Positions 1 to 64,000 of a stretch of DNA of 64,000 nt are shown here, in pieces (the first letter of the stretch is position 1; each line of letters begins with the position of its first letter). The position numbers and the translations under genes were made by a program. The notes beneath the pieces were generated by a model that was not told the DNA's origin, did no database searches, and saw only the letters and a list, made by a program, of their open reading frames with translations. Origin of the DNA: Scatophagus argus (lineage: Eukaryota; Chordata; Actinopteri; Scatophagidae); assembly GCF_020382885.2 (NCBI RefSeq), contig NC_058499.1, forward strand, positions 11,641,872-11,705,871, in the 5' to 3' direction.

Positions 1-887
1 CACCTAAATTGTATCTGTCAGAGATACTACAATGGATAAAACCTCAAATAAATAATAACAACACATGTAATGGAAACTTATGCAAATAAAATCCAACATT
101 TGGATTTACCCAGATGCAGAACAGGACAAGGATGACTTGGAGTTCAGCAACTTAAGTTTGGACTAAACTAGTACTGACAAAAAGACAACATGCAGCATTA
201 TGTTTATTAGCAAAACTATACCATACGCAACAAGACATATTGCAAATGAAAATGAAGTCGTTCTCATATATGAACTGTTTATAGTGCCATTTTGGTGAAG
301 TGCTTCTCTCCATTGCTTGCATTGTTTATCATACTGTCAAACTGAAAAAAAAATGACCTGCATTTGGAGAGGAAATGATTTAGAGGAAAGGAAGGAGGGG
401 GGTATCAATTATTCCCCACTGAAAAAAGCTTTGAATGAAGGAGGTGCCGGGGCCAAAGGTGCTGCGTATAGCACCAACAGTTGTCAGCCTCACAATGAGC
501 ACTGCTGAAAAGCCAATCTCATATTGCAGCCTGAGAGGTTACCTTGCATTAACGAGCTGCCTTCCCATGGAAAGGCACTGCATGACAAAAACAGCCTGGA
601 GACAAGGGGGTGATGTCACCCTTCTGCAGAAGCACTGAACCCTAACTGTGTACATTTCAAGGCCCATTTGTAATCTCACAAAGCCAGCAACAGAGCTGTG
701 GCAGTATATAAGGGGATGCATAAACAATAATAATGACCACGTCATAAAAGGCAACCATGGTGTCTCTTTGTCTTTTTTACATGACACAAGGAGCAGCAGA
801 GCAGTATTCTTTGACAGGATGACTGGATGTTTGTTCCAGGCACGGTGTGTGTGTGTATGTGTGCGTGTGAGAGAGAGAGATACGCAC
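1..887 (-). other. scaper intron sequence at the left edge
   Basis: The exon at 888-995 ends in frame at donor GAAGTG|GTGCGT. I find no exon matching the next human SCAPER residues down to position 1. The GT/GA repeat at 845-880 sits directly at this donor. The open frames in this stretch are chance. Confidence 0.6.
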
Positions 888-3800
888 CACTTCCTCATCA
901 GAGAGCTCCCGTCCCTGGATGCTGCTACTATCTCGCACAGCCTGTTGGTGCCTCTTGCCCTTGGTGTGGCTGAACAGGTGCACCTCTGAGGTGATCTACA
1001 AATACAAACACAGTGGTCAGAGGTCACTGCAGCGGACACAATGGAGACAGAGGCAGGAGAGGGTCAACAGAGACCCATGGGACACTGGTGAAACGATATA
1101 CCACAAGAGCTTGTCGAAGGGACACAACCTGCCTCTACAGAACATCCGGTTACAGAAAAGACTAAAGAAAGGAAATGTGATTTGTTACATATAGCATATT
1201 ATGTGTAACTTAGTGATACAGATAAATGACTTCATGGTTGTGTACCATTTTATTTTATTTTATTTTATCTTGTTTTGATACTTGATAGTGTAAATGAAGG
1301 AACCAACTGAAACTCTTCTGGGATTTAAAAATACAAATAAAAGTGGAATTAAGAGAAAAAAAACAAAATGACTTATGAATGTTTTATGTATTCTTAATTT
1401 GCTTACCCTACAAAGCAATTCAGTCAAATTGCCAAATGTAAGCTGGGCACAGCAGTAGCTGTCAAAAGATGCCTAAATTAATGGACGTCTGAAAAATGGC
1501 CACAACAAGAAGCAGGTGTGCAGGAAGCAGTGCTGTTCTCCCCTCTCTGGAAACAAGCCCATTTAGAATGGTTTGTGTTTAATGTCATTAAATTAAGTGC
1601 TTGCTGCTGACCAGTCCATGATCTCTGGTGTCAGATGTTGGCCAAGGTCATCTAACATTTTAACAAGATTCCCTCTTTCACCCCCAACCTTCCTCTTTAT
1701 CTGATACTGGTTTGAAGACTCAAGGTGCCCCACCCTCATTGCTGTCATAGCCAGTCTGTCAGAGATAAATGGGTCTGCTAGTGGATTTGCTGCCTGTCTC
1801 TTGAAAAAGAATAATCATACCCAGTCATAAATCTCTGTTATAGATACCACGTTTAATCAATGCTGTTAGATTCTCATTTAAATATGCCCTCTTCCAAAAA
1901 TCCTCTAAATCACCTTTCAGTCAATGTACAGCCTAGGAGAGTTGCCAGGAGCTGTTCTCCAGCAACACTGCCATCTCTTAAAAACATCCATATTTACCAC
2001 TTACACACAATATTAGTTGAGGAGAGGAAAAGACTTAAATGAAAGGTTTTAGAACAGTTCAAGCCCAGCTGAAAGGAATAAGGACTTTAAAGCATCCCAT
2101 ATCTAAAGGTGTGAGGGACATAAATGGACATCAGAAAGTCAAGTGACGGGATGAACCTGTACATACCACGACGCCACACAAGGAGCACTGTTTCTTGCGC
2201 TCGTATGGTGTCAGTTTGGGGGCGTAGTCTGTGTTTGCATGTCGACCACTGCTAAGCTCAGCAGCCTTCTCCTTCCTCTGCTCGATTTGCTCCATATGCC
2301 TACGGCTGCTCTCATCATGCTATGGCGGAAACCAGAAACCAGGGGTCATATGGGAAACATGTATGGTGTCCGATGGGGATGCAAGGTGGCACGGTATAAA
2401 CTTACCTTCATCTGAATTTTCTTCTGCAGCTCTTCCATGGCCTCCTGTTGAGCAGCACTAAGAGCAGCCAGACGCTCCTCTCGGTCTCTTCAGACAGGAC
2501 AGAGAAAAGCCGTGTGAAACAACTCGACATGTAAATACAAGTATCCCATTCACCAAAGTGAATGGTGGAATCAAATAAGGAATGGTGCAGCCACTTGTGT
2601 TTATGTGCGTTTAAGGGTTTGGTTCACATACCTGGCCCTTTCCCGTGCTGCATCTTCTCTAGCTTTCTCTTTTTCCTGCCTCTGCTGTTCAATACGAGCC
2701 TCCTGCTCCTTCCTCCGCATCAGCAGCTCCTCCACCCGCGCCTGCCGCTCTGCTTCCAGAACACGTTTACGCTCCTACAGAGGGAGTAGAACAGATTGAA
2801 GATGCACCTATCAAAAATTACAACCACAAAAATTCAATACAAATCAAGCATTTGTTTTTGTTGCACCTGCACAGCCTCATCTCTGGCCTGCTTCTCCTCC
2901 TGTCTCCTCTGTCTGTCCTCCTGCAGCTCGTTGAGCCGTTGCTCATACTCATTTAACTTGGCCAGGGCATCATGTCTCTTGTTCTGGGCTTCCAGAGTGT
3001 TGATAAATGCGATTTCATTCACCTGTACAGGCACAAGTGCTTATGAACGTGGATATAAAACAGACACACACACGGTATGTATCAATAAACAAAAATGCAT
3101 ATACACAGAGAAAATTGGGGCGTGTCAATTTGAATGTCTTTAACCCAAATAACCTGCGAAATGCGTTTAAGTATAGGAGCAATAGTGACAATCAGCCAAT
3201 CTGACACCAGTTATTTTTTTTTTTTTTTTTTTTTAAAGACATTGTCTTTTAATAAACTTTACCGTAGTGAAAAACCAATGAGGGCAAACATTCCACTTAA
3301 TCCAGACAATTCCTCAGCTGCTACATGCATACGGTTATCCCCATTCCCTACCTTGGCCTCTTCTTCTTGGGCCTTCTTCACAATCGCCTGGAGCTGCAGT
3401 TCTCTTTTAAACTCTGCATGTAAGAGCCTTTCCTCCATCATCCTCCGACGCTGCTCCAACAACTCCTCCTTCCATTTCCTCACCTCTTTCTCCTGCAGAG
3501 AGTGGAGAGTGACAAGCAGGAGCAGGAGTGAAAATGTTTTTTAAAAAAAGAAAGGTTAATCTAGCAGTTTCTACTTTCTTTAGTGTGTCTATGTGGGGAT
3601 TAATGCAAATACACACCACTTCATGTATTTATATGGTTAATCCTGATTTATTCTAGGACTCACTCATCTTGCCATGGTCTGGGGAATAAAAACAAACTTC
3701 ATGAAAACTGTTGATTTTGGCCAGGGGTCTCTCTCACGACTGTCTGCGGCCAGCTGGACTGGATGTGACCGGAGGGGGTTATAATACTTAGTGATTCTAT

Positions 3801-6800
3801 CAGGCAGTGTGCTGACAAAACCTCTCATTAAGAGCCAGGCTGCACTTAGCTTGCATGGAGTTTCTTTAGGGTGCTTTCCATCTACTTTGTACGGCTCACT
3901 CACTCTTTCCAAAAGCTTCTGCAGTTTGAATGTCTTTTCCTCACGAAGTTTGTCCCTCAGCTGCTGCGCCTTCAGCTGTTTCTCTTCATGTTTCTTCTTT
4001 GATTCTGCAATGGTTCTGTCAAAAACATGGAAACAAATCATTCACCTCTCTGTTTTCCCCTTAACAACACTCACAGCAGATATATACTCTGATGTCCACT
4101 AGGACCTGTTTAGGTGGTCTGGGTAGTAACCAATAAAGCAAGAGAATTCAGACTCTGTAAGTGGGCCTCTGACCGTGACCCTGCTGGGTTAATTCCTTGT
4201 CAAAATAAGATGATGGGATTGCAAATGAGTAGATTGAAGCACTGTTCAAGAACACAATAAATAAGTAGAGAAGCTGATTTTACTGTGTGGATACTGTCAG
4301 TGTCGCAGGCAGTTGAAAACAGCCCCAATGTGCTCAACCAACCACTGCATAAAGAAAATGTTTTGCACCTTTTGCGTGAAGGTGAGGACAATTTCTCATG
4401 CATGTGGATCCCATGTCCAGGAGGCCGAGCAGGTTCCTCTTCTACCATGTCCCCCCATGAGGTACTCTGACGCCATGGCTCACGAGCTACAAGAAAGAGA
4501 GAGAGAGAGAGTTCAATGTAATGTTTGCAATCACAAAAGAAAAGTTCACTTTCTCATTTGGATGTCGACCTCCATACCATCATAATCTGCAAGCATGTCA
4601 CTCCAGTCCATACCGACTCCACAGCCTCCATTGCCAATGCTAGCCTGTGGTAACGATGTGTGGGTTTTGTTTTTACACGTCAACACACAGTTAAAAGTAA
4701 AAAAATTCATACGTAAACTTGCTGTCCAACAAAAGGCACTTTACATTTAGATTCTAAATAAATATGATTAATCTTACAGAGAAGTCATTATCGTTGTCAG
4801 TCTCCAGGTCATTGTTCTCAGCCTGAATCTCCCTGGTCAGCTGCTCTTCCTCAGCGATGGCACTGGCAATCGCCTCCTCATTGGCCTTCTCCAGTCGGTC
4901 AGCAAGCTCCTCTTTCTTGGCAAGGACCTCTGCCATGGACTGGGGCTGAATACATGGCAGCACAGATACCACTTCACACAGGCAGCATTTCACACTTCAT
5001 GAATGTTGAGTTCATGCAAACAACCACTGAGGAACTAGAAAAACAGAAATCTTTTCATGGTATGTCACAACAGAAAAGAAGATGGGCATAAATAGCAAAA
5101 TAATGATGGCTGAATTCAGTTTAGCTGTTTCTGTGCCAGAGTTTATAAACACTTACTTGATAAAACACTTCAATAGGAACAGACCCACACAATTTTCCCA
5201 TCACTCTTTACATCATATCAGAGACGTTTTTTAAGATATTGGCTTCTCCCTATATGTAAATTATGTCCAAAAAAATATTTGAAAACATAGAAATGTGAAA
5301 ATTAACGCTCTAAATGAACCAAATGTATTCACTGTGTAGCACCTGTAACAATCTAGTTTACCTTCTGTGAAGTTGGCCTGATTTGTAATGGGGTGCACCA
5401 ACCAAAGACTGAGGGGAACACCATAATCAACCCAATCACAGTTCGTACCACACAATCATCACAAGATTCACAAGTGAGGAAGCATTCAAGAGTCATGCAG
5501 GTCACGTATACTGTGAGGATGAAGAGATGGTGGAAGGAGGCAACTGATGGTTTTTGTTACAGGAAACTGTTTACTTCAATCTTATAAGTATTCTGGGAGT
5601 TTGTGTATTTTCACGACATAGCAATAATAAGAGAATGACTCACAGTTTACTTCAGTGCATCAAGTGCATGAGGTGTGTATGGGAAGGTCAAAAAAGTTCA
5701 ACACAATTATTGCTTGGATGAAGCCAGACTAGACCGGTCTTAAATTTGAGGCCAAATAGCCTTCACTGCAGATTTGAGTTGAAGTTTTTTCCACATGCTT
5801 TCATTCACCACCTGTCACAATGTTAGAGGCATAGTCATCCTTGATTAAGTGCATGGAGCTCTGTGTTCACATACTCCATGATGCTTAATAATAGTGACAA
5901 CACCTGATGTGGGCAGACAGTGTTTGCCTAAGTCCTGACACTGGGTTGAATAGAAACTGCAAACTTAGCAAAGGTTCAGCAGGATTTTTTGCACAGAATT
6001 TTTAAAGTGGCCAAAATAACTAAAACAAGTTGAAAGATTAGTTTTGAACAAGACCCTGTGAGCATTTGCTCGAGCACAAAAGTCATCAACTCACAGCTAT
6101 TCTTCACATTGAATGGTGCTATAACAACACTACACAGAGCTATGCAGTTTTGCCTGCAAATTTGGTCTGGAGGTTTCTTAAGATTGACTTTGTTTAGGCG
6201 GTGAAGGACCCTTGGGGATCCCTGCCCCCTCCCCTCCCCTCTGCTCCTCCATCTCTCAGCACTCACAGTAGAAAGCTCTGTGGGGTCCAGCACACTCTCC
6301 AGTTTCACCGCTGCCATGGGAGTCTCAGTCTGTCCTGGAGCAGATGTGGCCATGCCCTGTGACGCGCCCCCCTCAGCCCCACTGTCTCCCAAGGCCAACA
6401 GCGCACCAAGCCCATCCGTCTGGGGAAGGTCTGGGGATGCAGAAAGGGCCAAAGCAGGGACTGGGACTGATAAGATAATCTCTGTTGGTGGGACTGTGGC
6501 CGAGGATGGGGTGGATTCTGGGACCTGAGATGGGGTAAGAGCTGCTATGGGGGGAGGCGCGTCTTCACAGGGAGCGTCGACACACTGCCCCGAGTCTTGT
6601 GCACTCTCTGCTGGGGGCTGCACCAACAGTCACACACACAAACTCGATTTAAAAAACATGCATATTTCAAGCAATTCATGAGAGGAGTAACAAAAAAAAG
6701 TCAAACCAGTCAATACTCAACACACAGCTAAAAACACAAATCATGCAGGAAAGCTGGTACTAACATGCCCTAAACATCAAATTAGGATCAGAATAAGCCA

Positions 6801-9800
6801 ACAGATTGGAAACACTGATTTGTATTTCGAAATCAACCGACAGCTACAACACACTCTTACCAAGTGTGTCTTGAGGCATTGACAGAGTATTTATTTCATG
6901 AGAGTGAAAATGGGTTTTCTGCCTCTGAAATGTCAGTCTACAATCAATTGCCTTAAAGTTGATATGGCTGTCTGGACAGTCTGTCTATGAATACCATGGA
7001 GCCCAAAACAAAAACAAATAGGGCTGATAAAATGGTCTAGTGTTACTTTGCTCCTTGTGAATAATTGATATCCGGGGACTGCACAGAGAGAAAGACATCA
7101 CGAGGTACAAAAACCTCAGTACCTCCATCACGTGCCCGTTCTCTGGATGTCCAACCTTCTCCAGGGGGTCAGGCTCACCAGGGACTTGCTGTTCATTGTC
7201 AGTTTTGGTCGCGTCCTTGTCCAGGGGACACTGAGGACGGAGTTGTTGCTCCACCTGAGGAAGTGGATGTGACTGGTCACATTTGGCATTGTCCTGTTTT
7301 GGGGTGACCCGAGCCAAGACAGGACTGACCTTGGCAACCATTGTGGCAGAGCGAGGTTTGGCAGTACGTCCTCGCTGGACTGTCTCCCATCCCTCAGCAT
7401 CTTTTTTACCTGCAGAATACATGAGGTACTATGTCAGTCAAGGAGAAGATGTGTTACTATGCGCTACAGGGAACCACAGTGTGTGTTACTATGCGCTACA
7501 GGGAACCACAGTGTCTCAAAGTAAATTCTTGCTCCCGTGCAGGAGGAGATTTCTTACCCAGTTTTTCTACTGGCAAGGTGGTCTGCTGACTGGAGGTAGG
7601 CACAGACTGAGTGCTCTTCACTCGGTCTGCCCAGCTGGGGCCCGTGTGGGAGAGCCGAGCTGCAGCCAGTGTAGCGGGAGGACCACTTAACAAGACACAC
7701 ACACAAACCATGCATGAGAACAAACAACTGTGCACCTGTACAGTAAAGCCTTTACTGTCAGCAGGTAGGATGTTCAATTTTATTACGCCATTAGATCTAA
7801 TCGCTGAGCAGCTCCTTCAGTCAGCCAGTGTAAGACGCTTCAGCAGTGCCTATCTAACACCACAGCACTCTCCATTCCGAGATAGCATGGGACTGTATTG
7901 GACAACAGGCCTGCGTCATGATCAATATCCATTTCCTGCAGCATCCTATTACAGAGCGGTGCACACACTGAACCGATGCTTCAGCAGTCTTTAACTGACA
8001 CTTTCATCTACACCTTCTACTGATTCTGTGGCCAAATGAGTGAGAGACTCAACAAACTGCATTAAACAAATGCTTCACCATCAGCAATTAATGGCTATAT
8101 TGCTAGATAATTTAGGCTGCATTTTCTAACCCCTTCAAAAACAGACATAGTACAACATGTAAAATATTGATTGGTTAATAACAGGATGCCCTATGATACA
8201 ATTCTAATCAAATAAAATGCTGTGTTGAGCTTTAAAATAAAATCCAATGAGTAATGGCAACGGAAGAAAAAGGGTTTGGTGAAGCAAACAAGCCTTAAAG
8301 CACAAGCAGAGATAATGACAGTAAGACGGGGCTTACCCAAAGCTGAGGGTGCGACGTGTCCCTGGAGAGGGAACCATCCTGTCTGCAGAGGGGCTTGGGA
8401 TCACATGGCGACCCGGAGACATCTTACGTACCTCCCAAGCTAAAGACGTGGGCCTGAACAAAGTGAAAGTGGCGAACATTCCTTAACTAACACTAATCAC
8501 AATCCCTAGTTGCCAAACACACAGAGAGACTCGGCTTGCACTTTTGCAAATCATTGAAACAGCTGATTCAAGTGCAGCAATTTGTGCAATGAAGGAAGCA
8601 TGTAAAACTTCCATTTTTAAAAAACAAAACAAGATTAACAGTACACTATAAATGAACAAACTGAGAGGCAGCATCGGGAATTTCATTTCTTTGTCAATTT
8701 ACAACTGCGGTGGTCGCTGTGTTAAAGACAAGCCAATAAACTCAGGGATCTCTTTGAAATGAAGCCAAGGGCATTGATCCATTCTGTTTGTGACTTAAAG
8801 CCTGACACCAGCACTTCTAGTTTCACCTCAGGGAGCAATTGAAAAAAGGGGAGTGAATGAGTGAGAGATAAAGACGAGCAGTGAACAAAAGAAACTGAGG
8901 ATCACCTGTTTTGGGCATCTGTTTTCTCCAACTTCTCCTGAAGCTGGATCCAGTCTATGAGAGCTTTGAAATCACGTACATAGTTGTCCAACATCATCAA
9001 CACCTCCTAAAGGCAAGCGGATAAGAATAGGATGGAGATGGTGGTTACATTGAGATAACAAGACAAACACAAACCAGAAAAAAATGGCACAACGTAGAAG
9101 CAAATAGAAAGTTGCAGCAATTTTCTTTTCAGTGTCTAAGAAGACACATATAAACACATATTCAGATCATAGAACAAAACAAAAAGTAGTTATGTTATCA
9201 TAGATTTTCAATTGATACTTTTATATCTATTACAGAGTGTAAGCCTAAAACAATGAATAATATCTATCTGTTAGTATTAGCAGGATCAGTTCAACAAAAC
9301 AAACAACATCTTTTTCCAACTAAAACCAGTAACTGGCATTTCAAACACTTGTTGAGAGACCAAATCTGCCATTCAAGTCAATTTACAAACTGACAGAGGG
9401 ACCTTACACAGTGGCAAGCAGGAGCTGGCCCACACATGTTAGAGACTGAAAAGTTTGAGGAAAAACAGAGAAGGCAAATTCCTATTATCTGCACTTGGAC
9501 TGTCTCACAGTGGTGGTTTTCCAGAGGTGGTGGCCTGTATGGAGCTGTTTCCCAAGGCTCTAATGAAACGAACACAACTGATTGATGGGAAGCGTGAAGG
9601 GAGTGGTAATTGAGAGTAAAGCTTCACAGTGCTTTTAGTTAATAGACAAGTCAGGCCAGTGAAAGATGTGTCCAGCAGCAGGTCCGCTGATTAGACCTGG
9701 TTAACAGGCAAAGACCACTGCTATGGCCTGGTGTTCATTTGGTAATGAGGGCCAGGATGGAGAGACGTTGGCTGCTCCCCTGACAGATAAAACAACAGTG

Positions 9801-12800
9801 AGTGAAGGTACCGTAAAGTGGCTTTCAGCATGTTAACAGGCGTACTTACCTAAATACAACCTACACATAACATTTCATGCGGAATGACAAAATGTTTAAC
9901 CTTCCAGAGGCATTGCCATAAAGTAGGATGGCCAGTAAAAGCCTATGGTCCATACACAGAATGAACAGGTACAGTCTGAGCTACTGTGACTGACTTCAAG
10001 TAAATATTTCACAGTTTACATTGTTGTTTCAGCTGAATAATTTAACACCAGAATAGTTTCTTTAAGTTCACGCTAAAAATTATTTATGTATAAGTACCTT
10101 TCTTGCCTGGTCTGGGTGATACTGCTAATGAATCAAAGATGGGGAATAAGGAACAGTTGATAGGAACCAGTTAGATGTGCGGGCTGTAGACTGAACAGTG
10201 TGTGGGCATTACAAAGTATATATGAATCACTCTGTTCGATAAACAACTTCTGTCTGTGTGGGAAAAAAAAAATAGATTTATAAATTTATTTTACGTTAGG
10301 TCAGCTCTGAGTATCTCATTCAAAATTATACAAAGCATTACAGTATCATTGCAGAGTAGGTATCACATCCTGGGTGGAAAATTGTTAGCCATTTGTGTGA
10401 GAGCACACAATGCAGATTGCCCACAGCTACACTGGGGGTTTGTGGCTGGGGGGATATCAGAGCACTCTGTTTCCCCTCCAGATGACTCCATCATCTATCA
10501 GTGTCCATTAAGACCAAGCTGGGTGGGATGGGGGATTATGAGCAGCACCCAGCTCCATGGCCATTAAACAGCATTAGAGGGTAGAGAGACGTAGTGGTAT
10601 ACGGGAGAAAAAAAGAAAAAAAAACCTAGTGGCCAGATGTCTGACACAGGCCAACTGACAACAGGCTGATCCCACCACAGGGAGCTGTGCTGTGGCACTG
10701 ACAGCAAGCCAACCACACCACAGGGAACTGGGCTACGGTACTGACCGCAGACCGTCACCAGAACCATGCTCAGCATAATGATGCATGGCAGAAGAATCAA
10801 TAAAACACAGGACCAGCAGTATCATACCAGTACACCCTGGAGCAGTAGCACTACTTTAAGGTTGCACCAAAACAAAAACAGTCATCCACAAAACAGAATT
10901 ACGTAAAAAAAAAAAAAAATGCAGTTGTTGATTTTATGTGCAAGATGAAGGCCGAAATGCCCAAGCTCCGATTGAGTAAATGCCTGACAACAAAATCAAC
11001 GTATGTACAATATCGTTTAGAATCTGTCATCAATATTCAGTCCAGTTAGGCCCAAGAGAGAGTGCTGTGACAATTCTCTCACCAGTGAGCCTTCAAAGAA
11101 CCCCTCTGACATAAAGCAGAAATCAAGAGGAATGCAAGCTGGGAGGGAGAACTTTTATTATGATCTCAACGTCACCCTCTAGTGTTCATAACACCCAACA
11201 CCCTTCATTCTCCTCAAAGAAGGAATTCCTGTTTGGTTAGTTCTGATCATGAACTTGCTAATTGTGAAACTTGAATTTGCATTGTTAACTGGGACACTGT
11301 TTTTATTTACTACTCAGCGCACACTAACCCTGCATTCTACGACGCTCTGATCAGATTCACAGGTGACGTAGATTTCATCCACAGCTCGACGCAGGTTGTC
11401 GAAGAGGAAAGCCCAGTAGCGTGCTCGCAGGTCTACTTTACGGGGCTGCCTGGCTTTGGTGGGGCTCTTCTCTGCCCCCTTGTCCAACAAGGCACCAGCT
11501 GTTCCTTTACATTCCACACCAGCATTCTGTGGAGACAAAGGATGGAGCAAACATTATGGTAATGATGACAGACTTTTTACAGTCTTATGTAAGTCTCACC
11601 ACAGAACTTCTTTGTGAATGCAGGGACAGGAGGTGCATTATATTACCAACCACACATATGCAGCTAACATGAGGGAAAATAAGGAGATCAGAAGCCCCTG
11701 TGGCAATGCTGACATCACGCATTATCCCACGGCACTGTTCAACACGATAGTTTGGCCAACAGTGCCACCTAGTGAAAGAAGATGATATACTGACCTGTTT
11801 CTTATTTCTCTGTTGCCCAGAATTGATCCTTTGGGCCCTGGAACTGCCACTGGAGTTGCTTTTGGACTTTGCTGTGCAGAGCAGAAAAAATGGCTTATAC
11901 ATTGCAACTGATGGAATGAACTATCTCTGATGATCCAGACGAAGTAACGACCAACATGCTTACATGATGATCATAAACAATGGTTAAAGAGGTCACGGTA
12001 ATGTGGATTTGAGTTATTATTGATAAATTCAAATAAGCCTTGAATAAAATAACTGCACAGAACCCCAAAGAAGAGGGACAACCAGAGGTAAAGTAAAAAA
12101 GCATCAGAGGCTTAGGTGGGGTTTGAATAGGCTGGCCTAAATACAGCTTACTTCAATGTAAGAGTTATTTTTCTTTCAGGATGTCAAGAACTATATTAGA
12201 AGCACTTTGTGAACAAATTAAGCTTATTACATAATAATATATTAACCAAAGAATGTGAGGCACAATAAATGTTCATACAGTCAAACATTTCACAATACAC
12301 AACGCCCTGTTTGCCTAACATGGAGCTCAAAAATGACTTGCGCTCATCTGCCCAGAAACACCTGTCCCCTGAGTGAAAGTTCCTTCTTAAAATGACCTAC
12401 AATAACCTATAACTGACCCAAAACACAAAGTTGATCAATCTTGTGTCCTGCATACACTTTTCACCGTAGAAATGGCTCCAACATGTATATTAATACAATA
12501 ATGATTCATTTAATAAGAGACTAGTATTTCTGATGTCGACTGGTGAGGATAACCATGCTCAAGTCTAATCGGCTGGTCGAGCACATCCCTACAGAGGACC
12601 AGGCACCAGTGAAAGCTTCAGACGTCATAAGAGACCGTCTGCACTCTGCCATCATTTATCAGTCCAACCACGAGATGAAAAAGCTGATACTGTATCACAA
12701 TGGACAGCACTGTCTAATCTGGGTATAATTACAGATTGTGTGTGACATAGACAGAAATGGCCACTAAAATGCTTCAAACAAATGACTCAACATATTTCCA

Positions 12801-15800
12801 ACTTAATCAGTGACACCCACTTGTGTACAATGAAAAATGGAACAATCAGAATGTCATACTCCATTTATTCTGGAAACATTGACATGACAACAAGATGAAC
12901 TCTGCCACAAAACAGAATAACAGCATGTTAGCACACACACTGAAAGTGTATTGCATGCAGCTACCAACCTTCTTCCTCTTTGTTCTCTAGAGGTACACTC
13001 CAGGCAATGAGGTTTCGAGCAGCACGGCCCTCTTCAGCAACTATCTTCCTCACCTTGTCATGGCTATTGGAGCGCTGAAAAGATGCCTGCAGGACAAACA
13101 GATTCAACACATCAGCTCTGCTCTTTATCCAAGAGCCAATTGAATGATAATGTAGGGTAAGGTCTGTGTAAAGGCCTAAATTATCTTATCTAGTCTTGAG
13201 TTGCAAATCTGGTTGTAGACCTGTTTTTTTTTGTTTTTTTTAATAACTTCCAAGGCTTTAAATACGTGGCACTGAAAAAGAATCACAGTATCAACGATAC
13301 TTTGGACAACCTTGCTGTGGAGCAGTACAAGATCACATGTAACAGAGAGATGCAGGATTCATAAGGTGACTTGCAATGTGATATGATTGCGATATGCTGC
13401 CAAGTGACATGTCCCTTCATTGTGACAAACACAGGCACTGTAGTATCTGGAGGAAATGCCACATACACTGTCATTTTTTGCACTAATGTCATGATAGAGG
13501 AACTTTTGTTAAAAAAGAATTATGGTGCAGGTATGAATGGAGAGGGAAGGGATAGTGGAAAGTATTAAGAGGCAGACTCACATGTTGTTGGTTTTGGTCT
13601 ACCTTTTTTTCAATTTGTTGACAATAACAAACATATCAAATATCTGCACCTTATTGTCAAGACCAAGTAGTTTACTGGTGAGCTAACTAGTAACACAGAC
13701 TGAAGCATGAGTGTTGTTGCTATGGTTACCTCCATTTTCATACTCCTTGTAAAGTGGTGTTTTACAGTGGTGTAAGTGTTATGTACATGTACTAAAATCA
13801 GTGTGTAAGAGTACACAGAGTCCAGACACATCATTTAATTCTAAAACATAAACAGACTGTTAAATGTTTCTAGCAAAGAGAAGATATAACTATTCTGTTG
13901 CTCAGTGTAACATAAACCTTTTCAATGTGTACAAAACAAGTTTAATAGAAAATTAATAGAACTACTACATGATATTATAAATGACCGAATTAAATCTCTA
14001 ATCCCTCCTTTCGATGAAAAATAGCAATTCTTGGCTAACACAAGAGAGCACATTGCGATACCCTATTTCAATCATTTGTCCCATCTGTGATGTGCTGTTG
14101 TGAGCCATGGTCGTAGCCACAATACTGCAAGCATTAAGTTTATGTAAGGGGTCTACTGGCACAGATTGTGACGAGAAACAGCTACAGGCAGAAGCTCTAA
14201 ACCTGCTTTGTGCCCAGCATGCATCATGGTTGACCTACACATTGCGTATGCATCAGTGAACTTGACTGTGACCTCGGCCGGAGGAAAGACTGAACCAAAA
14301 TAAATGCTGCAAGAAGTCACTCATCACATCCTTTACCTATGGGAGAGATGCCCTGTGATGAAATATGGCCTCAACAACACAGAATTATTCCGTCTCATAC
14401 CAGTTTGGTCAAAAACAAGATGCATAATTGCAAATCTGCTCGACACCATATAAGCATTATCTTCATCTTCTGCAACTACATTTTTCACTGCAATGACATA
14501 GACAGAAATATAATACATAATGTACCTAAAACATAATGTACCCAATTTATAATCGTTTATAATTTAATATTATTTGGTCTCATAATCTTTCATCACTAAA
14601 TATTCTTAAAAAACAACAAAGAAGCTAATACTTAGAGACTTATCATTCATCTTCCCACTCGACATGTTCCCCATGCCAGCAGGATAGCTTGTATATAAAT
14701 GACCGAATCTGATGTTGACAAAAGTAAGCAAACTCAGGCTATTTTGGTCAGACAACTATAAGATGAGGTTTCAGACTTAAAATACATTGTTACCTGAAAC
14801 CAACACAAAAATCGAGAGCCAGTTCTCCTCTTAATAGCAAATGAGTCATGGAACAAACTGTTCTCTCTTTTCCTGGCTGGCTCACACTATTCAGACAAGA
14901 AAGCTGCAGCAAAAATCATTCTTCTACCACATTTGAAATATGTATAATATAAAGAAGAGGGATGCACTTTATGTCTTATCTAAAAACAAATGATAATTAG
15001 GCCAAGGTTTATATAAAACTAACATGTAACAGTGTTTTCAGACTACCCTTCAAGGCAAGTAGAATAATGTGAACATGACTCATTAGGAGTTACACATGCG
15101 GAAGCAGCATGCGTGTATTGCTCTGATACTATTTAATGGCCCTAAGGGAGATACCCAACTGACCTACTTTTGGTGAGCAAAATTCTTTACACGTCGAGTG
15201 GCCTGGGTTTCATTTGGCCAAGTAGAATAAGACTATGAAGAGATAAAAGATCATCACACAACATAGGCTGCTATAAAATGTGCAAGAATTGGTGAGGCGG
15301 GTCAGCGTCAATGCACCACTTCTCATTAAAAAAAAAAAAGTAAATATTTACATGCATCTCGGGCTTTACAGCCATTTGATGACAGACAAATGTTGCAAGA
15401 GTACTTTAGCTATTCACACCGAATGGCTAAATGTGTGAAGCAGCCCGAGGCAAAAAAAGGCTTACAGAAATATTCTCTTGATCCAGTTAATCAGCAGCAA
15501 ACAAGCTGTCTCCTGGGCTGCACTGTAGAAAACTAAGACACACTGTAGAGCATGAGAACTTCTGTTATTTTCTCTGACCAGGCCACCTTCCCCATGCACC
15601 AGAGACAACCTTTATTTTCTAGACTGTGCTGAGTAAGGGACAAGTGTAAGGTTTCCCTTTGGGCAAGGTCTATAAACAGATGCACAGATGAAACAGTGGG
15701 TTAGATCTAGCTCACTAGGAGAGACACAGAAACAATAAAAACTTAGAGGATACTTACAGAATAGAAGTACAGTCTGAAAGCAGGTTCCTCGTCCTTATCC

Positions 15801-17088
15801 ACCCCTGACATTGCCCACTTCAGGCAACCTGTTCCCCCTTAGCAGCAATGCCGTTTGTGCAAGGTGACATCGTCATCTGCCGGCAGGACCAAAATAGACT
15901 CCTACTGTGCAGTCCAAACCGCTATAGCAACTTTCCCAGCTGTGTTAACTCCTCCGCCATTGGTGACTGAGAGACAAGTGCTCAGTAGCCCACCGGTCCT
16001 GCCCTTCACGTTGGCTATTCTGTTTGCAATCTAGCCAAAACCCTCAGTGCTCTGCTGATTTAGCAGCCACTTCTCAGGCCCGACTCACTGCCTCCTGCTG
16101 CTGCCTGCCTGCCACTCTCCTCTGCTTTCCACTGCATGCAGCTTCCTATGTTTACATCTTCTCTCTTCTGCATCAGAGCCCCCACTCTCTCTGTGTTTCT
16201 CATCTCTCACTCTCCTTCTGCCACAACACTGCGCAGTCATGTGAACGCAGCAAGCCTGCCGCTCTGCACACCCATCCTGTGTTGCCAGTGATGAGAGTGT
16301 AGCTGCAGGCTCAGGGACAGTGTGTGCAAGTGCAATCGCCGTGCATTAGCTTCACTGGGGGATGCTCTGGATCTGATTGGACTCTCTATGATTCACAGGC
16401 TGCTGGGGGACAAAACACAAAAGCCCACATGCTTTGACTGCCTAGAAATGTTGCAAACTTAAAAAGTCACCAAGGTGAAGTTGGGTGCAAAATACCTTAT
16501 CATCTGATACAAACTTGTTAATTACTCTTGTGTTATCCTACACAAACCATTTTGTTGTCACAGTCCTGTTTTCATGATGTGACAATACACATATACACAA
16601 AACCTTGGGTGGTATTTGCAAGTTGGCACTCAGGTCTCACCATTTTTCATTCTTTGGCAAAAATGCCAACCTGGGTGCGTTTCACAAAAGTAGCAGTGTA
16701 GAGAGAAACATTTCAGCAATTAAGGGCACCCACCAGAGCCGTAAACATCATACCTGCGGCAGATGAGGTCGCCAAAAAAAATGGTCTTTTCCTAGCAGGA
16801 CTGCTTGCTATGTAAAGTCAGCTCAAGCTAGCTATGAGTGTATCAGAATTATATTGCTCTGCATTTGAATTAAGAGCTGTATTTCAGCTACTGGCAAGGA
16901 GCTAACAAGTCATTACGTACCTTCAAAGCGGTTATGGATGCATTCTTGCTTTTGCCTCCTCCATGCGACGAGCCTGAGCTGTTGCTCCCAGACCTCTCCC
17001 TCCCGTCCCCACCTTGGCTAACTCTCGGGCCGAGACGGTGCTGTCCAGCGCCACGCCGTCGTCCATCATGGCGGTTGTCTTTGGACAT
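888..17088 (-). CDS. scaper: SCAPER, S-phase cyclin A-associated protein in the ER (5' two thirds; 3' end outside window)
   Basis: Spliced gene on the minus strand. Predicted coding exons (plus coordinates, 5' to 3'): 16921-17088, 12969-13086, 11795-11871, 11329-11526, 8906-9006, 8337-8453, 7558-7685, 7123-7409, 6267-6617, 4778-4945, 4578-4644, 4369-4486, 3904-4015, 3352-3492, 2867-3022, 2632-2774, 2406-2487, 2167-2319, 888-995. Phases agree throughout, giving about 931 residues so far. Human SCAPER is about 1400, so the C-terminal third lies left of position 1. Matching landmarks include SFQRSNSHDKVRKIVAEEG (N-terminus), LRARYWAFLFDNLRRAVDEI, the long Glu/Arg-rich coiled coil (exons 4778 to 2406) and a C2H2 finger split between the last two exons (CSLC, then HLFSHTKGKRHQQ). 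The family is ER-associated, binds cyclin A and is linked to retinal and ciliary disease in human. The 5' border of the 4778 exon could shift by a few bases. Confidence 0.95.
3212..3234 (+). repeat. Poly-T tract in a scaper intron
   Basis: About 22 T in a row with no nearby element head; it reads as poly-A on the scaper sense strand. Similar T- or A-runs occur at 20158-20177 (inside the polypyrimidine tract of an rcn2 intron) and 46698-46717 (kti12 intron). Confidence 0.8.
7451..7514 (+). repeat. Perfect 32-bp tandem duplication in a scaper intron
   Basis: Two identical 32-base units (each starting GTGTTACTATGCGCTACAGG) lie at 7451-7482 and 7483-7514, in the intron between exons 7558-7685 and 7123-7409. 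The lack of any difference implies a recent event or replication slippage. Confidence 0.9.
10673..10758 (+). repeat. Degenerate 43-bp tandem duplication in a scaper intron
   Basis: The phrase CACCACAGGGAGCTGTGCTG at 10673 recurs as CACCACAGGGAACTGGGCTA at 10716, offset by 43 bases, with several substitutions that suggest an older duplication. It lies in the 2.3-kb intron between exons 11329-11526 and 8906-9006. Confidence 0.5.
15758..15811 (-). CDS. scaper: Alternative first coding exon of scaper
   Basis: An ATG at 15809-15811 opens 18 codons (MSGVDKDEEPAFRLYFYS) that end in frame at a strong donor, TCT|GTAAGT. This phase-0 end fits the scaper exon 12969-13086, which begins GCA TCT TTT CAG, giving ...YFYS-ASFQRSNSHDK. 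It therefore competes with the upstream first exon 16921-17088, which also ends in phase 0. Which start is used, or whether both are, cannot be told from the sequence. I do not recall this N-terminus from human SCAPER, whose protein starts MMASFQRSN. Confidence 0.5.
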
Positions 17089-18590
17089 CGACCCGCGGTA
17101 AGTTGAATGCTCAGTTGGTAAAACACAAACGTCTAGACAATGCGTTGTCTTGTTGTCAAAGTTGATGGAAAAACATGTCAGATAAATAGATGACAGTTAG
17201 ATCAACCTAACAAGCAGGAAGTGCGCTGGCTTTAGATTTTTGACTGGCGATGTGATTATCCAATAATTGCACCGTAACTTGGACCCGACACACACGCTGA
17301 CCAATCATGTGACGCATAATTCGGGTCAAAGAGTGGTGCATATTTTCCTGGGGCGGGACTTCAATGCTGTCTACCATAGCAACCATGAAAATCAGGCGGG
17401 ATGTTTGGTTGATTTCTCAGTATGTGTCAAGTCATCTACAGACAGCGGGAATACCAGAAGGAAAGTGAGCCTGCCTTCAAAATAAAAGCATTTGTTAGCC
17501 GCTTTTTCTCCCTTATGCTTACGTTCTGTTAAGCTTCATCGTTCTCATTCTTACTGTATGTTAATCTTTTTTTGCCTAAACACCATAGACCATAAAAGCT
17601 GATTCTTATTATGATCTAATTGTAATTAATTTTATATTGATTATAAAATAACTATAAATCAGCCACAAAATATGTTGTCAAACTGTACAGCATGAAACTT
17701 CCTGGTCTCTTCAGTGTTCTGAAACAATGGCTGGTGAAGCGTCTTTGACTTAAAGTTTCAACTCTTTAAATAACGAGACACTTGTGGATCAAATGACCTG
17801 AGGGTCTAAGATATGTCAGAGTGAACATCGTTAAAAAGCAGTTTAAAGACCTTAATAAAACTGGCCGTCACTAAATTAATGTCCAGTTTTTTTTAATTTT
17901 TATAGTCTTTAAAATGTGCTCCATTCTTTTCCTCACTTTGAATTTAAATTATTGTCTGTAACGGTCAAAAGAAAACTGTTTGACAAACTGTATGAGACAA
18001 AAAAATTGCCACAGTTTATATTTTTCTTGAAAGAAAAACTCTGTATAATAATGCAACAACCAAAAGTGAAAGGACAAACAGGTGAAATCGACAGTTACCT
18101 TCAGCTTTGAATCCAAAACAAATATCACCTTTTGGATTGGTTGAATACTAAGAATATATTTTTGGGCTAGAAACAGAAGCTAAGGAAAGGCATATCCATC
18201 TTGCAAATAGAATAAATTTCTCAGTTCTGATAAATTTGTACTGGGAGACTTCATCCATCACTTATTTGTCCTGTAATTCTCACGCATACAAGCAAAGAAA
18301 TCTTTGCATGCAAAACCAGCACCCATTACAGCGCATATGTTATATGAAAACTCGTATCACTTTTGTGGATTTGGCTTGTATTTGTTGGTCAGCCATTTGT
18401 GCATGACATCACTTATGAGCCTGGGTTTATATGCATCATCATCATCAGATTTTTAGTTCTAAAAGTTTCACTTTGCCATTAATAAAAAAAAAAGAAAGAG
18501 AAAAACGTTTATTTTGAAATCTGTGACCGGAAGTATTTGTAGTGTGAATAACGTCGGAAAGACCAACCTCAGTACGAAGAACTTTGTACG
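17089..18590. promoter_or_regulatory. Divergent promoter interval between scaper and rcn2
   Basis: scaper runs left from 17088 and rcn2 runs right. A likely non-coding first exon of rcn2 ends at the donor TACG|GTAACA (18590/18591). The interval holds a GC-box-like GGGGCGGGAC at 17350-17359, a CCAAT motif near 17260 and an X-box-like element at 17371-17384. A short open frame at 17267-17485 overlaps these motifs and looks like chance. From 17500 to 18500 the DNA is AT-rich and I see no gene in it. Confidence 0.45.
17371..17384 (+). promoter_or_regulatory. X-box-like (RFX-type) motif upstream of scaper
   Basis: The sequence CTACCATAGCAACC resembles the RFX X-box: its right half AGCAAC is perfect, and the left half keeps RCC but departs at the first two positions. 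It lies about 285 bases upstream of the distal scaper start codon, next to a GC box. Function is inferred from the motif alone. Confidence 0.3.
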
Positions 18591-19017
18591 GTAACATCTT
18601 TTACTTACATTATCTGAAGCTTTGTAACTTTGGGGGCTTTTGCTCTGTCTTTAGCTTATCATTGTCTATTTGTTTGTATCCTCGATCCTTCCTGTTTGTC
18701 CGTCTATTTCATTCTTATTTTTTGTCGCACACATTCAATATAAACAGGAATTAAATACGGTAAATCTAGACAAGAGCAAGTATGTCTGCCAAGCTTTTTG
18801 CATCTTCGTTCCCGTCTCTCCTCATCTCAGGCTCAGTTGTTCCTGGTAGATTTTAGTCGGTCTCATCATCATGTAGAACGAGGCTCAAGTTGTCACTGTT
18901 TAGTTTGTTTGAACTTCCTGCAGGCGACCACAAGGTCGCACAGTTGACGTTTGGCAACACTGTCTGCAATTACAAAGCCCATTTTCCTTACTGCCATTTA
19001 CCTGTGTTCATCAACAG

Positions 19018-20616
19018 ATGGCATCCTTTGCATTGTTGGTGTGGCTGGTGCTTCATTTTGGATTTGGACAAAGCTCCCATAAACATCTTGAAGAAGATCA
19101 TTATATTGGCCAACAGCACAACCCTGAGCATGATATGAACGTCCTGTTGGGAGACGAGGTTGCTAAATATCTCTACTAATTTTTTGACACCCTTCAGCCC
19201 AGTGTCTAGTCTTCATTCATCAACCACTCTTTTATTTTTTTTATGCACTTCCAGGACACTGAGGAGATCAAGAAACTTAGCCCAGCAGAACAGAGGAAAA
19301 AGTTACTGGAAATTGTAAAGAAAATTGATACAAATGCTGACAGCTTGCTAAGTGCAGGTAAATGTCTGTCTCAACGTTTTGTAGGTAAAGCAAGTTTAAA
19401 CAGATGTGACTGAGGGTCTCACTCGGTCTGCTGTGTTTATCCACAGAGGAGGTCACCATATGGATTCAGCACGTCTACAGAAAATATGCTTTGGATGATG
19501 CAAAGGAACGGTTTCCTGAGTTTGACACTGACAAAGACGGTGTTGTAACATGGGAGGAATACAACACGGTCGCTCATGACCAGCTCATTAGTTTTGATGA
19601 TGTCTCTGTTCTGGATGATCCAGAGCAAGAGTCGCTCAGACATGTGAGTATAGCTTTGTTGTCTTGTTAATAAGCACACTGAACCACAGGCTTATTGACC
19701 TGTTATATCTTCGCATAAATCTGTTCCCATAAGCTTCATCTGAAGGAGAGGAGGCGCTTTGACTTTGCTGACGTGGACGACACACCTGGGCTCGATGTGA
19801 CAGAGTTTCTTGCCTTCACCCACCCGTCTGAAGTGGATCACATGGCTGTAAGACCAGTTTATATCCTGCTCCTGCAAAAACTCATACGATAAAGTTTTTT
19901 TTAAATTTATTTATTATATGAGATCCCTTTGTGTTTCCTGTTAACATTGATTAATATGCCTAATTTCCTTACAGGATTTTGCCATTGACGATGTGCTGAG
20001 TGAATATGACAATGATAAAGATGGATTCATCAGTCTGAGTGAATTTATTGGGGACGTTCGTGGTGATGGTAAGACCAGAGTGATGCGATGACCTGTTTGT
20101 AGTTAGTTTCTTCTGCTGTGTCTAGTTGGCAACACCTCTGCAGTATTAACATATTCTTTTTTTTTTTTTTTTTTTTTAACAGATGATACTCCTTCACAGT
20201 GGGAGGTTGAAGAAACAGTACGGTTTAAAGACCTGTATGATCAAGATAAGGATGGCAAGTTAAATAGAGAGGAGCAGCTCCGCTGGGTTGCACCTAATAG
20301 TTACGGTTCAGCAAGGGAAGAGGTAAGACTTAACTCCATGGAATAATGTATACTAAAATGTTTTTAGTATAGTGTATTTTGATTTCCTTATATAAAATTC
20401 CTCTTTCCATGAGGGGTATCCTTCTCTCCAAATCAGATTTATTCATCTTGTTTATCTCTTTGTCATCAACAGGCTCTTCATCTCATCAAGGAAATGGACC
20501 TCAATGGTGACGGGCAGATCTCAGAGGCCGAAGTTTTGAAAAATCAAGAAACATTCATGAACAGCGAAGTGACAGACTATGGGAGACAGCTGCATGTGTC
20601 GCACGATGAATTATAG
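19018..20616 (+). CDS. rcn2: Reticulocalbin-2, EF-hand protein of the ER lumen
   Basis: Seven coding exons: 19018-19158, 19255-19357, 19447-19643, 19734-19847, 19975-20068, 20183-20322, 20473-20616; 310 residues, close to human RCN2 (317). The first residues ([20 protein letters not shown]) form a signal peptide. Six EF-hand loops follow, among them [36 protein letters not shown] and [12 protein letters not shown]. The first loop ([12 protein letters not shown]) has Ser where Gly is usual, and the third ([12 protein letters not shown]) is also degenerate. The protein ends in the ER-retrieval signal HDEL. The start codon sits directly after an acceptor (CAACAG|ATG), so exon 1 must be non-coding, probably ending at 18590. 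The donor after the first coding exon (GAG|GTTGCT) is weak. The family binds calcium in the secretory pathway. Confidence 0.95.
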
Positions 20617-21316
20617 CTATGCCCCATGTTGTTGTTTATTGTAGAGTTTTCTCATTTGTTTTTATGAAGGTTGTAACATAGTTTATTTCCTGTGTTGCAC
20701 TTTGACAGCAGTTGTGCGATGTATAGCACACAGTGGAAACTGTTAACCGTATCTTTCTATGATCGATTTGTAATAGTAAATGACATGGACAAAATAACAG
20801 AAAAAACACTTTGCAACCAAGCATGATACGTCAGGTCAAGCTGTACATGCAAAATACCAGAAGTTTCGCAAAATAGTATGTGATGCAGGGTTATTGTATT
20901 AGATTGCATAATATTGTAAGGCATTCAGTGTTATTTTGTCCATTACCTACATGCATATAATCCTGAAAAATAGCGTTTTGTTTTTTTATTTTTTATTTTT
21001 TTGTTTTTTTTTTAGAGAAACTGGACTTTGTTGTGGTTTCATTAACATTGGAGATATGTTGAATTATGGTTTTGTATTATCACTACATTAGTTTTCACGT
21101 GTGCTAAAAGTAAACCGACGTGGATATCAGTCCAATTGTGGCAAGACATGTTGCAGCTCTTCCTCATTTAAATCAACTGAGTGAGTGAGTGAGTGTTGCT
21201 GTTTGAAAAGGCTGGTTTCCTGAATGTGTCATGATCTGTTTCACTTGTGTCGAGCGGCAGCCTGTTAAACTGTTGAGTGGATTCTCCAACACAGACTATT
21301 TTTATCCACTGCCAAG
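20617..21316 (+). other. rcn2 3' UTR and short gap before pstpip1
   Basis: Some 700 AT- and T-rich bases separate the rcn2 stop from the pstpip1 start. They hold several T-runs around 20980-21015 and no convincing open frame. No canonical AATAAA is evident, so the rcn2 cleavage site is not placed. The two genes lie in the same direction. Confidence 0.5.
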
Positions 21317-24300
21317 ATGACATTACAGTTTAAAGATGCCTTTTGGGTGAGTGAGAGCAATGCTGCTAACTTTTGCTTTTGTTTTTTTGCTTTGCTTTTG
21401 GTCACGTTTATGTTCAGTGCTGAAACTGACAATGCGTTTTTACTGAGCTGTGAAGTCAGCACTGTGTTCACTGGAGCTTTGAGGGTATAGCTTTCATGTA
21501 ACTTTCTTCTTTTTGTCTTGTCTGGATGGTATCTTTTGTACCATATACTTTAATTTACACTATCATTTACACTATTTAGTTATCTGTAGCTTATCTTTAC
21601 ACTTCATCTTGTCTTTGAACTTTTAATCTTTGTTTTCTTTTCCGTTTCTCACTTTGAACTTGGATGGGTACTGAACCGTGGCTTTGATTAAAATATTAAC
21701 TTATTTTTTAGCACGCAGTGTTGCCAGTGAACTGTCACTGATCATTGTCAACAATCATTGAGTTGAGTTGTTAAAACCAAGTGTGTCACACATACTAAGC
21801 AGCAATCTCTCAGTACAACCAAATTAATACGTCTATACAAAAACATTATAATAACCATGTGTTCTATGTCTTTTTTGGGGTTTCCTGTTAAAGCTGATTT
21901 CTTTCATTTGATTCCTTTTATGGCCTTGATAACTCTGTATGACAGCGCAACACACTAGAACTCAAAGTGTCCACGTTACCAGTTATTAGTGCAGTATACT
22001 TACTTTTTACCATCAGTAAAGTATGTTTGACAGGAAGTATTGATTTCTAACCTCAGTCTGTGACCTCATGTGTTTCCTTATTCCTGCATACACTCGTCCT
22101 GCTATCAGTATTGTCATGTAAATGTGAACTCGGTGAGAATCAAAATTAATAAGTAATTTTACTTCCACGTTAGTCAAATATTTGCAAAGTAGGAATACTT
22201 TGACTTGAGAAGAATTTTGGGTACTTTTCACCCTCTGCTGCTTTCCATTCAGACCCCAGCAGCAGCATTTCACAGTTTCCATTCTAGCTGAGATACCACC
22301 ACCACCACCACCACCATCACCACCACACCTCCATATGGAAGGAAAAAAAATCTCCCTCAGAAGTCATCAGAGTAAAACATAGCACTGAATATCAAATAAA
22401 TCGTCAGGTTTTACCTGAATGTGACCTTTTTGGTCTTTTAAATACTGAAGAAATGCAAAAAACTGAACCATTTTCTTTCCAACGGACATGAAACAAACAG
22501 GATTTAGTTAAACTTTATTCCAAACTTTAAAATTGGGTGTGAAAGTACTGAAAGTTTGAGGGTTATGGGATGATATTTATGTTTCCAGGGAGATGACTTC
22601 ATCAGTAATATTGGGTATGAGACTATAAGTCAACGACTTAATGATGGTCGACGGACATGCAAAGAGATGGAGGAGCTCCTGAGAATGAGGTGAGCTCAGA
22701 AATGTCTTATAAAATCTACATGCGCAAATAGAATTGTGACTCTGTAATGTGGTTCAGCTTTGTCGTGGTTTTGTCCGTTTAGGGCATCAGCTGAAGAGAA
22801 GTATGGTAAAGAACTGGTCGCTATTGCACGCAAGGCCGGAGGTTTATATGAGATCTGGTAGGTGGGTGTGGGTGTGTGTGCGCGTGTGCGTGTACGTGTA
22901 TTTCAGCACTGAAAAACTCATTATTTTCCGTGCAACACATTTATTCTGCAGCATCAGACATACATAAAACTTTTCAGAGCATAAAAATGTTCATTTTGTT
23001 TTCACAGCACGCTGAGAACATCTTTTGACGAAATGAAAACACGTAAGCACAGGATATGCTTCCTGCACTACCGGACTTAAGTACTTCATACATGTCTCAG
23101 AGATTAGTTTATATTTGTTTTGTTTTTTGGGTTTTTTTTTTTTACATTTTTAAAATTGTTTTTCAGAAATTGAAAACGTGGGTAACTTGCACATTCAGCT
23201 TTCTGGAATCCTGAAGGAGGAGGTGAAGAGAATGGAGCAGTTCAGAGAGCGACAGAAAGAACAGAGAAAGAAGGTGCACATGACAAGCTTTTTTTATCCT
23301 CATTTGCACACAGAGGAAATCTAAGAAGTGCTGCGTCTCAGGGTGGTTGTCTGATGATTATCACTCTTGTTTTCTCGTTGTGTTGTCTCTCACTTGTTAG
23401 TTTGAAATCACCATGGAGAAGGTCCAGAAGACAAAAGTCTCCCTCTACAAGAAAACAATAGATGTAAGGTCCATTTGTGTCCATTCAGTGTGTTTATATT
23501 ACTCTTTATTTGAAACAGTGACAGTGGTAAACAGCATGAATCACCTCAGGTGCAGATTTTGTGCAGGTACATCCTGCTTGTATGAAAGGTGCATTGAGTT
23601 CAGCTATTGCTCATCCTGAAAAGACCTCAGTAGAAAAGCACTGTGCTGTAGGTTTAAGATTATTAAGAGGAAGATAAAGAGGAAGATATGCATAAAAAAT
23701 AATAAAAATGTCATAACATATGTGGTGTATTAGACATATTGTATTAGTAAGCCTCAGCTCATACTTCCTTCTGCTCAGAAGAAGGAAGTGAGGTCTTATT
23801 TGATACATTTTGTTTATCCTGCACATGCATGGCTCCTCTTACTTGACTGAACTTGCAAACCCCCAAACCCCCACCCCCCACCGCCCTCCCTTTTCCTGTA
23901 AGAGGTTCATAGAGCAAAGAGTTGATGAACAAAGCAGGGGTGTTACAGTTTCTGATGGTTTCTGTTCTGTTTCCCTACTAGTCTAAAAGATCCTATGAGC
24001 AGCGCTGCAGGGAGGCAGATGAAGCAGAGCAAACAGCTGAGAAGATGAGCACCACTCCCACAGCCACTCCCAAACTGATTGAGAAGGTAAGTCTGGTATG
24101 ACTCATTAAAGGTCCAGTGCAGCAGTTGCCAGTCCATGCTTGACTTTCTAAAAGGACGATAGGGTTTTACTACAACATTTTCAATTTCCTGGATAAAAGG
24201 TCTTAAAAATGATACCTACTCGCTTTCGCTTCCTGAAAAATCCAGGATCAACATACACAAATATTTATCAGATGTCTCCTACCTTACTGAGAGGTCCATT

Positions 24301-27300
24301 CTGTAAGTTTCCACACCACACTTGTGTAAGCTGCATAATGGACTGTCTCAGAATCATGCTTGTACATACATGTCTTGAAACGAGATTTAAGGTGAACAAA
24401 GAAACTTTTCCCCCTTCAGCATGTTAAATGGAAAACTGGTGTCAGACTTTTCAAAGAACTGAAAAGTGAATCATCCCAATCACACACATTGTCCAACAGT
24501 TGGTTTGCCTCTAAAGCTGTTACAGTGTCACTGGCATTTAAGACTGTTGGACACTTCAGTAATGCATAAATGAACAAAAGCTAACACATGCTAACCACAA
24601 CACTGATAAAGTAAGAAATTCAATTCTACTTGCCTAAATTTAATTTTGTCATTCATAAGCTGTGTGGATTTCTGTTCAGATCTAATATTTGATTTATTAA
24701 AGGAGAGCAGGAGCTGCATTTCCTTTTATTGGGGAAAACTACATGCTTACAAATGCTTGAATTTGCCTCAGGATCAATAAAGTATCTATCTATCTACAGA
24801 TAGAAAGGCAGCGTCTCATTTTGTCTTTTCTGTTTCAGACGAACAACAAATCTAAACAGTGCAGAGACGCTGCAGAAGAAGCTGGTAAGGACAAACAAGA
24901 AATGAGATGCTGTAATTTTCCCATTTCCTTCCCTTTTACAGAGGATTCAGGAAATAAAATTAGACACAGTATCAAAATCATATGCTGTTATGCTTGCTAT
25001 GCTATGGCCCTGAATGTTAATGTAAACGGTGCATGAAACCTCAAAGTTTCCTACATGTGATTCTTGTCTTTAGAGAAACAGTACATTTCAAACATTGAAC
25101 AGCTTGACAAGACTCGTCAAGAATGGGAATCAACGCACATCAGCACATGTGAGGTAAAGCAAGCCCCTGTTAGCTGTATTTCTCCTCTTACTGTATTTGT
25201 CAAGAGAGCAAATGCTTGATGCATTTTAAAATGTACAGACTTAAACCAAGAGTGGCAATACCCGAGGCCCGTTTTGTCAATGAGGATGTGCAACACTTCC
25301 TATAATCTGACAATACAGTGAGTCACTAATCTGCCAATAGGCTTCTGTGTTACCAACTCTTTCTATGTGTGATCACAACAGCAAAACTGAGGAAGCCATT
25401 CAACTACTTTATCTAACAATATTCAAACAGCTTGTGACACGGGATGTCACACACACACACCCACATACAGTAAACAAGAAAACAAAACAGGAAAGACAGG
25501 AAACGTTGAATGTTTCAGAGTTAAATAAATACATTTGAAAACTATGAAGAATTAAAAAGCACTCAGATGACAAATATGAACCTTTGAGTTGACAGATTGA
25601 CCACGCTGGACATTTTTGTCATTGGTCAGAAGTGTACATGCAGGGTTGTATAGTGTCATAAATGATTAAAGATTAAAGATTAAAGTGACATATTTTGTCA
25701 TTGGAGGGGAACTCACTCCAACGAAATTTGTTCTCTGCATTTAACCCACCCAAGTGACGTGCACACACACAGCAAACCCGGGGCAGTGGGCGACCGCGTG
25801 CAGCGCCCGGGGAGCAGTGGGGGTTAGGTACCTTGCTCAAGGGTACCTCAGCCATGGACACCGGGACAGGGAATCGAACCAGCGATCCACCGGTTACGGG
25901 TCCGACACCCTAACCGCTGATCCACGACTGCCCCCAAAATCCAAAAATCAATTTAATATATGGTCCCCGGGTAGGGGACGTATCAGATATTAAACTGATA
26001 AGAACAGATACTACACTTGATGTAGTAAATGAAATGTGCTTCAGTGTTTTCTAGATTATTTATTCTCTTTCCCAATCACTCTGTTTTGCAGATGTTTCAG
26101 CAGCAGGAAGAAGATCGTCTCAGCGTACTAAGAAATGCTTTGTGGGTGCACTGTAACCACCTGTCTATGCAGAATGTGAAAGATGATGAGGTGTGTGTGG
26201 CCACTTCTCAGACGTGTATGTCACTGTCAGCAAGCGCCTCACATATTCTGTAGTGGGTGTATAAAACTTTGAATGAATCAACTGCTCTTTCAGTGTTACG
26301 AGGAAGTGAGGAAAACGCTGGAAAAGTGTGACATCATCACAGACAACAGCTGCTTTGTGGAAATGAAACGCACCGGCTCCACCCCCCCAGGTAGGCACCC
26401 GCCCTGCAACCCTCCTGATTTTGATTTGAATATGCTCCAATTTGGAAATTTTAATATCGTCTCTTAGCTGCTGCTTTAAATGTTCAGTGTTTGGCACGGG
26501 TGGAAGCAGGTGTTGCACTCTGAAAATGCACCCATTAAAGCATTTATTTATTTGTTTATGAATGTCAATGGCCTTTCCACAGCTCCTATTCAGTACCAAA
26601 ATTACTACGAGAGGGATGTTACAACTGAAAGAAATGGCAGCGCTGGATTTGTGGGGGGAGTCATGAAAAGGTCAGGATTACACATTGGAAAGCACTGTTA
26701 TCAAATGAATGAAGATGAAAGTGATGTAAGATTAGTACTACATGATGGGTTTTTTTGTTTTTTTTTTACTTCTCAATACATTTTCGTGTATTTCTTACTT
26801 TCAGTATTTTTTCCCCACTTTGTAGGTTTACAAATCTTCTGCAGGGCAACTGTTCTACTGGCTCCAAAAACAGCATCAATGAACCAGTTACACAACCTAT
26901 TGGTGGAGTAGGTGAGTCACTGGAGTAATATTGCAAATTCCAAAATGAACATGAAAGTCACTTGATCCTTGCAAAACGAAGTGTGAGGCAACTCCAAGGA
27001 ACATACTGTGATTATTCCTGACATCAGTGATTTCCAGCTAGTAGATTTCCAAAACAAGAAACACAAAAATGACTACAAATTGCGAGAGGCGTGAAGTTTA
27101 TTTGTTGCCAGTAAACTACCAGACATGCTTCCAACACGCCATCAACCTCAGTTTTACCACCATAATCGCTATCAAAACTGTCACCCAACTTCTGTCACTA
27201 GTGACACTAATAAAGATATCAACCTTTAGACGATAAGCAGTGTCAAAACGAAATCCGAGTTAAAATTAGCTGAAATGAGCACACGTCAAACACGACAGAT

Positions 27301-27787
27301 GGTGTCCATGTAGCGGGACCTGAACCACTGCTTTACGCCACCATCAACATAAAATCATTTTATTTGGCTTGCTGATGATCTGGCAGGTTGCAGATTAGGA
27401 GCAGCTTCACACAGTGTCTGAGCAATATTGATTATGTCTGCACTTCTCTCTGCAGAAACGTCAGAAGGAACGTATGCGTCCATTCCTGCATGTTATGGAT
27501 CCCACCTGAGCAGTGAGCAGTACAAGGCGGTGTATGACTACGAGGCACAGGTCAGCTTCTTAGCACGAATGTCTTACGCCTACATAAGACAAATGTTCTA
27601 ATTCTTCTTCATTTTAATGGATGTGTCTTGACTGATTGTTTCCATTATTGTTTAGCGGGACGATGAACTCTCTGTATGTTTTGGGGACATCGTGGTCGTC
27701 TTAGATCAAGGCGAGGATGGCTGGTGGATGGTGCAAAGAAATGGCCTTCGTGGATTGGTTCCTGGCTCTTACCTTGCCAAAGAATGA
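21317..27787 (+). CDS. pstpip1: PSTPIP1, F-BAR and SH3 cytoskeletal adaptor
   Basis: Fifteen coding exons: 21317-21346, 22589-22689, 22783-22857, 23008-23042, 23167-23273, 23401-23463, 23982-24086, 24839-24884, 25074-25153, 26092-26190, 26294-26390, 26583-26670, 26826-26911, 27456-27550, 27656-27787. The sum is 1239 bases, 412 residues; human is 416. The N-terminal F-BAR region starts [10 protein letters not shown] and carries [26 protein letters not shown] and the basic run [11 protein letters not shown]. The middle holds [15 protein letters not shown] and [13 protein letters not shown]. The C-terminal SH3 domain runs from [10 protein letters not shown] to [11 protein letters not shown], with the conserved GWW pair and the Pro-Tyr pocket. 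In mammals the protein links PTP-PEST, WASP, CD2 and pyrin at the actin cortex of blood cells. Its neighbours rcn2 and tspan3 keep the human order. Confidence 0.95.
22296..22327 (+). repeat. ACC/CAC triplet repeat in pstpip1 intron 1
   Basis: About ten ACC units with one ATC interruption, in the first intron of pstpip1 (21347-22588). No coding role. Confidence 0.85.
25664..25935 (-). repeat. tRNA-derived SINE, minus strand, in pstpip1 intron 9
   Basis: Read on the minus strand, it starts with a tRNA-like head holding a B-box (GGTTCGATTCC) and an A-box-like TTAGGGTGTCGG. A conserved body follows with the phrase CCCTTGAGCAAGGTACCTAA, and it ends in a short tandem tail of TTAATCT units. It is GC-rich against an AT-rich intron. 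It shares head, body and the tail-proximal AAATGCAGA-type segment with the copy at 33058-33398. The open frames inside are incidental. Confidence 0.75.
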
Positions 27788-27904
27788 GGCCACCCAGCAG
27801 ACAAAACTAGGACTGTATGAATACAGATTCTTGTGTAATATTTTGTAAATTTGGTATATCAAACTGGCTTATAGTTGGATCTCATCAGTTGCTCATACAC
27901 TGTA

Positions 27905-28428
27905 CAGACAAAAATATCGGGACATCTGACCATTACACCAACAGGAACTTTAATGACATTGCATTCTAACCACATTGACAGCTTTGCAGCTATAACAGCT
28001 TCCACTCTTCTAGGAATGCTTTCCACAAGATCTCGAGGGGGTGATTCTGTAGGAACTTTTGCCTGTTCATGCAGCAGAGCAATTGTGAAGGCATTGTTAG
28101 GCATTGATGTTGGACCAAAAGGCCGGGCTCACAATCTCCATTCCAGTTCATCCCAAAGGTGTTTGATGGGGTTGTGGTCAGGGTTCTGTGTGGACCAGTC
28201 AAGTTCTTCAACACCAAACTCCAGCCATGTCTTTATGGACTTTGCCTTGTGCACTGGGGTACAGTCACGCTGGAATAGAAAATGGCCTTCCCCAAACTGT
28301 TGCCAACTGTTGTCCAAAATGTCTTGGTATGCTGAAGCATTAAGATTTCCCTTCACTGGAAGTAAGGGGACAAGCCCAACCCCTGAAAAACAGCCCCATA
28401 AAGAGGTGTGTCTGGATACTTTTGTCTG
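27905..28428 (-). mobile_element. Internally deleted Tc1/mariner transposon with decayed transposase C-terminus
   Basis: The left end CAGACAAAAATATCGGGACA is repeated inverted at the right end (CAGACAAAAGTATCCAGACA), and both ends are flanked by TA, the Tc1/mariner target duplication. At 524 bp it is about a third of a full element. The minus strand still encodes fish Tc1 transposase pieces: KGNLNASAYQDILDN, DCTPVHKAKSIKTWLEF, NPDHNPIKHLWDELEW, then in another frame LVESIPRRVEAVIAA. The N-terminal DNA-binding region and the first catalytic Asp are gone. The usual catalytic Glu of NPIE reads Lys, and frames shift, so it is inactive. It begins 117 bases after the pstpip1 stop codon, inside the likely 3' UTR. 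Confidence 0.85.
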
Positions 28429-29660
28429 TACTGTGTATTTCTGTTATAAGGGTCTTTAAAGCCTCTAAAAGCAGGATTTTAAAACTTTCACTTTGGCTCC
28501 CCCTGCAGTAGAAACATAGAGGACATAGTGTCAGAGTACACCCTGTGGACGTAACCCAAAAAACATGTTGATGAGGGCTGACTCATGCCATTAGAATTAG
28601 AATATCACATGATAATCCTGCAGATAGGGGCTTTCATATACAGCAGCCCGAGACAGTGTGGAATACTGAATTATTTATTGCTATGGCACATATTCATTTA
28701 ACTTCGCCCTTACAGCTGGTGTGCTGAGGCCTCCTCATACCAACGGCAGCTGGGTGAAATAGTGATCTGCTGCACAAGGTCACTGCACTAAGTTTATGCA
28801 TATACTGTAGTATTCTTGTATAGTCCTAAATGTTGAGCAGAATATTTGGTTTCTATTGCTGGCTTGTACATAATTTCTAGTTCTTATTGTGTGGTTACTG
28901 TTTCTTTGATTATTTGTGAATGAAAACCTATTTATTCAATATGAATTTGTTTTTACATACCATCGCTGTTGTTTCAACAAACACCATTTGTGACAAAACC
29001 ATGCTTCTTTTTTTTCTCTGAATGATGCATCTATTGTAGTGAAGGTTGTTCTTCTTAATGTGGATTACAGGAAGACCAGAAAAATCCAAACAAAGGAGCT
29101 GAAATGCAACAGGGCCACTATTCTCAGGTCATGTGCAGGATCAGGATCAGTCAGCTCGATTTGGTTCAAAGATATTCAGTTACTCTGCAACAAGTGATGT
29201 ATTGCTAACTCAGTATGTATCAACTAACCAAAGCGGAATCACTTTAAGTGTGGACGAAGGGCCATAATGGTTGTTAGGTGTCCACGAGATGCTCCAGAAG
29301 CACGTATAACTAGATGTAGTGATTCCTATTTAAGTTTTAGTATGAAATTCTTACAGGTGTAACATTTTAGGTCCATGGGAACATAAGATAAAGTCATAAA
29401 GCTTTTAAGATTAGACACAGACCAAAGCGCCAGGCTGAATGTGTGAACCTTTTACAACCTTTCCCTAACACCTGAACTTTGACATGTCTTTTTTGAGACC
29501 AGGCAGACTGGTTTCTCCAATGACAACAGTCGCTGAATATCAGCTTTGTCTCGACAGAAAGGAAAAGTCACATTTGGTGTAGCAACTTCATCTCTCTTAA
29601 AAGATGTGAAATTTGTGCTAAGAGAAAATAAAATTGAAAAAGGCGTTCAAACTTCTCCCA
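28429..29660 (+). other. Probable rest of the pstpip1 3' UTR
   Basis: No open frame of note. An AATAAA on the plus strand at 29627-29632 is the first canonical poly(A) signal I found downstream of pstpip1, implying a 3' UTR of about 1.85 kb that includes the Tc1 remnant. This is an inference from the signal position only. Confidence 0.35.
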
Positions 29661-29663
29661 CAG

Positions 29664-29669
29664 TTTATT
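29664..29669 (-). other. Candidate tspan3 poly(A) signal (AATAAA on minus strand)
   Basis: TTTATT on the plus strand reads AATAAA on the minus strand, about 710 bases after the tspan3 stop codon. It lies only about 35 bases from the candidate pstpip1 signal on the other strand, so the two transcripts would end nearly face to face. The 3' UTR between 29670 and 30377 has a TAG-type triplet repeat at 29986-30014. Confidence 0.4.
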
Positions 29670-30377
29670 TACAATCTTGAGTCAATCTTGCTACATATCA
29701 GCAAATCCAAGTCTAAAACCACAATCAGTAGACTGTTGGGACAAAAACAAACAGCTAGAGGTCAAAGTCTATGTAGACTTAAGAATGCATTACCACTTGA
29801 ACAATCACAAACATACGGAAGTGGGTTACAAGGGTTGATTCTTCAAAGAAAGCAAAAATCAGTTAAATTACACAGTTAGGGCTGTGGTGCCCAGTATTGC
29901 TTAAGAGAACACATTGGTGAAATGTGAGGTTTTAACCAAAACTGAGCTGTAATCATGACTGTAGAAATAGAATAGTGGTAACAGTTAGTAGTAGTAGTAG
30001 TAATAGTAGTAGTGGGGGCACAGGGTAAATATATACGGTCTTTCATTCAAGTATATGACAGATTTAAATATAAAATATTGAAAGCAATACACATAGTGCA
30101 AACTAAGATATGAGGAAATTACCCTGTCCACATTTCACTCCATATGTGACTAACAAGGTCTGAGTTTGGTAAGAATGAGGTTTTGCTTCCTCATGCCCTC
30201 ATTTACATTGACCACTAAAGGATTTGGTCAGCAGCTCTTGCGGGGAAAAACAGGTAAAACACATAACTTCAGTGTGGTTAGTGATTTAAGGTTAGAGTGA
30301 TAATAGATTATCTTCATTCTCTCACCAATGACACAAGTAAAGTGAAGTGTGCGTAACGGTGAGCCGTGTGTTCTCCT

Positions 30378-35110
<4,733 letters not shown>

Positions 35111-35944
35111 CTATTTCATAGCAGGAGAGAAGCTGAAATCAGAATGCGTGCCAAATATTTTATCCCAGTGGCTGAAGTGTGGTGCAAAGTTGGTGTTGGG
35201 TTTCTGATGGTGAACATCGTGTTTGCTGGGCCCTCCGTAGATGCCAAATGGTATCATGCGTGATGTGGACCAGGGGAAATCATAGCCACAGTGATCCTCT
35301 ATAGACACGTAGACATGCAGCACCATGAATGTCCATGTGGTAAGTAGGTGGCATCTCAGGATCACAGGATTGAGAGTAGTCCAAAAGCCGACTGTAACCA
35401 GCTCCCATCCTCCAAGACACTGAGTGGCCAGAGCAAAGGGAGAGGAGTATTTATGATGAATCGCATGGAAAGTGACATACAGCCAGCGGATCCTGTGATG
35501 GAGCAGGTGCCAGATGAAGTACTGGAAGTCAAAGAGCAGAAGGTTACCTATCACCCCAGCTATCAGCTCCAGCAGGGATGGAGCCTGGTCTGGCAAGTCC
35601 ACAGGTGGCCTCCATGCCCACTGGGCCACTGACGCTGGGAGCACAAGTAACACATGGTTGTAGAAAGTGACACCTGCACAGTGCAGCAGCGTAGCGGCTG
35701 AAGGACGATGGTTGGGTTGGATCTTGAATTGCTGGACCCATGTCCATCTATCTCCCATGATGTCACAAACAAGGAAAGGAAGGCACAAGACAAAGTAGGA
35801 AGATACGGTCAGAATGATGGGGAAGAGAGGAGATCTCAAATAGTCTCTGTAGTTGAGCCTCAGGCTGTCCCACAGAGGCTGCAGCAAGGAGTCGTTTCCT
35901 AAGCATCTTATCCAGAGATCTATGCCGGCATCTGAAAGATCCAT
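35111..35944 (-). CDS. Cholesterol 25-hydroxylase-like protein (fatty acid hydroxylase superfamily), copy 1
   Basis: One uninterrupted frame of 277 residues, intronless as in human CH25H. Di-iron histidine boxes are intact: HLLHH at 146-150, HAIHH at 160-164 and HDVHH at 242-246, followed by FAPHFSHWDKIFGT. Several hydrophobic segments fit an ER membrane enzyme. Segments such as LLQPLWDSLR, FALATQ and FPWSTSRMIPFGIYGG are close to human CH25H, which makes 25-hydroxycholesterol, an interferon-induced regulator of sterol synthesis. The bases just upstream (TTCACTTCAG|GATG) look like an acceptor, so a non-coding 5' exon may exist. Fish have several ch25h and ch25h-like genes and I cannot say which this is, so no symbol is given. 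Confidence 0.9.
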   Translation of the reverse strand: MDLSDAGIDLWIRCLGNDSLLQPLWDSLRLNYRDYLRSPLFPIILTVSSYFVLCLPFLVCDIMGDRWTWVQQFKIQPNHRPSAATLLHCAGVTFYNHVLLVLPASVAQWAWRPPVDLPDQAPSLLELIAGVIGNLLLFDFQYFIWHLLHHRIRWLYVTFHAIHHKYSSPFALATQCLGGWELVTVGFWTTLNPVILRCHLLTTWTFMVLHVYVSIEDHCGYDFPWSTSRMIPFGIYGGPSKHDVHHQKPNTNFAPHFSHWDKIFGTHSDFSFSPAMK

Positions 35945-38551
35945 CCTGAAGTGAAAATCACAAGGTGAATATCTTATGGACGTTTAGGGTAGGTAAACGA
36001 TCAGCCAGAAACAGTGGCTATGTTAAAGACTTAATACAATGAGTGTCCGTTTGCTCTTCGCTCACTGTGTGCTATCAAGTGACGGATGGGTGCAACACTG
36101 CAACAAATTATTCATACGCCTACACTCTGGTTAACTGGCAACATATATCGCACCACTTGATAAAATGTTTAGAACTGGAAATAATTCCCAAATCCTATTT
36201 TCTGTTGGTGCTATATCTCTGGTATTTTACGCAGACACACCAACAAATATGCAGTAATTATTGTCCTATTCTCTTAGGGTTTGTTAGCAGTCTCTTGTGT
36301 TTCCCCCCTTTCTCTGTGTCTTTTTGTCCCTATATGTTCTGTATGTTTGGTGTATTTCGGATCAGAGCTGGGTGGAACTTCTTCCTGGCGATTCTCCTGG
36401 ACATCTTCAATTCATTTCCCTGCAATCAACTGCACCCCAATCCAGCAGTATTTATGAACCAGTTCATTCACTCCATCTCTGCCAGATCACACAGAGACCA
36501 GTCACCTATAGTGGTATACTACGCTTCAGGTCAGCTCTTGCATATCTTGATGCTCTTGCTTTTGCTCTTGCTTACTAGCACCCATCTCTTGCAACTCAGG
36601 CTGACTGTCTGATTCAGCCTTCCCTGTTAAGCTATGCTTCCATGCATTGTCTTGAGATCCCTGCAAGCTGGAAATCACCCTCAGCTCTCTTCATCGAACA
36701 CATTACACTCAGCAGCGACACAAAACAGCTTCACCTATTTGATTCACCAATTCCCCTCTGCAGGAGAAAAGACTGTTTAATCAGCCAAGACTTCATTTTC
36801 CGTAAAACCTTTTGCAAATAAAGTAGTATTGTTGATTATTTAACTTACATGCTGTGAGTGGTCTGCTTATGGCTCCCCTGCCTTTGCAATTCTTAACAGT
36901 ACTCTGTTATTATTGCTGTTGCTACGCATCTCTTTTTGTATGCCCCTTCTCTCCAGCTCTCTCGCTGTCTCCCTCCCACTCGCTCTCTCTTTTTTGCTGT
37001 GTTTTGGTGCACAGAGATGAGTATTTGTACTGATGCAACACAGATTTCACCGGAAAGTCTGTTTCAATCAGAATAATGTGCACAACATTAGTGTAAAAAT
37101 CTAATATAAAATACTGATATCTCTCCAGCCTTGATTTTCCAGCATAGTGATGTTTGAAACGGGCCCATTGCTGCTTCAGAAGGTCTAGAACAGGTATGAA
37201 ATGTGACCTTCGATGATATTGTTTTCACATGTCAAGAACTGACTTTGAACCTCAGCGTTTAAGACAACATGATTGATACCTCTCAACGGACTTAATGGCT
37301 GTTTGAGCGGCCGTCCGGAAAGAAGTGGCGATTTTACACTCCCAAACTGTAGAGGGCGACAAAACAAACCTATACCTACTGCTCCACGGAGGAACTTTCG
37401 AGGAACCCGTCTGTAAGGTAAATGTCCACAATCTCTATACGTTAGTCTGGTTTTGGTTGTGTCCTGGACCAGTTGTTACCCCTCCCCCCCCCCGCCCACC
37501 AATTGACTCGGAGTTTTTTGTCGTATGTACTGACACAAAATTACTGCGCTTGCTGCTTGTTATAACCGTCAAATACCGTACTTTGCCTTTAGGCTAGCAT
37601 ATAGCGCAGTGGGTTGAATTGAAATGAAAACAGTTAAAGCAACTTTTGACACTTTCGGAATAGACTCGGACATTTGTGTGTACTTGAGTTAATGTCACCG
37701 TCCAACAATAGCACCGTTTGGTTTAAACATTAACGAGACACTTCCACCTTCACGACTGCTTGTAAAGTTTAACTGCGAGAACAAAATGTAACGAAGGAAA
37801 AACGTTAACTTGTTTAACTGAAGATGCTGCTTGCTCCCACCAACTTTTACAGTTGGACCCATTCAAACCTTATCACATTTCCTGGTTAAAGTCCAGCGGA
37901 AATTTGAGTACGTGAGCTGATTCACGGAGACAAACTTGTTGTGGCCTACACAAGCCGAGCAGGCTGGGTAGTAGTAACGTTACTTCATATCTGTAGATCT
38001 TTCACAGTTGGATTTAGTTTTTGAGGGAAGCGGAGTAAAGTAAGTAGGCCCAAATTTAGTCTTCTTTTACTCATGACGCTTTTTTTTGTTGAACTGTCCA
38101 CTACTCGTGTCCACAACAAAGCCGAAACCTGTGATGAGGGGTCTCAAGTAGAGCCGAACAGGTTGGGTGTCATTGTTTTAGCAGTTATTGTTCTTCAAAC
38201 TGTGTGGCAGCAGTTTTGGGAAGACCCCAGTTTGTTTCTGTGGACAAAGGACATAAAGAAATGCTTTTCTTGTTTGACTGCTTGATTGTCCTCGTGTCAG
38301 TGAATAACTTCACTAAGGCTCTTCTTGCAACTGAATGAGAATAAAAAACCTGTCACCAGGTTTCACAGTCTTGTAGAAACTCTTCTTAGAACAGTGGATG
38401 CTCCTCTAAAAGCAGCATTAATGGCCATACTAAACACAAATGGGTGTTATGTTTGTGTGTCCGTGTACTTTTGTCTCTGCAATGTTTCTAATGTATGTGA
38501 AAGAAGCAGGTGAATCTTTTATAATCAGTGTCACTGTTTTCATTCATTCAG
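35945..38551. other. Gene-free interval before the CCCH/CHY gene
   Basis: Some 2.6 kb without a gene I can support. Open frames at 36043-36612 and 36297-36578 are hydrophobic and T-rich and show no family motif. An AATAAA lies near 36818. CpG-bearing sequence near 37300-37430 with a possible donor (GTAAG|GTAAAT at about 37420) could be the non-coding first exon of the downstream gene; this is a guess. Confidence 0.4.
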
Positions 38552-38560
38552 GTGAGAGTA

Positions 38561-41500
38561 ATGATGGAGGAGGATGAGGTGGAGGTGACGCGTGAACCAG
38601 AGTCTGGGTTACATACACAGCAGCTGTGTCGCTTCTTCTCTCAAGGCAGACACTGCAGTTATGGGAAGAAATGCAGATTCCTACATATAAGAGATGATGC
38701 CAGAGGTCAGGAGAAGAAAACCACCGGGACACCCAGCCAATCAGATGTTGCATCTCCAACCTCAGAGGCCCCTGGAGGAAATGTGGAACACAGGCCTCCT
38801 TCCAATAGCAGCGCCAGGGTTGCCGCAGCAGCTGGCCACCGTCCCTGTCGCTATTTTCTTTCAGGCCACTGCACCATGGAAGACCGATGTCGCTTCTGGC
38901 ATCCACCGCAGTTACCCCCCGTGGATGACCAACCTGTTTCTGGCAATTGCACAAGACCTGTGCAGAGGATGCCACCAGTACCCCATCCCAGCACCATCCA
39001 GGAGATCAAGCTGTGTGAGCTGACGGAGGATCTTGCCAAGCAGCTGCGAGACACGGAGATCAAGCAGTTGATCAAGCGCTTTCCCAAAGATCAGCTGATT
39101 ATTCAGGAACAGAGTGATAGCAGTGTTGCTTATTACAGGGCGACTGTGAGGGCCACCGATCCAGACTGGGTAAAAGTATTTCCTTTCTCCTCTCATTCCC
39201 TAAGACTTTAGAGCTAAAACCCTCCCACATGTTATTCCTATAATACATCTTAGCTCTGTTTTTACATGCAAAGTCTCTCCTTAACTGATAAGCACAGAGT
39301 GAGGATGTGGCAGTGGCATTTGGAGACAAATCCTGAAGCCTCTCTATTGATAATAAATCGTAGAACTGTTCCCACTATGATGTAGCAGCACACATGGTGA
39401 TTTCATTTTGATAGTGTTATAATTAATTAGCACAGGATAACATGGGATTTGGCCAATTAAGCTGCACCACTGAGATTAAATTAAGCGTATTTGTTATAAG
39501 AGAAATGGGGTAAAGCCGTGATTAAAATTTCGCTTTTTTGGCTCTTTTGAAAGCAAGTAATTTAGAAAGATATAACTTCTATTTCACTATTCCTAAAACA
39601 TAGCCAAGTTTTTTTTCTGTAATTCAGTAATGAACTAACTCTAACACTTTCCATGTTTGGGTTTGACAGTAGATTACCCTGATGAAAATACTCTTCATTA
39701 TGCTCTGGAAATAAACTAACTCTGCGTTTTAACTTGTAGCCTTTTGATCTGAAAGAAATTGACATCATGGTGAGCTTCCCAGACAATTACCCCCTGGAGG
39801 TAAAGACCACTGCTTTCATTCACACTCCACACTTTGCGATTGAACTAAAGTAAATGGTCGACATGAAAATCACCTTAATAATTTTCTTAGATCTTCTCAC
39901 TGGATATACCGTTGGACCAGGATTTGCCGCCAGTAATGGCAAGGTAAAAGCATATGCTGTTTATTTTAACATTTAGTGTTTGTTCAAGTTGTTGCCGTTG
40001 ACATTTATGTAAATCCTGGCCTACACAGACATGTACAGCAAGCATCAGTGGAGTGGCTTCGAGCCAAGCATGCAACCAATCAGCTTCTGGGAAAGGTAGA
40101 GCTGCTGTTTCGGCCTTTTCTTCGCTGGCTGGATCGTAGTTTGGAGAGACTGTTCACCGAAGGCGCCAGGCAGGTGAGACTGCAGTTTGCATGAACAGGA
40201 GATTGTGATAGTCTGTTTTCCCTTTAAATTTACTGAAATACACTGAGAATAACTGCTCTACATTATTTGCTTAACGCTGGACATTTTCTCTTGTTTTTCA
40301 ATGTTTTTGCAGTTGAAAAAAGACATTGATTTGGAAAAAGCTGGATTGCAGTTCATATCATACCAGGAGCTCCAGGCAACAGTGTGTGAAAAATCTGGGA
40401 ACGATCCCTCATCCGAGCCTGACCCTGAAACCCCTGCTGCAGACCAGGATGTCCGTGATGAAGGAAAACTGGAAGAGACCGAAGGTGATAAAGGGCAGCA
40501 GGAAGAGGAGGAGGAGGAGGAGGAAGCCAGTCATCTCGTGGAGAACATTAAGATCAGTGATCCCCGCAGAGGCACAGAGGTGAAGCTGCTTGGACTGAGG
40601 CTGGGAGAGAACACAGCCACCGTAGTGGCCCAACGAATCACGGTTTGTCTTCAGTGTAGCAGGTAAGAAAAAAAGAACTAAATGTCATCTCCGTATCACA
40701 AGTTTGTTTAATCAGTACGACCACAATGTCACACTGTCACTCTGCAGGTGTAAGGTAACTGCAGACCTGACACTGACTGGAAGGACACCCTGCACGGCTC
40801 AGTGTGAAAAGTGCAACGCAAGCATCAATGCTGCCTTCAGGCCCTGCATGCTGCACCATTACAGCGACGTCCTTGGGTACCTGGACCTTCACAATGCTGC
40901 ACCTGTTGACCTTGTGCTTCAGGAGTGTGAAATCATTGTGGGCTGCCTCAGCTGCTCCCAGGAGGGTCCTGTGCAGGTGATGAAGCATGTTCTGTTTAAC
41001 AGTGTCAGATATCACCTGAAGTAGCTGAAATGTGTCCTGATGAGCTCTGGTCTTTGCTTCCCCCCCTCCCGTCTTTCTTCAGAACCTTTCATATGGTCAA
41101 ACAAAGGAGCTTAACTGTGAACACTGCCACAGCAAACTCAGTATTCTGGCTGAAAGCACAAGATTCCAGTATATTCAGCCACGCACCAACAGAACAGGTC
41201 AGAGCTCACCTACATTTGCTTTCAAAGGGATCAGCAGTGGTTTAAGGTCTTGCAGCAACAAACTGCCACAGTTGGCTCTCCGACACACATTGTTATTAAA
41301 AAGCTACAAAGCGCATGAAAACCAAAATATGAGCATTTACACATATGCTAAATGTTGGTCAGTATGATGTGCTTTTTTTCCCACTTTTGTACAGGTCCAA
41401 GTACTTCTGCTGTAAGTTATAAGTCGTTAAGAGATCCTGCTGTGCAAAAGGGGAAGCCACTGCCAGAAAAGGGAACGTGCAAACATTACAAACAGAGCCA

Positions 41501-42367
41501 TCGCTGGTTAAGGTATCGCTGTATCCTGTTGCTTGTCTGATGTGAGAAAGACACTGGTATGGATGAAAAAAAGAAGACAAGATGATTAGACTTGTCTTTA
41601 TGAGGTTTTGTTTATCAAGCATCTGCAAATGGACCTGAGTCACTATTTATGAAACCATTCACTGCAAAAAAATTCTATCACAGATGCACAGAATATCACG
41701 AAAACTTTGTCCTGTGACTGCCATCAGGTTTCCCTGCTGTGGTCGGACTTACCCGTGTGATGTGTGCCATGATGAGGACCAGGACCACCCCATGGAGCTG
41801 GCCACTAGGATGATCTGTGGCTACTGTGCCAAAGAGCAGGTGAGCTCTAAACTTGACATGATATTAAGATTACATTTTAGACACGGAGCTTATACTGTTA
41901 TGCAGACTTTCACTCATTTCACCGAAGATAACAACTCTCATATCTGAGACAGATCATCGAGTCTGTCATGTATGTGTGTTGTCTCGGTTGGAGACAACTT
42001 TATCCGTGCATTGTTTGTTGTTGTTGTAGCCATATGGCAACGGAAAGCCTTGCATCAGCTGTGGAAGCATGATGACGAGAGGTACACGCACCCCCCACTG
42101 GGAGGGAGGACTGGGATGCAGGAACAAAGTCAAAATGAGCAGGTACGTTTACCTAACCACATCACGGCGAACAGTTGTTAACATGACTGATGAAAACATA
42201 ATGGTAGCAGTAAAAACACTTTGTTCATTAAAAACATTGACACTTCTTTTCAGTGCATAAAAGGTTAAGAGTTTGTTTTTTTTTCCTGTCTCTTCAGAAA
42301 TGATCGGCAAAAATACAGCAACACCAACAAAACGGTTTCAAGAAAGGCAGCCAGTCAAAAGAAGTAG
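38561..42367 (+). CDS. Zinc-finger protein with two CCCH fingers and a C-terminal CHY finger
   Basis: Exons: 38561-39169, 39740-39799, 39891-39943, 40029-40173, 40313-40662, 40748-40976, 41083-41197, 41395-41512, 41728-41839, 42030-42142, 42298-42367. Phases agree and give 657 residues. Two CCCH fingers (C-x8-C-x5-C-x3-H at 23-42 and C-x7-C-x5-C-x3-H at 96-114) suggest RNA binding. Residues about 150-245 contain FPDNYPLEIFSLDIPL, which looks like an RWD-type fold; that is inference. An acidic run (EEEEEEEE) lies near 390. A Cys-rich region (CLQCSRCK, CEKC, CEHC) leads into a CHY zinc finger from about 547 (GTCKHYKQSHRW, CCGRTYPCDVCHDE, CGYC, CISCG). The acceptor at 38550/38551 just before the ATG implies a non-coding first exon. 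I recognise the domains but no named orthologue; the biochemical role is unknown to me. Confidence 0.85.
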
Positions 42368-43255
42368 TTGCGAAGGAGATTATTGCCTTAATTTTTAAAA
42401 ACACATCATATGATTCATTACATGATTTCATTGAAATTGTCTGCTTTCCCCAAGAAATCCTGTTGTTATGATCCTTCAGTGTGAAGGGCTTTAATGTTGA
42501 AAAGCCTGAAGATTTTGTCTGGATTGAATTGGAGGACCTGTGATTGTTTGTTCAACTCAGGCACGTTTATCGCACGTTTTTCACTCTTCAAGTTACTAAC
42601 TTATAGTAGGACAGACACAAACATTAAAAGAGAAATGCATGCTGATCATTTTCATAAATTGCACTTGGTTTTAAAAGATCAACCTGGTTAGTTAAAGTAC
42701 TCTAGCTTTCTAATCTAGCGGTCCTGATTGATCCTCTCATTTTAAGAGATTTTACAGATCAATAACTGCATTAATTTACATGTATGGACTAAAATACAAA
42801 ATAAGTCGGATCAGTTTATGATGCTTCAGCTTGAGGTGTCCAAATTCTTCTTCTGCAACTAAATGTTGCAGAAAACATTCTGACGATTTTTCCTAAACCG
42901 AACTGACACGTCATTACATGTCATGTGAACAGTTTCATCAGTGCTAACATAATTCAGTGTTAAGTCATTTTCATTTTAAGAGGTTGAGAATTTTCTGTGA
43001 AACAAAATGATGGTCTATTCAGCAGGTCAGAAAGCAGAAATATTTTCATCCTTCTTTTCATGCATTAAAATGTTTAACCTCACTCTCGCTGGTAAGAGTC
43101 AGTTTATTTTGTCTGATGCATGTTCTTGAATGGTCCTGTTGATCTTTTTCTGAACGTCTGTTTGTCTGTATTTGAGCTGCTGGGTTTACAAAAAAAAAAA
43201 AAAAAGCTGCTGGTGTGTTTGGAGCGAGAGAAAATCCTTTTCAGTCAAACTCCAC
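42368..43255 (+). other. Interval between the CCCH/CHY gene and ch25h-like copy 2
   Basis: AT-rich with no gene. It should contain the 3' UTR of the CCCH/CHY gene (an ATTAAA occurs near 42625) and the upstream region of the hydroxylase-like gene. An A-run lies at 43190-43206. Confidence 0.4.
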
Positions 43256-43263
43256 TATATAAA
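43256..43263 (+). promoter_or_regulatory. TATA box of ch25h-like copy 2
   Basis: TATATAAA lies about 62-69 bases before the chosen ATG (43325). With the usual spacing of about 30 bases, transcription would start near 43287-43295, close to the start of an AGC repeat. This supports the downstream ATG rather than the in-frame ATG at 43172, which would lie upstream of the TATA box. Confidence 0.6.
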
Positions 43264-43291
43264 GGCAGAACTTTGTCTTGATCCTGCTCCT

Positions 43292-43292
43292 C

Positions 43293-43322
<30 letters not shown>
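43292..43322 (+). repeat. AGC/CAG triplet repeat in the predicted 5' UTR
   Basis: About ten uninterrupted AGC units end two bases before the ATG of the hydroxylase-like gene. They are in frame with it and would read as poly-Ser if translation began upstream. Confidence 0.9.
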
Positions 43323-43324
<2 letters not shown>

Positions 43325-43325
<1 letters not shown>

Positions 43326-44155
43326 TGTTGAACATTAGTGAGCTTCCTCTGCAGCTCCTGCCCTCCAGGGCCTCAGACCGTCTCCTGCAGCCGTTCTGGG
43401 ACTATTTGCTTTTTCACCACAGGCCTCTCATCTCGTCACCTTTTTTTCCCGTCCTGCTCGCCTTCTCCAGCTATTTCTTCTTCAGTATACCTTTTGCTGC
43501 CCTGGACCTTCTGGGAGAAAGAGTGCATTTATTCTATCAGTACAAGATCCAGCCGGACAGGCAGCCAACAGTGGGAATGATGGCTAAGAGCTTCTTGACG
43601 GCGCTGTATAACCACGTGTTCTTTGTCCTGCCAACTGTCATAATTGCCATGTTCATCCTGCCTACACCAACACTGCCACAGGATGCTCCTACTCTATATC
43701 AAGTATTCACTGAGGGACTGGCTGTGCTTCTCCTCTTTGACACTCAGTACTACATTTGGCACGTCATACATCACAAACATCCACAGCTTTACCGGTGGAT
43801 CCACGCAATCCACCATGAATACATGGCACCTTTCTCCTGGTCGACCGAGCAGCTCAGCATCCCAGAACTCATGACTGTTGGATTCTGGAGCAACCAGGAT
43901 CCAGTTCTTTTGAAGTGCCACCCACTGAGCACATGGTGTATCACAGTTTTCAGTATCTGGATGTCTGTGGAGGACCACATAGGCTATGACCTGCCGTGGA
44001 CTCTCAACCACCTGGTGCCTTTTGGCTTGCTGGGTGGTGCGCCGGCTCATGACATGCACCACCAGAAGCCAAGCAGTAACTACGCTCCTTTCTTCAGCCA
44101 CTGGGACAGAATCTTTGGCACTGCGGTTCCCCTGAAGAAAAAAACCATAAGATGA
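43325..44155 (+). CDS. Cholesterol 25-hydroxylase-like protein, copy 2
   Basis: Single-exon frame of 276 residues from the ATG at 43325, chosen because the TATA box at 43256 makes the earlier in-frame ATG (43172) unlikely to be transcribed. Histidine boxes HVIHH (146-150), HAIHH (160-164) and HDMHH (242-246) sit at the same positions as in copy 1. The two proteins align without gaps through residue 270, with about 43 percent identity by my hand count. Several membrane segments fit an ER enzyme of the fatty acid hydroxylase superfamily. It diverges more from human CH25H than copy 1 does (for example SWSTEQLSIPELM for FALATQ...WEL), so its sterol substrate is less certain. The tail KKKTIR is basic and could be a dilysine-type ER signal, though not at the classic spacing. 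Confidence 0.9.
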
Positions 44156-44460
44156 TAATAGCAAGCGAATGCAATTGTGTAAATACTGCATGTTGAGTTT
44201 TTTTCTTCATAGGATGGCATTACAGTTATTTTAGCAGTCACATTCTTTCCTTTTGTAAAATCCATTGTTTTGCTCTCTTCAGTAACTACTGACTGTAATT
44301 TTACAGCACTTGCTGTGTCCTTTCTGCTCCTTGAGGTTTTTTGTAGGCTATTGGACTAACTCAGCAATATACAAGTTTTATATATATATTTCCATGAATT
44401 TTCATTCTATTTTAATTTACAAAATACTCTCCCACTGTTGTTTCTGTTGGTGTTGTTTGG

Positions 44461-44466
44461 AATAAA
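44461..44466 (+). other. Poly(A) signal of ch25h-like copy 2
   Basis: AATAAA about 305 bases after the stop codon and in the same direction, in a GTTTGGAATAAAAGTC context, followed by a GT-rich stretch (TTTTGTGTGC) as expected for a cleavage region. Confidence 0.6.
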
Positions 44467-44967
44467 AGTCATTTAAAAAGTTTTGTGTGCACAATCACTG
44501 ACTAGTCATTCCAGTGAGGTAACCAACAGTAACTATTTACACTTGCAAGCGAAGCAGTTTTCCTGAGGGAAAACTTCCTGTTCTTTGCTTTTCTCACAAT
44601 CTTCTTACATAATCCAAAATCTTTTAAAGAGCCTTACTCAGCAATATTTTCCTTCCAAGTTGCACAAAGGAGTAAGGAGCTTTTGAAAAATGTAAGTAGT
44701 TAGTCAGGCTTGTCACTTATTCAAGAATGAATGGAATTCGTTACAAAACACGTGAAAAATACATTATTCTAATAATCTAAGTACATGTGAAGGCAAAGTT
44801 CACATTGGACTTTGAGACATTACTGTGTTTAACATGCTGGTATTCCATATGGCTTTCAAGCGATTTTAATTTTTATTCCAAAGCTCATTTTGTTTAGGGT
44901 TGTAACTGAATCGAACTATTCTGAAATGGCAAGTAACACACAAACACACAAGAAATATTTAAATATA

Positions 44968-44973
44968 TTTATT
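44968..44973 (-). other. Candidate kti12 poly(A) signal
   Basis: TTTATT reads AATAAA on the minus strand about 65 bases downstream of the kti12 stop codon, next to an AAT triplet repeat (44988-45008). Confidence 0.4.
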
Positions 44974-45039
44974 TGTTATTTGAAAATAATAATAATAATA
45001 CTAATAATGATTAAAAAATTAAACCTATGCTATCAAAAG

Positions 45040-48000
45040 TCAGTGAAGACTCTTGTTCAAATACTGCACAAACATGTTGGAAATTTGTCCGCTCTTCTCT
45101 GTTGGGTGCATCTTGGTGTAGCTGATGAACTGGCGCCGTAGCTTCCTGAGCTCTGCCATGTTGATGCTCCTGGTGAGCTCGACGTTAAACATCAGGTTAA
45201 GGTAGTTTGAATGGAAAGCGTTCTGCCTGCAAGCTGCTCCCACATGAAGGCAGAAAATCAGCGTCATGTTTTCTAAAGTACAGCTAAGCACCGAAGTAAC
45301 TAGAAAAAAGTGTTCAAATGTATCTAAAGGTCACAGTATTGCATCTTCCCTTTTAAAGGGAACGACACAAAGAAATAACATAAAGGACAGGAAGTTACTG
45401 ACGTAATCTAAAATTATGCACCTGCCATTAAAATGTTGACCGGGGAGGAACCGAATGTACTATTTAGTTGGTTTCTGCTTGGACCAACACATTCAAAGGA
45501 AAAAATCAAAGTGTTTGCTTCTAAGAACGTCTCAAACGGTGCAGCTGCCAATGAAAATCCACTTATCTATGTAATTTGGTTTCTCTCCTCCATACGCATC
45601 CCACAGTGTGTTATTACAGACAAGACCTTTAACAGTGATCGGCTGCTGTGCCTTTCATTTAACTTCTTTGATGGACATGCATTCATCCCCTTCTAATAAG
45701 TCATTTGATATGGAGTGCTTTGTCTCCTGCTGCTGAGGGAATGTGACTTTCCTTGCGAGGCAGATGATGAAAATGAGTGGGCACAAATTAAAAAAGGCAA
45801 AACAAGTTTCAGATTAAAGTTGTGAAAGATCAGCGCTACCCGGACTCAAAACACAACTGCCAGAATCTGTTAAACGCAAAAAAAGATTCTTCGGAATTGA
45901 GTTTTAAATTTAAAAAAATGTGGACATGCAAATGAGTATAAAGGATATCTTTTCTGTTGCTCCTGGAACTGAAATGAGATCCCCGGGAACACTTGTCTTC
46001 TGTGCGTTAAAGATTGCCTGAAAAGAAATTCAAGAACTTTTACCACACAACACACAAGGTTATGTTCATGCTGACTAATACAGGTCCCAGGGTGTTTTGG
46101 ATTGTAGGGAGTTCGAGAAGTGGGATCTGCACACTGAGAATTAAATGGACTGATGAATCACAGATAGAAAGTAACATTTACAGGGAATTTCTGCCAAAAA
46201 CAAACAAATAAACAAAAAAAGGCCACCAGCAGGTGTACTCAATAGCTTATTAAGGAAACAGAGCAAGTGATTTCTCATTGGCTTAAAGCAATTAGCATCA
46301 CACAGGCGCATCAATAGGTGGATAAATAATTACAGGAGCAAATGTTATTTACGAAACATGACACACAACCAGGCAGTGGGAGGACACACGGGTGAAAGCA
46401 AAGCATTCAGGGAGTCCATATATAAAGACATGCTGTTCACTCAGTACGCTGGACCTGCTTTTAACATTTAACTCCCTTCTTCTCCCGAGCCTGTGTGGTC
46501 AATAACAGTTGTGAGCCGGACTCCAGTATAGTGTTAAAACAAGACAACTCAAGTGTCAAAATCAATCAACATTAGGGTACCGATTTGACTCTCAGCTGCA
46601 GGGGGAGTTTCCCTCCTACACCCTCATTCATCACTGTGTTCTCCCTCCGTAAATGTATTGACTTCCGTATTAGTATATATACATTTATGTATTGCCTTTT
46701 TTTTTTTTTTTTTTTTTAAACACCTCATCTCCTGGAGTGGAATTATTTGCCTACCTATTGACATTATTTGATGGTTTGTGTGTTGCAATCACTCAATCTG
46801 TTCCCTTGATTTGCTATTCATGCCATATCCACGTCATACGAGATGAACTGCAGACACCGGAAAGATTCCCATGTTTACGTCACAAAAACGTTGTGACGAG
46901 AAGATAACACTGCGTCCATTAAATCTGAGTTTAATTACCTTGAACAATGGACTTCGATTGGCTTGAGACGTCCATGTTTGTTTGGCTGTCAGGCATTTCT
47001 GCCAAGCCAGATATATCAGCATTTTCGGAGAAGCAAGAGTTTCTAGGTCATAATTGCAGCTTGGGTGTTGACGTTGACACTATCCTCAAGTTGAAAACTG
47101 GTAATTACAACAACTCTGATATAACATTTACTTGGCATTAGTACACCAACTACTGGGCTGTAAAGACCTGCATTTAATGTACTGAAGAAAATGATGTGGA
47201 GTGAAGATTTTGTAAATTTATGTTCAGATGAAACATTTTTCTAAACATGACTCCTCCTTATTTTTAATTTTCAATGTGTGGGTCTCACTTTGGGAATCTG
47301 AAATGTGGCGTAACTCAAAAGACAGAATGGTTTCTGCAAAAAACCAAACTGAAAACACGAGAAGCCATACCATTAAGACATCCTGCGTGATCTTGTCCAA
47401 CTCGTACAAGAAGTTTGCGGATGACAACGGTTGCTGCGGAGAAAAAGAATATCTCTTTTACCGTCAAGTAATCAAAAAGGCAGCATGACAGGGCATGTAG
47501 CTAATGAACACTGTGTGCTTGTGAAACAAAACAGCGCGTGCGTATGTCTCGTACACTCTGCATAGCCTGGTTCGGCGGGGGTGCTTTTCTTTTGAAAAGT
47601 GCATCACAAATGGCTTCATACGGAAGCGTGTCGTCTTTCAGGATGGTGAAGAGGGGATTGTCCCATCGGTTTCTGGAGTCTGGAGCTTCAAATCTCAGCA
47701 CTAATGCATTAAAGCTGCGAAAAACAAATCAGATGACAGCCAATTTACAAAAAAAAAAAAAAAACAAACAAAAACTGGACACTTTTGTCGGTGAGGTGCA
47801 TAAAGGCATTTTTTAAAAACCTATCCAAAAATAAAGACAGTGCTGCCACAGACGGACATGCTTGTCACTCACATGTCCTGGGTGTACTGCTCGGCAGGAT
47901 CTCTGTCGGTGTTCCATGTTGAACTCACTTCATCTGACGTCAAACAGTATACCTTCATCAAACAAAAGCATGGGATATTGACTTGGGCCAGTGGTTTTCA

Positions 48001-49384
48001 CATGCTGAAAATGTACTGGTTATTTCGCCAGCATACTTACCAGACAGTGTGGCGTCTGTGCGTGCTTGGTGAGACAGAACAGTTCATATCGGTAGCCTGT
48101 AAGACATTTTAACTTTCAAAAAGTAGCAGCATAAACAAACCGTACTGTTTGCATTACACAGTACTGTTTGCAAAATTTACCTTTAATGTAATTTAATGAA
48201 TCCAAAATTACAATGTGATCCTTGTTGATTTTCCTAAAGGACAAATAAAGAAAAGGTTACAAGGGCTGCGAACATCACTGATGAACCGAGTCCACAAAAC
48301 AGATCTGGAAAAAACCCACCTTTCTACTTCAGCTTTCAGGGACGCTCTGAGATTTTTTTCCTTTTGGGAATCTACAACATATCCAACAAATTTATATTAC
48401 AGCAGGAGTATGCAAAAGTTGTGACTGTGCTATCAAACGATGGAAGTGTTATTTCATTGATTCAGCATCAGTTTTGATTTATACATTTTCATTTGATGAG
48501 AAGTTGACATCTTCTTTGTGTTTTTTTTTACTGTCCCAAATACAACATTTATTTATTTTACATTTAGTAGCACGTTTGCTTATTATCAGTACTGTTTCTA
48601 TTGCATTATTGATCATTCAACTAATTTTAGCTGCCGATATCAGGAAATTCATGATACAGGGCCGTGAAAGAGATCCTGTAAGCCTGAAGTCAGACCCAAA
48701 TATCCAAGTTATGAATGTACAGCTGTACCTACCGACATGTCAAAGAAAAAAACTACGGCTTCTTTTGTATAGAGTAGCGACTGTAATCCTGGTATGTCGT
48801 AAACTGTTACGATACGAGCCTTAATTACACTGTAGGATACACTTGATGAAACTCTGCCGCCAAACTCCATTCAAAATACTATTAAATTACTGCTGCGCCC
48901 CCCCCCAAAAAAACACACAAAAAAAACATAGCCGGTGGTGCACGAATGAGAAAGTCCTAATCAGTTTTCATCACAACTGCTACATAATCTTCACATTCAG
49001 AAACATGCCTATTTTAATAACACCATGTTTTTATGAAACCGGTTCCGCTGTTATGCACCACATTTCTACGCCATTAATAAATGCGCCTCAGTTCAGAAAT
49101 ACTGCGGTTGAATACCGTATGAAGTATTTGGTGCATAGCTGACATGCAAACTGACTTTTGACTGCTGATAAAATTTTAACACCTACAGACATGTGATAAA
49201 CAACAGCACTGACACGGAGCTAGCTTAACTTGCCTGCGTAGACGGCGTTTTTCTCAACGTGCGGGGCTTCACCTCCCACAATATGAACCTTTCGGTCACA
49301 GTTATGTTCAAAATACACCTTCAGTTCTTCTGCCCTTCGTGTTTTACCACTACAGGGGTAACCACACATCACTATTAGAGGCAT
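45040..49384 (-). CDS. kti12: KTI12, Elongator-associated P-loop protein
   Basis: Nine exons on the minus strand (5' to 3'): 49234-49384, 48320-48371, 48181-48233, 48041-48096, 47873-47952, 47555-47714, 47371-47433, 45949-46017, 45040-45183; 275 residues. The protein opens MPLIVMCGYPCSGKTRRAEE with a Walker A motif (GYPCSGKT). It carries DHIVILDSLNYIKGYRYELF (exons 3-4), LRFEAPDSRNRWDNPLFT, APPPNQAMQS and the C-terminal LRRQFISYTKMHP, all as in human KTI12. It is shorter than human (354), lacking the disordered insert before LRFEAPDS. KTI12 works with Elongator in modifying tRNA wobble uridines. Two introns are unusual: intron 1 is GC-AG (GCAG|GCAAGT) and the last is AT-AC. The start at MPL was preferred over an ATG six codons upstream, by homology. 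Confidence 0.93.
45184..45948 (-). other. kti12: U12-type AT-AC intron of kti12 (last intron)
   Basis: The donor reads GAAAAG|ATATCCTTT, an exact match to the U12 AT-AC 5' site. A branch-site match TACCTTAAC lies at 45196-45204 (minus strand). The intron ends in AC 13 bases beyond the branch adenosine. Joining in phase 0 gives ATEK-VELTRSINMAELRKLRRQ, which aligns residue for residue with human TTEHLRFTRPLTMAELSRLRR. No GT-AG pair gives this alignment. Confidence 0.85.
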
Positions 49385-49924
49385 TACTATCGACACTATC
49401 ACATAAACTAGCCTAGATGTGATGTGATGAAAAGCAAGTTGACACTTTCACCCGGATATGATTACTACAAACACCAACAGGGGGCGCCACACAGCTACTA
49501 TTCTGAATTCAATTACTCAGCCATCCTTTCGCATCAGTTATGTGAAAATATATGGACTGATAGACACGAAGCACATTCTTTTGATGTATTTTTCTCTTTG
49601 TTAAAATAAAGGAATATTTCGAACCATAAATGAGTGAAAAATCACCAAGAAGGGCTGACAACTGATCTAGTTTCAGCACTAGTTTATTCACAGGTGCCAT
49701 AAAGATTAGGTTCAAACAGGTGGAAGAGTCAAGAACAAAGTAGTGCCGGAATGGCATCACACTGTCATTATACAAAGTAACACAAGACATTAAAAAAAAC
49801 AAAAAAAAACTTAAACATATTTAAATTGGAGCTTCTGAAACTCTTCATCAGTAGGATTTCATATTGTTAAGAGTAATGATGTAACAATATATGGCTGAAA
49901 TGCTCCTCAAGCAGGATCTCCTCC

Positions 49925-50493
49925 TCATCTAAATGGATGGAAAAGTGAGAAAAACAATCAGTCGTACAGGTGATGAGTTATAATGTGTTATCAGCTAAAT
50001 TACTACCTCTACTACTACTAATAACAATAATAATAAACTAACATGTCCAATGGTTGTTTCCGTTGTGTTAGACGGCCAGTTTTCAACATCTGAATGAGCA
50101 GCGCCTGCAGATCTTCCACTCGGTACAGAGGAACAACAGCTCTGACTTCAGTGGGAACAGTCGCATCTTCAAAGGCAGATTCCACAACACTTTTCTTGCC
50201 CATGAAATGCCCTTGATTAACACAAAATACAATCTCAACATAAACTATCCAGAAAGAAGAAAAAAAAAAAAAAGCTTTAAATAACAACACAATCTGAAAT
50301 GATGTGCCAGAATGGTGTTATTTCTCTTACCTGTTGCCCACAGATTCCCCCTTGGATTCACCTTGATCTTTGAAACTTTATTTCTCAGCTCAGTTAAATC
50401 AAGAGTCATTGAAGACGTCATGGCAAGGTACGGGATAAGGATGAAAGAACACAGGAACCCTGCTCTGCAGATCTTTGTCAAAGCGCCTTTCAT
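49925..50493 (-). CDS. nmb: Neuromedin B precursor
   Basis: Exons 50331-50493 and 50043-50211 encode the precursor, and a third exon ending at plus position 49928 would complete the last codon (ATA) and give the TGA. That makes 111 residues. The N-terminus is a signal peptide (roughly 1-25, FLCSFILIPYLA). The peptide GNLWATGHFM at 49-58 is identical to the mammalian neuromedin B decapeptide and is followed by GKK, the amidation and cleavage site. SKIKVNPR upstream resembles the SKIRVHSR of the human 32-residue form. The rest is a C-terminal propeptide with VEDLQALLIQMLKTGRL. The peptide acts through a bombesin-family receptor. The last exon is the least certain part. Confidence 0.93.
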
Positions 50494-51750
50494 TCCTCAA
50501 AACGTCTTGTCCGCAATTCGGTGCTGGTTAATTAAAATCTCTGCTCTTCTGTTACCTTGGGGGCCGGGCAGTTATACAGACACGGTGCTCTTAATATTCT
50601 AATGAGATGAAGTCATCCATCTGTGGTTGGTTTCTTATTGGATGAATGATGCATATTACAAAGCCACGTGCCTCTCGTTATCCCATCCAAATACCATTAC
50701 TTTCCTCCCCTGCATCCAATAGTTTTAAGACACAAGACTGTCTGTAACACAAAAGACAAGACAGATACAGAATTAAATGCACCAATTTATTTGTAAGTAC
50801 TTAACGTAAACATTTCAGCAAGGCACGTGGGCCACTGCATGCTGAATAGATGTAATGGCTTAAGAAATGCTGTGAATCCAGGGTTCATTGGCTACTGTAT
50901 GTACACAAGATACTTTCCTATACAAGTCCTCACTGTACACAGTATGAAAAGTACAAATATGTTGTTACAAAAGAATAAGTCGTGAACAAATCATTCTTTT
51001 CAGTCTCTGCATTTTAACAGCTGCAGAGTGGTGATTTAAGGACTGAAGATGACAGAGAAATGAAGAACTCAGATAGCACTTACATAGAAAAAGGTTCACT
51101 CGCCCAGTCAAGTCAATATGACCATATAGCCTTATTTTCATTCCCAAAATAATTTATAAAATTTAATAATGTGGGATAAGACACATTTACTAGCTTTTAC
51201 ATTGCACTGAGGTTACCTGCAACTCCTCCAATACTTTCATCACTGAACAATCACTGCCATGGACCATGGAGGTAGGAGCTGTCGTGTACTGAATACAAAA
51301 CAAGAAGTGCTGCTTTACAAATCAAGACCTGTGAACAAAAAGTACCCCACATTATGAGGAATGATCGAAGAATTTTTTTTCCTCTGAAGCCACCACGGAT
51401 TCAACAAAGTCCTCTGATCCCACTATCATTGTAATTATTATTGTTGTTCTTCTTCTCTGCAACTTTTTATTAACAGGTCCTGATTTATGAGATATTATCT
51501 CCGATATGCCGCCAGACTTCACTTTCACACATGCTCTGGATTATCCAAAACAATGTACCCTGATTTGACATAACCACTTGCCTGAAAAATACACTTCCGG
51601 CAATTTGAGGTATTTTCAATACTGCTGCACCACACATTCAATACCTCTCAATGTTTTCTATGAACACTCATTCGAGAAAAGAAAATCATTTAGAGAGAGA
51701 GAGAGAGAGATGGGGAGAGAGAGAGAGAGGGAGGGAGAGAGGGGGGGAGG

Positions 51751-51833
<83 letters not shown>

Positions 51834-52648
51834 CCAGACCTGGGACATCACATGAGTCCACAAATCAAACATTTTCAGCAAACATTAAAACAAAATAATT
51901 TCAGAATGGGTTAAATAGTCAAAAAGAAAGTCTTTCTCGTAGCCTAACTTCAGTAGGCTTTGCTCAGTGAGAAAAACCCACCTGTATTTGAACTAACAGG
52001 ATCGTTTTTCAAATAACTGTTTACCAAATATGCATAAATACGGCTTTTAAATGAATACTTAATTATACTATGTTTTGTAATAAATGGCGACTACAATTCT
52101 AGCATTGTACTGCAAATCAATTGCAACACAGTCATAAAAACTGATTCCCCTTCAGGTAATAGTGTGTAGCACTGAATACTTCAGACAACATAAAAGCAAT
52201 TAAAACTACCATCGATTACAAAGGTGAAAATCCACCCCTTCACCGTTACATCGATCAATACCAAAAACTAGAACAGACATTCCTGAGTCTCCTGTCAGGG
52301 CGGTTAAAACAGTTTGGGGGGTGGACAAAAGAAAAATAATTTGTAATACGTGTGCAGGTATGTCTGAAAGGTAAAATGAACAAATTACCAACATGCAAAG
52401 TTAAACAAAAAGAACTGAAAAATGAACATTAAGTTGTTCATTTATGAAAATGCTGCTCTGTGCTAAATGTCAAAGATCTGCTTGAATATACTGCACAACC
52501 TCTGAACAACATGAGGGAAATGCCTAAATTGAAAAAAAAAAAAAAAAGGCCCAAACCTCCACGCGAAAACATCGGGCATCCCTTGTTACCTTCATATGAA
52601 AACTGAACATATTAAAGCAGCATTTAAGAGGCGCTGAGGTGTCTCTTT
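50494..52648 (-). other. nmb upstream region and probable znf592 3' UTR
   Basis: No open frame of interest. An AATAAA on the minus strand near 50785 could end znf592, which would give it a 3' UTR of about 1.85 kb. That UTR includes a long GA repeat (51693-51831) and A-runs near 52534. nmb promoter elements should lie just right of 50493, but none is distinct. Confidence 0.35.
51693..51831 (+). repeat. GA/TC microsatellite
   Basis: About 140 bases of GAGA sequence, pure in its right half (about 51753-51829) and interrupted by G-runs in its left half. The overlapping open frames on both strands (Arg-Glu or Ser-Leu repeats) are products of the repeat. It lies in the probable 3' UTR of znf592. 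Confidence 0.95.
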
Positions 52649-55600
52649 CTACCGGTGAGGGACAGCTCGTGTCTGAGAGTGAGCGCTCAGTTGTAATTTA
52701 CTGCCTGCAATCTTGCCACAGTGCAGACTTGCTGGCTCTTCTGCCTGCGAGGGCTCAGGTTCACTAAGCTCCGGTAACAAGTTGTTCACCTCATCAGTAT
52801 CTGCTGGTCTACCTGGCTGATTATCCTGCTCCATCTCCCTGGCTTCTGCTTCCTCCTCCTCCTCTTCTTCTTCTTCTTCTTTATCTTTCTCCTCCTCTTT
52901 GACTTTGTGAACAATGAAAAGATGTCTGTTGAGAGACAGCACAGACGTGAAACACAGGCCACAGTGAAGGCACTGAGGAGTGTTTTCATCGGTTTTATGC
53001 TGTGGGATGTGCTGCTGGAATTGCGTGCTGTCGTCTGTGATGAAACCGCACTTTGAACAGCGGAACTGAGTTTTCAGACGCTTTGCTGAAGGAGCCTCAA
53101 GACTGAAAGCGCGACCCCGCTCCTCCTCCTTCTCCTGCACGTCCACGGCAGGTCGTTCTGATAAAAGCCTCTGCAAATCACAAAAATTGCACACTTCAAA
53201 ATGGTAACCTGTAAGATTCTTAACATTTGTACTTGTGCCTGTGGTTATTATTTTGTTCTTTACGTTAAAAATAACGAATAACCCACCTTCTCCAAAGGTT
53301 TTCTTGATTCCTGGGTGGCTGTTTGCATTTGGCGAAGATCTGGATTTTTGATTCCATGCATCACACTGATGTGGTTCTTCAACATCACACTTGTCGTGAA
53401 TGTTGTTTTGGTATCCGTGCAATACCTGAAGTATTAAAAAAAATGTAAGTGGAACTGAATGATTTAGGAATGAATCTGATAAAACACTGAAGTCTGTGAC
53501 AAAAACATCTTTCAAAGGTAAAAAAGAAATCTCACGCGCAAGTGTAGATTTTCTTTTTTCCATCATGGTCACTGCGAATATGTCTTCTCAGACTGGTTGT
53601 AGAGTTGAAAGACTGCTCACAATGTCGACATGGATACTTCTTCACTGACTGTTGGGGAAAAAAAAAGTTTCCTCCAACTTGCATTGTACTTGTTAACTTG
53701 AGGTAATCGTGAAGGTCACAGGTCATTATATACACACCAGCAACCACTGGGAAATTCACTGTTCCCATGACTATTTCCTCATTTCGACACGTCACAACAT
53801 GCTGTGCTGAAATGACAGCGTCTTAACTCATAACGCCTACTAATTAGAGACACCACTCAGACTAACGTGCTGCTTAATGTTCACATTGTTTTCAGGTAGA
53901 CTACATGACAAGGTAGCATTTGTTTCATTTATTGTTTCAGTTTCCCCCATGCAACAAAAAGGCTCACAATGAAACTCGAAGCTCACTGTGAAACTGAAGG
54001 CCTTGGCCTCAGTTGTTGCACATATAGTTCAGAGGTTCACAGCACATGAGGCATCTACACGCAAGGTGATTTCCAGTTGTCTGTCTTACCTCCGTCTGAT
54101 ATAATAGATACCCTTCTATTTTAACTCATACAGGTGTGTACACGCGATAGTGTGGGATACAAAGAGTAAATGTACATTCACACTATAAGGGGACACAATT
54201 AACAATAGTGTTTATAAGTATTGTACTTGAATTGAAAGCAACAGTGTATATGAAGTCAACAGAAATAAATTCCAGGACTAATCTGAGTGTGATCTTGTAG
54301 TTTGAGCTAACAGAAATTGCAGCAGAGTAAGCAACCCTATTTCACAAAGGCCGCTAATGTTTTAGTCGAACACACACATTTCCGCATGGGGAATTCATGG
54401 TCTCTCACCTTCCGGTGGGTGGTCTTCACGTGAGACACATAGGAGTCTCGTTCAGGGAACCACAGGAGACACTCCCCACAAGTCCAGCCAATGGGCTTCG
54501 CGCGAGATCTGCTGTCTTGCTCTGCCTTTTTTCTGGGACTATCTGTGTGCTTAACAGGACTGCGGCTCTTGTGACGTTGGACAGAATGAGCATCCTGGTG
54601 CAAGTCTGAGCTGTTTGTTTGCATCCTGCCGTTCTCTGTCTCTGCTGCCATGTTTCCTACATGAACACTCTGCAAAATAGCAAACACAAGGGAAAAAAAA
54701 AATCACTTCACATAACAAAAGCCTTATCCTCTGCTCCATGTCAATAATCACATACTACAAGTCATGGATTATTAAATGCAGAGTACTCATCATTTACTCA
54801 ACTACTTCTCTTTTTCCAATATGGTTAAACAACACAACTTGACACTTAACAATGTTGCTGGACTGTGTGACTGCCAGGCGCATTTCTCTGCATTTTGTGC
54901 CTGATTTGAGGTAGGTAACCGAGTGTGTGAATAAATGTATACATTTAAATTTATACACATATAAAATATGTCTTCATAAAAAATACAATCAGAACTAACC
55001 TTGAAGTGGTGCATTAACATCTGCTTTTGTGGAAAGACTGAGTTGCATTCGGGACACTTGAACACAGATGTAACACGCTTGTTCGCATTCTGGTGGAAAT
55101 GCTCATAGAGTAACTGCTTCTTCTTGAACACTGTCTCGCACGAACACTTAAAGATTAACCTGCAAAAGAGAGAGAAAACTGTTAAAATGAACCATAAAAA
55201 GAAATGTACTACTTTTAACAGTCAGGTCATGAGATGCTGACTTACTGCGGGGATGTTTTGCTGGCACTGTGCTTGTTTTTAAAATGCACTTCACAACTGT
55301 CATTGGTCTTGAAGGCAACAGGACAGATGGAGCACTTGTAAAACACTTCACAGTGTTTCTCCTCAATGTGAGTCTTTTGTCCTTGAAGGGTCTTGAAAAC
55401 CATATCACAGTGAAGACATCTAGAAGGAAAGGAATCATAATGACACTATTCTGTTTATATTCTACTGAGTGTGTTTTAAATAAGGCCTGTCTTTCACGCT
55501 TGCTTACTTACTTGTACCAAGCCTTGCGAGCGTAGTGGAGACAGTTTTCCTTGACGTGCTTCTGTATGTCTGCAGAACGACTCAGGGCACCACACTCAGG

Positions 55601-58403
55601 ACAGCAGTAAGGGGACTTGTGTGCATGTATGCGTTCGTGAGCTCTGAAGCTGCACTTGTTGGGTAACAGCATTGAGCACACATTACACATCTGTTTGATT
55701 AAAAAAAAATGAGAGAAATGTCAAAGAAACATGGATAATACACAAATACTGGTCACAGTGGCTATAAAAGACAAGAATGGTGATATTCTATATTTTTCTC
55801 ATTGTCAGCAAATTTCATGAAAAGACTAAAACCAACAATAATCCTGCAAACAAGTATTACAGCCAGTGTAGGCAAAATCTGGCGTAGCGGAAGCCTCTTC
55901 CTCTGCACTGTAGACCTCACACATTGTATTAAAACTACAGTACAGTTTGAGTACAGTTTGCCTACACAAATAAAATGTCCAGTTGGTTTAAGATTTTACT
56001 ATGCCTTTATAAAAACAAAGATTTTTGTAAGGTATATATGGGCTTGAAGCTGAATGCTACAGAAAGGCCCAGAAAGTCATAACATGTTGGGGGGACAGAC
56101 ACACTGCTGGTTTTGGTCTTTCTACTGGTGGTGCTGACAATAAGAAAAATACAGACTATCACTATCACCTCCCTACATCTTTCACTAAAACATCTACTCA
56201 CTAGTCCTTCCACATCTTCTGATGGCCTCTGGTAATGGCCTGCAAGTGCTTTGTAGTCAGGCAACTGCTTGTTACACTCCAGGCAACGGAGTCGGTGGCG
56301 AATGACATTGTCTGGATATAGGGGCAGGACAGGTTGGTTTTTAGGTGAGAGTGATGGTGAGGTGTAAGGGTATGTGGTTACAGATTCAGTACTCAGGGCT
56401 GCAAACATTTGCTCCTCTGCTATGGGTTTCATATGGAGCTGTGTGCACTGCATCACCATTCCATTGTTCTTGTGCTCTCGTGCATGTGCCAACAAGGCAC
56501 ACTTGTTGAAGAACACCATCGTCTTTGCACAGTGCATACATCCTACTTCAATGTGAACACTCCTCCTGCTGTAATGATACGCAAGACTCCGCTCCACCCC
56601 GAAGGCGTCCCCACACTCAAGGCAGCAGTATCCGCGTGGTGGAAGGCTGATATTGCTCTCTGGAGGAGGGCTCAGGTTGGGCACATATGTAGGCACAGGG
56701 TTGGCATTGTTCAACAATCTGCTTAAGGTTCCAGCTGCTGTGTTAGGAGTGGACATGCATGGATGAGGTTTGGCTGTTTTTACCTGATGCACCAGTGGGA
56801 CAGTGCTGTACACTGTGGAGGAGATTGTGTGTTGGTTTTGTTGATGAGAGGTGGACCGAGCAGCTACAGAAGCAGCAACACTGTGAGGGACTAGGTTCAG
56901 GCTAGCTAAGTGCATTGCTTTGGGAAGGAAGTTTGTGCTAGTTGCATGGCCTGCTGTGGCTGATCCTCTCTTTGGTTTCTGCCTTTGACGTGCAACCGAT
57001 CGTTTGACAGAACCACTAGCATTATGGAATATTGTTGCAGACTGCTTTATGCCTGACCTCCTGGAGTTAGCCTCTGATCTGTTGTGCAAAACTCTGGCTG
57101 AGGATGAGCTAGCTGGTGTACCTTTCGTTTGTATTCCGGCAATGCCATCAACAACAGCACTTTGAGACTGATGAGGAGACGTATTACAGTAAGAATCTTC
57201 ACTAATCATACTTTGTGATGGAGAGGATTCATACGCAGAATGAACTTCATCTGTTTCTGAATCAGGCAGCACACTGGTGACTGTCCGCTTGATCTGCCCA
57301 GATGTAGTTTTGATAGTCTTAATTCTGACCCTGGGTATTGCAGGAGGTGACCCAGATGCCAAAGCAGGGGATGCTTTACCACTACTATCACTGCAAATGC
57401 TTACTGGGCTATCAGAGGGTTTCATTAACCGTTTCACAGCTTCAAGCGGACTTCTGGGGCTTAGTGGGGATATAGGCACATTAGGACTTGCTTTCATGCA
57501 GTCGTTATGAACTGCTGAAGACTCTCTGGGATCTTTTTTAGCATTCAGAGCCACCAGAGCCTCAAGGCAAGAGGATAATTTAGATGTCTGAGATTTTACA
57601 TGCGGATAAGAAGCGGGAACATCCACTGAGATTCCTGAATTGCAGTTTGTCTCAATAAGGTTTTGGTTAACACTCAGTGGAGGAAGTGCATTGTGTGTTC
57701 TAGGTGTTTTATCCATTTCATTGCTGACACAGATTTCAGAGGGCTCCAAACCTCTACAACTATCTGTTCTGCTGCTCTGAGTGTTTTTGGGAATATTAGA
57801 GTCCTTTGGACAGTCATCAAATATGCTGAGGTCCAGTTTTTTTGGATAGTCCGGGACTGAGGGTTCCACGAGCACTGAAGCTTCTGGGAAACAAGGTCTC
57901 TCTTTTGTATGCATTTCATCTCTACTATACTGGGTGTCTTCAGACTCAGGACTGGAGATGGGACTAAAATGAGAAAGTGACTGAGAAAATACTGGGGTTC
58001 CATCAGGTTTGTGCTGAACAGGTGCCTTTCCAAGAAGCTCTCTTGAACTCTCCCCATTCAGAGCTGAGACAAATGATTTGGAAAAGCCAGTGTTAGTTGT
58101 CTCAACAGTGTCAATGGAGGTGTCTTGTCCCCTGAATCCATTTTGCAACGCTGGTCCAAAGCCCTCCAATGACTCCTGGCGACTTGTGTTTTTCACAATA
58201 ACACTTACAGCAGGGATATCTACTGTTGTGTCAGCTTGGTTACTCAGTAAAGTATCATCTAGACATATCCCTGTATGTTTCAGCTGACTCTCTGTCTCCT
58301 CGTGGCTCCCCTGGATGGGCTCTTTGGCATCCAAACCTGTGGCATCTGGGATGTCAAAGGCAGCCAGAAGATCATCAAAATCCGGGGTTTTCATGTCACC
58401 CAT
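52649..58403 (-). CDS. znf592: ZNF592, multi-C2H2 zinc-finger transcription regulator
   Basis: Eight coding exons on the minus strand (5' to 3'): 56202-58403, 55512-55690, 55246-55419, 55000-55159, 54409-54669, 53536-53648, 53287-53425, 52649-53170. The sum is 3750 bases, 1249 residues; human is 1267. The start [20 protein letters not shown] matches human ZNF592. The large first exon is a Ser/Thr-rich disordered region, with [13 protein letters not shown] and [13 protein letters not shown] typical of the family. It then holds the first fingers ([26 protein letters not shown]). Later exons carry a string of C2H2 fingers, for example [35 protein letters not shown] and [10 protein letters not shown]. 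Near the C-terminus lies a run of about ten Glu. From general knowledge the ZNF592, ZNF687 and ZNF532 group works with ZMYND8 on chromatin. A non-coding first exon ends at 58929 (donor AATG|GTAAGC); the acceptor is at 58423/58424. Confidence 0.95.
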
Positions 58404-58423
58404 GGCTGCACAGGGTCATAAAC

Positions 58424-61400
58424 CTACAGAAACACACACAGAGTTCGCTTAATGCGTTATCTCTCCGTCTAAACAGTGCACACTGCAGGTAGAATTTAAT
58501 GAACTGTGTTAAGGATTAGACAGCTGTTTTACAATCTGACTAATAGCTGTTTAGCAGCGGGGTAATGCCCTCTGGGCTACCGTTAGCTTCAGCTGGCTAG
58601 CTAAATATTAACAAGGTCTGCTTCTCTTCGTGTATGCAGCTAGTATTTTGTACTAATGCATGCATTAACAGACTCACCTATATGCAAATAATCATTTAAT
58701 ACAGAATACAATGCACCTAGTGTTACTAAATATCAGTCCGTTCACATGCCGACTTAAATGAAAGTTTTTTGCTGTTAGCGTAGCTAGCAAGATACAGCTA
58801 GCTAGCCGAGTAGCTGCGCAACGGAGCCAAAGCAGTCAGTTAGCAATCTAGCTTAGCAACATGCTATCGCGCAAATCACTTAGCCAAGCTAGTAAACTCG
58901 TTACTTATCGAAGCACCAGTGCGCTTACCATTGGATCCCAGTTATGTTTAACAGCTCTACTAAATCAGCTATGTAGCCTGTTAGCTGTGGGCGCTAATTG
59001 TGTGGCAGGGTGTCATAGCTAGGCTACAAGCTGCTAGCGTTCGTTTTCCTTTTCCTCTAAGTGGAGGAGCCCTACACGTTGTCTTACAGGCGAGAGGCGG
59101 CGCTATTGAAACTATATAATATGCTATACAAGAGGAGGAATGCGATTTGTTGTCCTCAGTGGCTCAGCAGCCACAGTACACAAAAATTGATCTTATTACA
59201 TCTGGTAAGACCTCAGAGGTATTTGCTTTACATTACTTCAAGTGATTTTGTCACTTCAGTCGATCGGCCAAGCTTCAAAAACACTGGACGATACAATTTC
59301 GTTCACAACATCATTCATTAGGCCCTCACTACCAGTGAAAGTTTCAGATGGACAGGTTTCAAATGGCTTGTAAAGGTGATGATACTAAACACACACACAC
59401 AGCGACATTCATACTGAACAGCTGGATGTCTTAATAGCACATATATCCTTTGTTAGCCTCATCTTCAATTCAGTGTGGCAGCACTTTTTGGTTTTTTGTT
59501 GATCTTTGTCAGTGTCTGATCAGGATTAAAACCAGACATCAATGTAAATTCCTGCCAGCAAACTGGATATGTTGTAAGTCAAATGGCATTACAGAGAAAT
59601 CAGGTATTGTTCGTTTTAAAATATATAAACCAAGAATTTCTTGGCAAGCTAGGCTATGTTGACACTGAATTGATTTGCCTTGTGAAATAAAGTAACACAC
59701 GGATACTTAAATATATCATACTTAAATATTAAATTGACACTAAACTAGAACCCCAGTTTCCCAGTGGTATGTGTCGTCTTTTTGATTTAATGTGGCTTGT
59801 TCAAATGTATTATGGCAGGGAGGTGCAGGCTGGGTCTTCATGTTCTCTAGGAGATCCACGGCCTTTTAAGGAGTTAGTTTATGGTATCCTGTGAGACAGT
59901 CATGAGGGCAAAATACTCAAAACCTTCCTTCCCGCTAGTCAGATTGTATGACGGCACCAAGTCCTGTTAGGTTTACAGACACTCGAGCCCGCAGCACTTT
60001 GGAGACAAATAAAAAATAATTAAAAAAAAGCTTCAGTAATTATAAGCTTAACAAAATCAATTTACGTAACAGGACTTACCACGTGAAGTCGGTATTTACA
60101 TTGAGGTAATGCTGTTGAAAAGATGAAACGAACTACAATTTGGAAGCAATTTATTTCTATATAGGTTTCCATTTGTTAGTCTGTTAATAAAGAATAATAT
60201 GACTAAAGGGACGACTGGAAATACTGAATGGTACAATATTGCATTGATTCAGTTAAATATTACATAAAGGAAAGAATGGAATTACCAAATGGTGAGATAT
60301 TACATAAATTCAGCATCATATTGCATAAATTATGTGCAATGTATAGTTGTGTCGTCCTTCTACAAGTGTTTCCACAGCTTTGATTGTCACATCTAAATTA
60401 TCAGACTGACTCTGTTAGCAAAAGAGTTGATGGTGTATATAAAGACAATGTCTTGGGTTATTAACCCAAGGCATTCAGTGTTATGCTGCAAAATAAGTTC
60501 AGGTCATTACATTTTGCTAATGAATTTCAGGGCAAGTGAGGCTTTCTGGAAACTTAGTTAACACAAATATCCTGTACTTTTAAAGAAGAATTAATGATCG
60601 TCACAGCTATCCAGACAGACTAAGCCCCCACTGAGTGTTATGAACCATAGATCAAGCTCATTTTATGAGGATATTAGTTGTGTGTGACAAGATCAAATTT
60701 GAACAGCAGCAAGCAGAACAAATAGCTGCCATTATGTCCAATCGTGAATCATCACCCTGAAAGTCTAGCGCAAATTGCACTGCAATATATTTAATGACTC
60801 AGATAACAGCTTTAACTGATTTCAGAACTGCATGACTCTTCAGGGAATATTCAGTGTACTTCCTGAGAACATTTATTTAGAAAGATTCTTTCATGAAAAT
60901 AAAGATTAGTTTGACATTGCTGACTATGGCCCACAAAAGGTATTCTGAATATATCACAGCTCACACACGGTAGCATATAACTCACCTCTATAACATATCT
61001 ACTTATACAGTATAGTCATAGTACACATACTTATCTTTAGGCTATTGACTTTTGTTTTGTATTGCTACCTTCTCTGAAACTGCGGGATAAGGAGTTGTTT
61101 TCTAACCCTACAAAATGGATTTATATACTATGGCCTTGAAAATGTGAGGTATCATATGTCACAAACCTCACTACTTTATGATTTGGAGTATATCTCCATA
61201 TCTGTCTGTATAAGGGCTACTTACATTTTGATCTCAGGGAAAATAATTAGACCCATAAATCATTTTTTTTAGTTCAGTAAAATTAGAAAGAAAAATGTGT
61301 TACGCCCAACTTTTATGACTTATAAGGGTGGAGGACCACCTCCTACATATAAAATAATTCATGACTTATCCATTGTGTATTTCCCTGTGCCACCAGTTTT

Positions 61401-61697
61401 TGAAACTTCAAGCAAGACCAGATGAATTCACATTTGCTAACAAGAGTTCACAATTTGTCATGTGTTGCTCCAGAGATTTTGTAAACATGCTCAACTCCAC
61501 GTTCAATCAAATGTTGCTCCATAATGAAATCATTCCTGTTACATTATCACACGTATGCTTATGTCCTGTACTTCCTGTAATAGATCAGAGCAGTACGTAA
61601 TGTGTCTGTTAATTAGTGATAAGATGTTTCGTAGAGGGCAGAGGGTATATTGTTTTTACAGCGCAGCATTTGACAGTCGGATTTAGGAGGACTCACA
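58424..61697. other. Interval between znf592 and slc28a1-like, divergent
   Basis: Holds the znf592 non-coding first exon (right of 58929) and its promoter near 59000-59100. This is flanked by many short GCTAGC/TAGCTA-type repeats at 58580-59040, whose meaning is unclear. From 59100 to 61690 the DNA is AT-rich and I see no gene in it; the short open frames at 59061-59321 and 61361-61600 have no recognisable features. ALPK3, expected here from human order, is not seen. Confidence 0.45.
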
Positions 61698-63522
61698 ATG
61701 AGTAAGAATGAGCTCTGCTTTTCCTTGAATTAAGCCTTTTGTTTTGCAGTTATGAACTGGTATTTTTGTGCATTATTCTTCACAAGATAAGCCACAAGGC
61801 TCTTTTATCTGACATAGTACATAGAAACACAGCTTGTTACTTTGTTTGGCATTCCTCGCTGTTAAAGTCCAAGCTGCTTTCCCCAAGGCTGCTGCAGAGA
61901 AGTGAACAGTGATTGTGTTTTTCAGCAGAAAACAACGGTGTCCAGCTCAAAAATGCAACCCACACCAGAGGAAATGGTGTGGTAAACGAGGCTTTTGATA
62001 TAGAGGTATGTATTACATTTAATTTTTTTAAAAAAAACTGGCACATCGTGATAATTTTTAATAAATAAAATGCCTTTATCTTCTTAGGAGGACAACATTA
62101 ATGACACTGGCAGCAACAAATCGCAGAAAGTAAAAAATAAAAAGGGGTTAGGCTCATACTTAAGGTATGTTATTTCAATTGATTGCGTTTTGTAAAATGA
62201 AAATAATTGTTTTATTGGGATGTAATACTTCTGGGTGTGATTATAACAGCAGGTGCATGTTAATGTACAATAGTGTATGTGCAGCAGAAAATCTGTGTTG
62301 TTTTGTGTGCTACTGTAAAGTTTGACACTGTTAGATTGTATTTAATACAAAAAAAATCATATTAAGTTTTGGGCAAATGCACATTACTTGATATTGAATT
62401 TATAATTGTGTGATTATGTTAATTTTGTACACAAATGGACCTTGCTTCTAATCTTTCCTGTACTTCAGCCAAGTCTCCAAGCCGATTAATGCCACAGAGG
62501 ATTACTTCAAGGCTCACTCAAAAACCTTCAAATACGTTCTGCTGGGCATACTTGGAGCAGGTAATTTTAAAAGCCCATTCATTTAGTATTAACAATAACA
62601 GTGTATTCAGTGGTGGCATCCTGTATGGTTTTACTAGAAGACCGGAATAATCATGTGAACGTGGATAAGGATTTTTGATCGAATGCTCTTTTCTGCCCTG
62701 CAGGTTATGTGGCGTACTTCATTGCAGCCTGTGTATTGGATTTCAAGAGGGCCACTGCTCTTGTCGTCCTAACCAGCTTGGCTGTTGTTGTTAAGTCATA
62801 CGAACTTTTGAAGGAGTACAAGGGTGAAAGCATCAGTCGGTGTTTCAAACCTGCAGTTAGATGGTTTAAATCTAACTTGAAATGGATGAAATGGTGAGTG
62901 GATGTCTTGTTCTCAGTGGGATTGTGCTCTGTATGATAACGAGCTACGCATATTGGAATCTGTCAGTGAGTGAAGGGCTGTTTTATTGTGTTTTCAGGAT
63001 TTTCATCATAGCTGTTGTGGTCCTGTTTGTGGTGTGGCTCATTTTAGACACGAGCAAGCGTCCAGAGCAGCTTGTCTCATTTGGAGGTGTGTGCATGTTC
63101 ATCGTGCTTTTGTTCCTCTTATCGGCACACAGGACAGCGGTGAGTTTTGCACTGAGTCAGCCACTGACTCTTCTCAAGGATGAATGATCACTATGGTACC
63201 AACTGTTTCGAAACACGCTTGGACTTTATCTCACAAGTTATCTGTGGTCTCTTTTGCTGACAGTTCGGATATCGTTTGGCCTTGTGCCCCTGTCATCTTA
63301 AGGATTAGCTGAAGTGCTTCTTTGAAATAACGTAAGGCCTTATGGAAGCTCATTGACACACTGATGGTCAACAACTTTTTTTTCTTTCTTTTTTTTAATC
63401 TGTTTTAGGTATCATGGAGGGTTGTGTTTTGGGGTCTCGGGCTGCAGTTCTGCATTGGCCTTTTTGTTATAAGAACACAACCTGGAATCATGGCTTTTGA
63501 ATGGCTTGGAAGACAAGTGCAG
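61698..63522 (+). CDS. slc28a1: Concentrative nucleoside transporter (SLC28), N-terminal part; continues beyond window
   Basis: Exons: 61698-61701 (ATGA only), 61926-62005, 62088-62164, 62469-62560, 62704-62893, 62998-63139, 63409-63522. About 233 residues are present. The first two exons join as [14 protein letters not shown], a cytosolic hydrophilic tail. Then come membrane helices ([21 protein letters not shown] split by an intron, [28 protein letters not shown]) and the conserved core start [47 protein letters not shown] and AVSWR resemble SLC28A1 and A2 more than A3, and the position beside znf592 favours A1. These proteins import nucleosides with sodium at the plasma membrane. The next exon, expected to begin TFLEYT-like, is not in the last 480 bases. 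Confidence 0.85.
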
Positions 63523-64000
63523 GTATTAAACATGGATGCTACAAGAACAAACAGGTGTCAGCGTCAGTTTTACATCAGCAAATAGTTGGTCGCGTGTGAC
63601 CTAAATATATTTAGAGTAAATATATTCTCACATATGAATTAATCAGTCACGTTTTTTTTTTTTATAAAGTTAATACCATTCAACATTTCTAACCTATAAC
63701 ATCATATGTGATCTGGAAGCTCATGGTTTGCATAACAGACTTTGTATGAATGGCACACAGTGTTCCTTATCTATCAGGGAACAATATTCTTTGACTGAGT
63801 GGAATATGCATGCTTATCTTTGGAACTACTTTATTATGCTGTTAATCGTGATTCTTGGGTCATCCACGGGCAGAGTTAACATAACGTGCACAAGCATGTG
63901 GTCTGTTAATCACCTAATATGTTAATATGTAGCTCGGACTACTGTCACGTGAAAGTTGGCGATTCAGTTCCATGGCTTCCAATTGTGAAATATAAACTAT

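What the first reader, a model, noticed from the sequence alone, without database searches (positions are those of the whole stretch)
45184..45948. A textbook AT-AC (U12-type) intron in kti12
Seen: donor ATATCCTTT, branch match TACCTTAAC, and AC end 13 bases after the branch adenosine, all on the minus strand. Splicing there in phase 0 restores a gap-free match to the human KTI12 C-terminus. U12 introns are rare, AT-AC ones rarer, and I recall human KTI12 as a single-exon gene. The intron would therefore be either an old minor-class intron lost in mammals, perhaps when the gene was retroposed, or a gain in fish.
Basis: partly seen in the sequence, partly recalled or inferred. Interest (0 to 1): 0.75.

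Follow-up and report, generated by a model that had tools for sequence, protein, structure and literature searches.

The report
Minor-class AT-AC intron in fish kti12
The last intron of the fish gene kti12 looks like a genuine intron of the rare kind that a separate, minor splicing machine removes; other bony fishes show the same marks, and mammals probably lost it when the gene was copied back from its RNA.

Summary
Confirmed. The window matches Scatophagus argus: the nine-exon kti12 model (49384-45040, minus strand) gives a 275-aa protein identical to a public S. argus record. Intron 8 (45948-45184, 765 nt, phase 0) has donor ATATCCTTT, branch TACCTTAAC and AC 13 nt after the branch A. Of 127 in-frame, stop-free joins tried, only this one is gap-free. 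Conservation was read through proteins. Of 120 listed, 11 have a damaged junction here, and six of these read Ile-Ser-Phe after exon 8, as ATATCCTTT would. Of 20 short fragments with a residue before exon 9, 18 have Asn, His or Tyr (codons that fit AC and exclude AG); 14 of 17 testable tails fit a U12 branch, against 18 of 250 background windows. A review calls human KTI12 a retrogene inside TXNDC12, and retroposition is a published route of U12-intron loss. So: an ordinary U12 AT-AC intron, probably older than the salmon-percomorph split and probably lost in mammals by retroposition. No RNA reads or non-teleost gene structures could be read. It is a new example of a known kind.

The parts
45184..45948 (-). 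kti12 intron 8, AT-AC, U12-type, phase 0, 765 nt
45940..45948 (-). 5' splice site ATATCCTTT (perfect match to the U12 AT-AC consensus, which is recalled; C at +5 and +6)
   Evidence: read as Ile-Ser-Phe in 6 of 120 listed proteins
45196..45204 (-). branch-site match TACCTTAAC, 8 of 9 to TTCCTTRAC (consensus recalled); branch A at 45197
   Evidence: compatible tails in 14 of 17 testable fragments
45184..45185 (-). 3' splice site AC, 13 nt after the branch A
   Evidence: Asn/His/Tyr before exon 9 in 18 of 20 fragments
45949..46017 (-). kti12 exon 8 (69 nt), ends ...VPGATEK
45040..45183 (-). kti12 exon 9 (144 nt with stop), starts VELTRSIN
45040..49384 (-). kti12 coding region, 9 exons, 275 aa, Pfam KTI12 over residues 1-271
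48372..49233 (-). kti12 intron 1, GC-AG (CAG|GCAAGT), looks like an ordinary U2-type variant

Best explanation
Intron 8 of kti12 is a genuine U12-type AT-AC intron. Inferred mechanism: the U11/U12 di-snRNP recognises ATATCCTTT and the TACCTTAAC branch, U4atac/U6atac and U5 complete the minor spliceosome, and exons 8 and 9 are joined in phase 0 (K|V). If the intron is retained, the frame runs 12 codons (ISFILICMSTFF) to a stop, so the last 47 residues of KTI12 are lost; full-length KTI12, known as a partner of the Elongator tRNA-modifying complex, would then depend on minor splicing in these fishes. Mammals most likely lost the intron when a spliced mRNA was retroposed (human KTI12 lies in a TXNDC12 intron) and the original gene disappeared. 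Shown here: motifs, frame, the unique gap-free join, and signs of conservation in other fishes. Inferred: which snRNPs act, dependence on the minor spliceosome, and the loss in mammals (for the loss alone my confidence is about 0.7).
For: Donor, branch, spacing and AC terminus. The spliced product is identical over 275 aa to the S. argus record. The only gap-free join among 127. By pattern, 109 of the 120 listed proteins, P0001 included, carry the same uninterrupted junction (the 120 are the best of 1402 hits). 11 of the 109 come only from 'lgn' contigs of 902-1010 nt that hold a whole 813-834-nt coding frame and are therefore probably cDNA. Donor: of the 11 listed proteins with a non-standard junction, 6 read Glu-Lys-Ile-Ser-Phe. 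Acceptor: 18 of 20 fragments; P0052 also has Asn before exon 9, after residues Ser-Val-Leu that look intronic. Branch: 14 of 17 tails against 18 of 250 background windows, 11 of the 14 at the same 13-nt distance. One unnamed fragment whose exon 9 equals that of Oncorhynchus (47 of 47) has the same layout. Human KTI12 as a retrogene (PMC5408686, passage), and retroposition as the cause of three of eight vertebrate U12-intron losses (PMC2831892 section 14).
Against: No RNA reads were seen, and P0001 is a database record that may itself be a prediction. Of the 11 non-standard records, two (P0096, P0117) read Glu-Lys-Ile-Ser but not Phe, and two (P0062, P0106) are cut before exon 8 ends. The two catfish-like fragments (P0137, P0142) have Gln-His before exon 9, so a CAG acceptor one codon upstream is possible there; P0137 shows no branch match and P0142 is too short to test. 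The newt fragment P0140 (Trp before exon 9) does not fit. Open read-through frames hide branch distances of 9, 12, 15 and 18 (CCT TRA is a stop), so the peak at 13 is partly selection. Phase 0 is the rarer phase for minor introns (about 22%, PMC10639083, passages).
Confidence: 0.95

Rival explanations
1. The exons are joined by an ordinary GT-AG or GC-AG pair nearby, and the AT-AC motifs are chance.
For: Some public fish gene models have another junction at this place (11 of 120 listed).
Against: All 32 GT-AG and 22 GC-AG in-frame, stop-free joins tried give gaps and lower scores (best 283.3 and 280.0 against 311.8); the best-scoring GT join uses cat|GTCCACAT, a poor donor. The odd models differ between species, and for Centroberyx gerrardi, Hippocampus zosterae and Labrus bergylta a standard record is listed too, so forced GT-AG modelling is the likelier cause.
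Confidence: 0.02
2. It is an AT-AC intron spliced by the major (U2) spliceosome, as in some sodium-channel genes.
For: AT-AC U2-type introns exist (PMC2831892, passages).
Against: Those of the sodium-channel genes are reported with G at +5; this one has C at +5 and +6, a full ATATCCTTT and a U12 branch at 13 nt.
Confidence: 0.02
3. The intron was gained, or converted from U2-type, in ray-finned fishes rather than lost in mammals.
For: No fragment named as a non-teleost shows the U12 layout: the newt one does not fit, and the whale-shark record runs through the junction, so it is either spliced or intronless there. Most fragments are unnamed.
Against: Human KTI12 is called a retrogene, which explains a lack of introns without any gain. 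Conversion from U12 to U2 is held to be likelier than the reverse (PMC2831892, passage). The window gene has eight introns in all, and retroposition removes all at once.
Confidence: 0.2

Closest known systems
U12-type AT-AC introns (minor spliceosome)
   Same: ATATCCTTT donor, CCTTAAC branch core, 13-nt branch-to-AC distance, one minor intron among seven GT-AG or GC-AG introns
   Different: Phase 0, the rarer phase for minor introns (about 22%, PMC10639083); otherwise typical
CCDC16/ZNF830: U12 intron lost by retroposition in early mammals and in two fish lineages (PMC2831892, passage of section 8 and section 14)
   Same: U12 intron in other animals (AT-AC in the fly); intronless in mammals, put down to retroposition
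   Different: For KTI12 the fishes keep the intron; two searches found no paper that holds KTI12 with 'U12-type' or 'minor intron'
Human KTI12, called a retrogene in an intron of TXNDC12 (PMC5408686, passages; PMC3192792, one passage)
   Same: Same gene family; Pfam KTI12 hit for the fish protein
   Different: The fish gene has eight introns; none of the four WCxxC stretches in the window's six frames is TXNDC12's WCGAC (that motif is recalled)

Membership tests
U12-type AT-AC intron | Donor /ATATCCTT at the exon end (consensus recalled) | tested here: met
   ATATCCTTT at 45948-45940, directly after K of exon 8
U12-type AT-AC intron | Branch close to TTCCTTRAC (consensus recalled) | tested here: met
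   TACCTTAAC, 8 of 9
U12-type AT-AC intron | Short branch-to-3' splice site distance, AC end | tested here: met
   13 nt, AC at 45184
U12-type AT-AC intron | Not the AT-AC U2 subtype, which has G at +5 | tested here: met
   C at +5; criterion from PMC2831892 (passage)
U12-type AT-AC intron | Signals conserved in orthologues | tested here: met
   Read through proteins only: donor in 6 of 11 non-standard models among 120 listed; acceptor in 18 of 20 and branch in 14 of 17 fragments; catfish-like rows ambiguous, newt row does not fit
U12-type AT-AC intron | Splice junction seen in RNA | tested here: inconclusive
   Only indirect: intron-free frames on 11 contigs of 902-1010 nt; no S. argus reads
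U12-type AT-AC intron | Splicing depends on U11/U12/U6atac | not testable with these tools
   Needs a minor-spliceosome mutant
U12 intron lost by retroposition in mammals | Mammalian gene is an intronless retrocopy | not tested
   Taken from PMC5408686 (passage); no mammalian DNA was read
U12 intron lost by retroposition in mammals | Intron present before the mammal lineage split off | not testable with these tools
   No tetrapod, shark or invertebrate kti12 DNA was available; newt and shark fragments not decisive

The most novel reading that the evidence does not exclude
The AT-AC intron is an ancient control point that ties supply of an Elongator factor, and so tRNA wobble-uridine modification, to minor-spliceosome activity in fishes. 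Mammals escaped this control when a retrocopy replaced the gene, so minor-spliceosome mutants of fish and mammals should differ in Elongator activity.
Probability: 0.12. Interest if true: 0.55.

Novelty: new member of a known kind. Interest (0 to 1): 0.33.

Why it matters
It adds a probable case to the short list of vertebrate U12 introns whose loss can be put down to retroposition, and a gene to check in zebrafish minor-spliceosome mutants. It also shows a practical fault: 11 of the 120 KTI12 records listed have a damaged junction at this intron, consistent with gene finders that do not accept AT-AC.

Tried and rejected
The genome search tool did not complete (the same request repeated as its message asked), so S. 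argus minor snRNAs and other copies of kti12 were not looked for. A scan of viral contigs found 2 pattern matches, neither a kti12 relative. A third protein search aimed at non-teleosts gave one new fragment, catfish P0142. The motif-pair scan alone proved too permissive to be evidence. A first run of the join test had two bad reference rows of four and was repeated with six good ones (replaced). I considered that the odd isoforms of some fishes are real GT-AG alternatives; the shifts differ by species and keep the protein length at 275 in Centroberyx gerrardi and Hippocampus zosterae, which looks like protein-guided modelling, but this is not proven.

Full report
What is there. The window comes from Scatophagus argus or something indistinguishable from it at this gene: the kti12 protein assembled from nine exons on the minus strand is identical over 275 residues to the S. 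argus record P0001 (taxonomy). Pfam KTI12 covers residues 1-271. Intron 1 is GC-AG, introns 2-7 are GT-AG, and intron 8 is AT-AC: 45948-45184, 765 nt, phase 0, exon ...gaaaag|ATATCCTTT...TACCTTAACCTGATGTTTAAC|gtcgag....

Is it more than chance? The donor 9-mer alone is not remarkable in 64 kb (2 matches, 0.56 expected), and pairs of near-consensus motifs are plentiful (27 in the window, one of them with a perfect donor: this one). What makes it convincing is that protein homology fixes both ends independently. I tried all GT-AG, GC-AG and AT-AC joins between donors at 46010-45601 and acceptors at 45500-45061. 127 were in frame and free of stops (73 AT-AC, 32 GT-AG, 22 GC-AG), and exactly one was gap-free against six other fish orthologues, this AT-AC one (score 311.8; best GT-AG 283.3, best GC-AG 280.0). 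The six are five named fishes and one unnamed record, and some may be predictions themselves. A simulation of 400,000 positions puts the chance of the perfect donor at a fixed place at about 5e-6 (2 hits) and of an AC end with a near-consensus branch at about 2.3e-4.

Is it conserved? No fish DNA collection was at hand, so I read the intron ends through proteins. The first search listed the best 120 of 1402 hits; by pattern, 109 of the 120 have the standard uninterrupted junction and 11 do not. A gene model that runs on past exon 8 must read ATA TCC TTT as Ile-Ser-Phe, and 6 of the 11 do (P0029 Sparus, P0094 Hippocampus, P0103 Tetraodon, P0104 Centroberyx, P0111 Labrus, P0114 Diretmus). Of the other five, P0096 and P0117 read Ile-Ser without Phe, P0062 and P0106 are cut before the end of exon 8, and P0052 has four extra residues before exon 9, the last of them Asn. 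On the other side, a search with the window's read-through frame of exon 9 gave 21 short proteins, and a later search added one. Of these 22, 20 have a residue before exon 9. In 18 it is Asn, His or Tyr, whose codons can end in AC and cannot end in AG; the exceptions are the whale-shark record, which runs through the junction (Lys), and a newt record (Trp). Of 17 tails long enough, 14 can encode CCTTRAY at a plausible distance, 11 of them at 13 nt, against 18 of 250 background windows; the misses are P0137, P0138 and P0140. Caveat: frames with distances 9, 12, 15 or 18 would contain a stop and cannot appear, so the peak at 13 is partly selected. One unnamed fragment (P0127) has an exon 9 identical to Oncorhynchus P0108, 47 of 47, so the layout is probably shared by salmon-like and percomorph fishes. 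The catfish-like fragments P0137 and P0142 have Gln-His before the exon, so a CAG acceptor one codon upstream cannot be excluded there.

Is it spliced? Eleven of the 120 records come only from contigs of 902-1010 nt that hold a whole coding frame of 813-834 nt with the standard junction; since the window gene spans over 4.3 kb, these are most likely cDNA (inference). No junction reads of S. argus were seen.

How it most likely works. By established knowledge of the minor spliceosome (recalled), U11/U12 recognises donor and branch together and U6atac takes over the donor. The +5 C separates it from the AT-AC introns of the major spliceosome in sodium-channel genes, which are reported with +5 G (PMC2831892, passage). 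Retention would end the protein after 12 intron-coded residues and cost the last 47 residues (sequence). Whether this intron limits kti12 output is not known.

History. A review calls human KTI12 a retrogene in a TXNDC12 intron (PMC5408686, passages). The experimental paper on that locus (PMC3192792) was seen as one passage, and its main text has no match for 'retrogene', 'retropos' or 'single-exon'. Lin et al. report that retroposition explains three of eight vertebrate losses of U12 introns and describe CCDC16 as such a case (PMC2831892, a passage of section 8, section 14). Near the fish gene lie a ZNF592-like gene, a tetraspanin and an EF-hand-like stretch whose Pfam hits stay under the curated cut-offs (10 stretches tested, 4 without any hit). 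None of the four WCxxC stretches in the window's six frames is TXNDC12's WCGAC (that motif is recalled). By recall, ZNF592 and likely counterparts of the other genes (RCN2, TSPAN3) lie on human 15q24-25 while KTI12 lies on 1p32, which fits a move by retroposition; this was not tested. Loss in mammals is therefore the better reading, but without tetrapod, shark or invertebrate gene structures a gain in fishes stays possible.

Known or new. No paper in the held library has KTI12 together with 'U12-type' or 'minor intron', and searches of KTI12 with 'retrogene', 'TXNDC12' and 'intron', 'intronless', or 'zebrafish' and 'splicing' listed 1, 3, 1 and 11 papers, none on this subject by title and start of abstract. 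A zebrafish study gives 612 genes with U12-type introns by the IAOD and compares 662 such introns (PMC9501576, passages, no 'kti12' in its main text); 22% of zebrafish U12 introns are AT-AC by Table 2 of PMC7367187 (section read). kti12 may well be in those lists, which I could not open. I file it as a new member of a known kind.

Noticed in passing
49233-48372 (-): kti12 intron 1 is a GC-AG intron with a strong-looking donor, CAG|GCAAGT, so this one gene has GT-AG, GC-AG and AT-AC introns.
   Followed up: partly
P0029, P0052, P0062, P0094, P0096, P0103, P0104, P0106, P0111, P0114, P0117: 11 of 120 listed KTI12 records have a damaged junction at this intron, probably because gene finders force GT-AG. 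Short records of Champsocephalus esox (P0122) and Liparis tanakae (P0141) may be affected too.
   Followed up: partly
P0137 and P0142 (Silurus asotus): Catfish-like fragments read Gln-His before exon 9, and P0137 lacks a branch match; possibly a U12-to-U2 conversion in that lineage (P0137 is unnamed).
   Followed up: no
P0140 (Pleurodeles waltl): Newt record with Trp-Pro at the exon 9 start and an unusual upstream part; a different intron end, a retrocopy or a bad model.
   Followed up: no
35111-35983 (-) and 43154-44155 (+): Two long uninterrupted frames that resemble each other and cholesterol 25-hydroxylase by eye; only the first was tested and has a Pfam FA_hydroxylase hit. The second ends about 0.9 kb from the kti12 stop codon, convergent with it.
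   Followed up: partly
about 27875-28443 (-): Broken reading frames that look like a relic of a Tc1/mariner-type transposase (by eye).
   Followed up: no
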